This document shows positions 1 to 64,000 of a stretch of DNA of 64,000 nt, piece by piece. Below the pieces are notes generated by a model. That model was given only the letters and a program-made list of their open reading frames with translations, searched no databases and was not told the origin of the DNA. The stretch's first letter is position 1. The number at the start of each line of letters is the position of its first letter. The stretch is from Thalassospira lucentensis. Lineage in GTDB: Bacteria; Pseudomonadota; Alphaproteobacteria; Rhodospirillales; Thalassospiraceae. The stretch lies in assembly GCF_011806425.1 (NCBI RefSeq), contig NZ_JAATOV010000007.1, forward strand, positions 1 through 64,000, given 5' to 3'. The position numbers and the translations under genes were made by a program.

Positions 1-60
1 GATATTGCCGACAATTCCGACAGCAGCACGGTTGAAATCAGCATGTCGATGCCGTTCTAA
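1..60 (+). CDS. C-terminal end of a probable outer-membrane protein (partial)
   Basis: The first 60 bases are an open frame from the window edge to a TAA stop, encoding the last 19 residues of a protein that ends in ...VEISMSMPF. The alternating hydrophobic/polar pattern and C-terminal phenylalanine resemble the last beta-strand of outer-membrane barrel proteins, the signal read by the BAM machinery. A strong hairpin follows 40 bases later. The family cannot be named from this fragment. Confidence 0.55.
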   Translation, partial: DIADNSDSSTVEISMSMPF

Positions 61-101
61 CAACCGACATCAAAACACCGGGCACCAAACAACCGGCATA
101 A

Positions 102-140
102 CCACAAACACCCCCGACCACACATCGGGGGTGTTTGTGG
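102..140 (+). terminator. Strong hairpin after the first gene, probable terminator
   Basis: A perfect 16 bp inverted repeat (102-117 with 125-140, arm starting CCACAAACACCC) has a 7-base loop. There is no clear T tract behind it, so termination is inferred from stem strength and position after the stop codon. Confidence 0.55.
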
Positions 141-275
141 TTGGTGAATGGTGAAGGGTCACGACCAGCCTATTTCGCAACAAAAGGCTATCGCTCGATC
201 TTCAAACCGTCATCACCCCTTTTCTTGAAAATCAGCCCAACAAAACGCCCCAAATGCGTCTTTACCCCGAAAATT

Positions 276-311
276 GAGACGTTCTGCATACATTCTGAGA
301 CGTTCTGCATA
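276..311. promoter_or_regulatory. Tandem 15-mer operator-like repeat
   Basis: GAGACGTTCTGCATA occurs at 276-290 and again at 297-311, identical and 21 bp apart, i.e. two helical turns on one face. It lies in the 339-base gene-free stretch 61-399, which otherwise holds the hairpin at 102-140 and nothing else recognisable. The nearest downstream gene is the small hypothetical CDS at 400. Confidence 0.4.
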
Positions 312-399
312 TTGGGCAATTTTCTTTCTGCTAAAATGAAGCCTTTGAAATAAACACAATGGGTCATGTAGACGCATTGAAACCATAAAAGGCGCTCTG

Positions 400-705
400 A
401 TGCAGTCAGGAACGACGATACGCGCGACACAGGAATGCTCCTGCTTTCCGGTAAACGATGCGCACCCTTCGCTGCGAACTCCCTTACCGCAAGCTCCCTT
501 ACCCATCGTGGTCATTGACCAAAATCTGCCGGCCCTTGGCGCCCTCATTCAGTCCTATCTCGGACTGGCACAGATTGCCTTGGTGCCAAATCAACGGGCG
601 GGACGTCGCCTTTTGGCCTCTTTGGCCAACCAAGATGTCGAAATTCTCGCGGTAATTGGGTTTTCCGCCGATATCTGCCCAACCGGATCATCGGGCAGGA
701 ACTAA
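400..705 (+). CDS. Hypothetical protein, 101 aa, possibly a degenerate receiver-like fold
   Basis: The frame has codon usage like the neighbouring genes (G/C in third positions) and a weak AAGG just upstream of ATG 400. No signal peptide or membrane segment is visible. Residues from about 36 onward (PIVVIDQNLPALGALIQSYL) look like the first beta-alpha unit of a CheY-type receiver domain, followed by EILAVIGF where the second strand with the phospho-acceptor would be. The acidic acceptor residue is absent, and the protein is too short for a full receiver. Function is unknown. It converges on the AraC gene at 772-1830. Confidence 0.45.
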   Translation: MQSGTTIRATQECSCFPVNDAHPSLRTPLPQAPLPIVVIDQNLPALGALIQSYLGLAQIALVPNQRAGRRLLASLANQDVEILAVIGFSADICPTGSSGRN

Positions 706-771
706 GAAAACGGATCGTATGGCAGAAGCGGCCAGCAGGCTGCCTGCTTAATTTCTAGGGATGACAAGCCG

Positions 772-1830
772 TTAGCCCAACGAATGCAACCAGTTTTCGT
801 AGCGGGTATCAATCGCATTACTGACACGCTTGGCCGCAGGTGTCGGCCGATGACCTGCCCGCACATCGCCCGGAGTAATGTCATATTTCGCCCGAAACGC
901 ACGGATGAAACTGGCATCCGATGTATAGCCACATTCCAACCCGATATCATAGACTGACCGATGAACCTGTTTCGGATCGTTCAAAAGCTTAAGACCATGC
1001 TTTAAACGCATGTCGCGCACGTGGTTTTTCACCCCGCCATAGGCATCAAAAAGGCGATACAACGCCGCCCGCGAAACGCCAAGATCGGATGCCGCCTTCT
1101 CAGGCGTCAAATCCGGTGACAACAAATTGTCGCGGAAATACCGTCGGATCATAACCTGCTTTTCGATGTCCTGACGTTGCGCATGCATCTCGGCTGTTTC
1201 CCGATAGGCCGAATTCATCGAATTGGCCAACAGCATCACGATGGTTTGCTTTAAAACAGCAATCTGATCATCTTCGAGAAAATCGATATTGTTGTGCAAT
1301 GTCATGATTTGATCGTGGGCAAGCCGCACGATTGGATCATTGGCCGTCAAAAATCGAAGATTGTGGTCATCTGGATTGATCAGCCGCTCTTCCAAAGGCT
1401 GCCGCGGAATAAACAGATGCAAAGAGTCAAATTCACTGGTCTGGGCCTCGGTATGCTGCGCGCAATCAAGCAACAGAAAACCACCCCCATGGCCAAGCGA
1501 CGTCCCCCCGCGGCCCAACTCGCTTTGCACAACACCATCGGTATAAATCTGAATGTTATAGTGATCCATGCCGTCGCGCGCGAACATCTGTGAAGACCGC
1601 ACAAACCGTTGTGACCGGCTTTGCGCCTGGATCATCAACATATCTTGGTGCCGCCACGACGTCAGATTGGCGGCAAAATCTTCGCTTCTGATATCACGGG
1701 GCGCATCAACGTCGTAAATACAGCTGATGCTGTCTTTCCAAACGTCGAACCGATCCTTACGCGCGACCCCGTCGAGGGTAAAAAACGATCTCTCGACGGT
1801 TTGTTTTTTGGGAATTATGGTCTCTTCCAT
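772..1830 (-). CDS. AraC-family transcriptional regulator
   Basis: The 352-residue protein has the full-length AraC layout. The N-terminal ~210 residues match the AraC-like ligand-binding type of domain (GGFLLLDC, LHLFIPRQPLEERL). The C-terminal ~100 residues form the two helix-turn-helix motifs: the first around SDLGVSRAALYRLFDAYGG, the second around YDIGLECGYTSDASFIRAFR, ending in the conserved TPGDVRAGH. The ligand is unknown and no obvious target operon adjoins it. No good Shine-Dalgarno precedes ATG 1830, so a slightly different start is possible. Confidence 0.9.
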   Translation of the reverse strand: MEETIIPKKQTVERSFFTLDGVARKDRFDVWKDSISCIYDVDAPRDIRSEDFAANLTSWRHQDMLMIQAQSRSQRFVRSSQMFARDGMDHYNIQIYTDGVVQSELGRGGTSLGHGGGFLLLDCAQHTEAQTSEFDSLHLFIPRQPLEERLINPDDHNLRFLTANDPIVRLAHDQIMTLHNNIDFLEDDQIAVLKQTIVMLLANSMNSAYRETAEMHAQRQDIEKQVMIRRYFRDNLLSPDLTPEKAASDLGVSRAALYRLFDAYGGVKNHVRDMRLKHGLKLLNDPKQVHRSVYDIGLECGYTSDASFIRAFRAKYDITPGDVRAGHRPTPAAKRVSNAIDTRYENWLHSLG

Positions 1831-2040
1831 GGAGCATGCGATCTTAAAGGGTGTGCATTATAAAATTAGACTGACCTAAATTTCGTTTTTCTTCAAGTTT
1901 TCCAATCCTTTCGATCCCATATCATCTATCATTCAACGTTTGATCGAACGGCACTGGCACAATGAAACCGCATTAAATGTGCCTAAATCGTCTTCACGCG
2001 CGAACAAGTTGGGAACAACTTGCTATCAACCGACGTTGTC

Positions 2041-2310
2041 CTAGGGTCTGAACCCAATTCAATGTTTAAAATGGCATCAGAACAAGCAAGACATGCAAGG
2101 AAATCTCCGCCGCGCGGGGTGTTGCCCCGGGCAAGGGGATTGACGCAGCAGGTCGCAGAGTGTCCTGATGTCCTTCGGATCGGAGGAATTTGCACGGGCT
2201 ATTACGTCGCATCACCTTGCAAGGCAGCAAGCCTTGCTGCGGTGAAGCTCCTGATATCCGCACACATTCCTCACGACCATTTCAAGCATTGAATTGGGTT
2301 CAGACCCTAG
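2041..2310. mobile_element. 270 bp MITE-like element with 24 bp perfect terminal inverted repeats
   Basis: The ends 2041-2064 and 2287-2310 are perfect inverted repeats beginning CTAGGGTCTGAACCC. Similarity continues imperfectly inward for about 10 more bases (TTTAAAATGG against CTTGAAATGG). Both outer ends carry CTAG, which could be a 4 bp target duplication. The interior has no convincing transposase; a frame running through it also reads across the ends and is not accepted as a gene. It occupies most of the 542-base gap 1831-2372, whose remaining flanks are AT-rich and featureless. Parent IS family not established. Confidence 0.65.
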
Positions 2311-2372
2311 CTACCGCATATATTTGAAAATTATCTCTCAAATAAAAATTGCACAAAACAGGAGAAAACATC

Positions 2373-2582
2373 ATGTCCATCGGTCGCATTCTCGGCGTTG
2401 TTATCCTCGTTATCGGCATTGGCCTTTTGGTCACCGGCTATAACGCATCGGAAAGCGCTGTTGATCAGATTTCCGAAACGCTCGTTGGCCGCTATACCGA
2501 TGAAACCATCTGGTATCTGATTGGCGGGATCGCTGGCATCGTTGCTGGTGTGCTTCTGCTGCTGTTTGGCCGTCGCCGCTAA
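2373..2582 (+). CDS. Small inner-membrane protein (DUF3185-like)
   Basis: The protein has 69 residues starting at ATG 2373, chosen because AGGAG lies at the right distance upstream; an in-frame start at 2349 lacks one. Two transmembrane helices (about residues 5-25, ILGVVILVIGIGLLVTGY, and 48-66, LIGGIAGIVAGVLLLLFG) flank a short polar loop, and the protein ends in RRR. Size and arrangement match the DUF3185 family of two-helix membrane proteins, whose function is not known. The MITE-like element ends 62 bases upstream. Confidence 0.75.
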   Translation: MSIGRILGVVILVIGIGLLVTGYNASESAVDQISETLVGRYTDETIWYLIGGIAGIVAGVLLLLFGRRR

Positions 2583-2599
2583 GCACTAAGATACAACAC

Positions 2600-2679
2600 C
2601 TGTTGCCGATGCTTGGGACCCTATTGCCCAAACCTTATCGCACCCCATAGGGTTTGGGCAGTACAGGCATCGGCAACAG
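2600..2679 (+). terminator. Nested double-stem hairpin downstream of the DUF3185 gene
   Basis: An outer perfect 13 bp stem (CTGTTGCCGATGC, 2600-2612 with 2667-2679) encloses an inner perfect 10 bp stem (TGCCCAAACC, 2625-2634 with 2651-2660). No T tract follows. It may terminate transcription or be a structured RNA element or dispersed repeat. Confidence 0.45.
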
Positions 2680-2763
2680 ACTGTTGACGAACAGCGTATG
2701 GTCAGAATTTCGCTTTGGCACCATAGTTACGGCAAATGATCTCATTGACCGAGGTGCCCGATT

Positions 2764-3606
2764 ATGACCAACGCATCCCAAAACACCCCCAAAGCATCGT
2801 CCCCAAACGCTGCTTTAAGCTTATCCCCCCTCTTTATCTCCCACGGTTCGCCGATGCTGGTTGCGCGTCAAAGCACGCCAGCCTTTGATTTCTTTATCGG
2901 GGACCTTGGCCGTCATCTGGACGGTGTGCGGGCGATTTTGATGGTATCGGCCCATTGGCAAACCGATGTGCCAACCATCTCAACCGCGCAGACGCAAGAA
3001 ACCATTCACGACTTTTACGGCTTCCCGCAATCGCTTTATGATCTGCAGTATCCGGCAAAGGGTGCCCCCGAACTGGCCCAACAGATTGCCGATCTGATCG
3101 GGGTTAAAACCGATGACAGCCGCGGCCTTGACCACGGTGCATGGATGCCACTTATCCTCGCCCGGCCAACGGCGGACATTCCGGTGTTTCAGCTTTCAAT
3201 CCTGACCAACGGCAGCCCCAAGGATCATTTCGATCTGGGTAAAAAGCTGCGCGCTTTGCGTGATCTTGGCGTTCTGGTCATCGCCAGTGGTGCAATGACC
3301 CATAATCTGCGCGCGCTTGATCACGCCGAAGGCCCGATTGATCCATGGGCGACCGAATTTACCAACTGGATGATCGACAAGGTCAAATCACACGATATTG
3401 ACGCCCTTCTTGATTATCGCGTGCGCGCCCCGCATGCGCGTATGGCCCATCCGCAGGACGATCATTTGATGCCGTTTTACGTCGCCCTTGGGGCCGCATC
3501 AGATGACTTTACCGCCAACCTGCTCCATGACAGTTATGAATTTGGCAACCTTGCCATGACCGCCCTTCGCTTCTACGATCAGGGCGAAATCAAAACCGCC
3601 GCCTGA
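2764..3606 (+). CDS. ygiD: DODA-type extradiol aromatic-ring-opening dioxygenase
   Basis: The 280-residue protein belongs to the class III extradiol dioxygenase family related to E. coli YgiD (4,5-DOPA dioxygenase). Visible marks are FISHGSPML near the N-terminus, SAHWQT, the GLDHGAWMPL segment with its metal-ligand histidine, and IASGAMTHNLRAL. These supply the non-haem metal site expected of the family. E. coli YgiD is slightly shorter; the extra N-terminal ~20 residues are polar and Ser/Asn-rich. GAGGTG precedes ATG 2764. The physiological aromatic substrate cannot be told from sequence. Confidence 0.88.
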   Translation: MTNASQNTPKASSPNAALSLSPLFISHGSPMLVARQSTPAFDFFIGDLGRHLDGVRAILMVSAHWQTDVPTISTAQTQETIHDFYGFPQSLYDLQYPAKGAPELAQQIADLIGVKTDDSRGLDHGAWMPLILARPTADIPVFQLSILTNGSPKDHFDLGKKLRALRDLGVLVIASGAMTHNLRALDHAEGPIDPWATEFTNWMIDKVKSHDIDALLDYRVRAPHARMAHPQDDHLMPFYVALGAASDDFTANLLHDSYEFGNLAMTALRFYDQGEIKTAA

Positions 3607-3620
3607 TGCGATATGGCATT

Positions 3621-3666
3621 GCCTTCCGTCATGCGGCCTTAACGCCCCATCGCCCGGACGGAAGGC
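3621..3666 (+). promoter_or_regulatory. Hairpin that would bury the yjbQ ribosome-binding site
   Basis: GCCTTCCGTC (3621-3630) and GACGGAAGGC (3657-3666) are perfect 10 bp inverted repeats. The right arm contains the only Shine-Dalgarno-like sequence (GGAAGG) for ATG 3674, so folding would occlude ribosome binding. Confidence 0.45.
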
Positions 3667-3673
3667 CACCGCC

Positions 3674-4096
3674 ATGCTGTCGCAAGACCAGACCACACTT
3701 GAAATTCGCACCAACGGTCAGGGTCTGACCGAAATAACCGACCCCATCCAATCATGGGTCGCCCAATCGGGCATCCGGTCTGGACAACTAACAGTGTTTG
3801 TCCGACACACATCGGCAAGCCTGACCATTCAGGAAAATGCTGATCCGGATGTGCGCCTTGATCTGGAAACCTTCTTTGCCCAACTGGTGCAAGAAAACCC
3901 CAGCCTCTATCGCCACACCTGCGAAGGGCCAGACGACATGCCCGCCCACATCAAATCAAGCTTGACCGATGTGTCGCTGACCATTCCGGTCGGCGATGGC
4001 TATGCCATGCTCGGCACATGGCAGGGCGTCTATCTGTTCGAGCACCGCCATATGCCCCATCGCCGCCAAGTCGTGCTGCATTTGATTGGCGAATAA
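3674..4096 (+). CDS. yjbQ: YjbQ / UPF0047 family protein
   Basis: The 140-residue protein matches the length and core of the YjbQ (UPF0047) family. It carries VFVRHTSASLTIQENADPDV, the metal-site HIKSSL block, and the C-terminal GTWQGVYLFEHR. E. coli YjbQ has weak thiamine-phosphate synthase side activity; the true role of the family is not settled. It follows the dioxygenase gene by 67 bases on the same strand and may be co-transcribed, with an intervening hairpin that covers its ribosome-binding site. Confidence 0.9.
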   Translation: MLSQDQTTLEIRTNGQGLTEITDPIQSWVAQSGIRSGQLTVFVRHTSASLTIQENADPDVRLDLETFFAQLVQENPSLYRHTCEGPDDMPAHIKSSLTDVSLTIPVGDGYAMLGTWQGVYLFEHRHMPHRRQVVLHLIGE

Positions 4097-4166
4097 TCGC
4101 CCGTCAATCCGACCATCTTTTAGATCGCTTTTGCACCTAAAGAAGAAAAACTAATCAAAAAAACAG

Positions 4167-4787
4167 TCAGGCCGCAAGATCAGGCACACACACCCAAAGC
4201 CCCGTCACCTGCGTTTCCAGCAATTCACGCAAGGTCGCGCACATGTCTTCGCAGTCAAAACTCTGCAGACTGATATGCTGGTGAATGGTGAACAAAAACA
4301 GCGCCATAATCGTCTTGCGGATCAAAGGGACGGGGATGTCGGGATTAAGCTCCCCGTCAAGTTGCGCATCTTCGATCAACGCCTTGATCGCGCACAAAAG
4401 CCCGCTGCCCTGCATGATGTCATGCACCGCCCCTTTGCGCGGGGTAAAGACGACCTGTTGCAAAATCACCTGCCACAGCCCGGGCTGAAAAGCGATCTGC
4501 GCAAAGCGATAAGACGCGATATGCATCAACTTGTCGACAAAGCACCAGTCGGGCTCCATCGTATGAAGCCCGCGCTCAATCGCCTCGGCCATATGTTCGC
4601 CAAGGCTGGCAACAACCAGTTCTTCCTTCGTCGGAAAATGGCTGAAAATCGTGCCTTCAGCCACCCCGGCCTGCGCAGCAATCGCCCGTGTGGAGGCGTT
4701 TTCAAAACCCAATTGGTCAAAACAGCTGCGTGCAGCCGCAAGGATTTTTCGACGGGTCTCTTCACGCTGCTTGATCCGGGAATTCAT
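4167..4787 (-). CDS. TetR-family transcriptional regulator
   Basis: A TetR repressor of 206 residues. The N-terminal helix-turn-helix includes STRAIAAQAGVAEGTIFSHF; the C-terminal ligand domain is divergent. Start ATG 4787 (MNSRIKQREE) is preferred over the upstream in-frame 4829, because GAGG sits just ahead of it and the longer version would translate through the operator at 4793-4839. It is 84 bases downstream of eptA on the same strand but has its own operator and a TTGACA box. This suggests autoregulation. The inducer is unknown. Confidence 0.85.
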   Translation of the reverse strand: MNSRIKQREETRRKILAAARSCFDQLGFENASTRAIAAQAGVAEGTIFSHFPTKEELVVASLGEHMAEAIERGLHTMEPDWCFVDKLMHIASYRFAQIAFQPGLWQVILQQVVFTPRKGAVHDIMQGSGLLCAIKALIEDAQLDGELNPDIPVPLIRKTIMALFLFTIHQHISLQSFDCEDMCATLRELLETQVTGLWVCVPDLAA

Positions 4788-4792
4788 CGCCA

Positions 4793-4839
4793 CCTCGATT
4801 AAATGAGCAAACTCAATGAGTGAACTCAATTAATCGAGG
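4793..4839. promoter_or_regulatory. Nested palindromic operator of the TetR gene
   Basis: CCTCGATTAA (4793-4802) and TTAATCGAGG (4830-4839) are perfect 10 bp inverted arms. Between them lie two palindromes, TGAGCAAACTCA (4804-4815) and TGAGTGAACTCA (4817-4828), spaced 13 bp. On the minus strand a TTGACA (4856-4851) lies upstream and the TetR ribosome-binding site (GAGG) overlaps the left arm, so a bound repressor would block its own expression. Confidence 0.6.
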
Positions 4840-4871
4840 TATCTGGTATCTGTCAATGATTGATACAATGA

Positions 4872-6656
4872 TTACTGAAGCTTGGCGGTTGGCTCGGTCT
4901 TAATATCTGCCCCTAAATCCGCGCTATACGTAATGTCCTCGCAGGCGGCAAAGATATCGAGCTTCTTGTTATAGACAGTGGTTTGAACCCCCATCACGCC
5001 CAACACGGTCGAATACAGATTGTCGTGGGAAAACTGCCCCGTTTTCGCGGCTTGGCCAAGGCAATCGGGGTTGATCGCCCGTGATGCCGCAAAACCCGGC
5101 GACATCCAGGTAAACATCGGCACATGGGTTTGCTCATCAGGTGCAAACATATAAGGCGCACCGTGCAAATACATCCCGCTTTCGCCCAATGATTCCCCGT
5201 GATCAGACACATACAACAGCACCGTGTTAAACCGGTCCTGGTATGACGCCAGTTTCTTGGTCAATTCGGCAATCACAAAATCCGTATAGCGAATGGTGTT
5301 GTCATAGGTATTGACCAATTCCTGCTGGGTGCAATTTTCAATGTCGCTGCGCGGACAATCGGGGGTAAAGAACCGGTACTCTGCCGGATAGCGCTTGAAA
5401 TAGGTTGGCCCGTGGCTGCCCATTAAATGGAACGTGATCAACCGATCGCCCGAAAGTGCCGAAATCTGGTCATCCAATCCTTCCAGCATCACCGCGTCAA
5501 GGCACGCCCCACCCTTGCAATATTGCGGAAAGTCATCCGGGTTGATCGTGACGTGATTGGTGCGATCGCATGTGCCTTTACACCCGCCGTCATTTTCCTT
5601 CCACAGCACGGAAACACCGGCCTTGGCAACCACATCCATCAGGCTTTCGCTATGTTGGGCAACCTCCCCGTCATAGCCATCATGACGCATGTTTGAAAAC
5701 ATACACGGCACCGAAACCGCCGTTGCCGTCCCGCAGGACCGCACATTCTGAAACGCCAAAATCCCCGGAATATCGCGCGTGAAAACCGATGTTGGCCGCC
5801 CGTACCCATTGGCCTGCACACTTTGCGCCCGCGCGGTTTCGCCAATCAGCAAAAACATCATGGTCGGTTTGCCATTGGCGTTTGCCTGCACCACCTGATG
5901 GGCATCATCGCCCACAGTGCGAAACGGCATCTGCGATGATAAAAACCGTCGTTTGGTATATTTGATCGTCCCGGTAACGTAATTCACCGGCGAAACTTCC
6001 TTACCAAGCACCTTGTGATTGCGCCCGACCGATGCGTAATCCTTGAAATAAAGCCCGGCAATCCCGCCCAGCATCACAAACGGGATCAGCATCATCAAAA
6101 TCCGCTGCCCGACCCCGCGCACAATGGTCTTGGGATAGCGGATCGGCATCAAAATCAGGATCACAACCGGCACAATCCCGGTCAAAACAAACCACAAAAC
6201 CGCTTGCAGGTTTAAATAGGATGCTGCCTCCACCGTGTCGGTTTCAACGATATTTTCGATCATGCTGCGGTCAAACACGATGCCATATTTCACCATCGCA
6301 TAATTGGCCAGCGCACCTGTGATCAGCAACATCACGAAAAACGGTTTCAGGACGTATTTGAACGAAAACGGCGTAAACAAAACCAACGACCCAAACAGCA
6401 ACACAAACGGCGCACTGGCCGCAAAGCCAAGGTCATAATCACCAAGCCCACCCAAAATGCCGTAAAAATGCGCCAACGCCCGCCAGTTCAAAACCACCGC
6501 GAAATAAAGGGCCAGAACCGCAATCACCACCCGGTAATCAACGGCCGGCAATTTCGATGAAATGCGCGAAAGGGGCTTAAACAAAGGCGAAAACGGCGGC
6601 TTAAACGGCGACTTAAATCGGGACATTGATACTCGCATGCTTGCTGGACCAACCAC
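4872..6656 (-). CDS. eptA: Lipid A phosphoethanolamine transferase (EptA/MCR type)
   Basis: A 594-residue inner-membrane sulfatase-fold enzyme that transfers phosphoethanolamine from phosphatidylethanolamine to lipid A. About five transmembrane segments in the first ~220 residues are followed by a periplasmic catalytic domain. This carries the GETAR motif with the threonine nucleophile, paired cysteines (RSCGTATAVSVPCMFS; GGCKGTC), LMGSHGP, and YVSDHGESLGE with metal ligands. The GTG at 6656 has an AAGGGG box; ATGs at 6638 and 6626 are alternatives. Tandem CCTGA repeats at 6745-6803 suggest two-component control. Family members confer polymyxin resistance. Confidence 0.93.
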   Translation of the reverse strand: MVGPASMRVSMSRFKSPFKPPFSPLFKPLSRISSKLPAVDYRVVIAVLALYFAVVLNWRALAHFYGILGGLGDYDLGFAASAPFVLLFGSLVLFTPFSFKYVLKPFFVMLLITGALANYAMVKYGIVFDRSMIENIVETDTVEAASYLNLQAVLWFVLTGIVPVVILILMPIRYPKTIVRGVGQRILMMLIPFVMLGGIAGLYFKDYASVGRNHKVLGKEVSPVNYVTGTIKYTKRRFLSSQMPFRTVGDDAHQVVQANANGKPTMMFLLIGETARAQSVQANGYGRPTSVFTRDIPGILAFQNVRSCGTATAVSVPCMFSNMRHDGYDGEVAQHSESLMDVVAKAGVSVLWKENDGGCKGTCDRTNHVTINPDDFPQYCKGGACLDAVMLEGLDDQISALSGDRLITFHLMGSHGPTYFKRYPAEYRFFTPDCPRSDIENCTQQELVNTYDNTIRYTDFVIAELTKKLASYQDRFNTVLLYVSDHGESLGESGMYLHGAPYMFAPDEQTHVPMFTWMSPGFAASRAINPDCLGQAAKTGQFSHDNLYSTVLGVMGVQTTVYNKKLDIFAACEDITYSADLGADIKTEPTAKLQ

Positions 6657-6744
6657 CCCGCCCCTTTGGGGCCATCCCGAAACGGTCCGGGATGAAGGCC
6701 AACATATGCGCGGCCCTTAAGGTCGTCGGTCATGATGACGGACA

Positions 6745-6803
6745 CCTGTCATCTACCGACCCAACCTGACGCCAACCTGAACCCCGCCCCGAAGCCAACC
6801 TGT
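6745..6803. promoter_or_regulatory. Tandem response-regulator boxes upstream of eptA
   Basis: CCAACCTGA occurs at 6761-6769 and 6772-6780, exactly 11 bp apart, with related CCAACCTGT at 6795-6803 and CCTGTCATCT at 6745-6754. An 11 bp direct-repeat period is typical of OmpR/PmrA-class regulators. The same CCTGA-at-11-bp pattern and the identical CCTGTCATCT 10-mer occur at 23586-23650 beside the two-component operon. Confidence 0.55.
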
Positions 6804-6816
6804 AAATGCCCGCAAA

Positions 6817-6847
6817 ATAAAAAAGGCGATGCCCAAAGACACCGCCT
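6817..6847 (-). terminator. Rho-independent terminator of the DMT permease gene
   Basis: On the minus strand, GGCGGTG pairs with CATCGCC (one wobble) and is followed directly by a run of six T, 47 bases after the permease stop codon. Confidence 0.6.
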
Positions 6848-6893
6848 GTTATCTCGTATCAAAACCGATCCGCGCAGTTGGTCCGAAACGCCC

Positions 6894-7793
6894 CTATTCC
6901 GCGGCACTTTCGCGCAATCGGCGTCCGGCACGCATGCCCAAAACGCTATGCACAATCAGGGTGGCAATCACCACCGCCCCACAAATAAACGTCATTTTGC
7001 TCGGCACTTCGTGAACAAACAACCACACCAAAAGCGACCCAAAAATCGCTTCGTTCAGCATAATAAGCCCAACCTCGGCGGCGGGAATTTTGCGCGCCCC
7101 GGCCGATAAGAACAGGAACGAAACCGGCACCACCCAGAACCCCAAAATCAAAAGCCACACCCAATCAATCCCATAAACCTCGGTCGGCTGGGCGGCGGGT
7201 GCCATCGCAAGGGTCGCGATAAACGCGCCAAACAGCATGCCTTTGACCTCGTCCATCTTGGGCCGCGCACTGATCACATTTAAAAAACCGGCCATGCAAA
7301 ATGCCGCACATAGCGCCAAAATATCGCCCAGCGCATTTTCCCCGCCAAACCCGGCACCGACAATCAAAACCAACGCGGCCAAAACCACCAAGGACGCCAC
7401 CCACGTCCGCATCGGAAGCGCACGCTTAAAAATAAACATCCCCATCAACCCGGCCAAAAGCGGCGTTGCGGAAATAATCACCAAGGTATTGGCCGCATCG
7501 GTATTGCGCACCGACAGGATGAACAGAACACTGGTCCCGGCATAAAAAATCCCGGTCAGGATTTCATCTTTGCCCGGCATGATGGCCTGAACAATTCCCT
7601 GCCCGCGCTCCACCCCACGCCAAAGGGCAACCCCCAAAAGTGCGATGGTCAAAAAGCACACCCGCCAAAAGGTCGCGGTCATGTCATCGGCATGGATCAA
7701 CCGGATCAACAGCGCATCGGGCGATAAAATCGCAATCCCGATCAGGGCCAAAAGCCCGCCATGCAAATTCCCAATCCGCTTACGCAAAGACAT
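6894..7793 (-). CDS. EamA/DMT-superfamily permease
   Basis: A polytopic membrane protein of 299 residues with about ten hydrophobic helices arranged as two EamA repeats. The segments RNTDAANTLVIISATPLLAG and LIMLNEAIFGSLLVWLFVHE are characteristic ends of the repeats. Start ATG 7793 follows GGGGATGAG; the TTG three bases upstream is not needed. Such proteins are drug/metabolite exporters or importers. The substrate is not predictable, and the gene is monocistronic. Confidence 0.85.
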   Translation of the reverse strand: MSLRKRIGNLHGGLLALIGIAILSPDALLIRLIHADDMTATFWRVCFLTIALLGVALWRGVERGQGIVQAIMPGKDEILTGIFYAGTSVLFILSVRNTDAANTLVIISATPLLAGLMGMFIFKRALPMRTWVASLVVLAALVLIVGAGFGGENALGDILALCAAFCMAGFLNVISARPKMDEVKGMLFGAFIATLAMAPAAQPTEVYGIDWVWLLILGFWVVPVSFLFLSAGARKIPAAEVGLIMLNEAIFGSLLVWLFVHEVPSKMTFICGAVVIATLIVHSVLGMRAGRRLRESAAE

Positions 7794-8101
7794 CAAATCT
7801 CATCCCCAACCAAGTGATTTCCCCCTCCCCATCGCGCCACGCTTTCTCTTTTTGCTATCGATACCCGATACATGCGTGATCTGTGCGGGGGGCTATAAGG
7901 ACGCGGCGATAAGCGCGCGGCCGTAAACCCCGGATAACACTGCGGTTCTTTCCCACCGATGGCAAATTGATTTTTCTCATCCCACCGTGCGCCCGGCCCC
8001 TCGATGGTTCTGCGATCCAAAAGAAACTGTTTTGTTCAGCCCGCAAGATCGCTAAGTTTGCCAAAGCATTCTGCGTCCCCACAGTAAAAGGATCCATTCG
8101 C
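7794..8101. other. 308-base divergent intergenic region
   Basis: It separates the DMT permease (minus) from the RidA gene (plus) and must hold both promoters. I see no convincing operator, repeat or RNA; the frame that runs through its 3' half is an N-terminal over-extension of the RidA gene. Confidence 0.4.
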
Positions 8102-8569
8102 ATGGCTGGAAAAATTGACGCCCATCTTGCCGATCTTGGCATCACCCTGCCAACCGCCACCGCCCCGGTTGCCAATTACGTGCCCTATGTAGTCTCGGGC
8201 AACCTTGTTCATATCTCGGGCCAGATCACCATGGAAAATGGCGAACTGAAATTCGTTGGCAAACTCGGCAAGGATTATCAGGTGGAAGACGGCCAAAAAG
8301 CCGCCCGCCTGTGCGCGCTCAATCTGGTGGCACAGCTCAAATCGGCCATCGGCGATCTCGATAAAGTCACCCGCGTTGTCAAACTGAACGCCTTTGTGAA
8401 TTCCGATCCGGCCTTCACCGATCAGCCAAAAGTCGTCAATGGCGCGTCTGACACCATGGTTGAAATCTTTGGCGATGCGGGCAAACACGCCCGTTCTGCT
8501 GTCGGCGTGGCCTCTTTGCCGCTTGGCGTTGCTGTTGAAATTGACGGCATTTTCGAAGTCGCCAACTAA
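8102..8569 (+). CDS. RidA / YjgF-YER057c-UK114 family protein
   Basis: A 155-residue Rid-superfamily protein. Start ATG 8102 follows AAAGGATCC at good spacing, and an in-frame extension to 7967 lacks family similarity. The core shows YVVSGNLVHISGQI, the central RLCALNLVAQLKSAIGDLDK and the C-terminal HARSAVGVASLPLGVAVEID. The arginine in the latter aligns with the catalytic Arg of RidA enzymes that hydrolyse reactive enamines/imines. At 155 residues it is longer than classical RidA (about 128), as in other Rid subgroups. A terminator follows, so it is monocistronic. Confidence 0.9.
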   Translation: MAGKIDAHLADLGITLPTATAPVANYVPYVVSGNLVHISGQITMENGELKFVGKLGKDYQVEDGQKAARLCALNLVAQLKSAIGDLDKVTRVVKLNAFVNSDPAFTDQPKVVNGASDTMVEIFGDAGKHARSAVGVASLPLGVAVEIDGIFEVAN

Positions 8570-8597
8570 GCACCCGTGACGGTCCAAACATCATAAA

Positions 8598-8624
8598 GCC
8601 GGGCATCTGCCCGGCTTTTATTTT
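8598..8624 (+). terminator. Rho-independent terminator after the RidA gene
   Basis: GCCGGGCA (8598-8605) pairs with TGCCCGGC (8608-8615) across a 2-base loop in a longer A/T-extended stem, followed by TTTTATTTT. It can serve both convergent genes. Confidence 0.85.
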
Positions 8625-8644
8625 GGTCATGGTATGGGCTTGGC

Positions 8645-8968
8645 TTAGCTCTCGTTGCTGATCGCCTTAAGCCCGACAACCCCGCCAATAATCATCAAAA
8701 GGAAAATGCCCTTTAACGCGGTCATCGGTTCTTTGAAAAACACCAAACCAATAATCGCCACCGCCGCGGTACCAAGCCCGGCCCAAACCGCATAGGCCGT
8801 GCTGACCGGGATGACCCGCAAGGTCAGGGATAACACCCAAAAGCTCAGGCCATAAACGGCCAAGCTCAGCGCCGAAAACCGCCAGTCGGTAAATCCGTTG
8901 GAAAATTTAAGCGACACCGTCCCGATCACTTCAAGACCGATTGCCGCAATCAGATAAACCCAGGACAT
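8645..8968 (-). CDS. Small multidrug resistance (SMR) family efflux protein
   Basis: The 107-residue protein has four transmembrane helices and the SMR hallmarks. These are the membrane-embedded glutamate at position 13 (IGLEVIGT), PVSTAYAVWAGLGTA, and the helix-3/4 segment FFKEPMTALKGIFLLMIIGGVVGLK broken by the usual loop. It resembles EmrE/SugE proteins that work as dual-topology dimers exporting cationic compounds against protons. It converges on the RidA gene and shares its terminator region. Confidence 0.92.
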   Translation of the reverse strand: MSWVYLIAAIGLEVIGTVSLKFSNGFTDWRFSALSLAVYGLSFWVLSLTLRVIPVSTAYAVWAGLGTAAVAIIGLVFFKEPMTALKGIFLLMIIGGVVGLKAISNES

Positions 8969-9297
8969 GCTCTTCCATTCCTTGCTTGGTCAACGCGTTA
9001 GGACGCATCACGCCACACGTATTTTGTTCGCGCCACCATGCCCGAACTTATCCCCGGCGGCAATGCTCTGCACGTGTCCGGGCACATCTCAGGCGCACAT
9101 AACGCGCCGCACCGCACAACAATTTCCCCCACACACGACCCATATCAATCCATTTGCCAAAACGGGTGCGTATAAATATTGCGTCCACCGGGCCAAACGG
9201 GCACATTGCCCGGACCATTCATGGCGCACCAAATACCAACTTGCTGGCGTCAGCAAACCACCTGACGCACGATGCCAAAAGACCAAGGAACACGTTG
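8969..9297. other. 329-base divergent intergenic region
   Basis: It lies between the SMR gene (minus) and the UbiH-like gene (plus). A small perfect stem TTGCTG/CAGCAA near 9241-9256 is the only structure seen; no promoter is clear. A frame crossing it is an over-extension of the UbiH-like gene. Confidence 0.35.
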
Positions 9298-10488
9298 ATG
9301 ATCAAAACCGATATTCTGATCGCGGGCGGCGGGATCGCCGGGATGAGTGCCGCGGCACGCCTTGCCGCAGACGGACATGCCATCATCATCGTGGACCCGG
9401 CCCCCGCCGACATTGGCGAAGGCACCGATTTGCGCACCACCGCCTTTTTGGAACCGGGAATCGAAACCCTTAAAAAAGCTGGTGTCTGGGATGCCATCAA
9501 ACCGACCGGTGCGGAACTTCGCGTCATGCGCATCGTCGATGCCGGTGGCACCGAACGCACCCCGCGCGAAACCGCCGACTTTGATGGCGCTGAAACCACA
9601 CAAGGTTTCTTTGGCTGGAACGTGTCAAACAAGGCTGCGCGCGTCACCCTGATGGCAAAGCTGGCAAAGCTCGATAACGTCGAATTTCGCTTTTCCACCA
9701 CCGTCACCGGCTTTACCGGCACCGCACGGGCGGGCGTCGCCCAACTATCTGACGGCGAAACGGTTGAGGCGAAATTGGTCATCGCCGCCGATGGCCGCAA
9801 TTCATCGCTGCGCGAAATGGCCGGGATTAAGCATAAACGCTGGGCCTATGATCAAAGTGCGCTGGTCTTTGTCGTCACCCATGACAAACCCCACGATAAT
9901 ATCTCAACCGAAATTCACCGCACCGGCGGCCCGCTGACCCTTGTGCCGATGCCTGATTTGGATGGCAAGCCGTGCTCGTCGGTTGTCTGGATGGTCCCCA
10001 ACGACCGCGCATCTGATCTGAACGCCATGAGTGACGATGCGTTGTCGGCTGAAATCACCCATGACACCATGAACCTGTTTGGCCCCCTGACGGTCGCAAG
10101 CCCGCGTGCCGTCTGGCCGATGATTTCACAAGTCCCATCGCGCCTGATTTCCGCCCGCTTGGCCCTGATTGCGGAATCCGCCCATGTCGTTCCGCCGATC
10201 GGTGCGCAGGGGCTTAATATGAGCCTGCATGACATCGAAACCTTGGCCCAGCTGATGGCAAAGGCCAAATTCAACAATGATGACATCGGCGCCACCACCC
10301 TGCTGAAATCCTACGAACGCAAACAACTGCCCAAAACCCTCGCCCGGGTGGGCGGCATTGATTTGCTCAACCGCGCCTCGATGTTTGAACCCAAAACACT
10401 GCGCGACCTGCGCTATGCTGGCCTTTCCGCCATCAACCGCATCGGCCCACTGCGCAAACTCGCAATTAAGGTTGGCGTGGGCAAGTAA
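9298..10488 (+). CDS. UbiH/UbiF/COQ6-family FAD-dependent monooxygenase
   Basis: The protein has 396 residues from ATG 9298, which follows AAGGA; the open frame extends upstream to 9154 without family content. The N-terminal FAD Rossmann motif is ILIAGGGIAGMSAAARLAADG, the middle carries LVIAADGRNSSLRE (DG fold), and the C-terminal GAQGLNMSLHDIETLAQLM binds the FAD ribityl/phosphate in this family. Such flavoproteins hydroxylate the ubiquinone ring. The specific position cannot be assigned, and a related aromatic hydroxylase role is possible. It has its own terminator and stands alone. Confidence 0.88.
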   Translation: MIKTDILIAGGGIAGMSAAARLAADGHAIIIVDPAPADIGEGTDLRTTAFLEPGIETLKKAGVWDAIKPTGAELRVMRIVDAGGTERTPRETADFDGAETTQGFFGWNVSNKAARVTLMAKLAKLDNVEFRFSTTVTGFTGTARAGVAQLSDGETVEAKLVIAADGRNSSLREMAGIKHKRWAYDQSALVFVVTHDKPHDNISTEIHRTGGPLTLVPMPDLDGKPCSSVVWMVPNDRASDLNAMSDDALSAEITHDTMNLFGPLTVASPRAVWPMISQVPSRLISARLALIAESAHVVPPIGAQGLNMSLHDIETLAQLMAKAKFNNDDIGATTLLKSYERKQLPKTLARVGGIDLLNRASMFEPKTLRDLRYAGLSAINRIGPLRKLAIKVGVGK

Positions 10489-10515
10489 CAGCGTTCCACT
10501 GCCCTTCAAACTCAA

Positions 10516-10544
10516 AAAAGGCCCGCCAGATTGGCGGGCCTTTT
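10516..10544 (+). terminator. Bidirectional Rho-independent terminator
   Basis: AAAAGGCCCGCCA (10516-10528) pairs perfectly with TGGCGGGCCTTTT (10532-10544) across a 3-base loop. It separates the UbiH-like gene from the convergent phosphodiesterase operon. Confidence 0.9.
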
Positions 10545-10585
10545 GCATTATCGCAGGCTATGGTGACTTTCTCGCCACCTTATCC

Positions 10586-11416
10586 TCAGACAATCAACTT
10601 ACCAGTCTCATCAAAAAACGGATGTGGCCCGTCATGGCGGTCGATATAGGCCATATGCGTCATCAGGTTTTTCTGATCCGCATCCCAAACATGCAAATGA
10701 AGGGCTGGCGGCTCCATCACAAAGGCCGATGCTCCACCAACCCGTAAATCAAATGCCACCTGATGGGCGACTGACGGTCCGATGCTTAACGGCACCCCGG
10801 CCCAGATCGTATGGATCGGGCGATGCACATGGCCGCAAATAATCGCCCGGATACGGTCGCGATGTGCCCGAACAATGTCGGCCAGACCATCCGCCCCCGC
10901 ACCAAGATTTTGCACATCCATATGCGTAATCCCCGTCAGGATCGGCGGATGATGCAAGAAAATCAGGCAATCGCGTTCATCTTCTTCGGCCAACACATCG
11001 CGCAGCCAATCAAGCTGTTCGGTGGGCAAAACCCCACCGGGTTTTCCTTCCTCCAGCGTATCAAGCGCAATGAGACGCAGGTCAAAATCATCAACAACGT
11101 AATTCACAAACGCCTGTCCCGACGCAACGGGTGTTGCATCGGGAAACGCCGCACAAAGCGGCGCACGACAATCATGATTACCCGGCACCATGAAATACGG
11201 AATGGTCAGGTCTTTCAGGATTTCGGCGACCAACGCATATTCGTCGGGCGTGCCAAGATCACCGATATCGCCGGTAAACAGGACCACATCCGGGCGCGGC
11301 TCCATCGACATCACATAGGCCACCGCATTTTCAAGCGCGCCTGCCGTATCCACCTTGCGATAGGCAAGCCTGCGCCCCGCCCCGATATGCAGGTCGGTCA
11401 ATTGTGCAATCAGCAT
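10586..11416 (-). CDS. Calcineurin-like phosphodiesterase in an ABC-importer operon
   Basis: The 276-residue metallophosphoesterase shows all metal-site motifs of the CpdA/Icc class: LTDLHIG (Asp7, His9), FTGDIGDLG, VPGNHD, FLHHPP and CGHVHRP. No signal peptide is visible, so it should be cytoplasmic. It is the last gene of the LacI-SBP-permease-permease-ATPase operon, 30 bases after the ATPase gene. That placement suggests it hydrolyses the imported compound, perhaps a phosphodiester such as a glycerophosphodiester, rather than serving cAMP turnover. The substrate is inferred, not shown. Confidence 0.88.
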   Translation of the reverse strand: MLIAQLTDLHIGAGRRLAYRKVDTAGALENAVAYVMSMEPRPDVVLFTGDIGDLGTPDEYALVAEILKDLTIPYFMVPGNHDCRAPLCAAFPDATPVASGQAFVNYVVDDFDLRLIALDTLEEGKPGGVLPTEQLDWLRDVLAEEDERDCLIFLHHPPILTGITHMDVQNLGAGADGLADIVRAHRDRIRAIICGHVHRPIHTIWAGVPLSIGPSVAHQVAFDLRVGGASAFVMEPPALHLHVWDADQKNLMTHMAYIDRHDGPHPFFDETGKLIV

Positions 11417-11446
11417 CTTTTTATCTTTCTTGAGGATCTATCGTGC

Positions 11447-12559
11447 TTACGAAACAGCGTGGGCACTTTGGTTTGCAGCACTGTTTCCTGCGCCAGCCCC
11501 AACCGGGAAAACCGTCAACCGATCCGGATTAATCTGGCAATGCACATCAGCACCTGGCGCAATCACGTCATCGGCATGGGTATCGACAATCACCGCCTGC
11601 GCGCCAATCCCCGATACGGTTAACCGCAACCGTTCCCCCAAATACGAAACGGCTTCAACCCGGCCCGTCACGTGGGCACGCGCCGCGTCACAAGTCGAAA
11701 GACCATCAGCCCGGAAAAACAGCTCAACCGGGCCCTGATCAATGATCGCCCCGTGGCGTGGATCAAACGCATCGACCGCATCAAAAACATGGGTGCCGAT
11801 ATGCAGCCGTCCATCGCGCATCTGCCCATCCAACCGGTTGGCCGCCCCGACAAAGTCGGCAACGAACGGGTTTTGCGGCTTGCGGTAAATCTCGCGCGGT
11901 GTGCCGATCTGGGCGATTTCACCCTTTTGCATCACCACAATCCGATCCCCCAGCGCCATGGCTTCTTCTTGGTCATGCGTCACATAAACTGCCGTAATAC
12001 CCAGCTTGCGCAACAGGGCATTAATCTCGGTACGAAGGCGCACACGCAACTTGGCATCAAGGGCGGTTAACGGCTCATCCAGCAACAAGACACGCGGCTG
12101 TACCGCGATTGCCCGTGCAAGGGCCACGCGCTGGCGCTGCCCGCCCGAAAGCTGATCAATCCGCCGATCCGCCAGCATTTCGATATGCATCATTTCAAGC
12201 ATATCTTTAACCCGCGCATCGCTTTCTTCGCGCGAAACCCCATGCACTTTCAGGCCATAGGCAACATTCTGTGCCACGGTCATATTGGGAAACAGCGCAT
12301 AAGACTGAAACACCATCCCCACCCGGCGCTTTTCAATCGATTGATGGGTCACATCGTCACCATCAAACGTGATCACACCGCCCTTATCGGGGAATTCCAA
12401 CCCGGCAATCATGCGCAAAATCGTCGTCTTGCCACAGCCCGACGGGCCCAACAAAACAATCGTTTCCCCGCCCTCGATGGTCAAATCGAACGGTGCCAAT
12501 GCCCGTGTGCCATCGCCAAAGGTTTTCGCACAATCGCGAAGTCTGATCTGTGTGCTCAT
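11447..12559 (-). CDS. ABC importer ATPase (spermidine/putrescine-iron type)
   Basis: The 370-residue nucleotide-binding protein has Walker A GPSGCGKTT, signature LSGGQRQRVALARA, Walker B LLLDEPLTALD and the switch TVYVTHDQEEA-like segment (AVYVTHDQEEAMALGD). A C-terminal ~110-residue TOBE regulatory domain follows, as in the PotA/FbpC/CysA class. Its ATG overlaps the stop of the upstream permease gene (ATGA, 12556-12559), implying translational coupling. It powers the importer formed by the two permeases at 12556-14285. Confidence 0.92.
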   Translation of the reverse strand: MSTQIRLRDCAKTFGDGTRALAPFDLTIEGGETIVLLGPSGCGKTTILRMIAGLEFPDKGGVITFDGDDVTHQSIEKRRVGMVFQSYALFPNMTVAQNVAYGLKVHGVSREESDARVKDMLEMMHIEMLADRRIDQLSGGQRQRVALARAIAVQPRVLLLDEPLTALDAKLRVRLRTEINALLRKLGITAVYVTHDQEEAMALGDRIVVMQKGEIAQIGTPREIYRKPQNPFVADFVGAANRLDGQMRDGRLHIGTHVFDAVDAFDPRHGAIIDQGPVELFFRADGLSTCDAARAHVTGRVEAVSYLGERLRLTVSGIGAQAVIVDTHADDVIAPGADVHCQINPDRLTVFPVGAGAGNSAANQSAHAVS

Positions 12560-13380
12560 AACGTATCCTCCGCCGTATCAATGCGCTTGGACGCACGCTT
12601 GCCTCGATCGGCAAGGGCCTGCATCGCAATCAGCAACGGCATAATCAGTATAAAGAAAATCAGGGTATAGGCGCTGCCGATCTCAAGGCGCATCGACGCA
12701 TATGCATCGGCAAGCCCCACCGGCAACGTCTTGGTCAGCGGCGTGTGAAGCATCCACGTCAGATTGAATTCCCCAATCGACAAGGTTACCACCATCAACG
12801 CACCGGCCAGAATGCCCGGCTTGGCATTGGGCACGATCACGGTAAAGAACCGCCGCCAGAACCCAGCCCCAAGGCTGGCCGCCCCTTCTTCAAGCATTTT
12901 CATATCCATCGCCGACATCACCGCCGCGACGGACCGCACCATAAACGGCAAGGTAAACAACACATGCCCGGTCAAAATGAAAAGCCAGCTTGATCGGTAT
13001 CCACTGACCCCGCCATAGGTAATCAAAAGCGCCAATGCCAACGCCAAACCCGGTATCGCAACCGGCAGGGTCAAAAGTTCTTCAAACAAACGGGTCAACC
13101 GACCGGGCCTGCGCACCAACACATACGCCAGCGGCACACCGGCCACCAACGTCACCGCCAAACACACCAACGCAATCCAAAGCGACAGCATGATACTGCT
13201 GGCATAAAGGTCCCAGACCTCGATAATCCAGCGCAACGTCAAGCCCGATGACAGCCCCTTAAAGACATTAACGGTCACCCCCGCCAAGGCGGACATCCCA
13301 ACCGGGATCACGATAAACAGGCACAACAAAACCGTCAGGCCAAGCTGGCTGTAAAATTTCCAATCACGGCGCATGATCAT
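12556..13380 (-). CDS. ABC importer permease, second subunit (PotC-like)
   Basis: The membrane protein has 274 residues. ATG 13380 overlaps the previous stop (ATGA) and follows GGAGGAG; the longer frame to 13665 reads the upstream permease gene in the wrong frame and is discarded. About six helices, with the EAA coupling loop at EEGAASLGAGFWRRFFTVIVP. It pairs with the permease at 13377-14285. Confidence 0.9.
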   Translation of the reverse strand: MIMRRDWKFYSQLGLTVLLCLFIVIPVGMSALAGVTVNVFKGLSSGLTLRWIIEVWDLYASSIMLSLWIALVCLAVTLVAGVPLAYVLVRRPGRLTRLFEELLTLPVAIPGLALALALLITYGGVSGYRSSWLFILTGHVLFTLPFMVRSVAAVMSAMDMKMLEEGAASLGAGFWRRFFTVIVPNAKPGILAGALMVVTLSIGEFNLTWMLHTPLTKTLPVGLADAYASMRLEIGSAYTLIFFILIMPLLIAMQALADRGKRASKRIDTAEDTL

Positions 13381-14285
13381 GCTCCTCCGCGTGCGGCGGT
13401 ATCGGCCGATGAGCCAACAAAACACCGAACGGCAAACAGAACCGCCCACGTCATTGCCCCCAACGCGATGCTCAGCGCTGCGGCAACGGCCACATTGGCG
13501 TTTCGGGTAAACTCGGTATAGATCACCATCGGCAACACATCGATATCGGTCGCCAACGTAAAGGCCGTGCCAAATGCCCCCATGGCGGTGGCAAAGCAAA
13601 TCGCCCCAGACGACACAAGGCCGGGCATCAAACCGGGCAGGATCACATCCTTGATCACCCGCCATGTCGGCGCGCCAAGCGACCGTGCTGCTTCTTCAAG
13701 TTGCGGATCAAGCTTCTCGGCCGATGCCATCACCGCCAAAATCACCCGTGGGATCGAAAAGTATAAATAGCCGATAAACAGCCCGCTGATCTCATAGGCA
13801 AAGACGAGTTTCTCATCAAACAGCGCATCCGTAACACTGCCAATAACGCCCTGCCGACCCGCCAGCATAATCACCATAAAGCCAACAACCGTCCCCGGAA
13901 AAGACAGCGGCAAAGTCAAAAGCGCCATCAGCATATTGCGCCCGGCAAACCGGTTGCGCACCAAAAACAGGCCACAAACCCCACACAGGATAAGGGCGGT
14001 TAACGTCACCCCTGCCGACATCAAAAGCGTCTGAACCAAACTGGCAAAATACCGCCCGTTGGTCAGGATCACGAAATAGGTCGCCCACCCATCAGGCCCG
14101 TCTGCCACCCGCATCGCCACAAGTGCGAGCGGGATCAGGAAAAACGCCGCCACAATGATAATCCCCGGCGTCATCAAAAGGGCCAAGATCGCGGGGCTTC
14201 CGGCACCGGGGGTGGCGCGGCGCAAAAAACCAAATGGGAAAGAAGGGCGCGAACGCCCCTCTTGAATATTTTGAACCGACGACAC
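13377..14285 (-). CDS. ABC importer permease, first subunit (PotB-like)
   Basis: The protein has 302 residues from the GTG at 14285, one base after the solute-binding protein's TAA, with GAGG upstream. An ATG-initiated frame to 14426 would overlap the preceding gene by 140 bases and is rejected. Around six transmembrane helices. The EAA loop is EEAARSLGAPTWRVIKDVILP. The first ~35 residues are polar and variable. Confidence 0.9.
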   Translation of the reverse strand: MSSVQNIQEGRSRPSFPFGFLRRATPGAGSPAILALLMTPGIIIVAAFFLIPLALVAMRVADGPDGWATYFVILTNGRYFASLVQTLLMSAGVTLTALILCGVCGLFLVRNRFAGRNMLMALLTLPLSFPGTVVGFMVIMLAGRQGVIGSVTDALFDEKLVFAYEISGLFIGYLYFSIPRVILAVMASAEKLDPQLEEAARSLGAPTWRVIKDVILPGLMPGLVSSGAICFATAMGAFGTAFTLATDIDVLPMVIYTEFTRNANVAVAAALSIALGAMTWAVLFAVRCFVGSSADTAARGGA

Positions 14286-14286
14286 C

Positions 14287-15291
14287 TTAGCGCACCTCAG
14301 ACAGGTAACGTTCGCCAAAGCCCGACTGAACCTCTGCCATCTTGGCGTAATCAACCGGTTTGGATCGTTCATAATCGGCTGCTGGCAGGAATTTCTTGGA
14401 TGCTTCTTCTGACATCGCCGATGCAATTACCGGACGCAGGAAGGCATTCGCCCAATGGGCTTGCCCGTCATCGGACATCACATAATCCAGAACCTTTTTG
14501 CCATTCTCGGCATGCGGTCCGTTTTTCACCAGGCTCATGACGTATGGCACCGCAACCGTTCCTTCGCTCGGAATGACAAAGGAAACATCTGCTTCGTCTT
14601 TGTATTTCGCACGGTACGCGTTGAAATCGTAATCGATCAGGATCGGAATTTCACCCGACAGAACCCGCGCATAGGCGGTCTGTTTTGGCACGATCGGATC
14701 GTTTTCTTTCAGCTTCTTGAAAAATTCGATGCCCGGCGTGAAATCATCAAGCGTTCCGCCCATCGCACGGTTGATCGCAACGGCCCCGGCATAGCCGACA
14801 AACGCACTCGACGGATCAAGATACCCGACCATGCCTTTGTATTCCGGCTTCAAAAGATCCGACCAGCTTTGCGGAACGGCGGCACCGTCAAGCGCCTCGG
14901 TATTGACGAACAATCCGATGGTGCCTGAATGAATGGCAAACCACGCGCCTTCGGGATCTTTCAAGCCGTCTGGGATTTTATCGAAATTGGCCGGTTTATA
15001 ATTCGCCACCACGTCTTGCTGCTTGGCTTTGATGCCAAACGACACGCCGTAATAGGCAACATCGGCAACCGGATTGTCTTTTTCCGCCAAAAGCTGTGAC
15101 AACGTCTGGCCAGAATTTTTGTTGTCTTGCGGCACATCGATCTTAAGATCGCGCGCAATGTTTTTAAGCTGCCCACCCCAGTCAGCCCATTCCGGCGGAC
15201 AGTTATAGCAAATCGCAACATCGTCAGCAAAAGCAGGCTGCGCCGCCACAACGGCAAACGCGGCACCCATCACAAGTTGTTTGAAACGCAC
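14287..15291 (-). CDS. Periplasmic solute-binding protein of the ABC importer
   Basis: The protein has 334 residues from the GTG at 15291, 8 bases after AGGAAG; the frame upstream belongs to the LacI coding region. A signal peptide ends near AAQPAFADD. The mature part has the class II bilobal pattern of spermidine/putrescine, iron or phosphonate binding proteins (LYDP-like GYLDPSSAFVGYAG, SGEIPILIDYDFNAYRAK). An early CYNCPPEW gives two cysteines. The ligand is unknown. The operon's terminal phosphodiesterase hints at a phosphodiester or amine. Confidence 0.88.
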   Translation of the reverse strand: MRFKQLVMGAAFAVVAAQPAFADDVAICYNCPPEWADWGGQLKNIARDLKIDVPQDNKNSGQTLSQLLAEKDNPVADVAYYGVSFGIKAKQQDVVANYKPANFDKIPDGLKDPEGAWFAIHSGTIGLFVNTEALDGAAVPQSWSDLLKPEYKGMVGYLDPSSAFVGYAGAVAINRAMGGTLDDFTPGIEFFKKLKENDPIVPKQTAYARVLSGEIPILIDYDFNAYRAKYKDEADVSFVIPSEGTVAVPYVMSLVKNGPHAENGKKVLDYVMSDDGQAHWANAFLRPVIASAMSEEASKKFLPAADYERSKPVDYAKMAEVQSGFGERYLSEVR

Positions 15292-15308
15292 TTTTGATCT
15301 TCCTATAA

Positions 15309-16343
15309 TCAAGTTGATGAACAGTGCTGGTCGGTGCCACGGTACGATCCGATGGACTCTCCAGCGCTTAGATGATGAGGCAGCAACAAACTCTGTGGGT
15401 TTGCCTGCCCCTTGATCAGGCCGCGCAGGAATGCAAGCGCCTGCCGGCCCATCTCTTGGGTGGGTTGAACTGCCGAACACAGCTTTGGCGTGATCAGCCC
15501 ACCCACCGAAATTCCGTCAATCCCGCCAACCGACACATCATCGGGCACCGACAATCCATGTGCGCGACACGCATTCATCGCGGCAATCGCCAACATGTCG
15601 GTTGAACACACAACCCCGGTGACCTTTTCTGGCCCACATAGCAACGCGCCCAACGGGCCAACCAAATCGGCCTCATCAAAGCGCACCTGCACCAGGTTCT
15701 TTTGGGGGATCCCGGCATCATCAAGGGCACGGCAAAACCCGTCATAGCGTTGGCGCGACCGGTCTGAACTTTCAAAATGCCCGGCCACCATCGCAAGCGA
15801 CCGGTGCCCTTTGGCAATCATGGCGGTGGTAATGTCATAGGCCGACTGCGCGTTATCGACACTGATCGCGGCGATGTCGGCACGGCTTGGCTGGTTAAAC
15901 AGCAACACAAACGGGATTTTTTCCGCCAACAGCAAATCAACAACCGGGTTGTTGTCCGCATTCGCCAGCGTCAGGATCAATCCATCGACGCGATTATTCA
16001 AAAGGGCCGAAACCGCCCCCATTTCGCGTTCGGGATCATAATTTGATGACGTCAAAAGAACCGTCAGACCCTTGGCATTGGCATCCTGCTCAATGCCCTG
16101 CACCGCGGTTGCAAACACCGGATTGGCAAGGGTCGGCACCACAACACCGACCGTGCGGGTATGGGTCATCTTTAACCGGCGGCCATTGATGTTGGGCCGA
16201 TAATTCAGATACGCCATCGCCGCCGTCACGACCTTCGCCGTTTCGGCTGGCACCTGATCGGGGAAATTAATCACCCGCGATACGGTGGCAATGGACAAAC
16301 CTGATTTGCGCGCAACATCGCGCATGGTGGGTTTCGATGACAT
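15309..16343 (-). CDS. LacI-family transcriptional regulator
   Basis: A 344-residue LacI/PurR repressor. The N-terminal HTH is MRDVARKSGLSIATVSRVIN with hinge helix YRPNINGRRLK, followed by the periplasmic-binding-like sensor domain (TVGVVVPTLANPVFATAVQG). A CAGGAG box precedes ATG 16343. It is the first gene of the six-gene importer operon, 17 bases ahead of the solute-binding protein gene. A LacI-type palindrome lies ~85 bases upstream. It probably represses its own operon until the imported substrate or a metabolite binds. Confidence 0.9.
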   Translation of the reverse strand: MSSKPTMRDVARKSGLSIATVSRVINFPDQVPAETAKVVTAAMAYLNYRPNINGRRLKMTHTRTVGVVVPTLANPVFATAVQGIEQDANAKGLTVLLTSSNYDPEREMGAVSALLNNRVDGLILTLANADNNPVVDLLLAEKIPFVLLFNQPSRADIAAISVDNAQSAYDITTAMIAKGHRSLAMVAGHFESSDRSRQRYDGFCRALDDAGIPQKNLVQVRFDEADLVGPLGALLCGPEKVTGVVCSTDMLAIAAMNACRAHGLSVPDDVSVGGIDGISVGGLITPKLCSAVQPTQEMGRQALAFLRGLIKGQANPQSLLLPHHLSAGESIGSYRGTDQHCSST

Positions 16344-16426
16344 TCACAACAACTCCTGTAACGCCCCCACCATAGCGACGCTAAAAGTCAGTCTGATAAC
16401 GTATTTGTTGCAGTTTCATGAAGGTT

Positions 16427-16439
16427 TGAAACGTTTACA
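16427..16439. promoter_or_regulatory. LacI-type operator upstream of the importer operon
   Basis: TGAAACGTTTACA has the perfect core AAACGTTT (16429-16436), the usual LacI/PurR-class pattern with a central CG. It is the best palindrome in the gene-free stretch 16344-16777. The remainder of that stretch is increasingly AT-rich toward 16777, with no other element identified. Confidence 0.55.
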
Positions 16440-16795
16440 TTGGCGGAAAACAGCCATTCCCGCGATCAAGCTAAACCAATGGTTTTAGCGGTCATGCCGT
16501 CTTCCACGAAAGGTACCCGGTTAAAAATCAATAGCATGGGGACGCATCGCAAACCTCAATCATTCTTGGAAAATCTCAAGAATCCCAACAAAACATCACC
16601 GCGACGAATGGGTGCACATTCACGTCACAGAAAGCCGCGCCCGCTGAGAAAGCCATTCGTTATTTTTCCTTATCTTTCAATTCACTAAATCGCTTTTCAC
16701 CCTAATTAATAGAACCCAAAATCGGTAAAACAACCATTGATATAAAATTAAATTAGTATAACCTTATAGTTGAAATCATGTGGGGACAGTTTCAA

Positions 16796-19700
16796 ATGCT
16801 AAATACCAGTCAATCAGATCCAGCCGGGAACACAGTGATAAATATTCTGCTTGCTCAGGATGGCATCCCATTTTTCCCGGAACATGCTCATTTCGTTACA
16901 CTTTTCCTTGCACCAGACAAACATGACTGCCTTGATCACTGGCGTCATACCGTTCAGAAAATAAACAAAAAATGCGCTGAATTATCGGATCGGACTGTCT
17001 GTGTGTGCGGTGTGGATTACAACTTGTGGGAACAATGGTGTGATCTTCATGACATGCCCTACCCCCGCGGCACCACCAGCAAAGAGGACCTAGAACAGGC
17101 GCCCTTTACCGACAGCGGCGGACAATTGTGGTTCCATATCAAAAGCGACAGCCCCGACAACTGTGACCTGATCGCAAAGGAAATCATCCATTCCTTTGAA
17201 TCGCTGATTGACCATGACATTCAAACGACCGCGGCCAAACGAAAAGACGGCAAAGTCATCGGCGACCGTTTTCGCGATGCCATGATCAACCCGGTTGATC
17301 CGATCAATCTGTCGGAACGATGCACAATTGGCAATTCCGATGCCTACTATCGTGGTGGGGCTTACGTCATACAGCAAAAGTTCAAACACAATTGGACGCG
17401 TCTGGATGACATGACCATGATCGAAAAAGAAAACATGATCGGTCGCAACCACGACAACACCATCGTTCCAATGCACGATGACCGAAGCCATATAAAATGT
17501 GTGCGCCAGTTGAATGGCGAACGCGTAACCCAACGCATACTTCGTCAAGCCATACCCTATGGAAAGTCCCCAGAAGGCGGCGGACGGGAAGACGGCATCT
17601 ATTTTGTTGCCTATACCGACGATGGCGATGTCTATCACCAACTGATTGAAAACATCGTCGGCCCGAAAAAGGGCTTTGTGAAGGATAAACTTCTCAACAA
17701 CACCCACGCAGAATCCGGAAATTTCTGGTTTATTCCACCGGCCCGGCTGCTCGACGTTCCAACCAGCGATCAAAACCTGGATGTGCCGTTAAATGACTAT
17801 TTCGATCTGCGTAGCAAAAACGGCTACATGTTCTACAACAACCGCGATTACCTTCACAAAGCACAGAAGGTAAATGGCGATGGCGTTGACGCAATCAGTG
17901 ACCGTATCATGGTGCTGCTGGGGCAAACATTTAGTCGCTGGAATGACACATGGCAAAAGCCATGCGAAATGCCATACCTAGGACACCTGAATGACTATCT
18001 TGCCGAACCGCGTTGGCATGAATTTTCTGACATTGGGCAAAGTTCCTCTGCCGCCTTGCGTAAGGGTCTCGCAATCAAAATCAGTCTATCGGATGTCCTG
18101 CGCCGCGATAAATTCCGCGACGAGGCAAAGCTGTTCAATATTAAACCCTACGAGCTCATCGTCGGGAACATGCCCCCGCTAACACTTGGAAGCGGCACTC
18201 AGGTAATGGAATACCTGACAGAGGACGAGAAAATCGTTGGTTTCTTTGGGATGCTCAACGAATATTCCGCAACCGGGCATAATATTCCAAACTACCACAA
18301 GGCCATTAAGCTTGGTGTGCAAGGCCTTCTGGATGAAGCAAAAACCAAACTAGAACAGTCAGGTAGTGACACGGAAGATTTCTATCAGTCCGTCCTTTGG
18401 TCCCTCGAAGGCTTACAGGACTTCATTGCCGGCTATGCCGACCTTGCCCGCAAGGCTGAAAATGACACGCCTGATGAAGACACCTCATTGAAACACTGTT
18501 ATCGCGAGATAGCAGAACGCATGGACCGACTTGCGTCAGGCAAGCCCGACGGCTTCGTTGATGCCTTGCAGCTTATCTTCTTGATCAATTGCTCTTTGCA
18601 CCAAACTGGCGAACCGATGTCGATCGGGCGCCTGGATCAATATCTGATTGACGCTTACCAAAAGGACATTGAAACCGGAAAAATCAGCCAGTCAGCCGCA
18701 CAGGAAGCTATTGATGCCTTCTGGCTGAAAATGGACGAAACGGTTCATTACAATCGCCAAAACATAAAAGACTACCTGACATATGGTACAGGTGCTGTGT
18801 TCTATTCTGCAGGCAACTTCCCACAAGGAGCCGCACTTAACCAATGGGTTCAACAGGTAACACTTGGCGGCTACTTACCGACCGATGATACCGACCCCAA
18901 AGATGGCTGTAATGAACTCACATTACTCTGCCTGCGTGCGGCACGCCGATTACCCCTGAACGCACCCTGCGTTTCTTTGCGGGTGCATGACAAAATGGAG
19001 TCCGATCTTCATCGCGAAATCATTTCCGAAGCAGGAAAAGCGATACTGTCTGGCGGTGCGCATCCGATCCTTCTCAATGACGACAAGCTATGCAAGGCAC
19101 TGAAAGACAGCGGACCGCTTTCCCTTGCAGACTCACGTGATTATGTCTGCGATGGCTGTTACGAACCCGTGATTCAGGGGAAAAGCGAATGGGCATTTAG
19201 TTATGTCCCAATCCTTCCCACGGTTGGAATGGCGATGAATCAGGGGGCGACGATTGCCGGTGCTGGATGGGTGCATTTGCGTGGCCTCAAAACCGGCTGG
19301 AATTCCCCACCGCCCGAGGACATCCGTTCATTCGATGAATTCCTCGACATCTTCTTCACGCAGTATAAATGGCAAATCAGTGCTTTCTATAATGCGCTGA
19401 TGAATGGCTATGGGGATTTGTGGCCAATTTGTCCAAGCCCGCTGTTCTCTTCGATGACGGACGGCTGCATGGAAACAGGTCGCGACATGACGAACGGCGG
19501 TGCCCAGTATCATATCGTCGCCCCCATGATGTGCGGCATTACCAATGCCATCAACGCTCTTTATGCCATCAAAAAAATGGTCTTTGATGCCGATACAGCC
19601 GTAACCAACCTTCCTGAATTGCGTCAGGCCCTGTTCAACAACTGGGGTCTGAACATGCAGGAGCCTTTCAACAATGTTCTCGCCGGCCCTGTCCGCGCCG

Positions 19701-20407
19701 AGGCCGCAGCCCTTCGCTACAAGGAATTGCGTGAACACGCGCTCACCTTGCCTAAATTCGGAGAAGGTGAATCCGATGAGCTTAAGAAACTTGGCGAAAC
19801 AGTTGTTGGCAAATGCGTAGAGATCATACGCGACGGGATCGACAAACCACTTCCACCGATCAAGGCCGCGTACGATAAGCTGAAGGAAAAATACAGTCTG
19901 CCCGACAAAGAGTTTTCTTTCACAATCACCCCCGGCGTTGGCACGTTTGAGGACAATCTGGGACTTGGTTACACGATGGGCGCATCCGCTGATGGTCGGA
20001 TTTCCGGCGAACCGATTGCCGACGATTTCTGCCCCGCGCCGAGCCCAATTGACATGCCGCCGATGACCAAACCCATTGATTTGATCAAGGGATTGAAAGA
20101 CTGGAATACCGATCCGATCAATTTCGGGCTGTCAAATGCTGCACCGATTGACCTCAATATTGATGAGAATTTCGGCCTTAAAGACGTCGAAGAAGTCATT
20201 GGTCTGTTCGCAAAAAGTCAGATTGGATCGAACCTAATCACGATGACAACCGCCGATCCGCAAACCTATGAACGGTCTCTCAAGTTTCCTGAAAAATATG
20301 ATCTTGTGCGCGTTCGTCAGGGCGGCTGGAGCGAGTTTTTCGTCGCAATGTTCCCCGAACACCAAAACTACATCCAACGACGTCCTTATTACCGCATCAA
20401 GAAATAA
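16796..20407 (+). CDS. Fusion protein: N-terminal DyP-type haem peroxidase + C-terminal glycyl-radical enzyme
   Basis: A single open frame of 1203 residues. Residues ~25-325 resemble DyP-type peroxidases. They retain the distal Asp in RFRDAMINP (D161; the usual Gly of GxxDG is Ala), the proximal haem ligand in DDRSHIKCVRQ (H232) and an Arg in RILRQAIPYG (R250), plus the DyP block MTMIEKENMIGR. Residues ~440-1203 form a complete PFL-like glycyl-radical domain. It shows GHNIPNYHKAIKLGVQG, the thiyl-radical loop CDGCYEP (C788, E790) and the C-terminal glycyl loop RQGGWSEFFVAMFPEHQ (G1177). The C-x-E pair is as in dehydratase/lyase types. No signal peptide. ATG 16796 has GGGGA upstream; ATG 16778 does not. 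The substrate is unknown. Confidence 0.88.
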   Translation: MLNTSQSDPAGNTVINILLAQDGIPFFPEHAHFVTLFLAPDKHDCLDHWRHTVQKINKKCAELSDRTVCVCGVDYNLWEQWCDLHDMPYPRGTTSKEDLEQAPFTDSGGQLWFHIKSDSPDNCDLIAKEIIHSFESLIDHDIQTTAAKRKDGKVIGDRFRDAMINPVDPINLSERCTIGNSDAYYRGGAYVIQQKFKHNWTRLDDMTMIEKENMIGRNHDNTIVPMHDDRSHIKCVRQLNGERVTQRILRQAIPYGKSPEGGGREDGIYFVAYTDDGDVYHQLIENIVGPKKGFVKDKLLNNTHAESGNFWFIPPARLLDVPTSDQNLDVPLNDYFDLRSKNGYMFYNNRDYLHKAQKVNGDGVDAISDRIMVLLGQTFSRWNDTWQKPCEMPYLGHLNDYLAEPRWHEFSDIGQSSSAALRKGLAIKISLSDVLRRDKFRDEAKLFNIKPYELIVGNMPPLTLGSGTQVMEYLTEDEKIVGFFGMLNEYSATGHNIPNYHKAIKLGVQGLLDEAKTKLEQSGSDTEDFYQSVLWSLEGLQDFIAGYADLARKAENDTPDEDTSLKHCYREIAERMDRLASGKPDGFVDALQLIFLINCSLHQTGEPMSIGRLDQYLIDAYQKDIETGKISQSAAQEAIDAFWLKMDETVHYNRQNIKDYLTYGTGAVFYSAGNFPQGAALNQWVQQVTLGGYLPTDDTDPKDGCNELTLLCLRAARRLPLNAPCVSLRVHDKMESDLHREIISEAGKAILSGGAHPILLNDDKLCKALKDSGPLSLADSRDYVCDGCYEPVIQGKSEWAFSYVPILPTVGMAMNQGATIAGAGWVHLRGLKTGWNSPPPEDIRSFDEFLDIFFTQYKWQISAFYNALMNGYGDLWPICPSPLFSSMTDGCMETGRDMTNGGAQYHIVAPMMCGITNAINALYAIKKMVFDADTAVTNLPELRQALFNNWGLNMQEPFNNVLAGPVRAEAAALRYKELREHALTLPKFGEGESDELKKLGETVVGKCVEIIRDGIDKPLPPIKAAYDKLKEKYSLPDKEFSFTITPGVGTFEDNLGLGYTMGASADGRISGEPIADDFCPAPSPIDMPPMTKPIDLIKGLKDWNTDPINFGLSNAAPIDLNIDENFGLKDVEEVIGLFAKSQIGSNLITMTTADPQTYERSLKFPEKYDLVRVRQGGWSEFFVAMFPEHQNYIQRRPYYRIKK

Positions 20408-20414
20408 ACCTCTG

Positions 20415-20451
20415 ATGCGGGTCATTCAGGATCAAACCGAATGGCCCGCAT
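20415..20451 (+). other. Intercistronic hairpin between the fusion gene and the HAD lipoprotein gene
   Basis: ATGCGGGTCATTC (20415-20427) pairs with GAATGGCCCGCAT (20439-20451) with one wobble and an 11-base loop. No T tract follows, and the next gene starts 21 bases later, so it may stabilise or process a shared transcript rather than end it. Confidence 0.45.
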
Positions 20452-20471
20452 GTCTCGGGTAGGAGCATTCA

Positions 20472-21425
20472 ATGAAATCTGTCGCGATTGCCTTCATCTC
20501 GGCCGTTATATTGTCCGGCTGCGCCGCATCTGGCGCCAAACACGCAACACTTTCCTCCGTTGCATCCTTTTCGGAAATGGAAACCAAAATTGCCCAATGG
20601 GGTGATGCTGCCATGCCGAACACACTCATTGTTATGGACGATGACGATACGTTGACAATGATGGACTGTCCGGTGCAATCGGATCCTGAACAGTGTCAGT
20701 ATATCGGTGGTCCAGCTTGGTATGCATGGCAATCAAGCATTCTTAACGACCCAACCAACCCTTACCGGGTCGCCAAAACCAGCGATGATCTTCTCAGCAT
20801 ATCCGCACTTTTGCTTGGCATGAACAACATGCCCTATACAGATCCAGATATCCCCAAGGTTCTGTCTGATCTTACGGAAAAAGGCGCACGCTTGTTGGTT
20901 TTGACCGCACGCGGCAACAGCAATGTCTCTGCGACGGAATCGCAATTCACAAACCTGGCCGTCGCCCAAAAAGATTTTCTAAGCTTTGTAAAAGACAATG
21001 CCCTGCTCGGAACTCAAAGTCGTATCGCAAGCATTGCCGGACCTGTAATTCCGGCGGCTTGTCCGGCACATATTCCCGTTACTTACCAACAGGGGGTCAT
21101 GTATGTCTCGGGCCAGAACAAAGGTGACATGTTGAAATGCCTTATGGCGATCACAAACGTCAATAACGTTCGCAACATTGTGTTTCTCGATGACACCGCC
21201 GCAAATGTACAAGACGTCTATAAGGCATTTGAAAACAGCAAAAACCTAAATGTTCTCGCGCTGCATTACACAAGGCTGGAAGCACACAAAAATGCGCTAA
21301 CCCAACCAGCGGCTAGCTCGTTACCTGACAACAAATACCAGATGAAGGCAAATGCTCGCTGGCGTGCGCTCAAATCGATGATGGATCAGGAACTTCTCCG
21401 ACCGAACTTGCCCGCATCGAACTAA
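20472..21425 (+). CDS. HAD-fold (DUF2608-like) lipoprotein, putative phosphatase
   Basis: A 317-residue lipoprotein with signal peptide and lipobox LSGC (Cys17). The HAD motifs are visible: motif I MDDDDT (D56xD58xT), motif II VLTARG, and the acidic motif IV FLDDTAANV. This matches the DUF2608 group of secreted or surface HAD phosphatases. GTAGGAG precedes ATG 20472. It lies 64 bases after the peroxidase/glycyl-radical fusion on the same strand and shares its lower GC, so the two may be co-transferred. A functional link is unproven. Confidence 0.75.
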   Translation: MKSVAIAFISAVILSGCAASGAKHATLSSVASFSEMETKIAQWGDAAMPNTLIVMDDDDTLTMMDCPVQSDPEQCQYIGGPAWYAWQSSILNDPTNPYRVAKTSDDLLSISALLLGMNNMPYTDPDIPKVLSDLTEKGARLLVLTARGNSNVSATESQFTNLAVAQKDFLSFVKDNALLGTQSRIASIAGPVIPAACPAHIPVTYQQGVMYVSGQNKGDMLKCLMAITNVNNVRNIVFLDDTAANVQDVYKAFENSKNLNVLALHYTRLEAHKNALTQPAASSLPDNKYQMKANARWRALKSMMDQELLRPNLPASN

Positions 21426-21438
21426 ACCGGCAAACAAC

Positions 21439-21477
21439 AGCTTTTTGATCCTGCCAGTAGATCGGGATCAAAGAGCT
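21439..21477. terminator. Bidirectional terminator hairpin between convergent genes
   Basis: AGCTTTTTGATCC (21439-21451) pairs with GGATCAAAGAGCT (21465-21477), 12 of 13 positions. It lies between the lipoprotein stop and the histidine kinase stop, overlapping the latter. Confidence 0.6.
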
Positions 21478-22876
21478 AACTCTGATGCAACCAAAGTTCC
21501 GCCATGAAACCATCCGGTTTGCCAGGGCGCGGGGAATGCAGGGTCAATTTGCCGCCGGTATTGCGCATGATGGTATCAACAATCGAAAGCCCCAATCCCG
21601 CACCGCGCGCCTTGGTGCGCGATCGTTTGAACCGGGCGGTCAATTCGGTCATATCCTGTGGGTCAACCACATCACCATTATTGGACACCGTGATCACGTT
21701 GCTGCCGGTGATTTCAATCACCACCGGGCTGTCGTCTTTGCCGTGTTTCAGGGCGTTTTCAATCAGGTTGCGCATACAAATCGCAAACGCATCGACATCG
21801 ATATTGGCGCTTAACGCATCGCGTTGATCCGGGGCGCAATAAATGCGGCCGGCCCCGTCTGACACCCGTTCAAGGTCATCAATCACCATCGATAACGTCA
21901 TGCCAAGGTTCTGGTTTTCCCCCGTCGGGCTTAGTCCCACCCCGGCTTCGGCACGCGCAAGCTGAAGCAGTTTCTCAGACAAGCGCGAAAGCCGCTTTAA
22001 CGATTCTTCGGTTTGTTGGGCGCGTTTAAGCCCCTGTGGATTATCGGTCAGTTCCAGCAAAAGCCGCTGCGTCTGGGCCAATGCCGCCGCAATCGGGGTG
22101 CGCAATTCATGGGCACTATGCGCGGTAAAGGTCCGCTCGGCGCGCAATGCCGCATCAAGCTTTTCCATCAGCCGATTAACCGCGCGCACAATGGTATGGA
22201 TTTCGTCGGGTGCGTCATGTTGCTCAATCGGCGAAAGGTTGCCTTCGCTGCGCGCTTCAATATCATCGCGCACCCGCCGGACCGGTTGCAATCCTTGGCG
22301 CACGGCAAAGATAATCCCGATAATCACGGCGGGGATCAGCAAGATGATGGGCAAGAACTGCGCGCTGACACTCGCCACAAGGGCCTCGTGACGGTGATTA
22401 AGCGATTCCGCAACCTGAATAACCCGCGTGCCATCATGCACCACGGCAGAATAAATGCGAAAATCGTCGTCGGTATGAAATCCTTCCAGCAACGGCGCGG
22501 AATACGGCTTATCTGACGCATTGGCTGAGCGCAGCAAAAGCCGCCCGGACAAATCGCGCACCTGATACATCAGATAATCTTCGCCGATTTCATCCTCGCC
22601 CTCGCCGCGATCGCCGGTTTTGTTTTCGCCCTGATCGGGGCTTTGGACCACCACCGTCTGGCTGTCACTGCCATTATGGATCAGGTAATCATCAATCAAC
22701 GGCGCATAGCGATAGGCCGATTTGACAAGGCTGCTGTCAAACACCTCCTGCATCTCGTGATACATGGTAAAATCGGCAAGCAACGATCCGGCGATCCAAA
22801 AAAGACTGATCATCACCGTCAGGCGTTTGGTCAGGGCAAATTGCAGGCTTTTGGTCGAAAACATCCGCATTCTCAT
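21476..22876 (-). CDS. Sensor histidine kinase (PmrB/QseC-like)
   Basis: A 466-residue inner-membrane kinase. Transmembrane helix 1 is near residues 16-36 and helix 2 near 175-195, with a periplasmic sensor of ~140 residues between. HAMP, then the H-box FTAHSAHELRTPIAAAL, N-box NLIENALKH and G-box GAGLGLSIVD. The periplasmic loop has a very acidic patch (DRGEGEDEIGEDY) containing an ExxE motif, which in PmrB senses ferric iron and aluminium. ATGA overlap with the response regulator gene shows coupling. With adjacent PepSY and b561 genes it resembles the PmrAB/QseBC class. Confidence 0.92.
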   Translation of the reverse strand: MRMRMFSTKSLQFALTKRLTVMISLFWIAGSLLADFTMYHEMQEVFDSSLVKSAYRYAPLIDDYLIHNGSDSQTVVVQSPDQGENKTGDRGEGEDEIGEDYLMYQVRDLSGRLLLRSANASDKPYSAPLLEGFHTDDDFRIYSAVVHDGTRVIQVAESLNHRHEALVASVSAQFLPIILLIPAVIIGIIFAVRQGLQPVRRVRDDIEARSEGNLSPIEQHDAPDEIHTIVRAVNRLMEKLDAALRAERTFTAHSAHELRTPIAAALAQTQRLLLELTDNPQGLKRAQQTEESLKRLSRLSEKLLQLARAEAGVGLSPTGENQNLGMTLSMVIDDLERVSDGAGRIYCAPDQRDALSANIDVDAFAICMRNLIENALKHGKDDSPVVIEITGSNVITVSNNGDVVDPQDMTELTARFKRSRTKARGAGLGLSIVDTIMRNTGGKLTLHSPRPGKPDGFMAELWLHQS

Positions 22877-23532
22877 CCCTCTACCCGATAGCCAACACCA
22901 CGCACGGTTTTAATCACATCCTTGCCCAGTTTGCGCCGCAGGCGACTGACATAAACCTCAACCGTGTTGCTTTCGATTTCGGCGCCAAATTCATAAAGCG
23001 CTTCTTCAAGTTGCGGCTTGGAAAGTGTTTGTCCCGGGCGGCGCACCATCTGATCAAGCAACGCCCATTCACGCGATGTCAGATCAATCTGCGCACCGTT
23101 AATCAGGACAACCCGCCCGGCCAAATCCACCTCAACCCCACCGGCCAATTCAACAAACGGATTGGGATTGCCGCTATAACGCCGCGCCACCGCCGACAAC
23201 CGCGCCGACAGCTCGTTTAAATCAAACGGTTTAACCAGATAATCATCCGCCCCGGCATTGAGCCCCTCGATCCGGTCGGAAATCTGATCTTGCGCGGTCA
23301 GGATGATGCACGGCATCGCCGATCCATTGCGGCGCAACACGCGCAGCAAATCAATCCCCCGCCCATCCGGCAGGTTAAGGTCTAGCAACAGCACATCATA
23401 ATTAGTACCCCGGATCATGATCTCGGCATCATGGATGCTTTCGGTGTGATCGACCGCTTCGCCGGCGGCCAATAAATGATCCCGCACCGCCTCGGCCAGC
23501 ATGACCTCGTCTTCAACCAAAAGAATTCTCAA
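22873..23532 (-). CDS. OmpR/PmrA-class response regulator
   Basis: A 219-residue two-domain regulator. The receiver has acidic pocket LVEDE, phospho-acceptor Asp51 in LLLDLNLPDGRG and conserved Lys in VKPFDLNEL. The C-terminal winged helix ends VYVSRLRRKLGKDVIKTVRGVGYR-like (the signature runs through residues 195-217). It is translationally coupled to the kinase gene downstream. Tandem CCTGA repeats just upstream (23586-23650) and before eptA are its likely binding sites. Confidence 0.93.
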   Translation of the reverse strand: MRILLVEDEVMLAEAVRDHLLAAGEAVDHTESIHDAEIMIRGTNYDVLLLDLNLPDGRGIDLLRVLRRNGSAMPCIILTAQDQISDRIEGLNAGADDYLVKPFDLNELSARLSAVARRYSGNPNPFVELAGGVEVDLAGRVVLINGAQIDLTSREWALLDQMVRRPGQTLSKPQLEEALYEFGAEIESNTVEVYVSRLRRKLGKDVIKTVRGVGYRVEG

Positions 23533-23585
23533 AACCCATCCCTCGCCTGCACTGCGCCATGTGACCGGCCTGCTTATCCAGACTT

Positions 23586-23650
23586 CCTGACACCAACCTG
23601 AACGCCCCTGATTTTGTCCTTCAGGCAGCTGTCAGGAAACCCTGTCATCT
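23586..23650. promoter_or_regulatory. Tandem CCTGA response-regulator boxes in the divergent promoter
   Basis: CCTGA stands at 23586 and 23597 (11 bp period) and 23607. On the other strand CCTGA occurs at 23636-23632 and 23625-23621, again 11 bp apart. CCTGTCATCT follows at 23641-23650. The set sits between the two-component operon and the PepSY gene, so both divergent transcripts could be controlled. The same elements precede eptA (6745-6803). Confidence 0.55.
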
Positions 23651-23744
23651 TCTGGCCCATCGGACACAGATGGCGTCCATCCGCTTTGTCTTTTCGTCTT
23701 GTTTGATCTTGTGTCGTCTTTGACCTTTATGAAGGAACTGCGCT

Positions 23745-24083
23745 GTGAAAAGAACTGTTTTCCCCACCCCTGCATCAAAATCCATCCTGTCAAAATCCAC
23801 CTTGTCGGCGGCGATTGCCTTTGCGCTTTTGACCGCCGCGTCCCTTGGTGTGGCCTCAAGCCCGGCCCATGCCGATGATGACATGTGCAACGTTCCCAAG
23901 GCCGATTGGAAAACCAAAGAAGCGCTTCGCGAAAAGCTCACCGCCGAAGGTTGGGATGTGCGCAAAGTCAAAACCGAAGACGGCTGCTTTGAAGTTTACG
24001 CCATCGATGCCAAGGGCAAAAAGGTCGAAGCCTATTTTAACCCGGCCACCTTCGACACCGTCAAAATCAAACAAGAAGACTAA
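23745..24083 (+). CDS. Secreted PepSY-domain protein
   Basis: A 112-residue exported protein starting at GTG 23745 after AAGGA. The signal peptide is cleaved near SSPAHADD. The mature ~70 residues form one PepSY domain (TKEALREKLTAEGWDVRKVK ... CFEVYAIDAKGKKVEAYFNP). Small PepSY proteins are commonly found beside QseBC/PmrAB-type systems and b-type cytochromes. It is divergent from the two-component operon and followed by the b561 gene. Its role, perhaps in periplasmic metal or redox sensing, is inferred. Confidence 0.85.
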   Translation: MKRTVFPTPASKSILSKSTLSAAIAFALLTAASLGVASSPAHADDDMCNVPKADWKTKEALREKLTAEGWDVRKVKTEDGCFEVYAIDAKGKKVEAYFNPATFDTVKIKQED

Positions 24084-24144
24084 GGTCTGAACCCGCATCT
24101 CCCGTCCCCCCTTTAAGTTGGCCTGATTTAGCCAAGGACGACTT

Positions 24145-24227
24145 AAGGGCGTTTTGGCGGGCATGCACACATTCGGTCTGCACTGTCCCCTGCTCCTGAC
24201 CGGTGCATTGCCCGCCAAAACCTTAAA
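24145..24227 (+). other. Long-range inverted repeat between the PepSY and b561 genes
   Basis: GTTTTGGCGGGCA (24151-24163) and TGCCCGCCAAAAC (24209-24221) are perfect 13 bp arms. Flanking TTAAGG/CCTTAA and TGCA/TGCA extend the stem to about 22 bp with small bulges around a ~40-base loop. No T tract follows. It may attenuate or process a shared transcript. Confidence 0.45.
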
Positions 24228-24266
24228 GCCCCCAAGACCTTAAAGCCCCAAGAAGGAAAGCACATC

Positions 24267-24803
24267 ATGTCATCAATCAAAGTCTGGGATCCGTTCGTCC
24301 GCCTGTTTCACTGGGGCTTGGCCGCAAGTTTCGCGGTTGCCTGGATCACGGCCGATGATTGGGACACGCTCCATCATTGGGCGGGGTATGCGGCGGCGGC
24401 ATTGATTGGCATGCGGTTGGTTTGGGGTCTGTTTGGGTCGCGCTATGCCCGCTTTACCCAGTTTATCAAAAGCCCGGCGACCACCATTGGCTATATTGGC
24501 GACATCATCCACGGTCGCGAACGCCGCTATATCGGGCATAACCCCGCGGGTGCGGCGATGGTGATGGTGTTGATTTTTGGCATGCTTGGGTGCGCCTTTA
24601 CCGGCTGGCTTTACACCACCGATGCCTTTTGGGGCTCAGACTGGGTCGAAGAAACCCACGAATTTTTGGCCAACGGCCTGCTGATCATGGTTCTGATCCA
24701 TATCGGCGGGGTGCTGCTGGCAAGCTTGCGCCACCATGAAAACCTGATCCGCGCCATGATCACCGGCAAAAAACGCCGTCCGCTGTCGGACGACATCAGC
24801 TGA
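24267..24803 (+). CDS. Cytochrome b561-family di-haem membrane protein
   Basis: A 178-residue four-helix membrane cytochrome of the prokaryotic b561 / Ni-Fe-hydrogenase b-subunit type. Haem-ligand histidines are visible in VRLFHWGLA, TLHHWAGY, ETHEFLAN and LIHIGGVLLASLRHHENL. AAGAAGGAAAG precedes ATG 24267. It follows the PepSY gene in a PepSY-b561 pair next to a two-component system, which suggests a redox step at the periplasmic face. Electron donor and acceptor are unknown. Confidence 0.9.
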   Translation: MSSIKVWDPFVRLFHWGLAASFAVAWITADDWDTLHHWAGYAAAALIGMRLVWGLFGSRYARFTQFIKSPATTIGYIGDIIHGRERRYIGHNPAGAAMVMVLIFGMLGCAFTGWLYTTDAFWGSDWVEETHEFLANGLLIMVLIHIGGVLLASLRHHENLIRAMITGKKRRPLSDDIS

Positions 24804-24853
24804 TACCGAACCGCTTTCTCTTTTCGCCCTCAACCACCCAACGATCCCCACCT

Positions 24854-24890
24854 TGCAACCGCGCCCTTTCGGGTTCGGTTGCATTTTTTT
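24854..24890 (+). terminator. Rho-independent terminator after the b561 gene
   Basis: TGCAACCG (24854-24861) pairs with CGGTTGCA (24876-24883), with an inner CCC/GGG stem, followed by seven T. Confidence 0.85.
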
Positions 24891-24993
24891 GGGGTAAAAT
24901 TGTTGGAAAACGCGGGCCTAGGCCTGCTTGATCACCCGCGCGCGATGACCAACAACCGTCACCCCGATGGCACCTCCTTGCGCCGTCAGGCCG

Positions 24994-25971
24994 CTATTTC
25001 GACGTTACATGTGCAAGTTCACGCGCATGGGTTGCCAACCCGTCACAGGCCGTCCCCCATGCCCGGTCCCCGTCATAAAGCGCCGATGTCAAATAGGCCC
25101 AGCTCATGCGCTGCGTAATTGCCAGACGGTCCGGGTCCTCGTCATCGGTTTCCTTGGCATCATATCCGGCAACCCCGCCAAGCCCATGTTTGCCCCCAAC
25201 AAGGGTCAGTAAATGCTCGCTGCCCGGTGCATGATAAAACGGATCGGTATGCCATGCTGCCCCGCGCGTGGTCAGATGCGGGCTGTCGTCGCTGTCGCCC
25301 ACCACCACAAGGGTCGGGATCGTCAAACGCGAAAAATCGGGATTAAGTGCGGTGTAATTTTCACGCGCATGATCGCTTAAACTGTCTCCACCGTTCCCCG
25401 GTGCGGCCAACAACACACCCGCCTTGATGCGCGGCTCGATCAAATTGACATCTTGCGCCTCCGGGTCTTTGGGATCAGTCAAACGCGCGCCAAGCAACAT
25501 GCCCACCGTCTGCCCGCCAAGTGAATGGCCAACTGCTGCCACCTTGTCATGATCCAACCGCCCGGCAAGCATCGGGCACGCCGCCTCGATCTCGGTTAAA
25601 TGATCAAGGATCGTTTTGAAATCTTCGACCCGCGACCGCCAGAAAAATGGCGCTTCGGGCGCATCCGGGTCAAAGCCAGCGACCTTTGAATTGCCATGCG
25701 TTGGCTGAATAACCACAAAGCCATGTGCGGCGTAAAAATCAACAAGCGGCCCGTACCCGTCCTTTGAGGGGATATAAAGCGACGGCCCATGCCCGTGTGA
25801 TAACAAAATAATCGGCAAATCCCGCCCCTCTGCCGGGGCGGTGATCCGCATTTCAATCGGGGTTGGCCGACCGGGGGCGTCAATCACCACAGGCGCCATC
25901 GAAAGGGTCGCAACCGGGGAATTCACGGGGATGTGCCGCGCCTTATCAATAAGTTTGTTCATCATCGGCAT
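24994..25971 (-). CDS. Alpha/beta hydrolase (chlorophyllase / PAF-acetylhydrolase-like)
   Basis: A 325-residue alpha/beta hydrolase. The oxyanion segment is ILLSHGHGPS, the nucleophile elbow VGHSLGGQT (Ser), and the acid and histidine lie in VVVGDSDDSP and GGKHGLGG. No clear signal peptide. It is divergent from a TetR gene, with three operator copies between them, so it is the likely target of that regulator. The substrate is probably an ester that also acts, directly or as a product, on the TetR protein; this is inference. Confidence 0.87.
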   Translation of the reverse strand: MPMMNKLIDKARHIPVNSPVATLSMAPVVIDAPGRPTPIEMRITAPAEGRDLPIILLSHGHGPSLYIPSKDGYGPLVDFYAAHGFVVIQPTHGNSKVAGFDPDAPEAPFFWRSRVEDFKTILDHLTEIEAACPMLAGRLDHDKVAAVGHSLGGQTVGMLLGARLTDPKDPEAQDVNLIEPRIKAGVLLAAPGNGGDSLSDHARENYTALNPDFSRLTIPTLVVVGDSDDSPHLTTRGAAWHTDPFYHAPGSEHLLTLVGGKHGLGGVAGYDAKETDDEDPDRLAITQRMSWAYLTSALYDGDRAWGTACDGLATHARELAHVTSK

Positions 25972-26018
25972 CCTTAATTTGGTTGGCGCATAAGCCTGTT
26001 TGGCCTATACAACACGAA

Positions 26019-26090
26019 ACGGAACATTGATCCGAAAACAAAGGGAACAACGTTCCGCTTAAGGAAACCAGATACGGAACAATGTTCCGT
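26019..26090. promoter_or_regulatory. Three TetR operator copies in the divergent promoter
   Basis: The 17 bp palindrome ACGGAACAATGTTCCGT (26074-26090) is perfect. Related copies are GGAACAACGTTCC (26044-26056) and CGGAACATTGATCCG (26020-26034). Centres are about 23 and 32 bp apart, covering the promoters of both the hydrolase and the TetR gene. Confidence 0.75.
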
Positions 26091-26165
26091 TTATCAAGTA
26101 CAAAGATAGCCAGCCGCTATTTTCGCACGCTGATAAATCTGACTTAATGCTTGGAAAACAATGCG

Positions 26166-26759
26166 ATGACGACCGAAACCCCCGGCACAAAAAAAGCCAC
26201 CCGTGCGGATGCATTACGCAACGAAGACGCCCTGCTTGAGGCCGCCAAGGCCGTTTTCACACGCTTAGGAGTCGACGCACCGGTACGTGAAATTGCCGCC
26301 CATGCCGGGGTTGGTGTTGGCACGCTTTATCGCCGTTTTCCCAAACGAAGCGACCTTGTCGTCGGGGTGTTCAAACGCGAAGTCGATGCCTGCGCGGCCG
26401 AGGCCCCAAAGCTTGCCAAAAATCACCCCCCGGGCGAGGCGCTTTCGCGCTGGCTCAAACGCTATTGCCAATTCATTGCCACGAAAAAGGGATTGGCCTC
26501 TGCCCTGCATTCGGGCGACCCGGCCTTTAGCGCCCTGCCCGACTATTTCCGAAGCAATTTCGAACCGGTTCTGGCCGATCTTCTTGCAACCGCGGCCAAG
26601 GCCGGGGACGTGCGCGATGACATTGCCGCCTATGACCTGCTGCGCGCCATTGGCAACCTGGCCAGCAGCGGCGGACAGGACGGCGAAGATGGCATGGACC
26701 ATACCTATCGGATGCTTGATCTGATGATTGACGGGCTGCGCTTTGGCAAACCGCGCTAA
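26166..26759 (+). CDS. TetR-family repressor of the hydrolase/TetR divergon
   Basis: A TetR protein of 197 residues from ATG 26166; a TTG in frame at 26151 is a weaker alternative. The N-terminal HTH lies around VREIAAHAGVGVGTLYRRF, followed by FPKRSDLVVGVF. The C-terminal domain is of the SbtR/TetR_C type (ATKKGLASALHSGDPAF). It faces the alpha/beta hydrolase with three GGAAC-type palindromes between, arguing for autoregulation and control of the hydrolase. Confidence 0.9.
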   Translation: MTTETPGTKKATRADALRNEDALLEAAKAVFTRLGVDAPVREIAAHAGVGVGTLYRRFPKRSDLVVGVFKREVDACAAEAPKLAKNHPPGEALSRWLKRYCQFIATKKGLASALHSGDPAFSALPDYFRSNFEPVLADLLATAAKAGDVRDDIAAYDLLRAIGNLASSGGQDGEDGMDHTYRMLDLMIDGLRFGKPR

Positions 26760-26762
26760 GCT

Positions 26763-27863
26763 CTAATCAAAATCTGGCGCAAACAGGTTCAGATCAAGGG
26801 TCGGCTTCACACCGATATCGCGGCGGTGCTTTTTCAAAAACCCGTTGGCGGCTTCGCGGCCCTTATCGCGCAGCATGGTCATAAAGCCCCACTCGGCATT
26901 CATTTTTGACGATGCATCAAGTTCGAGCATCACGTCACTGGCAATACAATGCATGCGCATTTCGGCCCATTTGCTGGCTTCGCACGCATGTTTGGGCGCA
27001 TCATTTTTCAGGATCGAAATCATCCTGAGTTCCTTGACCAAACTGCTGTTAAACGAAATCTCGTTGAGGCGGCTGGCAATTTCATGGGATGTTTTGGGTA
27101 CACCGGGCCGCTTAACCGGATTGATCTGCACAAGCACCGTATCATCTGCCCCGCATTCCCGCACCAGCGGGCCAAGGCTGGGATTGCCGCAATATCCGCC
27201 ATCCCAATACGGGATGCCATCAATCTCGATCGCCTTATAAATCGTTGGCAAACAGGCCGATGCCAACAACACATCTACCCCGATATCGGGATTGCGAAAC
27301 ACCCGCCCTTGCCCGGTTTCCACATTGGTCGCGGTCACAAACAGCTTCGCCGGGCTGTGATTAAGCGCTTTGAAATCAATGATATCGCTTAAAATCGCCG
27401 CCAGCGGATTATCGCCGACCGGATTAAGGTCATAGGGCGAAAACAGCCGCGCACTCATATTCAGCCACATATAAGACAGCGAATTTTCAAGCGACCAATT
27501 GCCAAACAAAATATCAATCGGGCTGCGTTGTAATGGGCTAAACCGTGCCGCATCTGAAACCTTCTGCCAAAAGGTTTCCAAATCCGCACGCGCCACTTCA
27601 TGGCCGCTTTGATCCGCCGTTCCCTTGGCAAGCCCCGATGTAACGACGGCGGCATTCATTGCCCCGGCCGAGGTCCCCGAAATCGCTTCAATCGCGATTT
27701 CCTCATCCTCAAGCAACCGGTCCAAAACGCCCCAGGTAAACGCGCCGTGCGATCCGCCGCCCTGAAGGGCCAGACTGATATGCTTTTGCGCTTTCTTGCC
27801 CTGGGTCGGTTTCTTCACCGCCCCAGATTTATTAGCAGCTTTCTTGACAGCCTCGCTCATCAC
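26763..27863 (-). CDS. Patatin-like phospholipase
   Basis: A 366-residue patatin-fold acyl hydrolase. The oxyanion GGGSHGAFTWG, nucleophile motif AISGTSAGAMNAA (Ser of GTSAG) and catalytic Asp in DGGYCGNP make up the Ser-Asp dyad. The N-terminal ~25 residues are lysine/alanine-rich, without a signal peptide. The gene converges on the TetR gene with only 3 bases between stops. Related bacterial proteins act in lipid droplet or PHB turnover, or as phospholipases; the substrate is not predictable. Confidence 0.9.
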   Translation of the reverse strand: MMSEAVKKAANKSGAVKKPTQGKKAQKHISLALQGGGSHGAFTWGVLDRLLEDEEIAIEAISGTSAGAMNAAVVTSGLAKGTADQSGHEVARADLETFWQKVSDAARFSPLQRSPIDILFGNWSLENSLSYMWLNMSARLFSPYDLNPVGDNPLAAILSDIIDFKALNHSPAKLFVTATNVETGQGRVFRNPDIGVDVLLASACLPTIYKAIEIDGIPYWDGGYCGNPSLGPLVRECGADDTVLVQINPVKRPGVPKTSHEIASRLNEISFNSSLVKELRMISILKNDAPKHACEASKWAEMRMHCIASDVMLELDASSKMNAEWGFMTMLRDKGREAANGFLKKHRRDIGVKPTLDLNLFAPDFD

Positions 27864-28061
27864 AGCTCCTCAATCGCACATCACCACACGGCACATACAA
27901 CCCAACACGCCGCCCTGATGATATGTCGCACAATTTTGGATTTACCAGCCACACGGGATATTAAAGCGAAAAGAAGCCGCAAAGACCACAAAGTTCCAGC
28001 GCGGGGCCAAATGGACCAAACACCTGCCCTTAAAAATCAGTGCTGATCACAAGCCGGATCA

Positions 28062-28466
28062 TCAACGCGGATCATAAGACACTTCTAACCGCGTCCCACC
28101 GGGCTCCAACACCATGAAATGCTCTTTCGGGCCTTTGCCGGAAAACTCTGGCGCGAATTCAACTTCCACACCCGGCCATGCCTGAACCACCTTAAACAGG
28201 GATTTCAAATCATCGGACGACGCCACCTTTAACGCCATGTGATGCAGCCCAACATTCTTGTGCCGATCAAAGCGATTAAAGTCCTCGGCCTTGCGCTCCC
28301 ACAACGTCACCTTGGCCTGCCCGTCGGTCATATAGGCGCTGGGATAATCGGGGTTTCCGCCAAACTGCTCCCACCCCAAAGCGCCCTCAAAAAACGCCTT
28401 GCTCGCCGCCAAATCACAGACCGTCAACCCAATATGATCAATCCCCTGTGTCACATAAGACGCCAT
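28062..28466 (-). CDS. VOC (glyoxalase/bleomycin-resistance) family protein
   Basis: A single-domain 134-residue vicinal-oxygen-chelate protein. GIDHIGLTVCDLAASKAFFEGALGW carries the first metal-ligand His; GLHHMALKV and the C-terminal EPGGTRLEV glutamate supply further ligands. It could be a glyoxalase-like lyase or dioxygenase. The neighbours give no clue. The 296-base gap behind its start, up to 28762, holds the promoter of the next operon. Confidence 0.85.
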   Translation of the reverse strand: MASYVTQGIDHIGLTVCDLAASKAFFEGALGWEQFGGNPDYPSAYMTDGQAKVTLWERKAEDFNRFDRHKNVGLHHMALKVASSDDLKSLFKVVQAWPGVEVEFAPEFSGKGPKEHFMVLEPGGTRLEVSYDPR

Positions 28467-28707
28467 GTTTTCATTCCTCCCTGATCACAAAACTTCCCTG
28501 AACCCTTTCGTCATTAAAAACCACAAGAATGCTATTTTCCACACACTGGGTTCTAGGCTTCGCAACGCGAATAAATGCCCCGCGAAATGACACACGGGCA
28601 CTGCCGGTATCGGGTAAAAAAAGCACAACCCAAAACGCACCACAACAACCAAATGTTTAAACCATAACTTGCTAGCCCTTTGAACAGGAAGACATATTGC
28701 CGAGTTG

Positions 28708-28713
28708 TATAAT
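28708..28713 (+). promoter_or_regulatory. Candidate -10 box for the envelope operon
   Basis: A perfect TATAAT stands 50 bases ahead of ATG 28763 in an AT-rich stretch. No good -35 box is found at the normal distance (nearest TTGAAC is 22 bp upstream). The rest of 28467-28762 shows nothing else. Confidence 0.35.
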
Positions 28714-28762
28714 AGTCTAACCCGATCTTATTGATTAAAGCAGCAACTGGGGGACACAGTTC

Positions 28763-29632
28763 ATGAGCAAAGCCATTTTACGGGGCACGACCGCCCTTGC
28801 GATGATGTCGGTATTGGCACTTGGCGGGTGCGATAAAACAACCGGCCAAACAATTGGGTCAATCGTTGGCGTTGTCGGCGGCACGGTTCTTGGCGCGCAG
28901 TTTGGCAAAGGAACCGGTCAGCTTGTCGCAACCGCCATCGGTGCAACAGCAGGCTATCTCATTGGTGACTGGGTGGGTGAAATGCTTGACCCCAAAGACA
29001 CCGAAGCCGTTCAGCAAACCACCATCAAAACACTTGATGCCGGCAGTGACGGCCAAGCGGTCACCTGGAACAATCCCGACACCGGCGCACGCGCCGAAAT
29101 CACACCAACAAACACCCGCCAGGTCACCGCACAAGTCGAAGTCAAACGCCCGAAAGTCGTCGCAAGCCCGGTTGGCATGACAATCATCGGGGATGAACGG
29201 GTCATCCTCAAAGGGGCCAATGTACGTGCAGCACCAACGACCGACGCCAGCATTTTGCGTGGCCTGCGTTCGCAAACGCCTGTGAATGTGATCGGCAGCG
29301 TTAAAAATGGAAATTGGTATCTTATCGGACAAGACGGCAAAGCCATCGGCTATGTTTACCACACCCTCGTCGGGCAAACCGCTAGCGCGCCAGCTGTGCA
29401 AACAGCGACGGCCGACGCGCCAAATGATCCGGATGCGCAAAAAGTTGCCGAAGAAGAAATCGTCGCCAGCGACGATAACGTCATTGATCTTGATGCCGAA
29501 TTTGAAACTGAAACGCTGATGGTACAAACCACCTGCCGCGATCTCTCCATGAAGGTCAGCGACGGCAGCGAAACGGAACAGCAAAATTACTCGGCATGTA
29601 AATCACCTGATGGCGTCTGGGAGCTCGGCTAA
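28763..29632 (+). CDS. Lipoprotein with glycine-zipper and SH3 domains
   Basis: A 289-residue lipoprotein with lipobox LGGC (Cys23). Residues ~30-75 are a glycine-zipper pair (GSIVGVVGGTVLGAQFG, GATAGYLIGDWVGEM) like the 17 kDa surface-antigen family. Residues ~145-205 form a bacterial SH3 domain (LKGANVRAAPTTDASILRGL ... YVYHTLVG). The tail is acidic, with two cysteines near the C-terminus. GGGGGA precedes the start. It is the first of three overlapping or adjacent genes (28763-32417), and its stop overlaps the next ATG. Confidence 0.85.
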   Translation: MSKAILRGTTALAMMSVLALGGCDKTTGQTIGSIVGVVGGTVLGAQFGKGTGQLVATAIGATAGYLIGDWVGEMLDPKDTEAVQQTTIKTLDAGSDGQAVTWNNPDTGARAEITPTNTRQVTAQVEVKRPKVVASPVGMTIIGDERVILKGANVRAAPTTDASILRGLRSQTPVNVIGSVKNGNWYLIGQDGKAIGYVYHTLVGQTASAPAVQTATADAPNDPDAQKVAEEEIVASDDNVIDLDAEFETETLMVQTTCRDLSMKVSDGSETEQQNYSACKSPDGVWELG

Positions 29633-31374
29633 TGCTCAAACGCCCTTCCCTTTCTGCGGTATCTCTGCTGTTTGCGGCCACGATGCTCACATCACCTTTT
29701 GGTTTGCACGCGGCAGAAAGCAAGCAAATTGCACGGTCTTCCAACCTCGGCATCGAACTGTTTGGTGTCGGCGGAGACGATTGGTGCAAAGCTGACAGCC
29801 AATTAACGCTGACGCGCACAAATGACAGCCCACTGGTTGGCACCGAAGAAAAGCTGTTTCCCAAGATCGCCAAAATTTTCAACACCGAGTGCCCACAAAT
29901 GGAAACGGCGCAGGTTGTTGTGAATGATGCATCCGGCGCAACCACACGCGATTTCCGTATCAGCAAGAAAGCTGGCTGGAATATCGTCGAAGATGCCCCG
30001 GCAAAAACCGCGCAAGCAGAAACACCATCAAACACATCGCAGGAGCCACCGGCGCAACCCGCCCCCACCCAAACACAAGAAGCTCCCCAACCACCCAAAA
30101 AGCAAGAGCCAACGCTTGCTCAAAAGCAAGCTGAGCCTGAGCAAAAAACGGCGCCTGCGCCTGCGCCTGCGCCTGCGCCTGCTGTCGCCAGAGAAAAATA
30201 TGTTTCTTTGTCAAAGGACAACCTTTTTTGGTTGGCCGCACATGAAGCCCCTGAATTGCTTGAAGACAATCGGGTCATTGATCAGCTGGCAACACTCAAA
30301 AGCTGTGACCGTTTCCTGTCTGTTCGCAGCAATGAATTCGCTCTCAGAGATTGGCGTCAAGAGGTCAAGCCAACTGTCGTCAAAAATGCAAACGCCGCAT
30401 CAGACCTCTTTGAGTTTTCGTTCAATTTCCGCGTCAAACGTAACTACGATTTTGAGACTTCAATGCTCGACATCGGAAGCTTCACACCGAAAACACAGGA
30501 ATACCGTGCGAAGTGCGGTTATCACGATACGTTTCGTGATAATACGTTCGGCGGCCGGGTCGATGTCAGCTTCGAAGGCTTGCCTGATAGCTTCAATCGC
30601 AAAATTTATCTGCCCGATGAGCTTGGTCGTGCTGCTGTCGACCGACTTGAAGCCACCGACAACAAAGTTCGCATCACATATCGTGCGCGCTTAAAAGGTA
30701 TTGGCGTCAGCAACGATTGGGGAAAACGTTATGAACTCAAAGCTGAGTTCATTGATGTCAAAATCCATACCGGCAAACAGTTCGATTATCTGCTTGTCCA
30801 TCATGATGCAGACAAGTTTTCCGCCGCCCGCGAACAGCATAAAATCGCACGCGAAGCAGCCGCCGAAGAACAACGCAAGATCGAACAAGAACGTCTTGCC
30901 GCACAAAGCGCACGCGAAGAAAAACTGCGTCGCCTCCAGATCGAGCAGGAAAACGCACGCGCCCAAGAACTTTATGAAAGCCTTGCTGGCGATAATGCTG
31001 TTCCGGCAAAACTCGCCGCCCTTTATCACGACGGAAATCCGGCATTTAATAACCCGTACGATGTCGCGGCCAAGGCAATTTCAGTCGGCCAAAAGTTTCC
31101 CGTCCGTGCCTTTGTCCGCGCCGGAAGCCGTGACAGCATCGGCTATCGCGCTGAATGGCCGTCTCGGCTGTATCTGACCGGGGCCGACCTTGAAGAAGGC
31201 GAATGGTACTTTGTTTCTGGCATGGGGGATGGTCAGAAAATCGATAACACCCTCCTCAGCATCATCACAGTCGACGAAGCGACAAAATGTGATGACCGCC
31301 TCTGCATGAGCGAAGATGACGTGATCGACTATGTTCGGTCACAATATCCGCAATGGACCGGGAAAGAGGAGTAA
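29632..31374 (+). CDS. Exported protein with Pro/Ala linker and coiled coil, unknown function (possibly DUF4852-like)
   Basis: A 580-residue exported protein: signal peptide ending near GLHAAES, then a ~100-residue domain with two cysteines. A Pro/Gln/Ala-rich linker (residues ~125-185) includes (PA)5 from a perfect hexanucleotide repeat. The main globular domain is ~190-395. A charged coiled coil follows (~400-445, REAAAEEQRKIEQERLAAQ), then a C-terminal domain with cysteines (EATKCDDRLCMSEDD). The central part may belong to DUF4852; I am not certain. ATG 29632 overlaps the upstream stop. Confidence 0.75.
   Translation: MLKRPSLSAVSLLFAATMLTSPFGLHAAESKQIARSSNLGIELFGVGGDDWCKADSQLTLTRTNDSPLVGTEEKLFPKIAKIFNTECPQMETAQVVVNDASGATTRDFRISKKAGWNIVEDAPAKTAQAETPSNTSQEPPAQPAPTQTQEAPQPPKKQEPTLAQKQAEPEQKTAPAPAPAPAPAVAREKYVSLSKDNLFWLAAHEAPELLEDNRVIDQLATLKSCDRFLSVRSNEFALRDWRQEVKPTVVKNANAASDLFEFSFNFRVKRNYDFETSMLDIGSFTPKTQEYRAKCGYHDTFRDNTFGGRVDVSFEGLPDSFNRKIYLPDELGRAAVDRLEATDNKVRITYRARLKGIGVSNDWGKRYELKAEFIDVKIHTGKQFDYLLVHHDADKFSAAREQHKIAREAAAEEQRKIEQERLAAQSAREEKLRRLQIEQENARAQELYESLAGDNAVPAKLAALYHDGNPAFNNPYDVAAKAISVGQKFPVRAFVRAGSRDSIGYRAEWPSRLYLTGADLEEGEWYFVSGMGDGQKIDNTLLSIITVDEATKCDDRLCMSEDDVIDYVRSQYPQWTGKEE
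30151..30180 (+). repeat. Coding hexanucleotide repeat (GCGCCT)5
   Basis: Five perfect GCGCCT copies encode alternating Ala-Pro in the linker of the 580-residue exported protein. Such repeats can expand or contract in frame and change linker length. Confidence 0.8.
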
Positions 31375-31379
31375 GCCCT

Positions 31380-32417
31380 ATGAAACAAGAAAACAGCCAT
31401 ACGGCCGCACCCGCCCCGAAAAAGACCACCAAGATTGCACTTATCGCCGGTGGCGTGGGGGCTGTGGTTCTCATTGCCGGGTATTTCGTTGTTCAAAGCC
31501 AAGTTACCGATAGCGCAAGAACGGACATCGACAATTTCCTGCGCAACAACAACATGGATCGTTACGTTCAGTACCGCGATATCGACGCCTCTTTATTCGG
31601 GCAAAGCGTAACCCTCCACAATGTCCGGCTTGATTTCGGCGAAACACAAGGCACCATCGAAGCAATCAACGTCTCCAATTACGATGTTGATGAACGCAGT
31701 GGCCACCTCAACAGCATTGATATCTTGCTTGAAGGCACCGACTTCCCAATCAACCCAGGTCGGGCAAGCTTCTTCCAACGCCGAAGTGCCCCGCCCCCCT
31801 ATCTCATTGGGGTCGACGCTGTGCGCGGCGATTTTGGGATGGAATATGAATATGACAACGTAAGCGGCACTCTTGATGCCGACGTCAATTTCAGCCTTCC
31901 TGATCTGATGGAAGGCGAGTTCAATATCGGCATCGGCAACCTCCACCTGCCGCCGATTGATCGATTGGCATCGCGTAAATTCGCAAAAATGAGCTCGGTA
32001 CTACGAGACGCAAGTACCGCAGACCTCAAAGCGATCTCCCTAAGCCTGACAGACCTTGGGCTTGAGAATAAGGTCGCTGAATATTTTAGTGTTAAAGAAG
32101 GCATGGCACTTGATGCCGAGGCCTATCGCGATCACATCGTCGAGGTTCTTGAAAAGAATATCGAAAAAACGCCCCCTGGGACGCCCTTTGAAGAACACCT
32201 CGCCGACATTGCAAAATCGGCCACAGGATCGTCGGGCGGAACGCTGTCTGTTTCGTATGAACCGGAATATCCGACAACATTCGAAGATATGGGGGCGGCT
32301 GCATTTGGTTTGATGTTCGGGGGCTTAGGCGCCCTCGGAAACGGCTTCTACCAAAACAGCGAAATCCTAAATGACCTGTATGATCGCGATGTTCTCAAAA
32401 TAGAATTTGATAGCTGA
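31380..32417 (+). CDS. Membrane-anchored periplasmic protein, unknown function
   Basis: A 345-residue protein from ATG 31380, which follows GAGGAG; an in-frame ATG at 31353 would overlap the previous gene. A short cytoplasmic tail is followed by one transmembrane helix (~residues 20-40, IALIAGGVGAVVLIAGYFVV), then a ~300-residue periplasmic part. YRDIDASLFGQSVTLHNVRLDF resembles the lipid-transfer-like start of DUF945/AsmA-type proteins, but this is only a visual impression. It is the last gene of the operon 28763-32417, ended by a strong terminator. Confidence 0.75.
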   Translation: MKQENSHTAAPAPKKTTKIALIAGGVGAVVLIAGYFVVQSQVTDSARTDIDNFLRNNNMDRYVQYRDIDASLFGQSVTLHNVRLDFGETQGTIEAINVSNYDVDERSGHLNSIDILLEGTDFPINPGRASFFQRRSAPPPYLIGVDAVRGDFGMEYEYDNVSGTLDADVNFSLPDLMEGEFNIGIGNLHLPPIDRLASRKFAKMSSVLRDASTADLKAISLSLTDLGLENKVAEYFSVKEGMALDAEAYRDHIVEVLEKNIEKTPPGTPFEEHLADIAKSATGSSGGTLSVSYEPEYPTTFEDMGAAAFGLMFGGLGALGNGFYQNSEILNDLYDRDVLKIEFDS

Positions 32418-32425
32418 TCAAGGCA

Positions 32426-32459
32426 AAAAACGCCCCGCATTCCGCTGCGGGGCGTTTTT
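32426..32459 (+). terminator. Rho-independent terminator of the envelope operon
   Basis: AAAAACGCCCCGCA (32426-32439) pairs perfectly with TGCGGGGCGTTTTT (32446-32459) across a 6-base loop. Confidence 0.92.
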
Positions 32460-32605
32460 CATTGGGGCCAAGGGCACAAGTGAAATTAAAAAACGACGCG
32501 CCTCGCGTGGCGAGGCCTAAGTTGTCAAAGCCCAGAGTAGCCGAACCCAGAGCGCAAAGCCCCGGTCCAACAATATCGCTCATCGTCCCCCACATTCCCT
32601 ACCGT

Positions 32606-32688
32606 CACCCCCGCGAAGGCGGGGGCCCATCGTGCCTCACGCACCATCTCGGATGCCCGCCTGCGCGGGCATGACGCAAGGGTCCTAA
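32606..32688. repeat. Inverted pair of REP-like palindromic units
   Basis: GTCACCCCCGCGAAGGCGGG near 32604-32625 and, about 50 bases on, ATGCCCGCCTGCGCGGGCAT (32652-32671, itself palindromic) point toward each other, a BIME-like layout. The left unit is of the CCCGCGAAGGCGGG type common between alphaproteobacterial genes. A small stem GCCTCGC/GCGAGGC lies just before (32500-32516). The stretch 32418-32719 has no gene. Confidence 0.6.
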
Positions 32689-32719
32689 AACCGGGACGCA
32701 CTTCTTTTCTAGGAGTCAT

Positions 32720-33001
32720 TTACGTCGTTTTAAACGGATGACGTCTGGGATTCCGGTCAGTCAAATCCATCAACTCATCAAACGAGAGTTTACCGATCCT
32801 AACATTCTCAAATTCCTCACTGGACAATTCATACTGATCAACTCCACCGCCATGCCGTGCAGCTAAAAATTCAAAAATGTACTTTTTTCCCAGTTTTAGA
32901 ACCCGCCATCCATTTCCAGAAATCAAATCGTCAGAAATGATAATATCCTGCTTTTTAGGAACATACGTCTTGCCAAACTGGAGCTTAAAATCGTTGGCCA
33001 T
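32720..33001 (-). CDS. Small immunity-like protein, 93 aa
   Basis: A small soluble protein with RBS GAGGATC before ATG 33001. Its C-terminal half (GGGVDQYELSSEEFENVRIGK ... FDELMDLTDRNPRRHP) is clearly related to the protein at 42237-42524 (GGGSIVYAISDGEFERIKSGE ... FEDMIALTDRNKKRQP). That paralogue sits among toxin tips, so an immunity role is likely. It follows the 79-residue gene at 33038-33277 on the same strand. AT-richer than the flanking core genes. Confidence 0.65.
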   Translation of the reverse strand: MANDFKLQFGKTYVPKKQDIIISDDLISGNGWRVLKLGKKYIFEFLAARHGGGVDQYELSSEEFENVRIGKLSFDELMDLTDRNPRRHPFKTT

Positions 33002-33017
33002 TTTTGATCCTCAAAAG

Positions 33018-33038
33018 AAAGGGGACATTCCCCTTTTT
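33018..33038 (+). terminator. Hairpin between the two small immunity-like genes
   Basis: AAAGGGGA (33018-33025) pairs with TCCCCTTT (33029-33036) across a 3-base loop, with T residues following on the plus strand. On the minus strand it lies between the two coding genes and might attenuate the second. Confidence 0.5.
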
Positions 33039-33277
33039 CACTCTATGAAAAGAAATGAACCACTAAAATACCCAGGATCAGGATAAACCAATCTCCACTT
33101 GGACTGGCAATTCGTACAAGAGAACCATCTTTCAGATATCATTTTGCCTGCAGATTTCTTTTCAACGGAAACCTCTATGGCTCGCCCGGTTTCTATCTGA
33201 TTTTCCATCCATGCGACAAAACTTTCAAACTCATTCAAGGAGCGAAAAGTGTCTATGTTCTCCCAATGACAGTTCAT
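33038..33277 (-). CDS. Small immunity-like protein with a CxxC motif, 79 aa
   Basis: A small protein with an acidic N-terminal helix and the C-terminal pattern WFSCTNCQSKWRLVYPDPGY. CxxC followed by a W...PD segment is seen in several polymorphic-toxin immunity families. It starts 3 bases after the stop of a 16-residue remnant that looks like the end of a toxin (33281-33331). The exact family is not identified. Confidence 0.6.
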   Translation of the reverse strand: MNCHWENIDTFRSLNEFESFVAWMENQIETGRAIEVSVEKKSAGKMISERWFSCTNCQSKWRLVYPDPGYFSGSFLFIE

Positions 33278-33280
33278 TGG

Positions 33281-33331
33281 CTAACTTTCCAATTCGTAAA
33301 CAAAAGGGTCGTAAAATGGGACGGCATTATC
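33281..33331 (-). pseudogene. Remnant of a toxin C-terminus (16 codons)
   Basis: Between two stop codons the minus strand reads DNAVPFYDPFVYELES then TAG, with the immunity-like ATG 3 bases later. The spacing mirrors the toxin-tip/immunity junctions at 41548/41538 and 42538/42524. Very short, so the call rests on context. Confidence 0.3.
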
Positions 33332-33359
33332 TCACCGCCCTACTCTCAACCCCCCACCC

Positions 33360-34505
33360 TCAAGCCCACTCAATCGCCGCCGGTAAATCCAGTTTCGGCG
33401 CCTGTTCCATGACCATCGCAAGGAAAATGCGCGCAATCGGCGACAGGCTTTTGCTGTCGCGTGTGATCACGCCAATCGGGCGGTGACGGACGGGTTGGCA
33501 AAGTGGGACGAAGGTCAGTTTGGCATCGGCATTTTGGTCCGACACGCCGGTTGCAATCCGCGCGGCCAGCTCCGGCAGGACCGTGATCCCCACCCCTTCG
33601 GCGACCATCGCGGCCAGTGTAACGGTGTTGGATGTCTCGACCACCGGGCGCAATCCCGCCACCAGCCCAAGCGCGGCAAGATCGCCCGACGTTTTCGCTG
33701 TGTCTTTCACATGCTCGGCTTTGTCACCGCGCGCTACCTTGGCCATCGCACGGTCAAGCTTTGCCGCACTGCCGACAACCGCCTTGGCCGCCCCCACGCC
33801 AAGGGCCGCGGCCTGTGTCACCGCCGCACTCATCGGCGTCGCTGGCACGTTCGGCACCGCCCCGCCAAATCCCTGATCGGCCATCATCGCACGCGTGCCT
33901 GATTCCGGGCCCAGCCCAACAAACGGCTGATCAAAAAGGTCCGCCCACGCGATTTCAGATTGCTGGGCAAATTCATGATCGGCCCGGCACAGCACGCCAA
34001 ACCGATCAGAAAAAAGCGGACTAAACCGAATATCGGGCAGGTCCTGCCATTCCCCGGCAATGCCAAAATCGGCCTCGTTATTGGCGACCGCTTCATGCAC
34101 TTCGCCAGCATTCATTTCATCGAGCCTAAGGCGCGCATCAGGGTGCTCGGCCACGAAATGGCGGATCACACCGGGCAAAATGCGGGTTAAAACCGACGGG
34201 GCTGCCGCAATACGGATTTTGCCACCAATCCCCTTGGACAACGCATCAAGATCACCAAGCGCCTCTTCAAAATCGCCCAGCAACCGCCGCGCAATCGGCA
34301 AAAACCGCTCCCCCGTCACGGTCAACGACACATGGCGCGTGGTGCGATCAAAAAGGGCCGCGCCCGTTACATCCTCAAACTGGCGAATGGTCGCGGTAAT
34401 CGCCGGCGATCCAAGCCCAAGGGCGGCGGCCGCCGCACTAAACGATCCCTGCTCGGCAACCGCAACAAACACGCGCATATGGCGGATATTAAGTGATGAC
34501 AGCAT
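33360..34505 (-). CDS. LysR-family regulator with a ~70-residue insert in the effector domain
   Basis: A 381-residue LysR protein, longer than the usual ~300. The N-terminal HTH is HMRVFVAVAEQGSFSAAAAAL with QFEDVTGAALFDR. The effector domain begins at KGIGGKIRIAAAPSVL. Between ESGTRAMMADQGFG (~213) and LVAGLRPVVETSNTV (~281) lies an Ala/Lys-rich insert (~214-280, e.g. AAALGVGAAKAVVGSAAKLD) where typical homologues have only a few residues. The reading frame is intact. The gene is monocistronic and its targets are unknown. Confidence 0.9.
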   Translation of the reverse strand: MLSSLNIRHMRVFVAVAEQGSFSAAAAALGLGSPAITATIRQFEDVTGAALFDRTTRHVSLTVTGERFLPIARRLLGDFEEALGDLDALSKGIGGKIRIAAAPSVLTRILPGVIRHFVAEHPDARLRLDEMNAGEVHEAVANNEADFGIAGEWQDLPDIRFSPLFSDRFGVLCRADHEFAQQSEIAWADLFDQPFVGLGPESGTRAMMADQGFGGAVPNVPATPMSAAVTQAAALGVGAAKAVVGSAAKLDRAMAKVARGDKAEHVKDTAKTSGDLAALGLVAGLRPVVETSNTVTLAAMVAEGVGITVLPELAARIATGVSDQNADAKLTFVPLCQPVRHRPIGVITRDSKSLSPIARIFLAMVMEQAPKLDLPAAIEWA

Positions 34506-34674
34506 GATTTTAGATGTCCGTTCCAGTAAATGTGCGCCTGCCCCAAAAGACCATAGCGCCCAATCCCGCTGCGGGCAAAAGGCTTCTTGCGTGTTTTACA
34601 TCGCCAAACGCTACTTTAAAGGGCATTCTGTCTGTAAGGTTCACGTTTCGACAATTGAGAATAAATTGAAGGCA

Positions 34675-36165
34675 ATGACAGAAGACGACCGACCCAAACT
34701 ACTCGCGGGCGATGAAGCCTTCGACCTTTGGCGCAAGGGTCCTGGCGCGTGGAACATTTGGATTGAAGCAAATCCGGGCACAGATATCAGCTTTGCCGGT
34801 TTTGTTTTCTCAATCAAACGGGTTTCTAAAAGAGAACTATCGTTCGCTGGCTATCACTTCGGCAATCGGAACATAGACTTTTCAAATGCCATTTTCAGAA
34901 CTGGAGATGTCGTCTTCTCTAATGCGGTGTTTGAAGGTAACGTAGAATTCGCTGGCGCGGACTTCGGCAACGGAAGTATCAAATTTTGCGATGTAGAATT
35001 CCAAGGTGAAGTGAACTTTCTCGAGACAAAATTTGGAGATAGCAACGTTGACTTTGGTGGCTGCCGATTTAGGCAAGGTGCCGATTTCACGGAGGCTATC
35101 TTTGGAAAAGGACGTGTGGTTTTTAGCCGAACCAGTTTCTTTGGTCCCGCTGATTTTTATCTCACACAGTTTGGCGAAGGATATCTAGAGTTCTTTGACG
35201 CCCACTTTAAGGATCCAGTCTGCTTCCGTCGCTCCAGTCTCGGTTTAGGCGAACTATGCTTCAGAGAGACTCAATTCAATACCGACATCGTCGACTTTAG
35301 CGAAGCCATGTTCGGGAACGTCAGGATCGACTTTACTGATGCGACATTTGAAAATTGCGATTTAACCTTCAATCGCGCAAAGATCGGCGAGTTGATATTC
35401 AAACCTCATTTGTTCGCCTCTGAGCGCTTAGCCGCACAAAGCTTGTCAATTGAAGACTTAGCCATCGTGGTGTTCCCGAAAGGCTCAGCATCGTTGAAAT
35501 TTTGCGACTTTCAAGGCGCGTCATTTCGAGGCTCATTATTTATCAAAGGCAACCTAAGCATTGTGCCAGACTTTCGACGCACGAGAGCTTCTCACCAAAT
35601 TGAACTAAGCGACCTAGAGGTCAAACTCCTTCGTTCTCCCAAGTCGCCAAACTGGTTCAAAAGGTTTTATGCTGTAGCCGCAGATTCCCAAGATGCAGCT
35701 CGCTTGCGCCGTCTAAAGGAAATTGCCGAAACCAACAAGGATCATCAGGCCGCCTTGCGGTTTTCCGCCGATGAAAACAGGGCGCGACGCTGGATTGAAA
35801 CATCATGGCTTGGATCTTTGCTCGATATCGCCTTTAGTGGTTTCAGCAATTACGGTCAAAGTATTCTGCGACCTTATTTGTGGCTCTTTAGTTTTTTTGC
35901 AGGGTTTATTGGCATTTACAAAACTTTGGCGACAGCTTGCCATGCGGGTTGGCTGACTTCATTGGGACAAGCAACCCTCTTATCCATCAGCAACAGCCTA
36001 GCGTTCCTACCGCAATCGAGAAGCTTGCGAACGGATGCCCTAAAAGCACTTTATCCCGGTGATCCGGGCTTTTGGGTCGATGCCCTCATGATCACCCAAG
36101 GCGTTCTCAGTTTCGTTTTCCTGTTCCTAATCGGTCTGGGTCTCCGCAACCGTTTCCGCCTGTAA
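34675..36165 (+). CDS. Pentapeptide-repeat-like beta-helix membrane protein
   Basis: A protein of 496 residues from ATG 34675; the open frame reaches 34060 inside the LysR gene but that part is antisense reading. Residues ~40-270 are repeats with recurring F-x-x-A-x-F units (FSNAIFRTGDVVFSNAVF, FGDSNVDFGGCRF), predicting a right-handed beta-helix of the pentapeptide-repeat type. Near residues 360-390 there is a charged helical stretch, then two or three transmembrane helices to the C-terminus (LWLFSFFAGFIGIYKTLA; VLSFVFLFLIGLGLRNR). AT-richer than its surroundings. Function unknown. Confidence 0.75.
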   Translation: MTEDDRPKLLAGDEAFDLWRKGPGAWNIWIEANPGTDISFAGFVFSIKRVSKRELSFAGYHFGNRNIDFSNAIFRTGDVVFSNAVFEGNVEFAGADFGNGSIKFCDVEFQGEVNFLETKFGDSNVDFGGCRFRQGADFTEAIFGKGRVVFSRTSFFGPADFYLTQFGEGYLEFFDAHFKDPVCFRRSSLGLGELCFRETQFNTDIVDFSEAMFGNVRIDFTDATFENCDLTFNRAKIGELIFKPHLFASERLAAQSLSIEDLAIVVFPKGSASLKFCDFQGASFRGSLFIKGNLSIVPDFRRTRASHQIELSDLEVKLLRSPKSPNWFKRFYAVAADSQDAARLRRLKEIAETNKDHQAALRFSADENRARRWIETSWLGSLLDIAFSGFSNYGQSILRPYLWLFSFFAGFIGIYKTLATACHAGWLTSLGQATLLSISNSLAFLPQSRSLRTDALKALYPGDPGFWVDALMITQGVLSFVFLFLIGLGLRNRFRL

Positions 36166-36176
36166 CATCAAGCGTG

Positions 36177-37157
36177 TCAAATATCCGCCGGACGCGGTGA
36201 CAGGCCCTTGGCGGTGCTGGTGGTTTTGCCGCGTTGCACGGTGGGATGGACCTGTACCAAGCATTCATGAAAAACGCGCGCCATACGCGAAATCACGGTT
36301 TGCGGGAAATTGGCCGCACACATGGCGATTTTAAACGTCAAAAGATCGGGGCGAAGGGCGCGCATATCGCCGCGTTCAACCCATTGTTTGGCATAATGGG
36401 TCGGCAGGAAGCTGACGAACTTGCCACTTAGGATCAAATACGCCAGCCCTTCCATATCATAGGCCGTCGCACTGGGCGGATGGCGAAACAGCGATTGGAA
36501 CGCGGTCGCCACCGAATAGCCGCGCCGGGCAAATTTCTGATCGGCCAGCAATTCAATCGGCATGTTCGATTGTTCGCGCCCATAAAGCGGATGTTCCCGC
36601 CCGCAATACATCATCTGTTCTTCGTGAAAAAGATGCTGCATCTGGATCGCGCCATTCATCGGCTGATTGGGCACAATGGCGATTTCCATCTGACGGCTGA
36701 GCAACGCATTTTCGATCTGGTTGGGCGACACCACCACAAGGGTCGGATGCACGCCCGGCACCCGATCATTAAAAAGCTGGATCGCCTGCCCCAGATGGCA
36801 ATTGGGGTTTTCCACCATTGCATCAACCAGCCCAATGCGCAGTTCGCCACTCATATTGCCGCGAATGGCCCCGACTTCGGCGCGAAAGGAATCTGCTGCC
36901 GAAAACAGCTTGATCACTTCGCTGTAAATCTTCTGGCCATGCTCGGTCAGCGAGAATCCAGACCGCCCGCGCCGACAGAGTTTCACCCCCAACCGGGTTT
37001 CAAGGGCGGCCATCTGCGTACTGATGGTAGAGCGCGAAATGCCCAATTCATCCTGGGCGGCGGTAAAGCCATTGCTTTCGACAATGGTGCGAAAAATCCG
37101 CAACTGGCGGAAATCGACGTCACTAAGCGGTGGAATGGTGGTCGACACAGCAATCAA
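36177..37157 (-). CDS. LysR-family regulator of the ureohydrolase/ABC cluster
   Basis: A 326-residue LysR protein with HTH QLRIFRTIVESNGFTAAQDELGISRSTISTQ (positions ~18-48) and a normal-length effector domain. It is divergent from the agmatinase-family gene at 37328 with a 170-base shared promoter, the classical arrangement for a LysR activator of the adjacent operon. A symmetric TTC-N9-GAA site lies between (37196-37212). The inducer is probably the imported guanidino or amine compound; this is inference. Confidence 0.9.
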   Translation of the reverse strand: MIAVSTTIPPLSDVDFRQLRIFRTIVESNGFTAAQDELGISRSTISTQMAALETRLGVKLCRRGRSGFSLTEHGQKIYSEVIKLFSAADSFRAEVGAIRGNMSGELRIGLVDAMVENPNCHLGQAIQLFNDRVPGVHPTLVVVSPNQIENALLSRQMEIAIVPNQPMNGAIQMQHLFHEEQMMYCGREHPLYGREQSNMPIELLADQKFARRGYSVATAFQSLFRHPPSATAYDMEGLAYLILSGKFVSFLPTHYAKQWVERGDMRALRPDLLTFKIAMCAANFPQTVISRMARVFHECLVQVHPTVQRGKTTSTAKGLSPRPADI

Positions 37158-37195
37158 AGCCTTTACGTTGAAAAAATCGGACGTTTACTTTGGAA

Positions 37196-37212
37196 GTTCG
37201 ATATTATTGAAC
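37196..37212. promoter_or_regulatory. Candidate LysR binding site
   Basis: GTTCGATATTATTGAAC is a GTTC-N9-GAAC dyad in the divergent LysR/ureohydrolase promoter. A repeated ACGTT (37165, 37181) lies nearby. Confidence 0.4.
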
Positions 37213-37327
37213 ACAAGACACCGTGGCAACTTCATTTGTGCAGCGCAACCGATCCCGTCCGGATTGGGATGTAATGCCCCCATCGCCGCCACCATGCTGC
37301 ACCGCGCCGCCGCCACGGAGTTCTGAA

Positions 37328-38332
37328 ATGACCAGTTCAAAAGACCCATCGACCATCAATTTCACCCCGCCTTCGGCGATGACCATGCCGCGCTATGCCG
37401 GGGTCGCAAGCTTTATGCGCGCCCCGCATCTGTCGATGGATGATGCGGCCTGTGATCTGGTCGATATCGCCATGCTGGGCGTGCCATGGGATGGCGGTAC
37501 CACCAACCGTCCGGGCACGCGCCACGGTCCGCGCCAATTGCGCGACCTGTCAACGATGATCCGCCCGATCCACCCGGTTACCGGGCAAAACCCGTTCGAA
37601 GACCGTAACGTGGCTGATCTGGGCGATGCGCCGGTTAATCCGGCCGACATCATGGATACGCTTGAAAAAGTCACAAGCTTTGTCGCAGGCCTCAAAAACA
37701 AGGGCATTTCGCCCTTAAGTGCCGGCGGCGACCATTTATTGTCCTATCCGATTTTGGCTGCACTGGCAAAGGATCGCCCGCTGGGCATGGTGCACTTTGA
37801 TGCCCATACCGATCTTTTTGACAGCTATTTCAACGGCTATAAATACACCCACGGCACCCCGTTCCGCCGCGCAATCGAGGACGGCTACCTTGATCCCAAA
37901 CGCGTGGTGCAGATCGGCATTCGTGGTACGATGTATGACGGCGAAGATGTGCAATGGGGCCTGTCACAAGGCGTTCGGATCATCCGCATCGAAGAAGTCG
38001 AAGATCGCGGCATTGATGATGTCATGGCTGAGGCCCGCGAAATCGTCGGCCAGCAAGACACCTATGTCAGCTTTGACATCGATTGCATCGATCCCGCCTT
38101 TGCCCCCGGTACGGGCACACCCGAAATCGGTGGCTTCACCAGCCGCGAAGCCCAACGTTTGGTTCGCAAGCTTGCCGGGCTCAATATCGTCGGCGCCGAT
38201 CTGGTCGAGGTTTCCCCACCCTTTGATCCATCGGGGGGCACCGCGTGGCTTGGCGTGTCGATCATGTTTGAACTGCTGTGCGTTTTGGCCGCGTCCAAAC
38301 AAAGCAAGAACCCGAACAAGACCACCGCTTAA
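37328..38332 (+). CDS. Agmatinase-family ureohydrolase
   Basis: A 334-residue enzyme from ATG 37328; the upstream frame to 37223 lacks family content. The binuclear metal site is complete: SAGGDHLLSYP, VHFDAHTDLFD and SFDIDCIDPAFAPGTGTP. The arginase/agmatinase/guanidinobutyrase family hydrolyses a guanidino group to urea plus an amine. Next to an NMT1-type ABC importer and LysR regulator, it is likely catabolic, acting on an imported guanidino compound. Agmatine itself, guanidinobutyrate, guanidinopropionate, taurocyamine or free guanidine cannot be distinguished here. Confidence 0.9.
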   Translation: MTSSKDPSTINFTPPSAMTMPRYAGVASFMRAPHLSMDDAACDLVDIAMLGVPWDGGTTNRPGTRHGPRQLRDLSTMIRPIHPVTGQNPFEDRNVADLGDAPVNPADIMDTLEKVTSFVAGLKNKGISPLSAGGDHLLSYPILAALAKDRPLGMVHFDAHTDLFDSYFNGYKYTHGTPFRRAIEDGYLDPKRVVQIGIRGTMYDGEDVQWGLSQGVRIIRIEEVEDRGIDDVMAEAREIVGQQDTYVSFDIDCIDPAFAPGTGTPEIGGFTSREAQRLVRKLAGLNIVGADLVEVSPPFDPSGGTAWLGVSIMFELLCVLAASKQSKNPNKTTA

Positions 38333-38447
38333 AGAGCTAAAGAACGTTTTTCGCCACCACCATCTGCGTCACCAAAACCACCAACCATAAAACCAAAACA
38401 AGACTTACAAGACTTATCAGAGAGTCCTCAACACGGAGATACACCTT

Positions 38448-39428
38448 ATGAAACGGTTCCTTTCCAAGCTTTGCCTATCGGGCGTTGCCCTGATGACCGC
38501 GGCAAGCCTTTCAAGCACCGCATCGGCTGCCGAAGAACTCACCATTGCCCACTCCACATGGGTTGGCTACGGCCCGCTTTACATCGCCCAAGAAGAAGGC
38601 TTCTTCGAAGACGAAGGCCTTGATGTCAAACTGGTCATTATGGAAGACGTCAAAACCCGTATGCCGGCCTTGGCCGCTGGTCGGATTGACGTTGCCGTTA
38701 CCACCATTGATACGGTTTTGGGTTTCTATACCCCCGAACATCCGCTGAGCTATCTGTTCGCGCTCGATGATTCACGCGGCGGCGATGGCATCGTTGCCAA
38801 TCAGGACATCAAATCGGTTGCCGATCTTAAGGGCAAAAACGTCGCCTTTACCGAGGGGTCCGTTTCGCAGTTCTTCCTCAGTGTCCTTCTCAAAGATGCC
38901 GGCATGAAGCTTTCGGACATCAATGCGATGAACATGTCGGCCGGTGATGCCGGTGCGGCCTTTGTTGCCAAACGTGTTGATGCGGCTGTGACGTGGGAAC
39001 CTTGGTTGACGCGCGGTCAGGATACCGAACATGGTCACCTTCTGGTCGACAGCACCAAAACACCGGGCCTGATCACCGACATCATGGTCACCACCAACGA
39101 GACCCTTGAAAAACGCCGCCCGGAAATGGAAGCCCTGTACCGTGCATGGACCAAAGCCATCGCATGGCAGAAAGAAAACGAAGAAGCAGCCGATGTCATC
39201 ATGGCAAAGGGTGTTGGCGGCTGGCTTGAAGATCCGGCTGTGTTTGCCGAAACCCGTGCGGGCATTGCGTTCTATGACGATGCGATGAACAAGAAGTTCA
39301 TGGATACCAGCAACACCGACGGCATTTTGGGCACCATCGCCAACGCCAAAGAACTCGGCGAAGAAGCCGGTCTGTTTACGATTGATGCGGAACCAGCAAG
39401 CCTGATCGCCGCCGACATCGTTAAGTAA
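38448..39428 (+). CDS. NMT1-type (nitrate/sulfonate/taurine-like) ABC solute-binding protein
   Basis: A 326-residue periplasmic protein with signal peptide ending near STASAAEEL. The family opening TIAHSTWVGYGPLYIAQEEG is clear, as are KTRMPALAAGRIDVAV, LKGKNVAFTEGSVSQFFL and DAAVTWEPWL. Annotation tools usually call such proteins nitrate/sulfonate/taurine binding, but ligands vary widely (thiamine precursors, guanidine, taurine). A CACGGAGATACACC box precedes ATG 38448. It follows the ureohydrolase by 115 bases. Confidence 0.9.
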   Translation: MKRFLSKLCLSGVALMTAASLSSTASAAEELTIAHSTWVGYGPLYIAQEEGFFEDEGLDVKLVIMEDVKTRMPALAAGRIDVAVTTIDTVLGFYTPEHPLSYLFALDDSRGGDGIVANQDIKSVADLKGKNVAFTEGSVSQFFLSVLLKDAGMKLSDINAMNMSAGDAGAAFVAKRVDAAVTWEPWLTRGQDTEHGHLLVDSTKTPGLITDIMVTTNETLEKRRPEMEALYRAWTKAIAWQKENEEAADVIMAKGVGGWLEDPAVFAETRAGIAFYDDAMNKKFMDTSNTDGILGTIANAKELGEEAGLFTIDAEPASLIAADIVK

Positions 39429-39459
39429 CAAGTAAAAAGAAGACTTCGGAGCAAGTACC

Positions 39460-40254
39460 ATGTGGACCAGATCCCTCTTTTCACCCAAAACCGAGATTGC
39501 CAGACCGGTCTTTATCAGTCTGTCGCTGGCATCGGTTGCTGTTGTTCTGTGTCTATGGTGCTTGCTCACCTATGGCGGCATCACGCCAAAGGATTTCCTC
39601 GCCGCCCCGCACGAAGTCATCCTGGCCGGGGTCAAGCGCGTCGCCAATATGTCGCTGCTTGAACATATGTGGGCCAGCTTGGTGGTGATCCTGTCGGGCT
39701 TTATCTTGGCCTCGATCTTTGCCGTGCCGCTGGGCATCCTGATGGGCAGCTTCCGCGCCGTGCAGGCGATCATTGAACCGATCACCGGCTTCATGCGCTA
39801 CATCCCGGTATCCGCCCTGATCCCGCTTTTGATCCTGTGGATCGGCATTGGCATCGAACAGAAAATCATGGTGATTTTCCTCGGTACGTTTTTCCAACAA
39901 TTGATCCTGATTTCTGATGTCTCGGCCCGTGTGTCCAAGGATCTGATTGATTGCGCCTATACGCTCGGTGCTGATCGGCGCAAGGTTGTCACCCGTGTTT
40001 TGGTTCCGGCCTGCATGCCCGGTGTGATGGATAACCTGCGTGTGACAATGGGTTGGGCCTGGACCTATCTTGTTGTCGCCGAACTGGTCGCGGCCGATAC
40101 CGGCCTTGGCTACATGATCCTCAATGCCATGCGCGGTCTGTTTACCGATGTGATTTTGCTTGGTGTCTTTACCATCGGCATTTTGGGTCTGATCACTGAT
40201 TTCTTCTTTAAATGGGCGCGGCGCCGCTTGCTGCCCTGGTCTGCTGATTTTTAA
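39460..40254 (+). CDS. ABC importer permease (SsuC/TauC-like)
   Basis: A 264-residue permease with about six helices and the EAA-type coupling loop IDCAYTLGADRRKVVTRVLVPACMPG. It starts after CTTCGGAGCAAG at ATG 39460, 31 bases after the solute-binding gene, and 11 bases before the ATPase gene. It provides the homodimeric channel of the importer. Confidence 0.92.
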   Translation: MWTRSLFSPKTEIARPVFISLSLASVAVVLCLWCLLTYGGITPKDFLAAPHEVILAGVKRVANMSLLEHMWASLVVILSGFILASIFAVPLGILMGSFRAVQAIIEPITGFMRYIPVSALIPLLILWIGIGIEQKIMVIFLGTFFQQLILISDVSARVSKDLIDCAYTLGADRRKVVTRVLVPACMPGVMDNLRVTMGWAWTYLVVAELVAADTGLGYMILNAMRGLFTDVILLGVFTIGILGLITDFFFKWARRRLLPWSADF

Positions 40255-40265
40255 GGTTATTTGTC

Positions 40266-41069
40266 ATGAGTATGCTTTCCCTAAGCGACGTTACCGTACG
40301 CTTCGAACCCAAAGACAAACCAGCGGTCCTTGCCCTTGATGATGTCTCGCTGAAAGTCGCCAACAACACGTTTTCGGTCATTGTCGGCCCATCGGGCTGT
40401 GGCAAATCAACGCTTCTGCGTTTGGTCGCCGGGCTGGAAGTTCAGACCTCTGGCCATATGGAACTTGATGGCGAACCCATTGGCGGCCCGTCGGCGGATC
40501 GCGGCATGGTGTTTCAAAGCTACACGCTGTTTCCGTGGTTGACCGTGCGTGAAAACATCATGTTCGGCCCGAAACTTAAAAACCTGCCCAAATCCGAATG
40601 CGAAGACATCGCCGATGATTTGATCCAGGCCGTGCACCTCAACGGATTTGAAAATTCGTACCCAAAAGAACTGTCGGGCGGCATGCGCCAACGTGTGGCC
40701 TTGGCCCGCGCACTTGCCAATGATCCGCGCATTTTGTTGATGGATGAACCGTTTGGCGCGCTAGATAGCCAAACCCGTCAGGCCATGCAGGAACTGTTGC
40801 TCGATGTCTGGCAGTCACGCCGCAAAACCGTGCTGTTCATCACCCACGACATCGACGAAGCCATTTTCCTTGGCGATGAAGTCCATGTCATGTCGGCCCG
40901 TCCGGGCAGAATTCAAAAGTCACTCGACATCAACATCCCGCGCCCGCGCGGCATCGAAGTCCTGACCAGCCCGGAATTCACCGACTACAAAAAAACCATC
41001 CTGTCGCTGATGCACAAACAAGTCGTCGGCAGTCAGCAGCCAGAAGCACCAAAACGCGCAACGGCTTAA
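40266..41069 (+). CDS. ABC importer ATPase (SsuB/TauB-like)
   Basis: A 267-residue nucleotide-binding subunit with Walker A GPSGCGKST, Q-loop VFQSYTLFPW, signature LSGGMRQRVALARA, Walker B LLMDEPFGALD and the H-loop VLFITHDIDEA. It completes the three-gene importer. The stop is followed at once by the GGGTTAAA tandem repeat, with no visible terminator hairpin. Confidence 0.92.
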   Translation: MSMLSLSDVTVRFEPKDKPAVLALDDVSLKVANNTFSVIVGPSGCGKSTLLRLVAGLEVQTSGHMELDGEPIGGPSADRGMVFQSYTLFPWLTVRENIMFGPKLKNLPKSECEDIADDLIQAVHLNGFENSYPKELSGGMRQRVALARALANDPRILLMDEPFGALDSQTRQAMQELLLDVWQSRRKTVLFITHDIDEAIFLGDEVHVMSARPGRIQKSLDINIPRPRGIEVLTSPEFTDYKKTILSLMHKQVVGSQQPEAPKRATA

Positions 41070-41070
41070 G

Positions 41071-41110
41071 AGGTTAAAGGGTTAAAGGGTTAAAGGGTTA
41101 AAGGGTTAAA
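41071..41110 (+). repeat. Tandem octamer repeat (GGGTTAAA)5
   Basis: Four perfect GGGTTAAA copies (41079-41110) follow an imperfect AGGTTAAA (41071-41078), directly behind the importer ATPase stop. It is adjacent to the left flanking repeat of the toxin/immunity array. Confidence 0.85.
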
Positions 41111-41111
41111 G

Positions 41112-41140
41112 GCTTAACCGCCAATCAGCCCCCAAACCAC
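41112..41140 (+). repeat. Left 29 bp direct repeat flanking the toxin/immunity array
   Basis: The segment starting GCTTAACCGCCAA and ending CCAAACCAC matches 42650-42678 at 26 of 29 positions in the same orientation. The two copies bracket the three toxin-tip/immunity cassettes. Confidence 0.65.
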
Positions 41141-41202
41141 CCGACAGGCTCAGATACAGGGAATGTGCGGCGCACAGCAGCCCCGCACATTCCCGACCGT
41201 TT

Positions 41203-41538
41203 TTAAACACTTGATGGCTTCTCACGTAAAAGTTCGACGTACCTTCGGTCGCAATACCACCATTCAATATCCGGTAGCTCCATTCGAAGTAAGTTTAACA
41301 ACTCCCAACCCTCTTCATAGAACAAGTGATATTCTTGTTCATCATTGAAGCCGATATTTGAATGATCCGCCAAATCTAGTGTTTTATCAAAGGTCTCCTC
41401 CCACAAATGCAGCCGCGCTTTTAAGATATTAGAGATAGGCAACGTATCAGGATCAACGTTATCGGGTTCAGTCATATCCCAGAGACACCAACACTGATAA
41501 TCTGACTGCAATTTCATCTTGCGCTTCGCGTTGTGCAT
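41203..41538 (-). CDS. Immunity-like protein A, 111 aa
   Basis: A small, acidic, tryptophan-rich soluble protein (WCLWD, GWELLNLLRMELPDIEWWYCD). ATG 41538 has GAGGAGA upstream and stands 9 bases behind the stop of toxin tip A (41548-41691). Position, size and AT-rich composition fit an immunity protein for that tip. I cannot name its family. Confidence 0.6.
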   Translation of the reverse strand: MHNAKRKMKLQSDYQCWCLWDMTEPDNVDPDTLPISNILKARLHLWEETFDKTLDLADHSNIGFNDEQEYHLFYEEGWELLNLLRMELPDIEWWYCDRRYVELLREKPSSV

Positions 41539-41547
41539 ATTCTCTCC

Positions 41548-41691
41548 TCAAGGTCCTGATCTCGGGTTCGCGCCTAAGATAAAACCACTGTCGCCGAACG
41601 TAATCGCTGTGTATTGGGTTTGGCCGTTGCAATGGTATTTGTATACTCGGCGACCTTCACCGGCACCTTGATAACCTAGAATCTTTCCATT
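41548..41691 (-). pseudogene. Orphan toxin tip A (C-terminal fragment, no start)
   Basis: After an in-frame TAA, 47 codons are open on the minus strand: NGKILGYQGAGEGRRVYKY ... FILGANPRSGP, then TGA. There is no start codon or ribosome-binding site. The glycine/basic-rich end followed by an immediate immunity-like gene is what displaced polymorphic-toxin tips look like. Toxin class not recognised. Confidence 0.45.
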
Positions 41692-41744
41692 TTATCGCGT
41701 CGGGTCAGATCAACATCCTAAAGAGTTGGAACGGTGACAGTTAA

Positions 41745-42041
41745 TCACGCAAATTTTGAGTACTTCTTGTATAGTTTGTCGAATGAGATTTCACCTCTCC
41801 GCAGCGCTGAAAACTCTTCCTCCATTATCTCAACATCGGTAAATTTCGTCGCTAACTGCCCACTATCAAATTGGAAGAAATATACACCATCTGACTGAAA
41901 AGCCTTGCAGTGCATTCCTAGCAGTTCCTTCTCGTTCCCTCGAGCATTGCAAAAATAATACTCGTCCTCCCTCAACTCAAGGTGGCGATCTCTTTGCGAA
42001 GTATCAATCTTCACAGGCTTAAGCTTCACAATAAGCTCCAC
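41745..42041 (-). CDS. Immunity-like protein B, 98 aa
   Basis: The start is the GTG whose first base is the last base of the TAG ending toxin tip B (TAGTG, 42043-42039), so translation is coupled. The C-terminus (VEIMEEEFSALRRGEISFDKLYKKY) shares the EEF-x3-R-x-GE-x-SF-D pattern with the small proteins at 32720-33001 and 42237-42524, suggesting one diverged immunity family. Confidence 0.6.
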   Translation of the reverse strand: MELIVKLKPVKIDTSQRDRHLELREDEYYFCNARGNEKELLGMHCKAFQSDGVYFFQFDSGQLATKFTDVEIMEEEFSALRRGEISFDKLYKKYSKFA

Positions 42042-42271
42042 TAGAATTCAATTTCGATAAGCGGTGCGTTTCTCAACTCGACACCTGCTTCAGCAGTTCC
42101 ACCGGCAGTAAATCCACCTGGCACCCATTGATGATTGGCTCCTCTCTCGTTTCCACTTGGAAATTTAATTCCAGCAAGATTTTGCTGTGGAATATGAAGA
42201 GCTACTGAATCACCATTTGAAAGTGTACCTGGGACGCTACCCAACGGGCTGTCTCTTTTTGTTCCTGTCTG
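42041..42271 (-). pseudogene. Orphan toxin tip B (C-terminal fragment)
   Basis: An open stretch of 76 codons between an in-frame TAA and the TAG at 42043. It reads ...SNGDSVALHIPQQNLAGI... GANHQWVPGGFTAGGTAEAG ... IEIEF. No normal start; the first possible is TTG. It overlaps the end of immunity gene C by 35 bases in another frame. HQWVPGG..AGGT resembles the C-terminal part of polymorphic toxin domains, but the class is uncertain. Confidence 0.45.
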
Positions 42272-42524
42272 TTAGTGCAATCATGTCTTCAAAAGTAAGT
42301 TCACCACTTTTAATGCGTTCGAACTCACCATCAGATATTGCGTAAACAATCGAACCACCGCCTTGTGCACTTGCCTGAAACTCGAAATAACAGGAGCCGT
42401 CCGCTTCTTTACGTGCCTCCCAATCTTGTTCTCGCCACAAGGTCTCAGAATGAATCGATGGCCGGCCGATAGGATAGTAAGTGTCACCGATTTTCTTAAC
42501 ATATGGGCCAAATTTTGGGTTCAT
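42237..42524 (-). CDS. Immunity-like protein C, 95 aa
   Basis: A small soluble protein, paralogous to 32720-33001 across its C-terminal ~45 residues (GGG, EFE-x-I/V-K/R-x-G-E/K-L-T/S-F, ALTDRN). ATG 42524 lies 13 bases behind the stop of toxin tip C. The weak ribosome-binding site suggests it was once expressed as the second gene of a toxin-immunity pair. Confidence 0.6.
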   Translation of the reverse strand: MNPKFGPYVKKIGDTYYPIGRPSIHSETLWREQDWEARKEADGSCYFEFQASAQGGGSIVYAISDGEFERIKSGELTFEDMIALTDRNKKRQPVG

Positions 42525-42537
42525 ATCGGTAATCCCA

Positions 42538-42651
42538 TCAATTTCTTAGCTGATCTGTGATGTCTTTAAATGGCGCAGTACTAACGTCTGCGACACCATC
42601 ACGCCCAACGACATGCCCACAAAAGGGGACAGGTTCGATCAAGGCCAAAGC
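42538..42651 (-). pseudogene. Orphan toxin tip C (C-terminal fragment)
   Basis: 37 codons after an in-frame TAA read ALALIEPVPFCGHVVGRDGV ... APFKDITDQLRN, ending TGA at 42540-42538. No start codon of its own. It precedes immunity gene C as tips A and B precede theirs. The 5' end coincides with the right flanking repeat. Confidence 0.4.
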
Positions 42652-42678
42652 TTAACCGCCAAACAGACACCAAACCAC
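42650..42678 (+). repeat. Right 29 bp direct repeat flanking the toxin/immunity array
   Basis: Second copy of the 41112-41140 repeat with three mismatches. It lies just inside the 3' flank of the iron-importer ATPase gene. Confidence 0.65.
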
Positions 42679-42695
42679 TTTAATGCTCCGCCGAT

Positions 42696-43469
42696 TTACA
42701 GCGCCTCATGATCGACCAGAACAAACGGAATACCTTCGGAGCAATATTCAACCCGCGCCGAAACCCCATAAGCGCGCGATATCACCTCGGGCGATATGAC
42801 GCTTTCCGTCTGACCAAAAGCAATCAACCCGCCGTCTGAAATCACCGCAAGCTGATCACAAGTCCGGATCGCAAGATTGATATCGTGAATGGCAATCATT
42901 GCGATGGCCCCGGTGTCGCGCAAGATCTCTCGAACCGCGTTAATCACCGCCAATTGCCATTTCAGGTCCAACGCACTGGTCGGCTCATCAAGCAGCAAAA
43001 GCTCAGGGTTGCGCACGACCACTTGCGCCAGTCCCACCATTTGCCGCTGCCCGCCTGACAAACGGTTCATCCGCTCAAGGGCAAGATGGCTGATGCCAAG
43101 ATCGGCAAAGGCGGTTTCAACCGCTTCTTCCGCTGATCGCGTGTCCAACGCCCTCACCGCGCGACAGGCTGCCATCACGGCTTCGTACGCCACAAGTGGG
43201 CTTGCCGGGGGCAATGTTTGCGGAAGGTAGCCGATCATCTCGACACGCTTGCGGCGGTCGACGGATTTTAAATCCACGCCATTCAATTCAACGCCCCCCG
43301 TACTGTCACCAAGTGCGGCAATGGCGCGCAGAAGCGTCGATTTACCAGACGCATTCGGCCCCAAAAGCCCGACCATCGATCCCCGTGCGACCGACGACAG
43401 CGACAGGTTTTCAATCACCGACCGGCGCTTGTATCCCGCGGAAAGGTTGCTAATGACAAGGCCGGTCAT
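42696..43469 (-). CDS. Iron/siderophore ABC importer ATPase (FecE/FhuC-like)
   Basis: A 257-residue ATPase with Walker A GPNASGKST, signature LSGGQRQMVGLAQ, Walker B LLLLDEPTSALD and H-loop IAIHDINLA. The YLPQ Q-loop and the fold pattern are those of the FecCD-linked class. Its start overlaps the permease stop by 4 bases (43466-43469). It is the last gene of the four-gene operon 42696-46657. Confidence 0.93.
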   Translation of the reverse strand: MTGLVISNLSAGYKRRSVIENLSLSSVARGSMVGLLGPNASGKSTLLRAIAALGDSTGGVELNGVDLKSVDRRKRVEMIGYLPQTLPPASPLVAYEAVMAACRAVRALDTRSAEEAVETAFADLGISHLALERMNRLSGGQRQMVGLAQVVVRNPELLLLDEPTSALDLKWQLAVINAVREILRDTGAIAMIAIHDINLAIRTCDQLAVISDGGLIAFGQTESVISPEVISRAYGVSARVEYCSEGIPFVLVDHEAL

Positions 43470-44557
43470 GCGCGATGCTCCTTGGCGACAAGCAGGGATA
43501 GGAAAAGCGGAACCCCGACAATCGACGTCACGATGCCAAGCGGTATGATCATGCCCGGAATGATCGTTTTAGACGCGATTGACGCCAACGACAGGATCAA
43601 CGCCCCCGCCAATGCGGCCCCCGGCAAGAAGAAACGATGATCTTCACCCAGCAACAGACGCGCAATATGCGGCCCGACCAAGCCAACAAACCCGATGGTA
43701 CCGACAAAACAAACCGCGACCGCCGCCAAAAGGCTTGCGCGCAACATCACCGTCAGTCGAAGCCGCTTGGTATCAATGCCAAGGCTTTCTGCCTGCGCCT
43801 CGCCAGCACGAAGCGCGGTAAGCTTCCACACATTGCGTAACGACAAAGGAATGGCGATGATCAAAACCACCGCAACCGTTGCGATCTTTGGCCAGGTTGA
43901 ACGGCCCAAGCTTCCCATGCCCCAGAAAACAATCTGCTGCAACGTGTCCGCATCCGCCAAAAACTGCAAAAGCGCAACCACAGAATTGATCGCAAACACC
44001 AGCGCAATCCCAAACAGGACCACACTATCGGCCCCATTCGATTGCGTTTTCGCCAAAAGATGGATCAAAAGCGCTGCCACCGCCGCAAACAAAAAGGCAC
44101 TTGTTGGCAACAATGCTTCTTGCGGAAACCACGTCAGGGTAATCCCCGTCACCAGCACCAACGCCGCCCCTAACGTCGCCGCGGCCGAAACACCCAACGT
44201 AAACGGGCTGGCCAGCGGGTTGTTCAGAACCGTCTGCATTTCTGCCCCCGCCAATCCGAGCGAGGCCCCAACAAGCCCCGCCATCACGGCATAAGGCAGG
44301 CGAACATTAAACAGGATATAATGCACCGGCCCCGGCAAACCAGCCGGGTCAAACAGCCCGGCAATCACGCTATCGGGTGACAACGGGGCTGGCCCGGTAA
44401 AGACGTCAAAAACAAACGCAACCCCCAACAGCACGACCATAAGGATCAGGATCAGAACGCGATACAGGACGAAACGTGAATAGCCTTCCGCAAGCGTGCG
44501 GTCGGTTGTTGCCATCTGTGAAGGACGTGTCACGGACTGGGTCACTTTAATATTCAT
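43466..44557 (-). CDS. FecCD-family siderophore importer permease
   Basis: A 363-residue permease with about ten helices and FecCD/BtuC signatures: LRLPYAVMAGLVGASLGLAG-like opening (RLPYAVMAGL), AEMQTVLNNPLASPFTLG, and the C-terminal GTIGFVGLVGPHIARLLLGEDHRF. The ATG follows directly on the stop of the preceding gene (TAAATG), implying coupled translation. It probably forms a homodimeric channel with the ATPase at 42696-43469. Confidence 0.93.
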   Translation of the reverse strand: MNIKVTQSVTRPSQMATTDRTLAEGYSRFVLYRVLILILMVVLLGVAFVFDVFTGPAPLSPDSVIAGLFDPAGLPGPVHYILFNVRLPYAVMAGLVGASLGLAGAEMQTVLNNPLASPFTLGVSAAATLGAALVLVTGITLTWFPQEALLPTSAFLFAAVAALLIHLLAKTQSNGADSVVLFGIALVFAINSVVALLQFLADADTLQQIVFWGMGSLGRSTWPKIATVAVVLIIAIPLSLRNVWKLTALRAGEAQAESLGIDTKRLRLTVMLRASLLAAVAVCFVGTIGFVGLVGPHIARLLLGEDHRFFLPGAALAGALILSLASIASKTIIPGMIIPLGIVTSIVGVPLFLSLLVAKEHRA

Positions 44558-45508
44558 TTAGGCCCACGGCATCGTTGAGGCATATGTCTCTGCCGCATCA
44601 TTAAATTCTGCCACCGCCGAAAACGGCGTCGTGTCGACGCAAAGTTCGCCCGCCTCACGGATCAGGGCGTGCGGCGCGACATGCTCAGAAACAGGATATT
44701 CATATCCCACACTGGCATAAATCTGCTGGCCTTTATCCCCGGCAAGATATTCCAAAAAGGCACATGCTTCCTTGGGATGGGGCGCATGCGCCGCAACGCC
44801 TGCCCCGGTGATATTGACCGGGGTTTTGCCATGATCAAACGTTGGCAAAATCGGCCGCACATGCTCGCTCCAGGCCTTTTGCTCTGGCCCGCCAACACCA
44901 GCACACATTTCCCCGTAATAGTACGAATTGGCGACACCGATCTGCGCCTTGCCCTCGGCAATCGCACGAACGGCACTGCGGTCGCCACCCTTGCTCAGCG
45001 GCCTGTTCGCCGCGATACCTTTTAGCCACGCCTCGGTTTTCTCTTGGCCGTAATGCGCCCGAAAGGCCGCAATCAAGGCCGTGTTGAACATATGATCGGC
45101 GGGTCGAATAAACAGTTGATCGCGCCAGCGCGGATCTGCCAGATCCGCATAGTCAAACTGCGTCACATCAAGGGACTTCTCGACGAAAACGAACCGCGCA
45201 CGCATGGACTGCGCAAACCAGCGCCCCTCAGGATCGCGTAAATGTGCCGGCACCAGCTTATTAAGTGTCTCTGATTGCACCGGCTGCGTCAGGTTTGCCG
45301 CCGCAAGCGCCATAAGCCGACGGTAATCAAGTGTAAGCACGATATCAGCAGGACAATTTTCCCCTTCCTGTTGCACGCGCGGGGCCGCATCGGACTTGAT
45401 ATCTTCGATGGTTACCTCAATCCCGGTTTCCTGATGGAAACCGTCGGCAAGCAACTGGGTGAATTCCCGGTGACGGGTGGAATAAATGGTCAGTTTACGG
45501 TGGGTCAT
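44558..45508 (-). CDS. FbpA-like iron-binding protein lacking a signal peptide
   Basis: A 316-residue class II binding protein resembling Fe(III) proteins: it opens LTIYSTRHREF and has the iron-ligand tyrosine pattern GVANSYYYGEM, with FLEYLAGDKGQQIYA near the C-terminus. No signal peptide or lipobox is present, and upstream stop codons leave no room for one. The predicted product is therefore cytoplasmic. It sits between a Tat-exported FecB-like gene (9 bases away) and the FecCD permease, an unusual mixture of two importer classes. Confidence 0.82.
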   Translation of the reverse strand: MTHRKLTIYSTRHREFTQLLADGFHQETGIEVTIEDIKSDAAPRVQQEGENCPADIVLTLDYRRLMALAAANLTQPVQSETLNKLVPAHLRDPEGRWFAQSMRARFVFVEKSLDVTQFDYADLADPRWRDQLFIRPADHMFNTALIAAFRAHYGQEKTEAWLKGIAANRPLSKGGDRSAVRAIAEGKAQIGVANSYYYGEMCAGVGGPEQKAWSEHVRPILPTFDHGKTPVNITGAGVAAHAPHPKEACAFLEYLAGDKGQQIYASVGYEYPVSEHVAPHALIREAGELCVDTTPFSAVAEFNDAAETYASTMPWA

Positions 45509-45517
45509 AGGGTCTGC

Positions 45518-46657
45518 TTATTCTAAGGGATCAAGGGCAACGGTATAAACGCCATCCTGCGGAAGCAACGGAAACCGCTTGCGAAACTCAGCCAGCGTCT
45601 TTCCGGCGTCAAAGGCATCTTTATGGTCCGGGTTAAGCCAACCTGCCAATGCTTCAAGGGCAACCAGATGAAGCGGCGTTTCATTCAGGCCGTGCCAAAG
45701 CGCATAGGCGCGTTTGTTGCGCACGGCCTTCAATTCCGCAAGTCCGGGATCAGAAACGATGCGCGCAAGACTTTCACGCGCTTGGTCCGCACTCACATTC
45801 GCGCCGATGGTAATTCCGCCCGAACCTTCGGCTTTCAGGCCACCGGTGGCAACATACACATCGGGTTGGCGCGTCAGCATATATTCAAGATTGATCGGGC
45901 CGACCGGCCGTGGCAACACGTCCGCGGCAATACTATGCCCGCCGACCAAGGCTGCAAGATCGGCAAAGCTGCCGCGCCCGATACTCGCACAGCAGGGCAT
46001 CACCCCGGCATGACTGTGAAAAACCAAATCAGTCGGCGCACCTGTCTGCTTCCCAACCGCCTCGGTGATCCGCTTTAATGTTGCCTGATAAAACGCAATC
46101 GCTTCTTCCGCGCGGGTCTCTTGACCAAGCAACTGGCCAAGGATGCGCAGGCTCGGCACCGTGTCGTTAAGCGGATCCTGTGCGAAATCGACAACGGCAA
46201 CATTCAGTCCCGCCTGCGTCAGTTCCCGGATGAAAGCCGTACTACCGTCACTTTCGACCGGCCCGGCATTGAACCGGCTGATCAACACCAGATCGGGCTG
46301 CAGCATAAGCAAGTTTTCGATCACAAAGTCACTTCCCGCCCGCCGGCCAATCACCGGCAGCGCGTTTAGCGACGGAAACCGGCTGTGCCATGCCTCGGCT
46401 TCGTTTGGGAATATCCGGTTCAGGTCATCGGCCCAGCCCGCAAGAATACCCATCGGGTCCGGATGGACCATGCCAATCATGCTCAGAAAACGGCCCTGCC
46501 CCAGCACAACACGGCTGGCTGGCTTTGCCAGTTTGATCTCGCGACCCAAAAGATCGCGAACCACAAGACCCGATTTCGCGCTGGCCAGCCCCGGAAGTGC
46601 AAGCGCCATCGACCCGGCGAGGAAAGCGCGCCGGGTTATTCCATTCACATTCGCCAT
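45518..46657 (-). CDS. FecB/TroA-type siderophore-binding protein with Tat signal
   Basis: The protein has 379 residues from ATG 46657; an in-frame extension to 46708 is less likely. The twin-arginine signal NGITRRAFLAGSMALALPGL would export it folded. The body is a class III binding protein: LLGREIKLAKPASRVV, LLMLQPDLVLIS, and a C-terminal ALEALAGWLNPD. It is the first gene of the iron importer operon, divergent from the TonB receptor, and should hand the ferric chelate to FecCD. Confidence 0.88.
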   Translation of the reverse strand: MANVNGITRRAFLAGSMALALPGLASAKSGLVVRDLLGREIKLAKPASRVVLGQGRFLSMIGMVHPDPMGILAGWADDLNRIFPNEAEAWHSRFPSLNALPVIGRRAGSDFVIENLLMLQPDLVLISRFNAGPVESDGSTAFIRELTQAGLNVAVVDFAQDPLNDTVPSLRILGQLLGQETRAEEAIAFYQATLKRITEAVGKQTGAPTDLVFHSHAGVMPCCASIGRGSFADLAALVGGHSIAADVLPRPVGPINLEYMLTRQPDVYVATGGLKAEGSGGITIGANVSADQARESLARIVSDPGLAELKAVRNKRAYALWHGLNETPLHLVALEALAGWLNPDHKDAFDAGKTLAEFRKRFPLLPQDGVYTVALDPLE

Positions 46658-46684
46658 CTTCGTGCTTTTCGGGACTCTAAATTT

Positions 46685-46721
46685 GTTAATATTGACTATC
46701 ACTAGCATCTTATTCTATAGG
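46685..46721. promoter_or_regulatory. Promoter and dyad between the iron importer and TonB receptor genes
   Basis: A plus-strand promoter TTGACT (46692-46697), 18 bp spacer, TATAGG (46716-46721) drives the receptor. The near-palindrome GTTAATATTGAC (46685-46696, one mismatch) overlaps its -35 box and lies ahead of the importer start. It is a reasonable site for an iron-responsive repressor; which one (Fur-, Irr- or RirA-type) is unclear. Confidence 0.45.
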
Positions 46722-46782
46722 TCCTACAGCAAGCAAGGCCTGAACGCAACTTGCTGAAATATTTTGCAGAATTGGGGAAATC

Positions 46783-48921
46783 GTGAGCAATCGACAGTTT
46801 AATTCCAGGGTATCCGTTCTCGCTTTGATCACGGGCCTGAACATCATTTCCTTTGCCCCGGCGACGCACGCTCAGGAAAAAGTCCAAACGCTCGACCCCA
46901 TTATCGTGCAGACCAAGGGCGAAAACAAAGACAGCTATGTCGCAACGACATCAAGCTCCGCCACCAAAACCGCAACGGCGCTGATCGAAACACCGCAAGC
47001 TGTTTCCGTTGTCACACAAAAAGAGCTCGAAGCACGCCAAGTACAGTCCGTGGGCGAAGCCATCCGCTATAATTCCGGCGTCTTGGGCGACTATTGGGGC
47101 GGGGCTGATCTTCGATATGACAAAACCTTGATCCGCGGTTTTGATGCGGCCCAATATCTTAATGGACTGAAACTAAGCCAAGGCAAATTCGCCGGCCTCG
47201 GACGACCAGAACCCTACGGATTGCAGCGGGTCGAGGTCCTCAAAGGCCCCTCTTCGGTGCTCTATGGGCAAAACGCTCCGGGCGGCCTCGTCAACCTGGT
47301 TAGCAAAAAACCAACCGCAGACCCCATTCGCGAAGTCAATGTCTCGCTCGGCAACTTTGACCGTCGCCAAGGTTCGTTCGATGTCGGCGGTGCGCTCGAT
47401 GATAACGCCGAATTCCAGTACCGCTTGGTTGGCTTGGCGCGCGAAAGCGACACCCAAACCGATTATGGCAAGAACGATCGCCAATTCATCGCACCATCTT
47501 GGCGCTGGGCGCCTTCTGATGACACCAGCCTCACCTTCCTTGCCAGCTATCTGCGCGAGGATCTCGGAAATCAGGTCAATGTATTGCCGCCAATCGGAAC
47601 ACTGACCTCCGCCTCCTTTGGGAAAATACCGACCAGTTTCTATCCCGGTGAACCGTCGTTTGATCAATTCATCCGCGCGTCAAAATCAATCGGGTACGAG
47701 TTTGAACATAGCCTTAAAGACGTTTGGACGTTCCGACAAAACCTTCGTTATGACCGGCAGGATGCCGATTACCGCTATGTCAGCTATTCCGGTGCGCCCG
47801 TCGTCGGAACAACGATGGCCCGTAAACGGACCTTCATCGATCAGGACCTGAACTCTATCGGCGTCGACAACCAGGCCGAGGCGGAATTCTCAGCAGGCCC
47901 CATCGACCATGACGTCATTGTCGGTCTCGATTACCGATATGTCGATTTCTCATATCAATTCGGCACCGCCTCCGCCCCCAGCCTTGATATCGCAAACCCC
48001 GTCTATGGCAGTGCGATCGAGATGCCGCGCACAACCAAAAGCGAACGGACGGAACAGCATCAGACCGGCTTTTACCTGCAAGACCAGATGCGGATGGATA
48101 ATTGGGCCGTCACGCTCAGCGGGCGTTACGATGTCGCCGACAGCTCAACCGTGAACCGGTTGAAAAACACCACCGTCGACCAGAATGACAAAGAATTCAC
48201 CTGGCGGTCCGGCCTTGTCTATCTCGCAGATAACGGATTGGCCCCGTATGTCAGCTATTCCACCTCGTTCGAACCAACAGCAGGCAGTGACTTTGACGGA
48301 AACGCCTTTGAGCCGACAACCGGCCAGCAATACGAAGTCGGCGTCAAATATCAGCCCAACGAAGCTGACAGCTTTGTTACCGTCTCGGCCTATAACCTGA
48401 CCCAGCAGAACGTGGCAACGTCCGACCCCGATAATGTCGGCTTTGACGTCCAGACAGGCGAAACCGAGGTCCGGGGTGTCGAGCTTGAAGGTGTCGCCGT
48501 TCTCACCGACAGCTTAAGCTTAAAAGCCAGCTATACCTACATGAATGGCGAAGTCACCAAGAGCAACGATTACAAGGGCAACACCCCGGCCCAAATCCCC
48601 CGTCACATCGCCAATCTTTGGAGCGACTACACCTTTCAGGATGGCCCGCTGGCTGGATTTGGCCTTGGTGCAGGTGTGCGTTACATCGACAAACGCTTCG
48701 GCGACATGGCCAACAATATGGAACTCCCGGCGACCACACTGGTCGATGCCGCCCTCCATTATGACTTTGAAAAGCTCGACACCGACCTCAAGGGCCTAAG
48801 CCTGCGCGTCAATGCCAGCAACCTGTTTGACAAAGACTATGTCGGCCAATGCGCCAGCACCAAATTCTGCCAATACGGCGCACGACGCACCGTCACGGCC
48901 TCGCTTGGATATAAATGGTAA
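46783..48921 (+). CDS. TonB-dependent siderophore receptor
   Basis: A 712-residue outer-membrane receptor starting at GTG 46783 after GGGGAAA. Signal peptide to about ATHAQE; plug domain with TALIETPQAVSVVTQKEL, IRGFDAAQYLNG and VEVLKGPSSVLYGQNAPGGL; then a 22-strand barrel ending RRTVTASLGYKW. The family is that of ferric-hydroxamate/pyoverdine-type receptors (FhuA/FpvA). No N-terminal signalling extension is present. Divergent from the importer operon, giving a complete outer- and inner-membrane uptake route. Confidence 0.94.
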   Translation: MSNRQFNSRVSVLALITGLNIISFAPATHAQEKVQTLDPIIVQTKGENKDSYVATTSSSATKTATALIETPQAVSVVTQKELEARQVQSVGEAIRYNSGVLGDYWGGADLRYDKTLIRGFDAAQYLNGLKLSQGKFAGLGRPEPYGLQRVEVLKGPSSVLYGQNAPGGLVNLVSKKPTADPIREVNVSLGNFDRRQGSFDVGGALDDNAEFQYRLVGLARESDTQTDYGKNDRQFIAPSWRWAPSDDTSLTFLASYLREDLGNQVNVLPPIGTLTSASFGKIPTSFYPGEPSFDQFIRASKSIGYEFEHSLKDVWTFRQNLRYDRQDADYRYVSYSGAPVVGTTMARKRTFIDQDLNSIGVDNQAEAEFSAGPIDHDVIVGLDYRYVDFSYQFGTASAPSLDIANPVYGSAIEMPRTTKSERTEQHQTGFYLQDQMRMDNWAVTLSGRYDVADSSTVNRLKNTTVDQNDKEFTWRSGLVYLADNGLAPYVSYSTSFEPTAGSDFDGNAFEPTTGQQYEVGVKYQPNEADSFVTVSAYNLTQQNVATSDPDNVGFDVQTGETEVRGVELEGVAVLTDSLSLKASYTYMNGEVTKSNDYKGNTPAQIPRHIANLWSDYTFQDGPLAGFGLGAGVRYIDKRFGDMANNMELPATTLVDAALHYDFEKLDTDLKGLSLRVNASNLFDKDYVGQCASTKFCQYGARRTVTASLGYKW

Positions 48922-49033
48922 ATGGTAAATGGTAAATCCGGTGCCAACTTCAGAAACAAGATCGCTCAACACGGCGCGATACCACAAACCGATTTAACCG
49001 ACCCAGGTCATCCCCAATCAACTTGACCCAAAA

Positions 49034-49063
49034 TAAAGGCTGGCCCCAAAAGGCCAGCCTTTA
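49034..49063 (+). terminator. Terminator behind the TonB receptor gene
   Basis: TAAAGGCTGGCC (49034-49045) pairs perfectly with GGCCAGCCTTTA (49052-49063) across a 6-base loop. Before it, TGGTAAA is repeated three times (48916-48936), starting with the receptor's last codon and stop. Confidence 0.75.
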
Positions 49064-49086
49064 TGCCAAGCGCACATCATCAAAAT

Positions 49087-49293
49087 CTACGGGATCGTGA
49101 TATTCACCCCACCCCCGCTGCCCGGCTTAAAAATCACCCCGCCATTGGCAGTGATTTCGGTCAGGACGGTGTGGTCATCCTGCTGCGCCTTGCCGACATT
49201 TTCAGACCACAGCAGACTGTCGCCTTCGCAGGTTTCCGATCGATAATCGCTGCGGATAGCGACCAGAAGCGCAACCATTGGCGATGGCGGCAT
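49087..49293 (-). pseudogene. Fragment resembling a filamentous-haemagglutinin/CdiA repeat region
   Basis: The 68-codon frame reads SDYRSETCEGDSLLWSENVG ... VLTEITANGGVIFKPGSGGG and ends VNITIP-stop. Short DYRSE...LLWSE and TxxxANGxVxxxxGxG units are typical of the beta-helical repeats in CdiA/FhaB exoproteins. There is no ribosome-binding site or signal peptide. It lies on the far side of immunity gene D, so it looks like locus debris rather than a gene. Confidence 0.4.
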
Positions 49294-49300
49294 GGATAAA

Positions 49301-49332
49301 GGGTCAATGGGTCAATGGATCAAAGGGTCATA
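49301..49332 (+). repeat. Imperfect tandem octamers (GGGTCAAT-like)
   Basis: Four consecutive octamers, two perfect GGGTCAAT then GGATCAAA and GGGTCATA, lie between the haemagglutinin-like fragment and immunity gene D. Confidence 0.6.
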
Positions 49333-49368
49333 AAATAGATCTGTCCACTTTTCTCTATTTTCTCTGAG

Positions 49369-49710
49369 TCATACCTCAAAAAACTCTACTTCTGCCCAAT
49401 TTACACGCTTATCGACAAAATGATTTTCTTCCGAACGGTTCCAAACAAAACACAGCGCGTTTACGCTGTGCCATCCGTCACCCAGCTTTTCAATTACATT
49501 TGGCAATATCGCGCTTGATATAGATGGCGCGCGCAGCTCCATCGCGCACTCATAATACTCAGGGATTTTCCAATATTTTTTGATATCGGTTATCGTTACG
49601 TCTCCGAATTCATTGAGCGCACAAACCAGCGTTTTTCCAAGCTCAACAGCCTCCTCTGCTGAGGAAACGGAGGAAAACAAACGGATATTGACGAAAGGCC
49701 CATGTGTCAT
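49369..49710 (-). CDS. Immunity-like protein D, 113 aa
   Basis: An intact small protein whose ATG (49710-49708) overlaps the natural TGA of the broken toxin tip D (ATGA, 49710-49707), the coupling expected of a toxin-immunity pair. Sequence features are an N-terminal VNIRLFSSVSSAEEAVELGK, a central KYWKIPEYYECAMEL and an acidic C-terminus (VNWAEVEFFEV). Its context makes it the partner of a type 17 polymorphic toxin. The reading frame is fully open despite decay of the toxin. Confidence 0.7.
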   Translation of the reverse strand: MTHGPFVNIRLFSSVSSAEEAVELGKTLVCALNEFGDVTITDIKKYWKIPEYYECAMELRAPSISSAILPNVIEKLGDGWHSVNALCFVWNRSEENHFVDKRVNWAEVEFFEV

Positions 49711-50033
49711 TTGTGCGTAATCTTTCTAACTAACGAAACTTTTGCACGGGAACCGTCGCCTGTAGCCCAGCCAATCTAAGATTTATCTGTCTTCGACAGC
49801 TGCACATACCATTCAAAGGCTTGCCCTTCCGTTCTGGACGAACCAAGAGTGCATTCATTCCCGAATTTATCGACGTACCCTTTGTTGGGCCCTCGCGGCA
49901 GGGAAGTAGTTGCATTCCAATCCTCTGGCGGAACATACCTAAACTTTCCAGATATTGGCAACTGCGCGGAATTGACACGGGCGGATTTCGACCAAACCTT
50001 CGCAGAACCCAATGTTCCCGACGGATATAAAGG
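49707..50033 (-). pseudogene. Orphan toxin tip D (polymorphic toxin type 17-like), interrupted by a nonsense codon
   Basis: The minus strand reads GKFRYVPPEDWNATTSLPRG, then GYVDKFGNECTLGSSRTEGQ and FEWYVQLSKTDKS, followed by TAG (49778-49776). After it the same frame continues IGWATGDGSRAKVSLVRKITHK to TGA (49709-49707). The motif order (RGPNxGYxDxFGNE, SRTxGQxFEWxVQLS, GWxxxDGSxxxVSL, ITHK) is that of the type 17 (Ntox17) toxin domain. TAG probably replaced CAG. The upstream end stops at TAG 50036-50034 with no start codon. Confidence 0.65.
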
Positions 50034-50036
50034 CTA

Positions 50037-50122
50037 CTCAGACTGATTATCGCCTGGGTATCCTGCGCGGCCAGAACCGACAGATCGAACCCGGCCAGAA
50101 TAACATCGTCTTTTTGAAAAAG
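50037..50122 (-). pseudogene. Possible haemagglutinin-repeat remnant upstream of toxin tip D
   Basis: In another minus frame, 49 open codons after a TGA read LFQKDDVILAGFDLSVLAAQ and DTQAIISLSSLY. VILAG-D-SV-AAQDT resembles the GDVTLxAGxDLxLxAAQ repeat of FhaB/CdiA proteins. Short and frame-shifted relative to the tip, so the assignment is tentative. Confidence 0.3.
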
Positions 50123-50174
50123 TCAGACTTGGCCCAAAACGCCGCCATGTATGACGGGATGAGACCTGCGAAAA

Positions 50175-50891
50175 TTACGTCAGCACGTTTACGTGATGAC
50201 CGCCGCCATTATCCTGCGCCCACCACATCATGGCCTCGCGATAGGCGGGCATATTTGGCAGGTCGTTTGAATTTCCGCCGCTGGCCATCACCTGGCCCCA
50301 AGCTTCCATCAGCTTCTCGACAGCGGGCATGCCCAATCCGACATCTTCCCGCCCGCCATGCACGAAATAGGATTTTTGCACTTCGGACCGGTCCACCACC
50401 CAGTCAAACGTGGCCTTTTCGTCTTCGCTTGCCGCGTCGTAAAAATCGATCACGTCCCGATACGCTTGTTTAAGGTCGTCGGGGTTGGCATCCATGATAT
50501 CGGAAATGCGGTTCTCGACTTCTTTTTTCGCGGCCGCAACTTCTGCTTCGGAAAAAAGGCCGCCCGCATTGCTCTTCACCGCATACAGCATCTGACGATC
50601 AAGATCAGGGAACCCAACCGCGTCCCATTCTTCCTCTGTCGTGCCAGACGTTCCGATGATGCCATGCTTGGCATAGCCCGCATCAAGCTTTTCGCGCGCA
50701 ATCATCGCGGCACTGGCAAGGGTGCCCGGTTCGGGCGCTGCTGCAGCCGCAGATTTCTGAGAAGGCACCGTTTGCCGCCCAGAAGACACCCCTACCGCAT
50801 TGCCAGACGTCTGCGATGCCGGCTGCCTTTGCCCCGCATTCGAAGACAAAGTGGCATACCTGTTCATCATAAACCCAGGAATAGACGTCAT
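50175..50891 (-). CDS. Hypothetical protein, 238 aa
   Basis: An intact 238-residue frame with core-genome codon use. The first ~55 residues are low-complexity Ser/Gln/Ala (likely disordered). The remainder is helical and acidic (LFSEAEVAAAKKEVENRISD, ASEDEKATFDWVVDRSEV), ending in a tryptophan- and His-containing stretch (AMMWWAQDNGGGHHVNV). No signal peptide or membrane helix. I do not recognise the family. It stands next to the toxin debris but differs from it in composition. Confidence 0.65.
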   Translation of the reverse strand: MTSIPGFMMNRYATLSSNAGQRQPASQTSGNAVGVSSGRQTVPSQKSAAAAAPEPGTLASAAMIAREKLDAGYAKHGIIGTSGTTEEEWDAVGFPDLDRQMLYAVKSNAGGLFSEAEVAAAKKEVENRISDIMDANPDDLKQAYRDVIDFYDAASEDEKATFDWVVDRSEVQKSYFVHGGREDVGLGMPAVEKLMEAWGQVMASGGNSNDLPNMPAYREAMMWWAQDNGGGHHVNVLT

Positions 50892-50987
50892 GACCGTCCC
50901 TTACGCACAGTAGAGTATCACAATAATAGGGGAACTGACTTTAGGTCACACAACCTTAACAAGCAATTTATTTCCACCTAAACGTGT

Positions 50988-51083
50988 TTACTTAACCACC
51001 GCCTCTAACCGTTTATGCGCCGTGTAAAGCAGCGCCAAAACCAAAATAGCCACCAGCACCAATATCGACCTAAACATCAACAT
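50988..51083 (-). CDS. Possible 31-residue single-helix membrane peptide
   Basis: A short frame starting at ATG 51083 (or 51077) encodes MLMFRSILVLVAILVLALLY followed by a basic tail THKRLEAVVK-like (TAHKRLEAVVK). One hydrophobic helix with a positive C-terminal side is typical of small membrane proteins. The ribosome-binding site is weak. It lies in the 573-base stretch 50892-51464, which otherwise holds only the CCGACA repeat. Confidence 0.35.
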   Translation of the reverse strand: MLMFRSILVLVAILVLALLYTAHKRLEAVVK

Positions 51084-51122
51084 CGAACCCGGAACCTATA
51101 ACGACCACAATATCAACCTGCC

Positions 51123-51170
<48 letters not shown>

Positions 51171-51464
51171 AAAAAGGGACTGAGATACGATGCCCGACAC
51201 AACGAAAATCGCGTCCCCCAAACACAAAAATCCAAACTCAAAAAAGAAGGCCGATTTTAAATAGTATGAGGATTTAAAATGCGGTGCGTCGGGTGATTTT
51301 TTGGTCGTGCGATTTGAGCGTTTTGGGCACGCGTCGATTATTCACTAAAAATGAATAATCAGTCAGAATTTTCGATTTGTGTATTTAATCGCGATCAGGT
51401 CAAATGGCCCAAATTCCCGTTCAAGCCGCCCTCAAAAAAGCGGCCAACCCATGAGAGCCCCGCA

Positions 51465-54400
51465 ATGCCCGCGACCCAAAGCGTGATTTCAAAACTGCCG
51501 CGTCTTACCCCAGACAGATCGCTTGATAGTTTGACGCTCAGTTTCCTCAAAACCCTTGAATCTGAAGGGAAATTTGGCGGCGAAATCCATGCGGACTTCC
51601 CAACCCGGCTGCTTAATGCCACCGATAACAGCGTTTATCAGGTCATGCCGCGCGCCGTGTTGCAGCCAAAATCGCGCGAAGACATCAATATCGTCATGGA
51701 AATGGCTGGGCGCGAGGAATTTAACGAGGTCAAAATCACCCCGCGCGGTGGTGGTACCGGCACCAATGGTCAGTCGCTCAACAACACCATCATTTTGGAT
51801 TCCTCCAAACATCTCAATAACATACTGGGGTTTGACGCTAAAACCGGCTTGGTCCATGTCGAACCGGGCGTGGTGCTTGACCAGCTTAATGCTTGGCTAA
51901 AACCACACGGGTTTTTCTTCCCGCCGGCGGTCTCCACCGCCAGCCGGGCCACCATTGGCGGCATGATCGGATCGGACAGTTCGGGCAAAGGATCGCGGAT
52001 TTATGGCAAAACCAGCCATTATATCCACGATATGACCACGGTGCTGATTGATGGTACGGATTTCAAAACATCGGCGCTAAGTGCTTCTGATGCAAAGGAA
52101 ATCATGGCGCGCGAGGATCGCACCGGATCGCTTTATCGCACGGTATTTGATGAAATAGCCCCACGTCGCGACCTGATCAAGGCAACCTTCCCGGAAATGA
52201 ACCGCGGGCTTACGGGCTACAACCTGAAAGAAGCCGTTTCCGATCAAGGGGATATGAACCTTTCCTTCTTGCTCGCCGGGTCTGAGGGCAGCCTTGGCAT
52301 GGTCAAGGAAATCACCCTGCGCGTCATCCCCCTGCCCAAGCACAAAGCCGTCACGGTTGTCCGCTATGACAGCTTTGATAGTGCCCTTCGCCATGTGCAA
52401 ACCCTTGTAAAGTTTGATCCTGTCGCGATTGAAAGCATCGATGACAAGGTCATGAAACTGGCCGAGCAGGATGAAAGCTGGCACATGCTGGGCAAGTTGC
52501 TGGGCACAGATACCAGCAAGGTGCAAACGCGCGGCTTTAATGTTGTTGAATTCATTGGCGAAACTGTCGAAGAAGTTGCCGCAAAACAGGCCGAACTTGC
52601 CAGCCACCTGACCGCCAACCCAGATGCCGATTACGCCCCCATTGGCTGGGTACAGGCCACCGATCCGGCCCAAATCGCCGCCATCTGGTCGATCCGGGCC
52701 AAATCTGTTGGCTTGCTTGGCAATCTGGAAGGCAAACGCCGCGCCACCCCATTTGTCGAAGATACCGCCGTCCCGCCGGAAAATCTGGCTGATTTTATCG
52801 CCGAGTTCCGCGCCTTACTGGATGCCGAGGGCCTTGATTACGGCATGTTTGGCCATGTCGATGTCGGCTGCCTGCATGTCCGCCCATTGCTTGATATGAT
52901 GGACGACGAAGACGAAGCGCGCATCCGCCGTGTTTCGGACGCAGTTGCCGATCTGACCAAACGCTATAACGGGCTGATTTGGGGTGAACATGGCAAGGGT
53001 TTCCGCGGCGAATATTCCCCGATTTATTTCGGGCCAGAGCTTTATGAAAGCTTGCGCCGTATCAAGGAAGCCTTTGATCCGGAAGGACAACTCAATCCCG
53101 GCAAGATCGCATCGCCCTATTCGAAAAACACACCGATCACCGCGATTGACGCGGCCCCAATGCGGGGCCAGTTTGATCGCCAAATCGAAGAAAAACTGCG
53201 CGACGAGTACCTTAATGCCACGCGTTGTAACGGCAATGGCGCGTGCTTTAACTGGGATCTGATGGACCCGATGTGTCCATCCTATAAGGTCACGCGCAAT
53301 CGTGTACACTCGCCCAAGGGGCGGGCTGGCATGATGCGCGAATGGATCCGGCAAATTTCGGTTGGCACCGACCCAATGAACCAGGATTTGGCGGTGATCA
53401 ACGCGCGTGACTTTTCCCATGATGTGTACGAAGCCATGGCAGGCTGCCTATCGTGTAAGGCCTGTGCGGGCCAATGCCCGGTCAAGGTCGACATCCCGGA
53501 AATGAAATCGCGGTTCTTGGAAACCTATCACACCCGCTATAAGCGCCCCATAAAGGACTATGTGATTGCCAAGCTGGAATATATTGCACCCCTAATGGCG
53601 ACGGCCCCAGCGCTGTTTAACACCCTGCAATCCACCCCGCCGATGCCATGGATTTTCAAGCGGTTCATTGGCCTGACCGACCTGCCCAAGCTCACGCGAC
53701 AAAGCTTGAAATCGGGGCTACGCCAACGCGGTATTGGCCGGTTTAAACAGGCCGAACTTGATGCGCTTACCCCCGATGAAAAAGCCAAGGCCGTCATCCT
53801 TGTGCAGGATTGCTTTACCACCCATTACGATACCGATGTGGTGCTTGCCCATGTCGACCTTTTGCAAACCCTTGGATATCGGGTATTTGTCCCGCCCTAC
53901 CGGGCCAATGGCAAGGCGATGCACGTTAAAGGCTTCCTGAAAAAGTTCGATTATCAGGCCAAACAAAACGACATCGTCTATGGCAAAATCGCCAAATCCG
54001 GTGTGGCAATGGTCGGTATTGAGGCCAGCGTCACCCTGACCTATCGCCAAGAATACGCCCAGCGCCTGTCGGGGCGTCCGGATTACCGCGTGCACCTGTT
54101 CCATGAATGGTTGGCCGCCGAAATCGCCGAAGGCCGCCTCAACGCACCCAAAATTGATAACAGTGTTAACACCACACCCGCGGCAAGCCTGTTCCCCCAT
54201 TGCACCGAAAAAACATCCCTTCCAGATGTTGGCGTAAAATGGCAACAAATCTTTGCCGCCTTTGGCCTTACGCTCACCACTGAAAAGACCGGCTGCTGCG
54301 GCATGGCGGGGGTTTATGGCCACGAAACCCGCCATCAAGAAACCTCGCGCGAACTCTATGATATGAGCTGGAAAAAGAAGGTCGATCAAACGGGGGCGGC

Positions 54401-54503
54401 AAACATGCTCGTCACCGGTTTCTCCTGCCGTTGTCAGGTCAAACGCTACGAAGGCGCAAAACCGCAGCATCCGGTGGAGTATCTGGCGCGGCATTTGGTT
54501 TAA
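51465..54503 (+). CDS. ydiJ: YdiJ-type FAD/Fe-S D-2-hydroxyglutarate dehydrogenase
   Basis: A 1012-residue flavo-iron-sulfur protein. Start ATG 51465 (MPATQSVISK) is preferred over in-frame 51351 because the extra residues are unlike the family. N-terminal FAD-binding PCMH domain (ITPRGGGTGTNGQSLN; GGMIGSDSSGKGS), then the FAD-linked C-terminal domain (GLIWGEHGKGFRGEY). Next are 4Fe-4S cysteines (CLSCKACAGQCPVKVDIPE near residue 660) and a CCG domain (KTGCCGMAGVYGHE near 940). E. coli YdiJ oxidises D-2-hydroxyglutarate; the same reaction is likely. Confidence 0.9.
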   Translation: MPATQSVISKLPRLTPDRSLDSLTLSFLKTLESEGKFGGEIHADFPTRLLNATDNSVYQVMPRAVLQPKSREDINIVMEMAGREEFNEVKITPRGGGTGTNGQSLNNTIILDSSKHLNNILGFDAKTGLVHVEPGVVLDQLNAWLKPHGFFFPPAVSTASRATIGGMIGSDSSGKGSRIYGKTSHYIHDMTTVLIDGTDFKTSALSASDAKEIMAREDRTGSLYRTVFDEIAPRRDLIKATFPEMNRGLTGYNLKEAVSDQGDMNLSFLLAGSEGSLGMVKEITLRVIPLPKHKAVTVVRYDSFDSALRHVQTLVKFDPVAIESIDDKVMKLAEQDESWHMLGKLLGTDTSKVQTRGFNVVEFIGETVEEVAAKQAELASHLTANPDADYAPIGWVQATDPAQIAAIWSIRAKSVGLLGNLEGKRRATPFVEDTAVPPENLADFIAEFRALLDAEGLDYGMFGHVDVGCLHVRPLLDMMDDEDEARIRRVSDAVADLTKRYNGLIWGEHGKGFRGEYSPIYFGPELYESLRRIKEAFDPEGQLNPGKIASPYSKNTPITAIDAAPMRGQFDRQIEEKLRDEYLNATRCNGNGACFNWDLMDPMCPSYKVTRNRVHSPKGRAGMMREWIRQISVGTDPMNQDLAVINARDFSHDVYEAMAGCLSCKACAGQCPVKVDIPEMKSRFLETYHTRYKRPIKDYVIAKLEYIAPLMATAPALFNTLQSTPPMPWIFKRFIGLTDLPKLTRQSLKSGLRQRGIGRFKQAELDALTPDEKAKAVILVQDCFTTHYDTDVVLAHVDLLQTLGYRVFVPPYRANGKAMHVKGFLKKFDYQAKQNDIVYGKIAKSGVAMVGIEASVTLTYRQEYAQRLSGRPDYRVHLFHEWLAAEIAEGRLNAPKIDNSVNTTPAASLFPHCTEKTSLPDVGVKWQQIFAAFGLTLTTEKTGCCGMAGVYGHETRHQETSRELYDMSWKKKVDQTGAANMLVTGFSCRCQVKRYEGAKPQHPVEYLARHLV

Positions 54504-54512
54504 GGATAAGAG

Positions 54513-54704
54513 ATGGAACTCATACAAAACATCCTTGGTACGATTATCGCGTTTGCAGTTGGCATATTCGTCGTCCGGGTTTTCTGGGTAAGCGGTAGAG
54601 ATCGCCGATCCAGCGACAGCCGAGAGCACGGCTCCCTTCCCGGCACGCACTATTATTCCGGATCGAATGACGGCACCGGATCTGATTCCGGTGGTCGACC
54701 ATAA
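54513..54704 (+). CDS. Small single-helix membrane protein, 63 aa
   Basis: ATG 54513 follows AAGGATAAGAG, 9 bases after the ydiJ stop, so it is probably translated from the ydiJ transcript. One transmembrane helix (LGTIIAFAVGIFVVRVFWV) is followed by a Ser/Gly/Asp-rich hydrophilic tail. Unknown function. Confidence 0.6.
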   Translation: MELIQNILGTIIAFAVGIFVVRVFWVSGRDRRSSDSREHGSLPGTHYYSGSNDGTGSDSGGRP

Positions 54705-54759
54705 TTATCTCTGAAAGTCAGACGTCTAAGGCCACGAAACCCGCCATCAGGAGCCCCCA

Positions 54760-55071
54760 ATGATCCGTCACATCGTTTTGATCAAATTTAAAGCTGGCAT
54801 TGATCAAGCGACGATTGAGCGTCAGTTTGATTCCTTGGCTGATCTTGGTAAAGAAATTGCGGGGATGCGGGGGTTTGATGGTGGATTTTCGGTGAGTCCG
54901 GAAAAGATGGAACAGGGGTTTCGTCACGGGTTCTGTGTTGATTTTGATGATGTCGCGGCGCGCGATGCCTATTTAGCGCATCCAACCCATCAGGCATTGG
55001 GGGCCGAGCTGGTCGCGGCGGCCGATGGCGGGATTTCCGGATTGATCGTGTTTGATTTGGAGATGTCATAA
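54760..55071 (+). CDS. Dabb (stress-responsive A/B barrel) domain protein
   Basis: A 103-residue single-domain protein with the Dabb pattern: MIRHIVLIKFKAG at the N-terminus, GGFSVSPEKMEQGFRHGFCV and YLAHPTHQALG. Dimeric alpha-beta barrels of this kind occur in stress proteins and small cyclases; the role here is unknown. CAGGAGCCCCCA precedes ATG 54760. Just upstream (54730-54749) is a 20 bp exact copy of part of ydiJ. Confidence 0.88.
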   Translation: MIRHIVLIKFKAGIDQATIERQFDSLADLGKEIAGMRGFDGGFSVSPEKMEQGFRHGFCVDFDDVAARDAYLAHPTHQALGAELVAAADGGISGLIVFDLEMS

Positions 55072-55099
55072 AAAAGGGAGCAGATGCAGATCTGCTCCC
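55070..55099 (-). terminator. Rho-independent terminator of the chemoreceptor gene
   Basis: On the minus strand GGGAGCAGAT (55099-55090) pairs with ATCTGCTCCC (55085-55076) across a 4-base loop and is followed by six T, 35 bases past the chemoreceptor stop. Confidence 0.85.
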
Positions 55100-55133
55100 C
55101 GTGCGTGCCAAGATGATTTCTTGGATTGGCTTG

Positions 55134-56636
55134 TTAGCGCGTCAGGACTTCGGCGGCTTTGCGCGTTTGTGTGACGGACTTTTCAACACCTTCCGAGATT
55201 GTTCTGATTTCACCCAGTCTATTGACCAGTTCCTCGACCGAGACGGCCATTGTTTGCATGTTGTGCGACACGCTATCTGTGACCGCACTTTGTTCTTCGA
55301 CCGAGGATGAGATGCTTGTCACACTGTCGCGGGCGGTTTCGATGGAGCCGCGAATGGTTTCAAGTGACTGAACGACTTCGTTGGAAATTTCCTGCACGCC
55401 ACTGATTTCCGAGGAAATCTGATCGGTGGCCTTGGCCGCCTGATTGGCGAGGTTTTTGACTTCGTTTGCCACGACGGCAAACCCCTTGCCAGCGTCGCCA
55501 GCACGGGCTGATTCAATCGTCGCATTAAGGGCGAGCAAGTTAATCTGCCCCGCAATCCCACGGATAACTTCGACAATCCCGGTCATCGCATCCACAACCT
55601 CGGCCATTTTCTGGGTCGATTGGTTGGCATTGACGGTTTGGGTAAAGGCGTGCTCCGTCTCGTCACGGCTTTGGACCATGCTGCGCGAAATTTCGGCGAT
55701 AGAGGCCGATAATTCTTCGGCACTGGCGGCCACGGTTTGCACCGAGTTTGCACTTTGCTCTGCAGCCGATGAACCACTGACGGCGGCATTTTCAAGATTT
55801 ACGATATTGGCATCAATGTCAGCGAAATTCTCATCAATCATGACTTTGAGATCGACGAGAAGCTGGACCTGCTCGCTGACGTCTGTGGCGAGTTTGATCA
55901 CGCGTTCTGGTTTGCCATGGGGATCGAAAATCGGATTATAGGTGGCTTCAAGCCAAACCGGCATACCGCCCTTGCCAACCCGTTTAAATTGGGCGGCCTG
56001 AACATTGCCTTTGCGCAGGTTTTCCCAGAAATCCTTGTATTCAGATGATTGGTCATAGCCCGGCTCGACAAACATGCTGTGATGTTTGCCGATCACCTCT
56101 TCCTTGGTATAGCCCATTGTTTTCAGGAAGTTCTCGTTGGCGGTCAGGATTTTGCCGTTGAGATCAAATTCAATGGTCGCTTGCGAGCGGTCGATGGCAT
56201 TGACCAGCCCGGCGGCCAAGGCGCGTTCTTTGCGGCGCGCGGTAATGTCCGTGGCAAACTTGATAACTTTAACCGGCTTGCCCGATGCATTTAAAATCGG
56301 ATTATAGGTGGCTTCAAGAAACACAGTTTCACCGTCTTTGCGGATGCGCTCAAACATGCCGCCTTCAAAGCTGCCTTCGGAAAGTTTTTTCCAGAAAGCC
56401 TCATATTCGGGGCTTTTCACTTCTGCTTGCGGGACGAAAATCGCGTGTTGCTTTCCGACAACTTCATCGAGTTCATAGCCCATGACATCTAGGAAATTTT
56501 GGTTGGCATGGATGATTTTGCCATCCATCGAAAATTCAATCACCGCCATCGATTTGCTAAGTGCTTGATATATTTGTTCGCCTTGTTGCGTCGAACGTCC
56601 CGCCCCGAAAATACTCAGCCCCATTATCTTTCCCAT
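55134..56636 (-). CDS. Soluble PAS-PAS methyl-accepting chemotaxis protein
   Basis: A 500-residue cytoplasmic chemoreceptor with no transmembrane helix. Two PAS domains (~residues 18-130 and ~140-255), each with the EATYNPI-DxxGKPxxVIKxATDIT/V pattern seen in BdlA/Aer-like receptors. A short signalling domain follows, with hairpin tip [20 protein letters not shown] and [24 protein letters not shown] domains of this kind often bind haem or FAD and sense oxygen or redox state. Start at 56636 ([10 protein letters not shown]); ATG 56624 is an alternative. Confidence 0.93.
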
Positions 56637-56952
56637 TTAAATTACTGTTTCAACATGGAGACGATCCGAATTCTCCATAAGAGCAATAACGACTATACTT
56701 AGGTATTGTTCCCTTTTAAACTTACAAGAGTATTAGGCCGATAATTTCGCCACAGCGTCGGCGCAGCCTTTACATTCCCATCGTCCCGACGGCCTATACC
56801 CACCTCTCCTTGCGTAAGATCAATGAGCGGTGCGCCATAGTGACCTAGGATCATTCCATAAATTGGTGCGTTGCATATAAAGGCGAACTCTGATCACCTG
56901 TATCGATCAAGGATTGTTTTGCCCTTGCCATATCCTGCCTTTGGAGAACGGA
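56637..56952. other. 316-base divergent intergenic region
   Basis: It separates the chemoreceptor (minus) from the yhiI-like gene (plus). AT-rich near 56680-56730; a GCCGATAA at 56737-56744 resembles a sigma-28 -10 box but points away from the chemoreceptor. No other element is convincing. Confidence 0.35.
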
Positions 56953-57987
56953 ATGAAAAGTCTGCGTGGTCTGTTGATCGTTCTTATCGTAATTTTTGCG
57001 GCCGCAGGTGGTGGCTATTATTACTGGCAATCGCAGCAATCCGAACTGCCCGACTATATCGCATCGGGCAACGGCCGGATCGAAGCCGAAGAAATCCGTG
57101 TTGCCACCAAATACGCCGGTCGGGTCGATGCGGTTCTGGTCGATGAAGGCGATCGCGTTACCGCCGGACAGATTTTGGCCCAAATGGACACAGCCGAACT
57201 TTTGGCAAGCAAAGCCAAAGCCACCGCAGAAGTTGCCCGCGCCCAGCAAGGCATTGCCGAAGCGAAGGCCGAGATTGTCCAGCGCCAAAGCGAATTATCC
57301 TTTAGCCAGCAGCAGCTGACCCGCGCCAAAGAACTTGTCAAAAACAACAACATTTCCCGAGAGCAGCTTGATCAGCGCCAAGCCAACCGCGACGCCGCGC
57401 GCGCAGGGTTAAGTGCATCACGCGCGCACTTGACCAGTGCGGAACGTGGTGTTGAGGCCGCCCAGGCCGAACTGCGCCGTATTCAGGTGCAGATTGATGA
57501 TTCCGTCCTGCGTGCGCCGCGCGATGGCCGGGTGCAATATCGTTTGGCCGAACCCGGTGAAGTATTGGCCGGTGGCGGCCCCGTGGTCACAATGATTGAC
57601 CTGACCGATGTTTACATGAATGTGTTCTTGCCAACCCGTCAGGCAGGATTGGCCTTTGTTGGCAATGAAGCCCGCATTGTTCTAGATGCGGCCCCCAATT
57701 TTGTCATCCCGGCCAAAGTGACCTTTGTCGCCGATGACGCGCAATTCACCCCGCGTGAGGTCGAAACCCGCGAAGAACGCGACAAACTTATGTTTCGGGT
57801 CACGGTACGCATTGATCGGGAATTGCTTGCCGAGCATATCAAACGGGTGAAAACCGGCCTGCCCGGTGAAACCTATATCATGCTGGGCGACACCCACACG
57901 TGGCCGGAAAACCTGCACGTTAATCTGCCTGACGCACCAAATGCGACTGACACCAATGCAAACGCATCCCAAGGCACGCCGGAATGA
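56953..57987 (+). CDS. yhiI: HlyD-family periplasmic adaptor (YhiI-like)
   Basis: A membrane-fusion protein of 344 residues from ATG 56953 (GGAG upstream; the in-frame ATG at 56914 adds unlike sequence). N-terminal membrane anchor [22 protein letters not shown], biotinyl-lipoyl half [20 protein letters not shown], a coiled-coil hairpin (~80-190), the second lipoyl half and a beta-barrel. Its stop overlaps the next start (ATGA). With the RbbA- and YhhJ-like genes it should form an ABC exporter spanning the periplasm, probably with a TolC partner encoded elsewhere. Confidence 0.9.
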
Positions 57988-60821
57988 GCAGCGGTGACGA
58001 TATGGCGCCCATTACAGATACCAATGGCGATCTAGATCGGGCTGCGCCGGTTGCGGTGCGGCTTCAATCTGTTCGCCATCACTATGGCAAGGTCACGGCC
58101 CTTGATAGCATTGATCTGGAAATCCCGACGGGCCAGACCATCGGCTTTATCGGCCCGGATGGGGTGGGTAAATCCACCACCCTTGCGCTGATTTCCGGGG
58201 CACGTAAAGTGCAAGACGGGGTGGTTGAAACCCTTGGCGGATCGATGGCGGACGGCACGCATCGTAACAGTGTCCTGCCCAAAATCGCCTATATGCCACA
58301 GGGGTTGGGCAAAAACCTGTATATGGATTTAACCATCCGCGAGAATCTAGAATTCTTTGGGCGGCTGTTTGGTCAAAGCAAGCGTGAGCGCGATGAACGC
58401 ATTACGCGTTTGGTCCGGGCCACCGGGCTTGATCCGTTTACCGAACGTCCGGCGGGTAAGCTTTCGGGTGGGATGAAGCAGAAACTTGGGCTGTGTTGTG
58501 CGCTGATCCATGATCCGGAAATCCTGATTTTGGATGAACCGACCACAGGGGTTGATCCGTTATCGCGACGCCAATTCTGGGAACTGATTGACGCGATCCG
58601 ACAAACCCAGGGCCATATGACGGTTCTGGTGGCGACGGCATATATGGATGAAGCTGCGCGGTTTGATCATTTGATCGCGATGAATGATGGCAAGGTTCTG
58701 GCGACCGGAACGGCCGATGCGCTGTTAAGCCGAACCAACACCGACAACCTTGAAGCAGCCTTTATCGCCCTTTTGCCCGAGGATGAGCAGCGCGGTCACC
58801 AGGCCTTGAAAATCCCGCCGCGCACCGTCACAGACGACGTCCCGGCCATCGTGGCCGAGCACTTAACCCAGCGATTTGGTGATTTTACAGCGGTTGATGA
58901 TGTCAGCTTTCGCATTGAGAAAGGCGAGATTTTCGGCTTTCTCGGATCGAACGGGTGCGGCAAAACAACCACCATGAAAATGCTGACCGGGCTTTTGGCG
59001 GCGACCGAGGGGACGGCAGAACTATTTGGTAAACCGGTGGATGGGCAGGATATCGAACTGCGCCGCCGGGTTGGTTATATGAGTCAGGCCTTTTCGCTTT
59101 ATGCCGAACTGACGGTTTTGCAAAACCTTGAACTGCATGCACGGCTGTTTCATTTGCCATCCGACAAGATCAAACCCCGCATTGATGACCTGTCAGAACG
59201 GTTTGGATTGGCACCGTATCATTCTGAAATGGCGGAACAATTACCGCTTGGCGTGCGGCAACGTTTGTCACTGGCTGTGGCGATCATACACAATCCGGAA
59301 ATCCTGATTTTAGATGAACCGACATCCGGGGTCGATCCGATTGCACGCGATCAGTTTTGGCAATTGCTGGTGGAGCTTTCGCGCGATCAAGGGGTCACGA
59401 TTTTTATCTCGACCCATTTCATGAATGAAGCTGAACGGTGTGACCGCATTTCATTGATGCATGCCGGTAAGGTTTTGATCAGTGACACGCCAGACGCCAT
59501 TACCAAAGAACGCGGCTGCGACACGCTGGAAGAAGCATTTATCCGTTATCTGGAAGAAGCCAGCGGCGAGGATGAGGCGAACGATCCTGCGAACAAGGGA
59601 AGCGCGAAAAAAGCCGATACGGATGCAGATCCCCTCGCCGCCCTTGCGCGTGACGATACCAGCTCGGCCCATTGGCAACCGGCAAAGGCATCGTGGTTTA
59701 GTTTCAGGCGGCTGTGGGCCTATTCCCTGCGTGAAACGATGGAGCTTGTGCGCGATCCGATCCGGTTGATGTTTGCCCTGATCGGGACTGCGATCCTGAT
59801 GCCGGTATTTGGCTATGGGATTACGTTTGATGTTGAAAATCTGACCTATGCGGTTCTCGACCGCGATCAAACCGCAGAAAGCCGGACCTATATCGAAAAC
59901 CTTTCAGGATCGCGGTATTTTGAGCAACAGCCCCCGCTTTTAAGCAATGATGATCTTGAGGCGCGTTTGCTGTCGGGCGACATTGCGCTGGCGATTGAAA
60001 TTCCGCCGGGATTTGGCCGCGATGTCGGCCGTGGGGCCAGCCCGGAAATCGCCGCGACGATTGATGGCACAATGCCATTTCGTGCCGAGACCATTCATGG
60101 CTATGTCGAAGGCATTCATCAACGGTATCTGGATGAACATACCAAGCGCGATGTTGGGCAATCGGGCCAAAGCCAGCCGATGCAAATCGAAGCGCGCTAT
60201 CGCTATAATCAGGATTTCAAAAGCATCTATTCCATGGTGCCATCGGTCATCGCCCTTTTATTGATGTTTATCCCCGCGGTTTTGATGGCAGTTGGTGTGG
60301 TGCGTGAAAAAGAATTGGGATCAATCACCAACCTTTATGTCACGCCAGTTTCACGGCTTGAATTCCTGCTGGGTAAGCAACTGCCCTATGTCGGATTGGG
60401 GATGGTCAATTTTGTTTTGATGACGGCGATGGCGCTGTTTTGGTTTGGCGTGCCGATCCGGGGCAATGGATTGACGCTTTTGATTGGTGCGGTGTTGTTT
60501 GTGATTTCGACAACCGGCTTGGGACTTTTGATTTCGTCCTTCACCAACACCCAGATTGCCGCACTGTTTGGGACTGCGATTGCGACGATGGTGCCATCGG
60601 TGATGTTTTCTGGGATGATGCAGCCGGTGTCATCGCTTGAAGGTGCGCCAGCGGTTTTATCGGTGATTATCCCAACATCGCATTTCATGTCGATCAGTGT
60701 CGGGACCTTTACCAAGGCGCTTGGATTTGGCGCGCTTTATCCGGAATTGCTGCATCTTGCATTGTTCTTCCCGATCTTGACTGGGCTTTCGATGCTGCTT
60801 TTGAAAAAGCAGGAGGTATAA
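57984..60821 (+). CDS. rbbA: Fused double-ATPase ABC exporter with ABC-2 membrane domain (RbbA/YhiH-like)
   Basis: A 945-residue protein: ATPase 1 (residues ~25-245; [31 protein letters not shown]), ATPase 2 (~290-510; [32 protein letters not shown]), then an ABC-2 type membrane domain (~570-945, six helices). The second signature (LPLGV instead of LSGG) is as in this family. E. coli RbbA was reported as ribosome-associated, but gene order with yhiI and yhhJ suggests export. Overlaps the previous gene by 4 bases. Confidence 0.92.
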
Positions 60822-60824
60822 GAC

Positions 60825-61973
60825 ATGCTTGGCCGTCGGATCAGCAACATATACCGCCTTGGCATCAAGGAGCTGTTTAGCCTTAAGCGCGACGTGGTTT
60901 TGATCATCCTGATTTTCTGGGCGTTTACCTTTGCGATTTATAACGCCGCAACCGGGTTTTCCCATGACCTGAAAAACGGATCAATTGCGATTGCCGATTT
61001 GGATGGATCGGCCTTATCGCTTCGGATTTCGGATGCGTTTTTGGCACCCTTTTTCCAAGAACCCGTGCAAATCCAAGAACGCGATATTGATGATGCCATG
61101 GATAGCGGTGCGTTTACCTTTGTGCTGGTGATTCCGCCCGATTTTGAAAAGGATGTGGTCGCAGGGCACGGGGCGCAAGTCCAGCTTAACATCGATGCCA
61201 CCGCCATGATGCAGGCCGGGATCGGCCAAGGCTATATCAGCAACATCATTGCCCAAGAAGTCACCACATGGTTGGGCGGCAAGTCGGCCTATGCGGCACA
61301 GAACGCGGACCAAAATACCGCTGCCCAGATCGTCACGCGCTATGCCTATAACCAGAATGCGACGAGTTCGTGGTTTACCAGCACGATGGAAATCATCAAT
61401 GCGATTACCATGCTGTCGATCATTCTTTCGGGGGCAGCACTTATTCGCGAACGCGAACATGGCACGATTGAACATTTGCTGGTGATGCCGCTTGATCCGT
61501 TTGAAATCATGATGGCAAAGGTTTGGGCCAATGGATTGGTGATTTTGATCGCCAGTATGTTCTCGCTTATTTTTGTGGTCGAGTTGATCCTTGGCGTGCC
61601 GGTGATTGGATCTAAATTGCTGTTTATGGCCGGTGTGACGCTGTATCTGTTTTTTGCCACGGCCCTTGGTATTTTCCTGGCGACCTTAACGCGATCGATG
61701 CCGCAATTTGGCTTATTGTTTATTTTGGTGGTGTTGCCGCTTCGAATGCTATCAGGCGGCAGTACGCCGGTTGAAAGCATGCCCGAAACCCTGCAAACCA
61801 TTATGCAATTTGCGCCCTCGACCCATTTTGTGACCTATGCCGAGGCGATCCTGTTTCGCGGGGCTGGCATGGATGTGGTGTGGCCGGAATTTTTGTTGGT
61901 GTTTGTCATTGCACTTGGCTTTTTTGCGTTCAGCGCCATGCGGTTTCGCAAAAGCATCGCGCAAATGCGCTAG
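60825..61973 (+). CDS. yhhJ: ABC-2 type permease (YhhJ-like)
   Basis: A 382-residue membrane protein. Helix 1 is followed by a large periplasmic loop (~50-170) and five C-terminal helices; IREREHGTIEHLLVMPLDPFEIM is the ABC-2 cytoplasmic signature. It starts 3 bases after the RbbA-like stop, following GGAGGTATAAGAC. It pairs with the membrane half of the RbbA-like protein to complete the exporter. The cargo is unknown. Confidence 0.92.
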   Translation: MLGRRISNIYRLGIKELFSLKRDVVLIILIFWAFTFAIYNAATGFSHDLKNGSIAIADLDGSALSLRISDAFLAPFFQEPVQIQERDIDDAMDSGAFTFVLVIPPDFEKDVVAGHGAQVQLNIDATAMMQAGIGQGYISNIIAQEVTTWLGGKSAYAAQNADQNTAAQIVTRYAYNQNATSSWFTSTMEIINAITMLSIILSGAALIREREHGTIEHLLVMPLDPFEIMMAKVWANGLVILIASMFSLIFVVELILGVPVIGSKLLFMAGVTLYLFFATALGIFLATLTRSMPQFGLLFILVVLPLRMLSGGSTPVESMPETLQTIMQFAPSTHFVTYAEAILFRGAGMDVVWPEFLLVFVIALGFFAFSAMRFRKSIAQMR

Positions 61974-62004
61974 GGCTTTGTTTTCGGACTTGGCTGCTTT
62001 GGAT

Positions 62005-62910
62005 TTACGAAAACTGGGTCCGCAGGAAGCCTTCAAGGAAATCAGACAGCCGCCGGGCGGCAAAGCTGCGTTGCCCGGCAACAACCCGGTTCATTTCCAA
62101 ATGGGTTTCAATGCGGGATGCGCTGGCCAGTGGCCGCATGACCAAGCTGCCTTGGTCTATTTCACGCTTTACCGTCATTTCAGGCAAAATCAAAACAGCC
62201 GTCCCCCGCCGTGCCAGTTCCTTTTGCAGTTCAAGCGATGACGTTGTGAACGTGCTTTCACCGCATTGAAGGCCCGCATCGCGCAAACGCGCATCAAAGG
62301 CACGCCGCACACCAAAGGTCCGATCCGGCAAAGCCAGCGGATGTTCAACCAAATCAACAAGGGCGATTTCATCACATTGCGCCAAGGGGTGATCGGGCGA
62401 CAGAATGGCTTCGTGGCGGATTGGGGCCCGAAACCGCGTTTCAATGCGGCTGTCGGCCGTCGAAAACATGGTGACGGATAAATCGGTCAGACCGTTGGCC
62501 ACCGCATCCAAGGCGGCCTGTGCAGACGTTACTGTGACTTCGATGGTGATGGCCGGATAGCGTTGGGAAAATTCGGCCAATGCCGGGGCCAAAATGGCAC
62601 TGGATGCCGCGCCATTGACATAAAGCGATACAGCACCGCGTTGCAGACCGCGCAAATCATCAATAATTTGCTCGACTTCGTTCAGGTCCCGCGCAATCGA
62701 AAGCGAACGTTCCGCCAATACTTCACCCGCCGCCGTCAGGCGAATGCCGCGCGGATTGCGTTCAACCAAGGCCGTGCCAAACAAATGTTCGAGCTTATCA
62801 AGTTGACGGGCGATTGCGGTTGGCGACACATTAAGGGCATCTGCTGCTTGGCGGATTGATCCGCATCGCATCAATTCGTTAAATACTGTAAGGGATTGGA
62901 TTTCGACCAT
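62005..62910 (-). CDS. LysR-family regulator
   Basis: A 301-residue LysR protein from ATG 62910 (MVEIQSLTVF); an in-frame start at 62964 adds 18 unlike residues. HTH at LTVFNELMRCGSIRQAADAL and VSPTAIARQLDKLEHLFGTA, followed by a normal effector domain (GAVSLYVNGAASSAILAPAL). Divergent from the peptide-type binding protein gene at 63055, which it likely controls. Confidence 0.9.
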   Translation of the reverse strand: MVEIQSLTVFNELMRCGSIRQAADALNVSPTAIARQLDKLEHLFGTALVERNPRGIRLTAAGEVLAERSLSIARDLNEVEQIIDDLRGLQRGAVSLYVNGAASSAILAPALAEFSQRYPAITIEVTVTSAQAALDAVANGLTDLSVTMFSTADSRIETRFRAPIRHEAILSPDHPLAQCDEIALVDLVEHPLALPDRTFGVRRAFDARLRDAGLQCGESTFTTSSLELQKELARRGTAVLILPEMTVKREIDQGSLVMRPLASASRIETHLEMNRVVAGQRSFAARRLSDFLEGFLRTQFS

Positions 62911-63054
62911 CGTTTCGCCACCACATTCATCAGTGCTACGGAAAACGTAGCACCCCGACATCAAATTATCGACTTCAAATTCACTGAAAAATGGTCTCTG
63001 TTATCAGACAGAAACATTTTCAAAATAAAATCAGGTCACATCAGGGGGACCACC

Positions 63055-64000
63055 ATGCCGAACCGTTTCACACCAATCAGAAACCTTGCCTGTGCCGTTT
63101 CGACGGCCGCACTGATTGCATTCGCCCCGACCCTGTCACTTGCCGCTGGCAGTGTGACGTTTGGTCAGCCAGTTGAACCGGCGGGACTTGACCCGACCGT
63201 GGGATCGGCTGTGGCATCGGGCGAAGTCACATGGCAGAATATTTTCGAAGGTCTGGTTGCCGTGGATCGCGACGGCGAAGTTGTCCCGCAGCTTGCCAGC
63301 GATTGGACCATTGCAGATGGTGGACTGACCTATACGTTCAAGTTGCGCCCTGATGTCACCTTCCACAACGGTGTGGCATTTGACAGTGCCACGGCGAAAT
63401 TCACCCTTGAACGCATCATTTCCGATGACAGCACCAATGGCCAAAAGGCCCTTTATACCGTCATTGAAAGCATCGATGCGCCCGATAGCACCACGCTTGT
63501 TCTTAACCTGTCGCAGCCGTCGTCAAACTTGCTGTATTGGTTGGGCTTTCCCAGTGCGGTGATGATTGAACCATCAAGCGTTGAAAGCAACAAAAGCAAT
63601 CCCATCGGCACCGGCCCGTTCAAATTTGACGAATGGCGCAAAGGGGACCGGGTTTTGATGTCGGCCTATGATGGGTATTGGGGCGAAAAACCGTCGCTTG
63701 ATGCGATCAGCGCGCGGTTCATTTCCGACCCACAGGCCCAAGCCGCCGCAATCATGTCCCACGACATTGACGTATTTGCCAAATTCGAAGCCCCGGAACT
63801 GTTTGCGCAGTTTGAAGCCGATGACAGTCTTGCCACCCATGTTGGGGTTGGCGAAATGGAAATCGTTGCGGGCATGAACAATACCCGCCCGCCGTTTGAT
63901 GACCTTCGCGTGCGGCAGGCCCTGATGATGGCCGTCGATCGCAACATTCTGGTTCAAGGGGTCGAAAGCGGCTTTGGCACCCCGATTGGCAGCCACTTTT
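63055..64000 (+). CDS. Family 5 (peptide/nickel-type) solute-binding protein, truncated by the window end
   Basis: The frame opens at ATG 63055 after CAGGGGGACCACC and runs off the window after 315 codons of an expected ~500. The signal peptide ends near TLSLAAGS. The family-5 hallmarks are ordered as usual: EPAGLDPTVGS, LVAVDRDGEVVPQLASDW, YTFKLRPDVTFHNG, TGPFKFDEWRKGDRV and DDLRVRQALMMAVDR. Ligands of the family range from oligopeptides to nickel and opines. Dpp-like permease and ATPase genes would be expected downstream. Confidence 0.93.
   Translation, partial: MPNRFTPIRNLACAVSTAALIAFAPTLSLAAGSVTFGQPVEPAGLDPTVGSAVASGEVTWQNIFEGLVAVDRDGEVVPQLASDWTIADGGLTYTFKLRPDVTFHNGVAFDSATAKFTLERIISDDSTNGQKALYTVIESIDAPDSTTLVLNLSQPSSNLLYWLGFPSAVMIEPSSVESNKSNPIGTGPFKFDEWRKGDRVLMSAYDGYWGEKPSLDAISARFISDPQAQAAAIMSHDIDVFAKFEAPELFAQFEADDSLATHVGVGEMEIVAGMNNTRPPFDDLRVRQALMMAVDRNILVQGVESGFGTPIGSHF

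What the first reader, a model, noticed from the sequence alone, without database searches (positions are those of the whole stretch)
16796..20407. A haem peroxidase fused to a glycyl-radical enzyme in one polypeptide
Seen: one uninterrupted 1203-codon frame carries DyP-type features (D161, H232, R250 in recognisable contexts) and, downstream, a complete glycyl-radical domain with thiyl Cys788, neighbouring Glu790 and radical Gly1177. Known: DyP enzymes consume H2O2 with haem; glycyl-radical enzymes are cleaved by O2 at the radical glycine. Inference: the peroxidase half may scavenge peroxide to protect the radical, or use a product of the radical half, allowing radical chemistry in a facultative aerobe. 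I know of no described enzyme with this architecture.
Basis: partly seen in the sequence, partly recalled or inferred. Interest (0 to 1): 0.93.

Follow-up and report, generated by a model that had tools for sequence, protein, structure and literature searches.

The report
Peroxide-started glycyl-radical-type enzyme
One bacterial gene joins a haem peroxidase to a barrel of the glycyl-radical-enzyme type, and because most of the examined genomes that carry this pair show no known enzyme for starting such radicals, the haem half is predicted to start the radical with hydrogen peroxide.

Summary
It is not unique: over 100 near-full-length homologues exist, and the DyP-PFL architecture was described in print in 2016 (PMC5041501), function unknown.

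New here: (1) The pairing looks obligate. In 65 of 65 informative related loci the barrel comes with a DyP, fused in 51 and as the next gene in 14; the separate DyPs are of another subfamily, in opposite order. (2) The activase is usually missing: 47 of 67 carrier genomes have neither a canonical GRE activase nor AmrS over curated cut-offs. In the window's genome only AmrS remains as a candidate, and it is background in its order (165 of 199). (3) Catalytic Cys and Gly are almost invariant, but the Gly_radical domain no longer matches its profile. (4) Here the gene sits in a ~5-kb insert with one DUF2608 gene and no activase.

Best reading (inferred): the haem half starts the thiyl/glycyl radical with H2O2 in place of radical SAM. 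The protection-only reading fits less well.

The parts
16778..20407 (+). DyP-GRE fusion gene, 1209 aa (alternative ATG at 16796 gives 1203 aa)
16835..17758 (+). DyP-type haem-peroxidase half, residues ~20-327
17276..17278 (+). Asp167, distal Asp of the haem pocket (D 130, E 18, H 16 of 164 rows with a letter)
17489..17491 (+). His238, proximal haem ligand, 166 of 166 rows with a letter
17543..17545 (+). Arg256, distal Arg (R in 156 of 166 rows with a letter)
17867..20401 (+). PFL-like / glycyl-radical-type half, residues ~364-1208
19157..19159 (+). Cys794, predicted thiyl-radical Cys in DGCYEP (C in 182 of 184 rows with a letter)
19163..19165 (+). Glu796 of the C-x-E-P motif of eliminase-type GREs (184 of 184 rows with a letter)
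20324..20326 (+). Gly1183 in R-x-R-[MQT]-G-G-W, at the radical-Gly position; surrounding domain diverged
20472..21425 (+). DUF2608 gene (HAD-like DxDDT motif and lipoprotein-type N-terminus, both read by eye), travels with the fusion
   Evidence: Pfam PF11019; next to the fusion also in L020-L023, L031, L037
16457..21477 (.). Inserted ~5.0-kb segment holding the two genes above and no activase gene; replaced by ~210 bp in same-genus relative L163 and ~180 bp in L164
   Evidence: GC of the two genes 0.49-0.50 against 0.53-0.58 in seven flanking genes

Best explanation
It is a DyP haem peroxidase fused to a PFL-like, glycyl-radical-type barrel, in which the haem half is predicted to start the barrel's radical with H2O2, in place of a radical-SAM activase. 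Shown: the fusion, its near-invariant Cys/Gly/haem-His residues, its pairing with a DyP in every informative locus (fused or adjacent), the shortage of recognisable activases in carrier genomes, and its presence here in a two-gene insert without an activase. Inferred: H2O2 turns the haem into Compound I; the oxidising hole passes through aromatic residues to Cys794, directly or by way of Gly1183; the Cys794 thiyl radical abstracts H from a substrate bound at the eliminase-type C-x-E-P site, with Glu796 as base. The logic would be that of class I ribonucleotide reductase (a metal-derived radical delivered to a thiyl Cys in a related barrel; recalled), but with haem and H2O2. The substrate is unknown; it is probably not a simple diol as in glycerol dehydratase, because partners of recalled diol-binding residues differ in the alignment.
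For: (a) 65 of 65 informative loci carry a DyP, 51 fused and 14 as the next gene. The scan used two barrel motifs only, so the DyP was not selected for. (b) The separate DyPs are another subfamily (L075's closest to EfeB/YcdB; the window's to DypB; profiles match at 21% identity) and follow the barrel gene instead of preceding it, so the pairing seems to have been made or renewed more than once. (c) Canonical GRE activase TIGR02494 is over cut-off in 3 of 67 carrier genomes, AmrS in 19 of 67, neither in 47 of 67. The window genome's 10 PF04055 loci all pass NCBIfam cut-offs for other families (MoaA, MiaB, MtaB, HemN, HemW, LipA, RlmN, PA0069, QueE) or AmrS. Collimonas (L064) has 12, none matched by the activase model at E<=0.001 or by the AmrS model. 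(d) Controls: a canonical GRE in the same order has a radical-SAM/ferredoxin gene directly downstream (L122); in Chromobacterium (L063), whose activase lies ~7.7 kb from the fusion, that activase directly follows its own PFL gene. (e) Cys794 in 182 of 184 and Gly1183 in 179 of 180 rows with a letter. The two Tyr rows are one decayed sequence (P0036 = L027) that also lacks the Gly region. (f) The Gly_radical domain, which activases act on (recalled), has lost its profile. (g) The barrel lies here in an insert with DUF2608 only. (h) The distal Arg is lost only in rows with His at 167 (10 of 16; D or E rows keep it, 148 of 148), and in those genomes activases are commoner: TIGR02494 2 of 5 against 1 of 62, AmrS 4 of 5 against 15 of 62.
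Against: No radical, haem or activity has been measured. An activase of an unrecognised kind cannot be excluded; the cut-offs are strict (L039 and L041 genomes reach 127-128 bits on the main stretch, cut-off 174; the L058 genome has AmrS at 202 bits, cut-off 220), and Collimonas keeps two radical-SAM proteins that pass no NCBIfam cut-off in the call (L152, SPASM-type; L154, no match at 1e-40). The window genome and 7 of 10 of its closest clade do have AmrS, which resembles PFL activase (58 bits, below cut-off). PMC5041501 reports a putative PFL activase in Chaetomium (sequence not seen). Conserved Gly1183 argues for a stored glycyl radical, which O2 would destroy (recalled). Point (h) rests on five genomes, which share ancestry in part. 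Many carriers are MAGs whose completeness was not given, and the 47 include genomes with a decayed copy (L027, L090) or a contig-cut one.
Confidence: 0.42

Rival explanations
1. The barrel is a true glycyl-radical enzyme activated by a radical-SAM enzyme elsewhere in the genome (here AmrS of the AmmeMemoRadiSam system), and the DyP half scavenges peroxide to protect it.
For: The window genome's only PFL-activase-like radical-SAM protein is AmrS (TIGR04337 641 bits; PFLA 58 bits, below its cut-off), with a MEMO-AMMECR1 gene beside it. AmrS is in 7 of 10 of the closest clade and 19 of 67 carriers. A putative PFL activase is reported in Chaetomium (PMC5041501).
Against: 48 of 67 carriers lack AmrS over cut-off. 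AmrS is in 165 of 199 genomes drawn from the order while the fusion is in one (the other match is a canonical GRE), so it is background there. In the flanks held for the 71 loci the AmrS query hits only L063, a PFL-activase-type protein that follows a PFL gene. The Gly loop that an activase would grip is remodelled.
Confidence: 0.22
2. The two halves catalyse successive steps: the DyP oxidises a substrate or product of the barrel with H2O2, and the barrel is started by an unknown activator.
For: Both active sites are conserved in most rows; fusions of pathway enzymes are common (general knowledge); a LodA-type oxidase, an H2O2-forming family (recalled), lies near L079.
Against: Two different DyP subfamilies serve the same barrel, which is odd for a substrate-specific step. 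In 16 rows the distal Asp is His and in 10 of these the Arg is gone too, although the barrel residues stay. It still leaves the start unexplained.
Confidence: 0.18
3. The barrel has lost radical chemistry and serves as a scaffold or non-radical lyase, with Cys and Gly kept for structure.
For: No Gly_radical profile match in the window protein; no recognised activase in 47 of 67 carriers.
Against: Cys794, Glu796 and Gly1183 are invariant or nearly so across phyla, and the one copy with another residue at 794 also lacks the Gly region, as expected of a decayed gene (L027/P0036).
Confidence: 0.1

Closest known systems
DyP-PFL fusion of Chaetomium cochliodes and relatives (Zamocky et al. 2016, PMC5041501; passages read)
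   Same: N-terminal class-B DyP, C-terminal PFL domain, said to occur also in prokaryotes; function unknown; gene induced 3-fold by H2O2 and 18.5-fold by peroxyacetic acid in the fungus
   Different: The passages I read do not speak of separate DyP partners, of carriers without an activase, or of a diverged Gly domain; they report a putative PFL activase in the fungus.
C-x-E-P glycyl-radical eliminases (B12-independent glycerol dehydratase 1r8w, propanediol dehydratase 5i2a, CutC 5faw)
   Different: 20-26% identity in structural alignment; Gly_radical profile not met; no paired activase; diol-site partners differ (read: His281 to Glu612, Ser282 to Pro613; roles in glycerol dehydratase recalled); a DyP is fused or adjacent
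Class-B DyP peroxidases (DypB, DtpB)
   Same: Fold, proximal His, distal Asp and Arg
   Different: Joined to a radical-enzyme barrel; in a subclade the distal pair is replaced
Class I ribonucleotide reductase (recalled)
   Same: Predicted logic: a metal cofactor and an oxidant deliver a radical to a thiyl Cys in a related barrel
   Different: Haem and H2O2 instead of di-iron and O2; different substrate; a Gly is retained

Membership tests
Glycyl-radical enzymes | PFL-like barrel | tested here: met
Glycyl-radical enzymes | Thiyl Cys in the finger loop | tested here: met
   Cys794 aligned with the GRE Cys; 182 of 184 rows with a letter
Glycyl-radical enzymes | Glycyl-radical domain (Pfam Gly_radical) | tested here: not met
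   No match in the genome at E<=0.001 or in the C-terminus at E<=10; of three relatives scanned, two at 14.3 and 16 bits and one without a match, cut-off 22.2
Glycyl-radical enzymes | A Gly at the radical position | tested here: met
   Gly1183 aligned with the radical Gly in three printed GRE alignments; 179 of 180 rows with a letter
Glycyl-radical enzymes | Dedicated radical-SAM activase in the genome | tested here: not met
   Window genome: TIGR02494 best 37 bits, cut-off 174. Carriers: 3 of 67 over cut-off
Glycyl-radical enzymes | Stable glycyl radical by EPR | not testable with these tools
   Needs protein
DyP-type peroxidases | Curated family score | tested here: met
   TIGR01413 109.8 bits, cut-off 100.5
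DyP-type peroxidases | Proximal His, distal Asp and Arg | tested here: met
   His238, Asp167, Arg256 aligned with DypB
DyP-type peroxidases | Haem binding and H2O2-dependent oxidation | not testable with these tools
   Needs protein
DyP-PFL fusion of PMC5041501 | N-terminal DyP and C-terminal PFL in one chain | tested here: met
AmmeMemoRadiSam target | Consistent co-occurrence with AmrS | tested here: not met
   AmrS over cut-off in 19 of 67 carriers; fusion in one of 199 genomes of an order where AmrS is in 165 (164 over cut-off)

The most novel reading that the evidence does not exclude
A haem peroxidase has replaced the radical-SAM activase: DyP-GRE proteins and DyP/GRE gene pairs are H2O2-started, air-compatible members of the glycyl-radical-enzyme fold, a haem counterpart of class I ribonucleotide reductase, and the first GRE-type enzymes that need neither SAM nor an iron-sulphur activase.
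Probability: 0.38. Interest if true: 0.93.

Novelty: new variant of a known kind. Interest (0 to 1): 0.76.

Why it matters
Glycyl-radical enzymes are textbook anaerobic catalysts, destroyed by O2 and started by radical-SAM activases (recalled). A widespread branch that comes with a peroxidase in every informative locus seen and usually without a recognised activase makes a direct test possible: can peroxide start this barrel? If so, the powerful eliminations of GREs become usable in air, the evolutionary link between GREs and oxygen-dependent ribonucleotide reductases gains a second example, and an unexplained fungal and bacterial gene gets a function. If not, the same data point to a new kind of activase.

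Tried and rejected
AmrS (AmmeMemoRadiSam) as the dedicated activase: considered seriously, because it is the only PFL-activase-like radical-SAM protein in the window genome. Rejected as a general answer: absent over cut-off from 48 of 67 carriers and background in the order.

Defence-system membership: PADLOC gives no hit at E<=0.01 for the fusion, one separate barrel and one separate DyP (L075). Neighbouring PLD-like and nuclease genes of distant members look like conflict islands; in the window no such Pfam domain was found in the ten neighbouring frames scanned.

LacI/ABC-transporter genes as functional partner: rejected; they are present without the fusion in two same-genus relatives.

tRNA as integration site: no tRNA in 14000-24000.

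Geometry of an electron path: not done, because model coordinates are not among the script files.

Literature: ten searches; among the papers listed I found only PMC5041501 on this architecture (passages read). Others were not opened, apart from one passage of PMC12235711, which names an AmmeMemoRadiSam protein in a fungus; one search listed 12 of 28. The library holds open-licence papers only.

Corrected on checking: I first counted L080 as a 15th adjacent pair. One search shows that its contig ends inside the barrel and that the hit was to an over-extended reading frame, so L080 is now set aside.

Rows dropped: 6 of 71 loci were set aside before the 65 count (L070, L080, L084, L088, L089 cut by contig ends; L090 a deletion relic). 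The 51 fused include frameshifted or decayed copies (L027, L032, L060, L082, L087) and one cut at a contig end (L033). Four loci share a genome with another, giving 67 genomes. One search listed 120 of 651 hits, and only the 7991 candidates sharing most words were scored; site counts use those 120, 64 locus frames of 700 aa or more and the window. P0001 (99%) is probably the window's own protein, and some P and L rows are the same sequence (P0043/L043, P0018/L037, P0036/L027), so rows are not all independent. The tree used 74 rows, a quick method and a long outgroup branch.
Full report

Known or not. A protein search returned 651 hits and listed 120, most of them fusions at 41-99% identity; 107 of the 120 have at least 1150 residues. 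The architecture is in print: PMC5041501 (passages read) describes a DyP-PFL fusion in Chaetomium cochliodes and says that it occurs in other prokaryotes and eukaryotes, that its significance is elusive, and that the gene is induced 3-fold by H2O2 and 18.5-fold by peroxyacetic acid. Among the papers listed by ten searches of the held library I found no other on it.

The barrel comes with a peroxidase. A scan of one genome for each of 84,980 species with two barrel motifs gave 71 loci. 51 carry both halves as one gene, counting some frameshifted or decayed copies. In 14 the barrel stands alone as a gene and the next gene on the same strand is a separate DyP: 13 by clustering and L072 by tblastn; Pfam DyP domains were checked on five of the 14 (L066, L075; L072, L085, L086). 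Six loci say nothing (five cut by contig ends, one deletion relic). So 65 of 65 informative loci have the pair. The separate DyP of L075 resembles EfeB/YcdB, the fused one of the window DypB; the two profiles match at 97.9% probability but 21% identity, and the gene order is reversed. On a quick tree of 74 barrels the 13 stand-alone ones (L080 included) form one side of a branch (support 97) and the 60 others one group (94), with a canonical GRE as a distant outgroup. One barrel family is thus joined to two DyP subfamilies.

The usual starter is usually missing. The window genome has ten loci with the Radical_SAM domain, and each passes the NCBIfam cut-off of a known family: MoaA, MiaB, HemN, LipA, PA0069, QueE and AmrS, MtaB, HemW and RlmN. 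The canonical GRE-activase model reaches 37 bits at best, cut-off 174. Over 67 carrier genomes that model passes in 3, AmrS in 19, and neither in 47 (tally). Three further genomes come near a cut-off: L039 and L041 (127-128 bits on the main stretch) and L058 (AmrS 202 bits, cut-off 220). L063 is counted as passing, with its neighbouring stretches (182.5 bits). Of the twelve radical-SAM loci of Collimonas, five pass NCBIfam cut-offs (RimO, BioB, PA0069, RlmN, QueE), five match MoaA, MiaB, LipA, HemN and HemW of the window genome, and two are unassigned (L152, SPASM-type; L154); the activase model finds nothing in that genome at E<=0.001. Controls: a canonical 789-aa GRE in the same order is followed directly by a radical-SAM/ferredoxin gene (L122), and in L063 (Chromobacterium) the activase ~7.7 kb from the fusion directly follows a gene with the PFL motifs (motifs recalled). 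Several carriers belong to genera that are aerobic by recall (Flavobacterium, Sphingomonas, Massilia, Saccharopolyspora, Corallococcus).

What is conserved and what is not. Over 185 rows: Cys794 182 C, 2 Y, 1 gap; Glu796 184 E, 1 gap; His501 184 H, 1 gap; Gly1183 179 G, 1 K (a frameshifted copy), 5 gaps; haem His238 166 H, 19 gaps. The two Tyr rows are one sequence (P0036 = L027) that also lacks the Gly region, as expected if both residues matter together. By contrast Pfam Gly_radical is not matched in the window protein; of three relatives scanned, two reach 14.3 and 16 bits (cut-off 22.2) and one has no match, against 120 bits for the canonical control. Since radical-SAM activases act on that loop (recalled), its change fits a change of starter. 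In the DyP half the distal Asp is D (130), E (18) or H (16). Every D or E row keeps Arg256 (148 of 148); 10 of 16 H rows have lost it. In the five H-type genomes tested, canonical activase passes in 2 of 5 against 1 of 62 elsewhere (Fisher p 0.013), and AmrS in 4 of 5 against 15 of 62 (p 0.020). That is what replacement of one starter by another would give, but the numbers are small, the test was chosen after seeing the data, and the genomes partly share ancestry.

A natural transplant. Of 199 genomes drawn from the order only this one carries the fusion (the other match is a canonical GRE). In two same-genus relatives the flanking LacI/ABC genes and the histidine kinase/response regulator are colinear, and window ~16457-21477 is replaced by ~210 bp in L163 and ~180 bp in L164. 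The insert holds the fusion and a DUF2608 gene (PF11019); these have GC 0.49-0.50 against 0.53-0.58 in seven flanking genes. DUF2608 lies beside the fusion in L020-L023, L031 and L037 as well, so the pair probably moves as a unit. Gain here is more likely than loss in both relatives, but that was not tested further.

Most likely working. Inferred: H2O2 makes Compound I in the DyP half; the hole moves to the barrel and makes the Cys794 thiyl radical, perhaps stored at Gly1183; the thiyl radical then starts an elimination at the C-x-E-P site. Aromatics conserved in at least 96% of 160 fused rows and able to form part of a relay include Trp206, Tyr353, Trp388, Trp392, Trp690, Trp956 and Trp1184, but no path was measured. 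The alternatives (AmrS-activated and peroxidase-protected; tandem catalysis; non-radical barrel) are given with their evidence. I hold the peroxide-start reading at 0.42 because its key step is untested and AmrS is present in this very genome.

Membership. By fold, Cys and Gly position it descends from glycyl-radical eliminases, but two features that define working GREs (the Gly_radical profile, an activase) were tested and not met. So it is filed as a GRE-derived enzyme that probably works by a thiyl radical, not as a proven GRE. The DyP half meets the sequence tests for a DyP.

Noticed in passing
window genome G000:C8, locus L019:6892-10128: Complete AmmeMemoRadiSam set (fused MEMO-AMMECR1 gene and divergent AmrS); AmrS is in 165 of 199 genomes drawn from the order. 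Its target is unknown to me.
   Followed up: partly
L034, L036, L053, L059, L066, L068, L073, L074, L075, L077, L078, L081: Distant DyP-GRE members sit beside PLD-like, Endonuclease_NS (some with Trypsin), CHAT or cytidine-deaminase genes (by clustering, Pfam on examples), which looks like a conflict or defence island.
   Followed up: partly
DyP half, residues 167 and 256 in L031, L034, L036, L044, L059 and 11 protein rows: In rows with His at 167 the distal Arg is lost in 10 of 16, never in D or E rows; the peroxidase may be crippled there, and activases are commoner in those genomes.
   Followed up: partly
L079:16385-18466; L023:2-2017: LodA-type oxidase gene beside the DyP-GRE of a Marinobacterium MAG (Pfam), with a similar gene near the Pleionea fusion.
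   Followed up: no
P0037, P0038 (1525 and 1527 aa): DyP-GRE fusions whose precomputed Pfam domains include PF00191, annexin by recall.
   Followed up: no
L027, L082, L090, L032, L060, L087: Decayed or frameshifted copies; L027 lost both the Cys and the Gly region.
   Followed up: yes
L020, L022, L023, L029, L045, L049, L060: A PF04185 phosphoesterase gene (Pfam on L029) recurs near fusions.
   Followed up: no
L044 and L067: One Acidobacteria MAG carries both the fused and the separate form.
   Followed up: no
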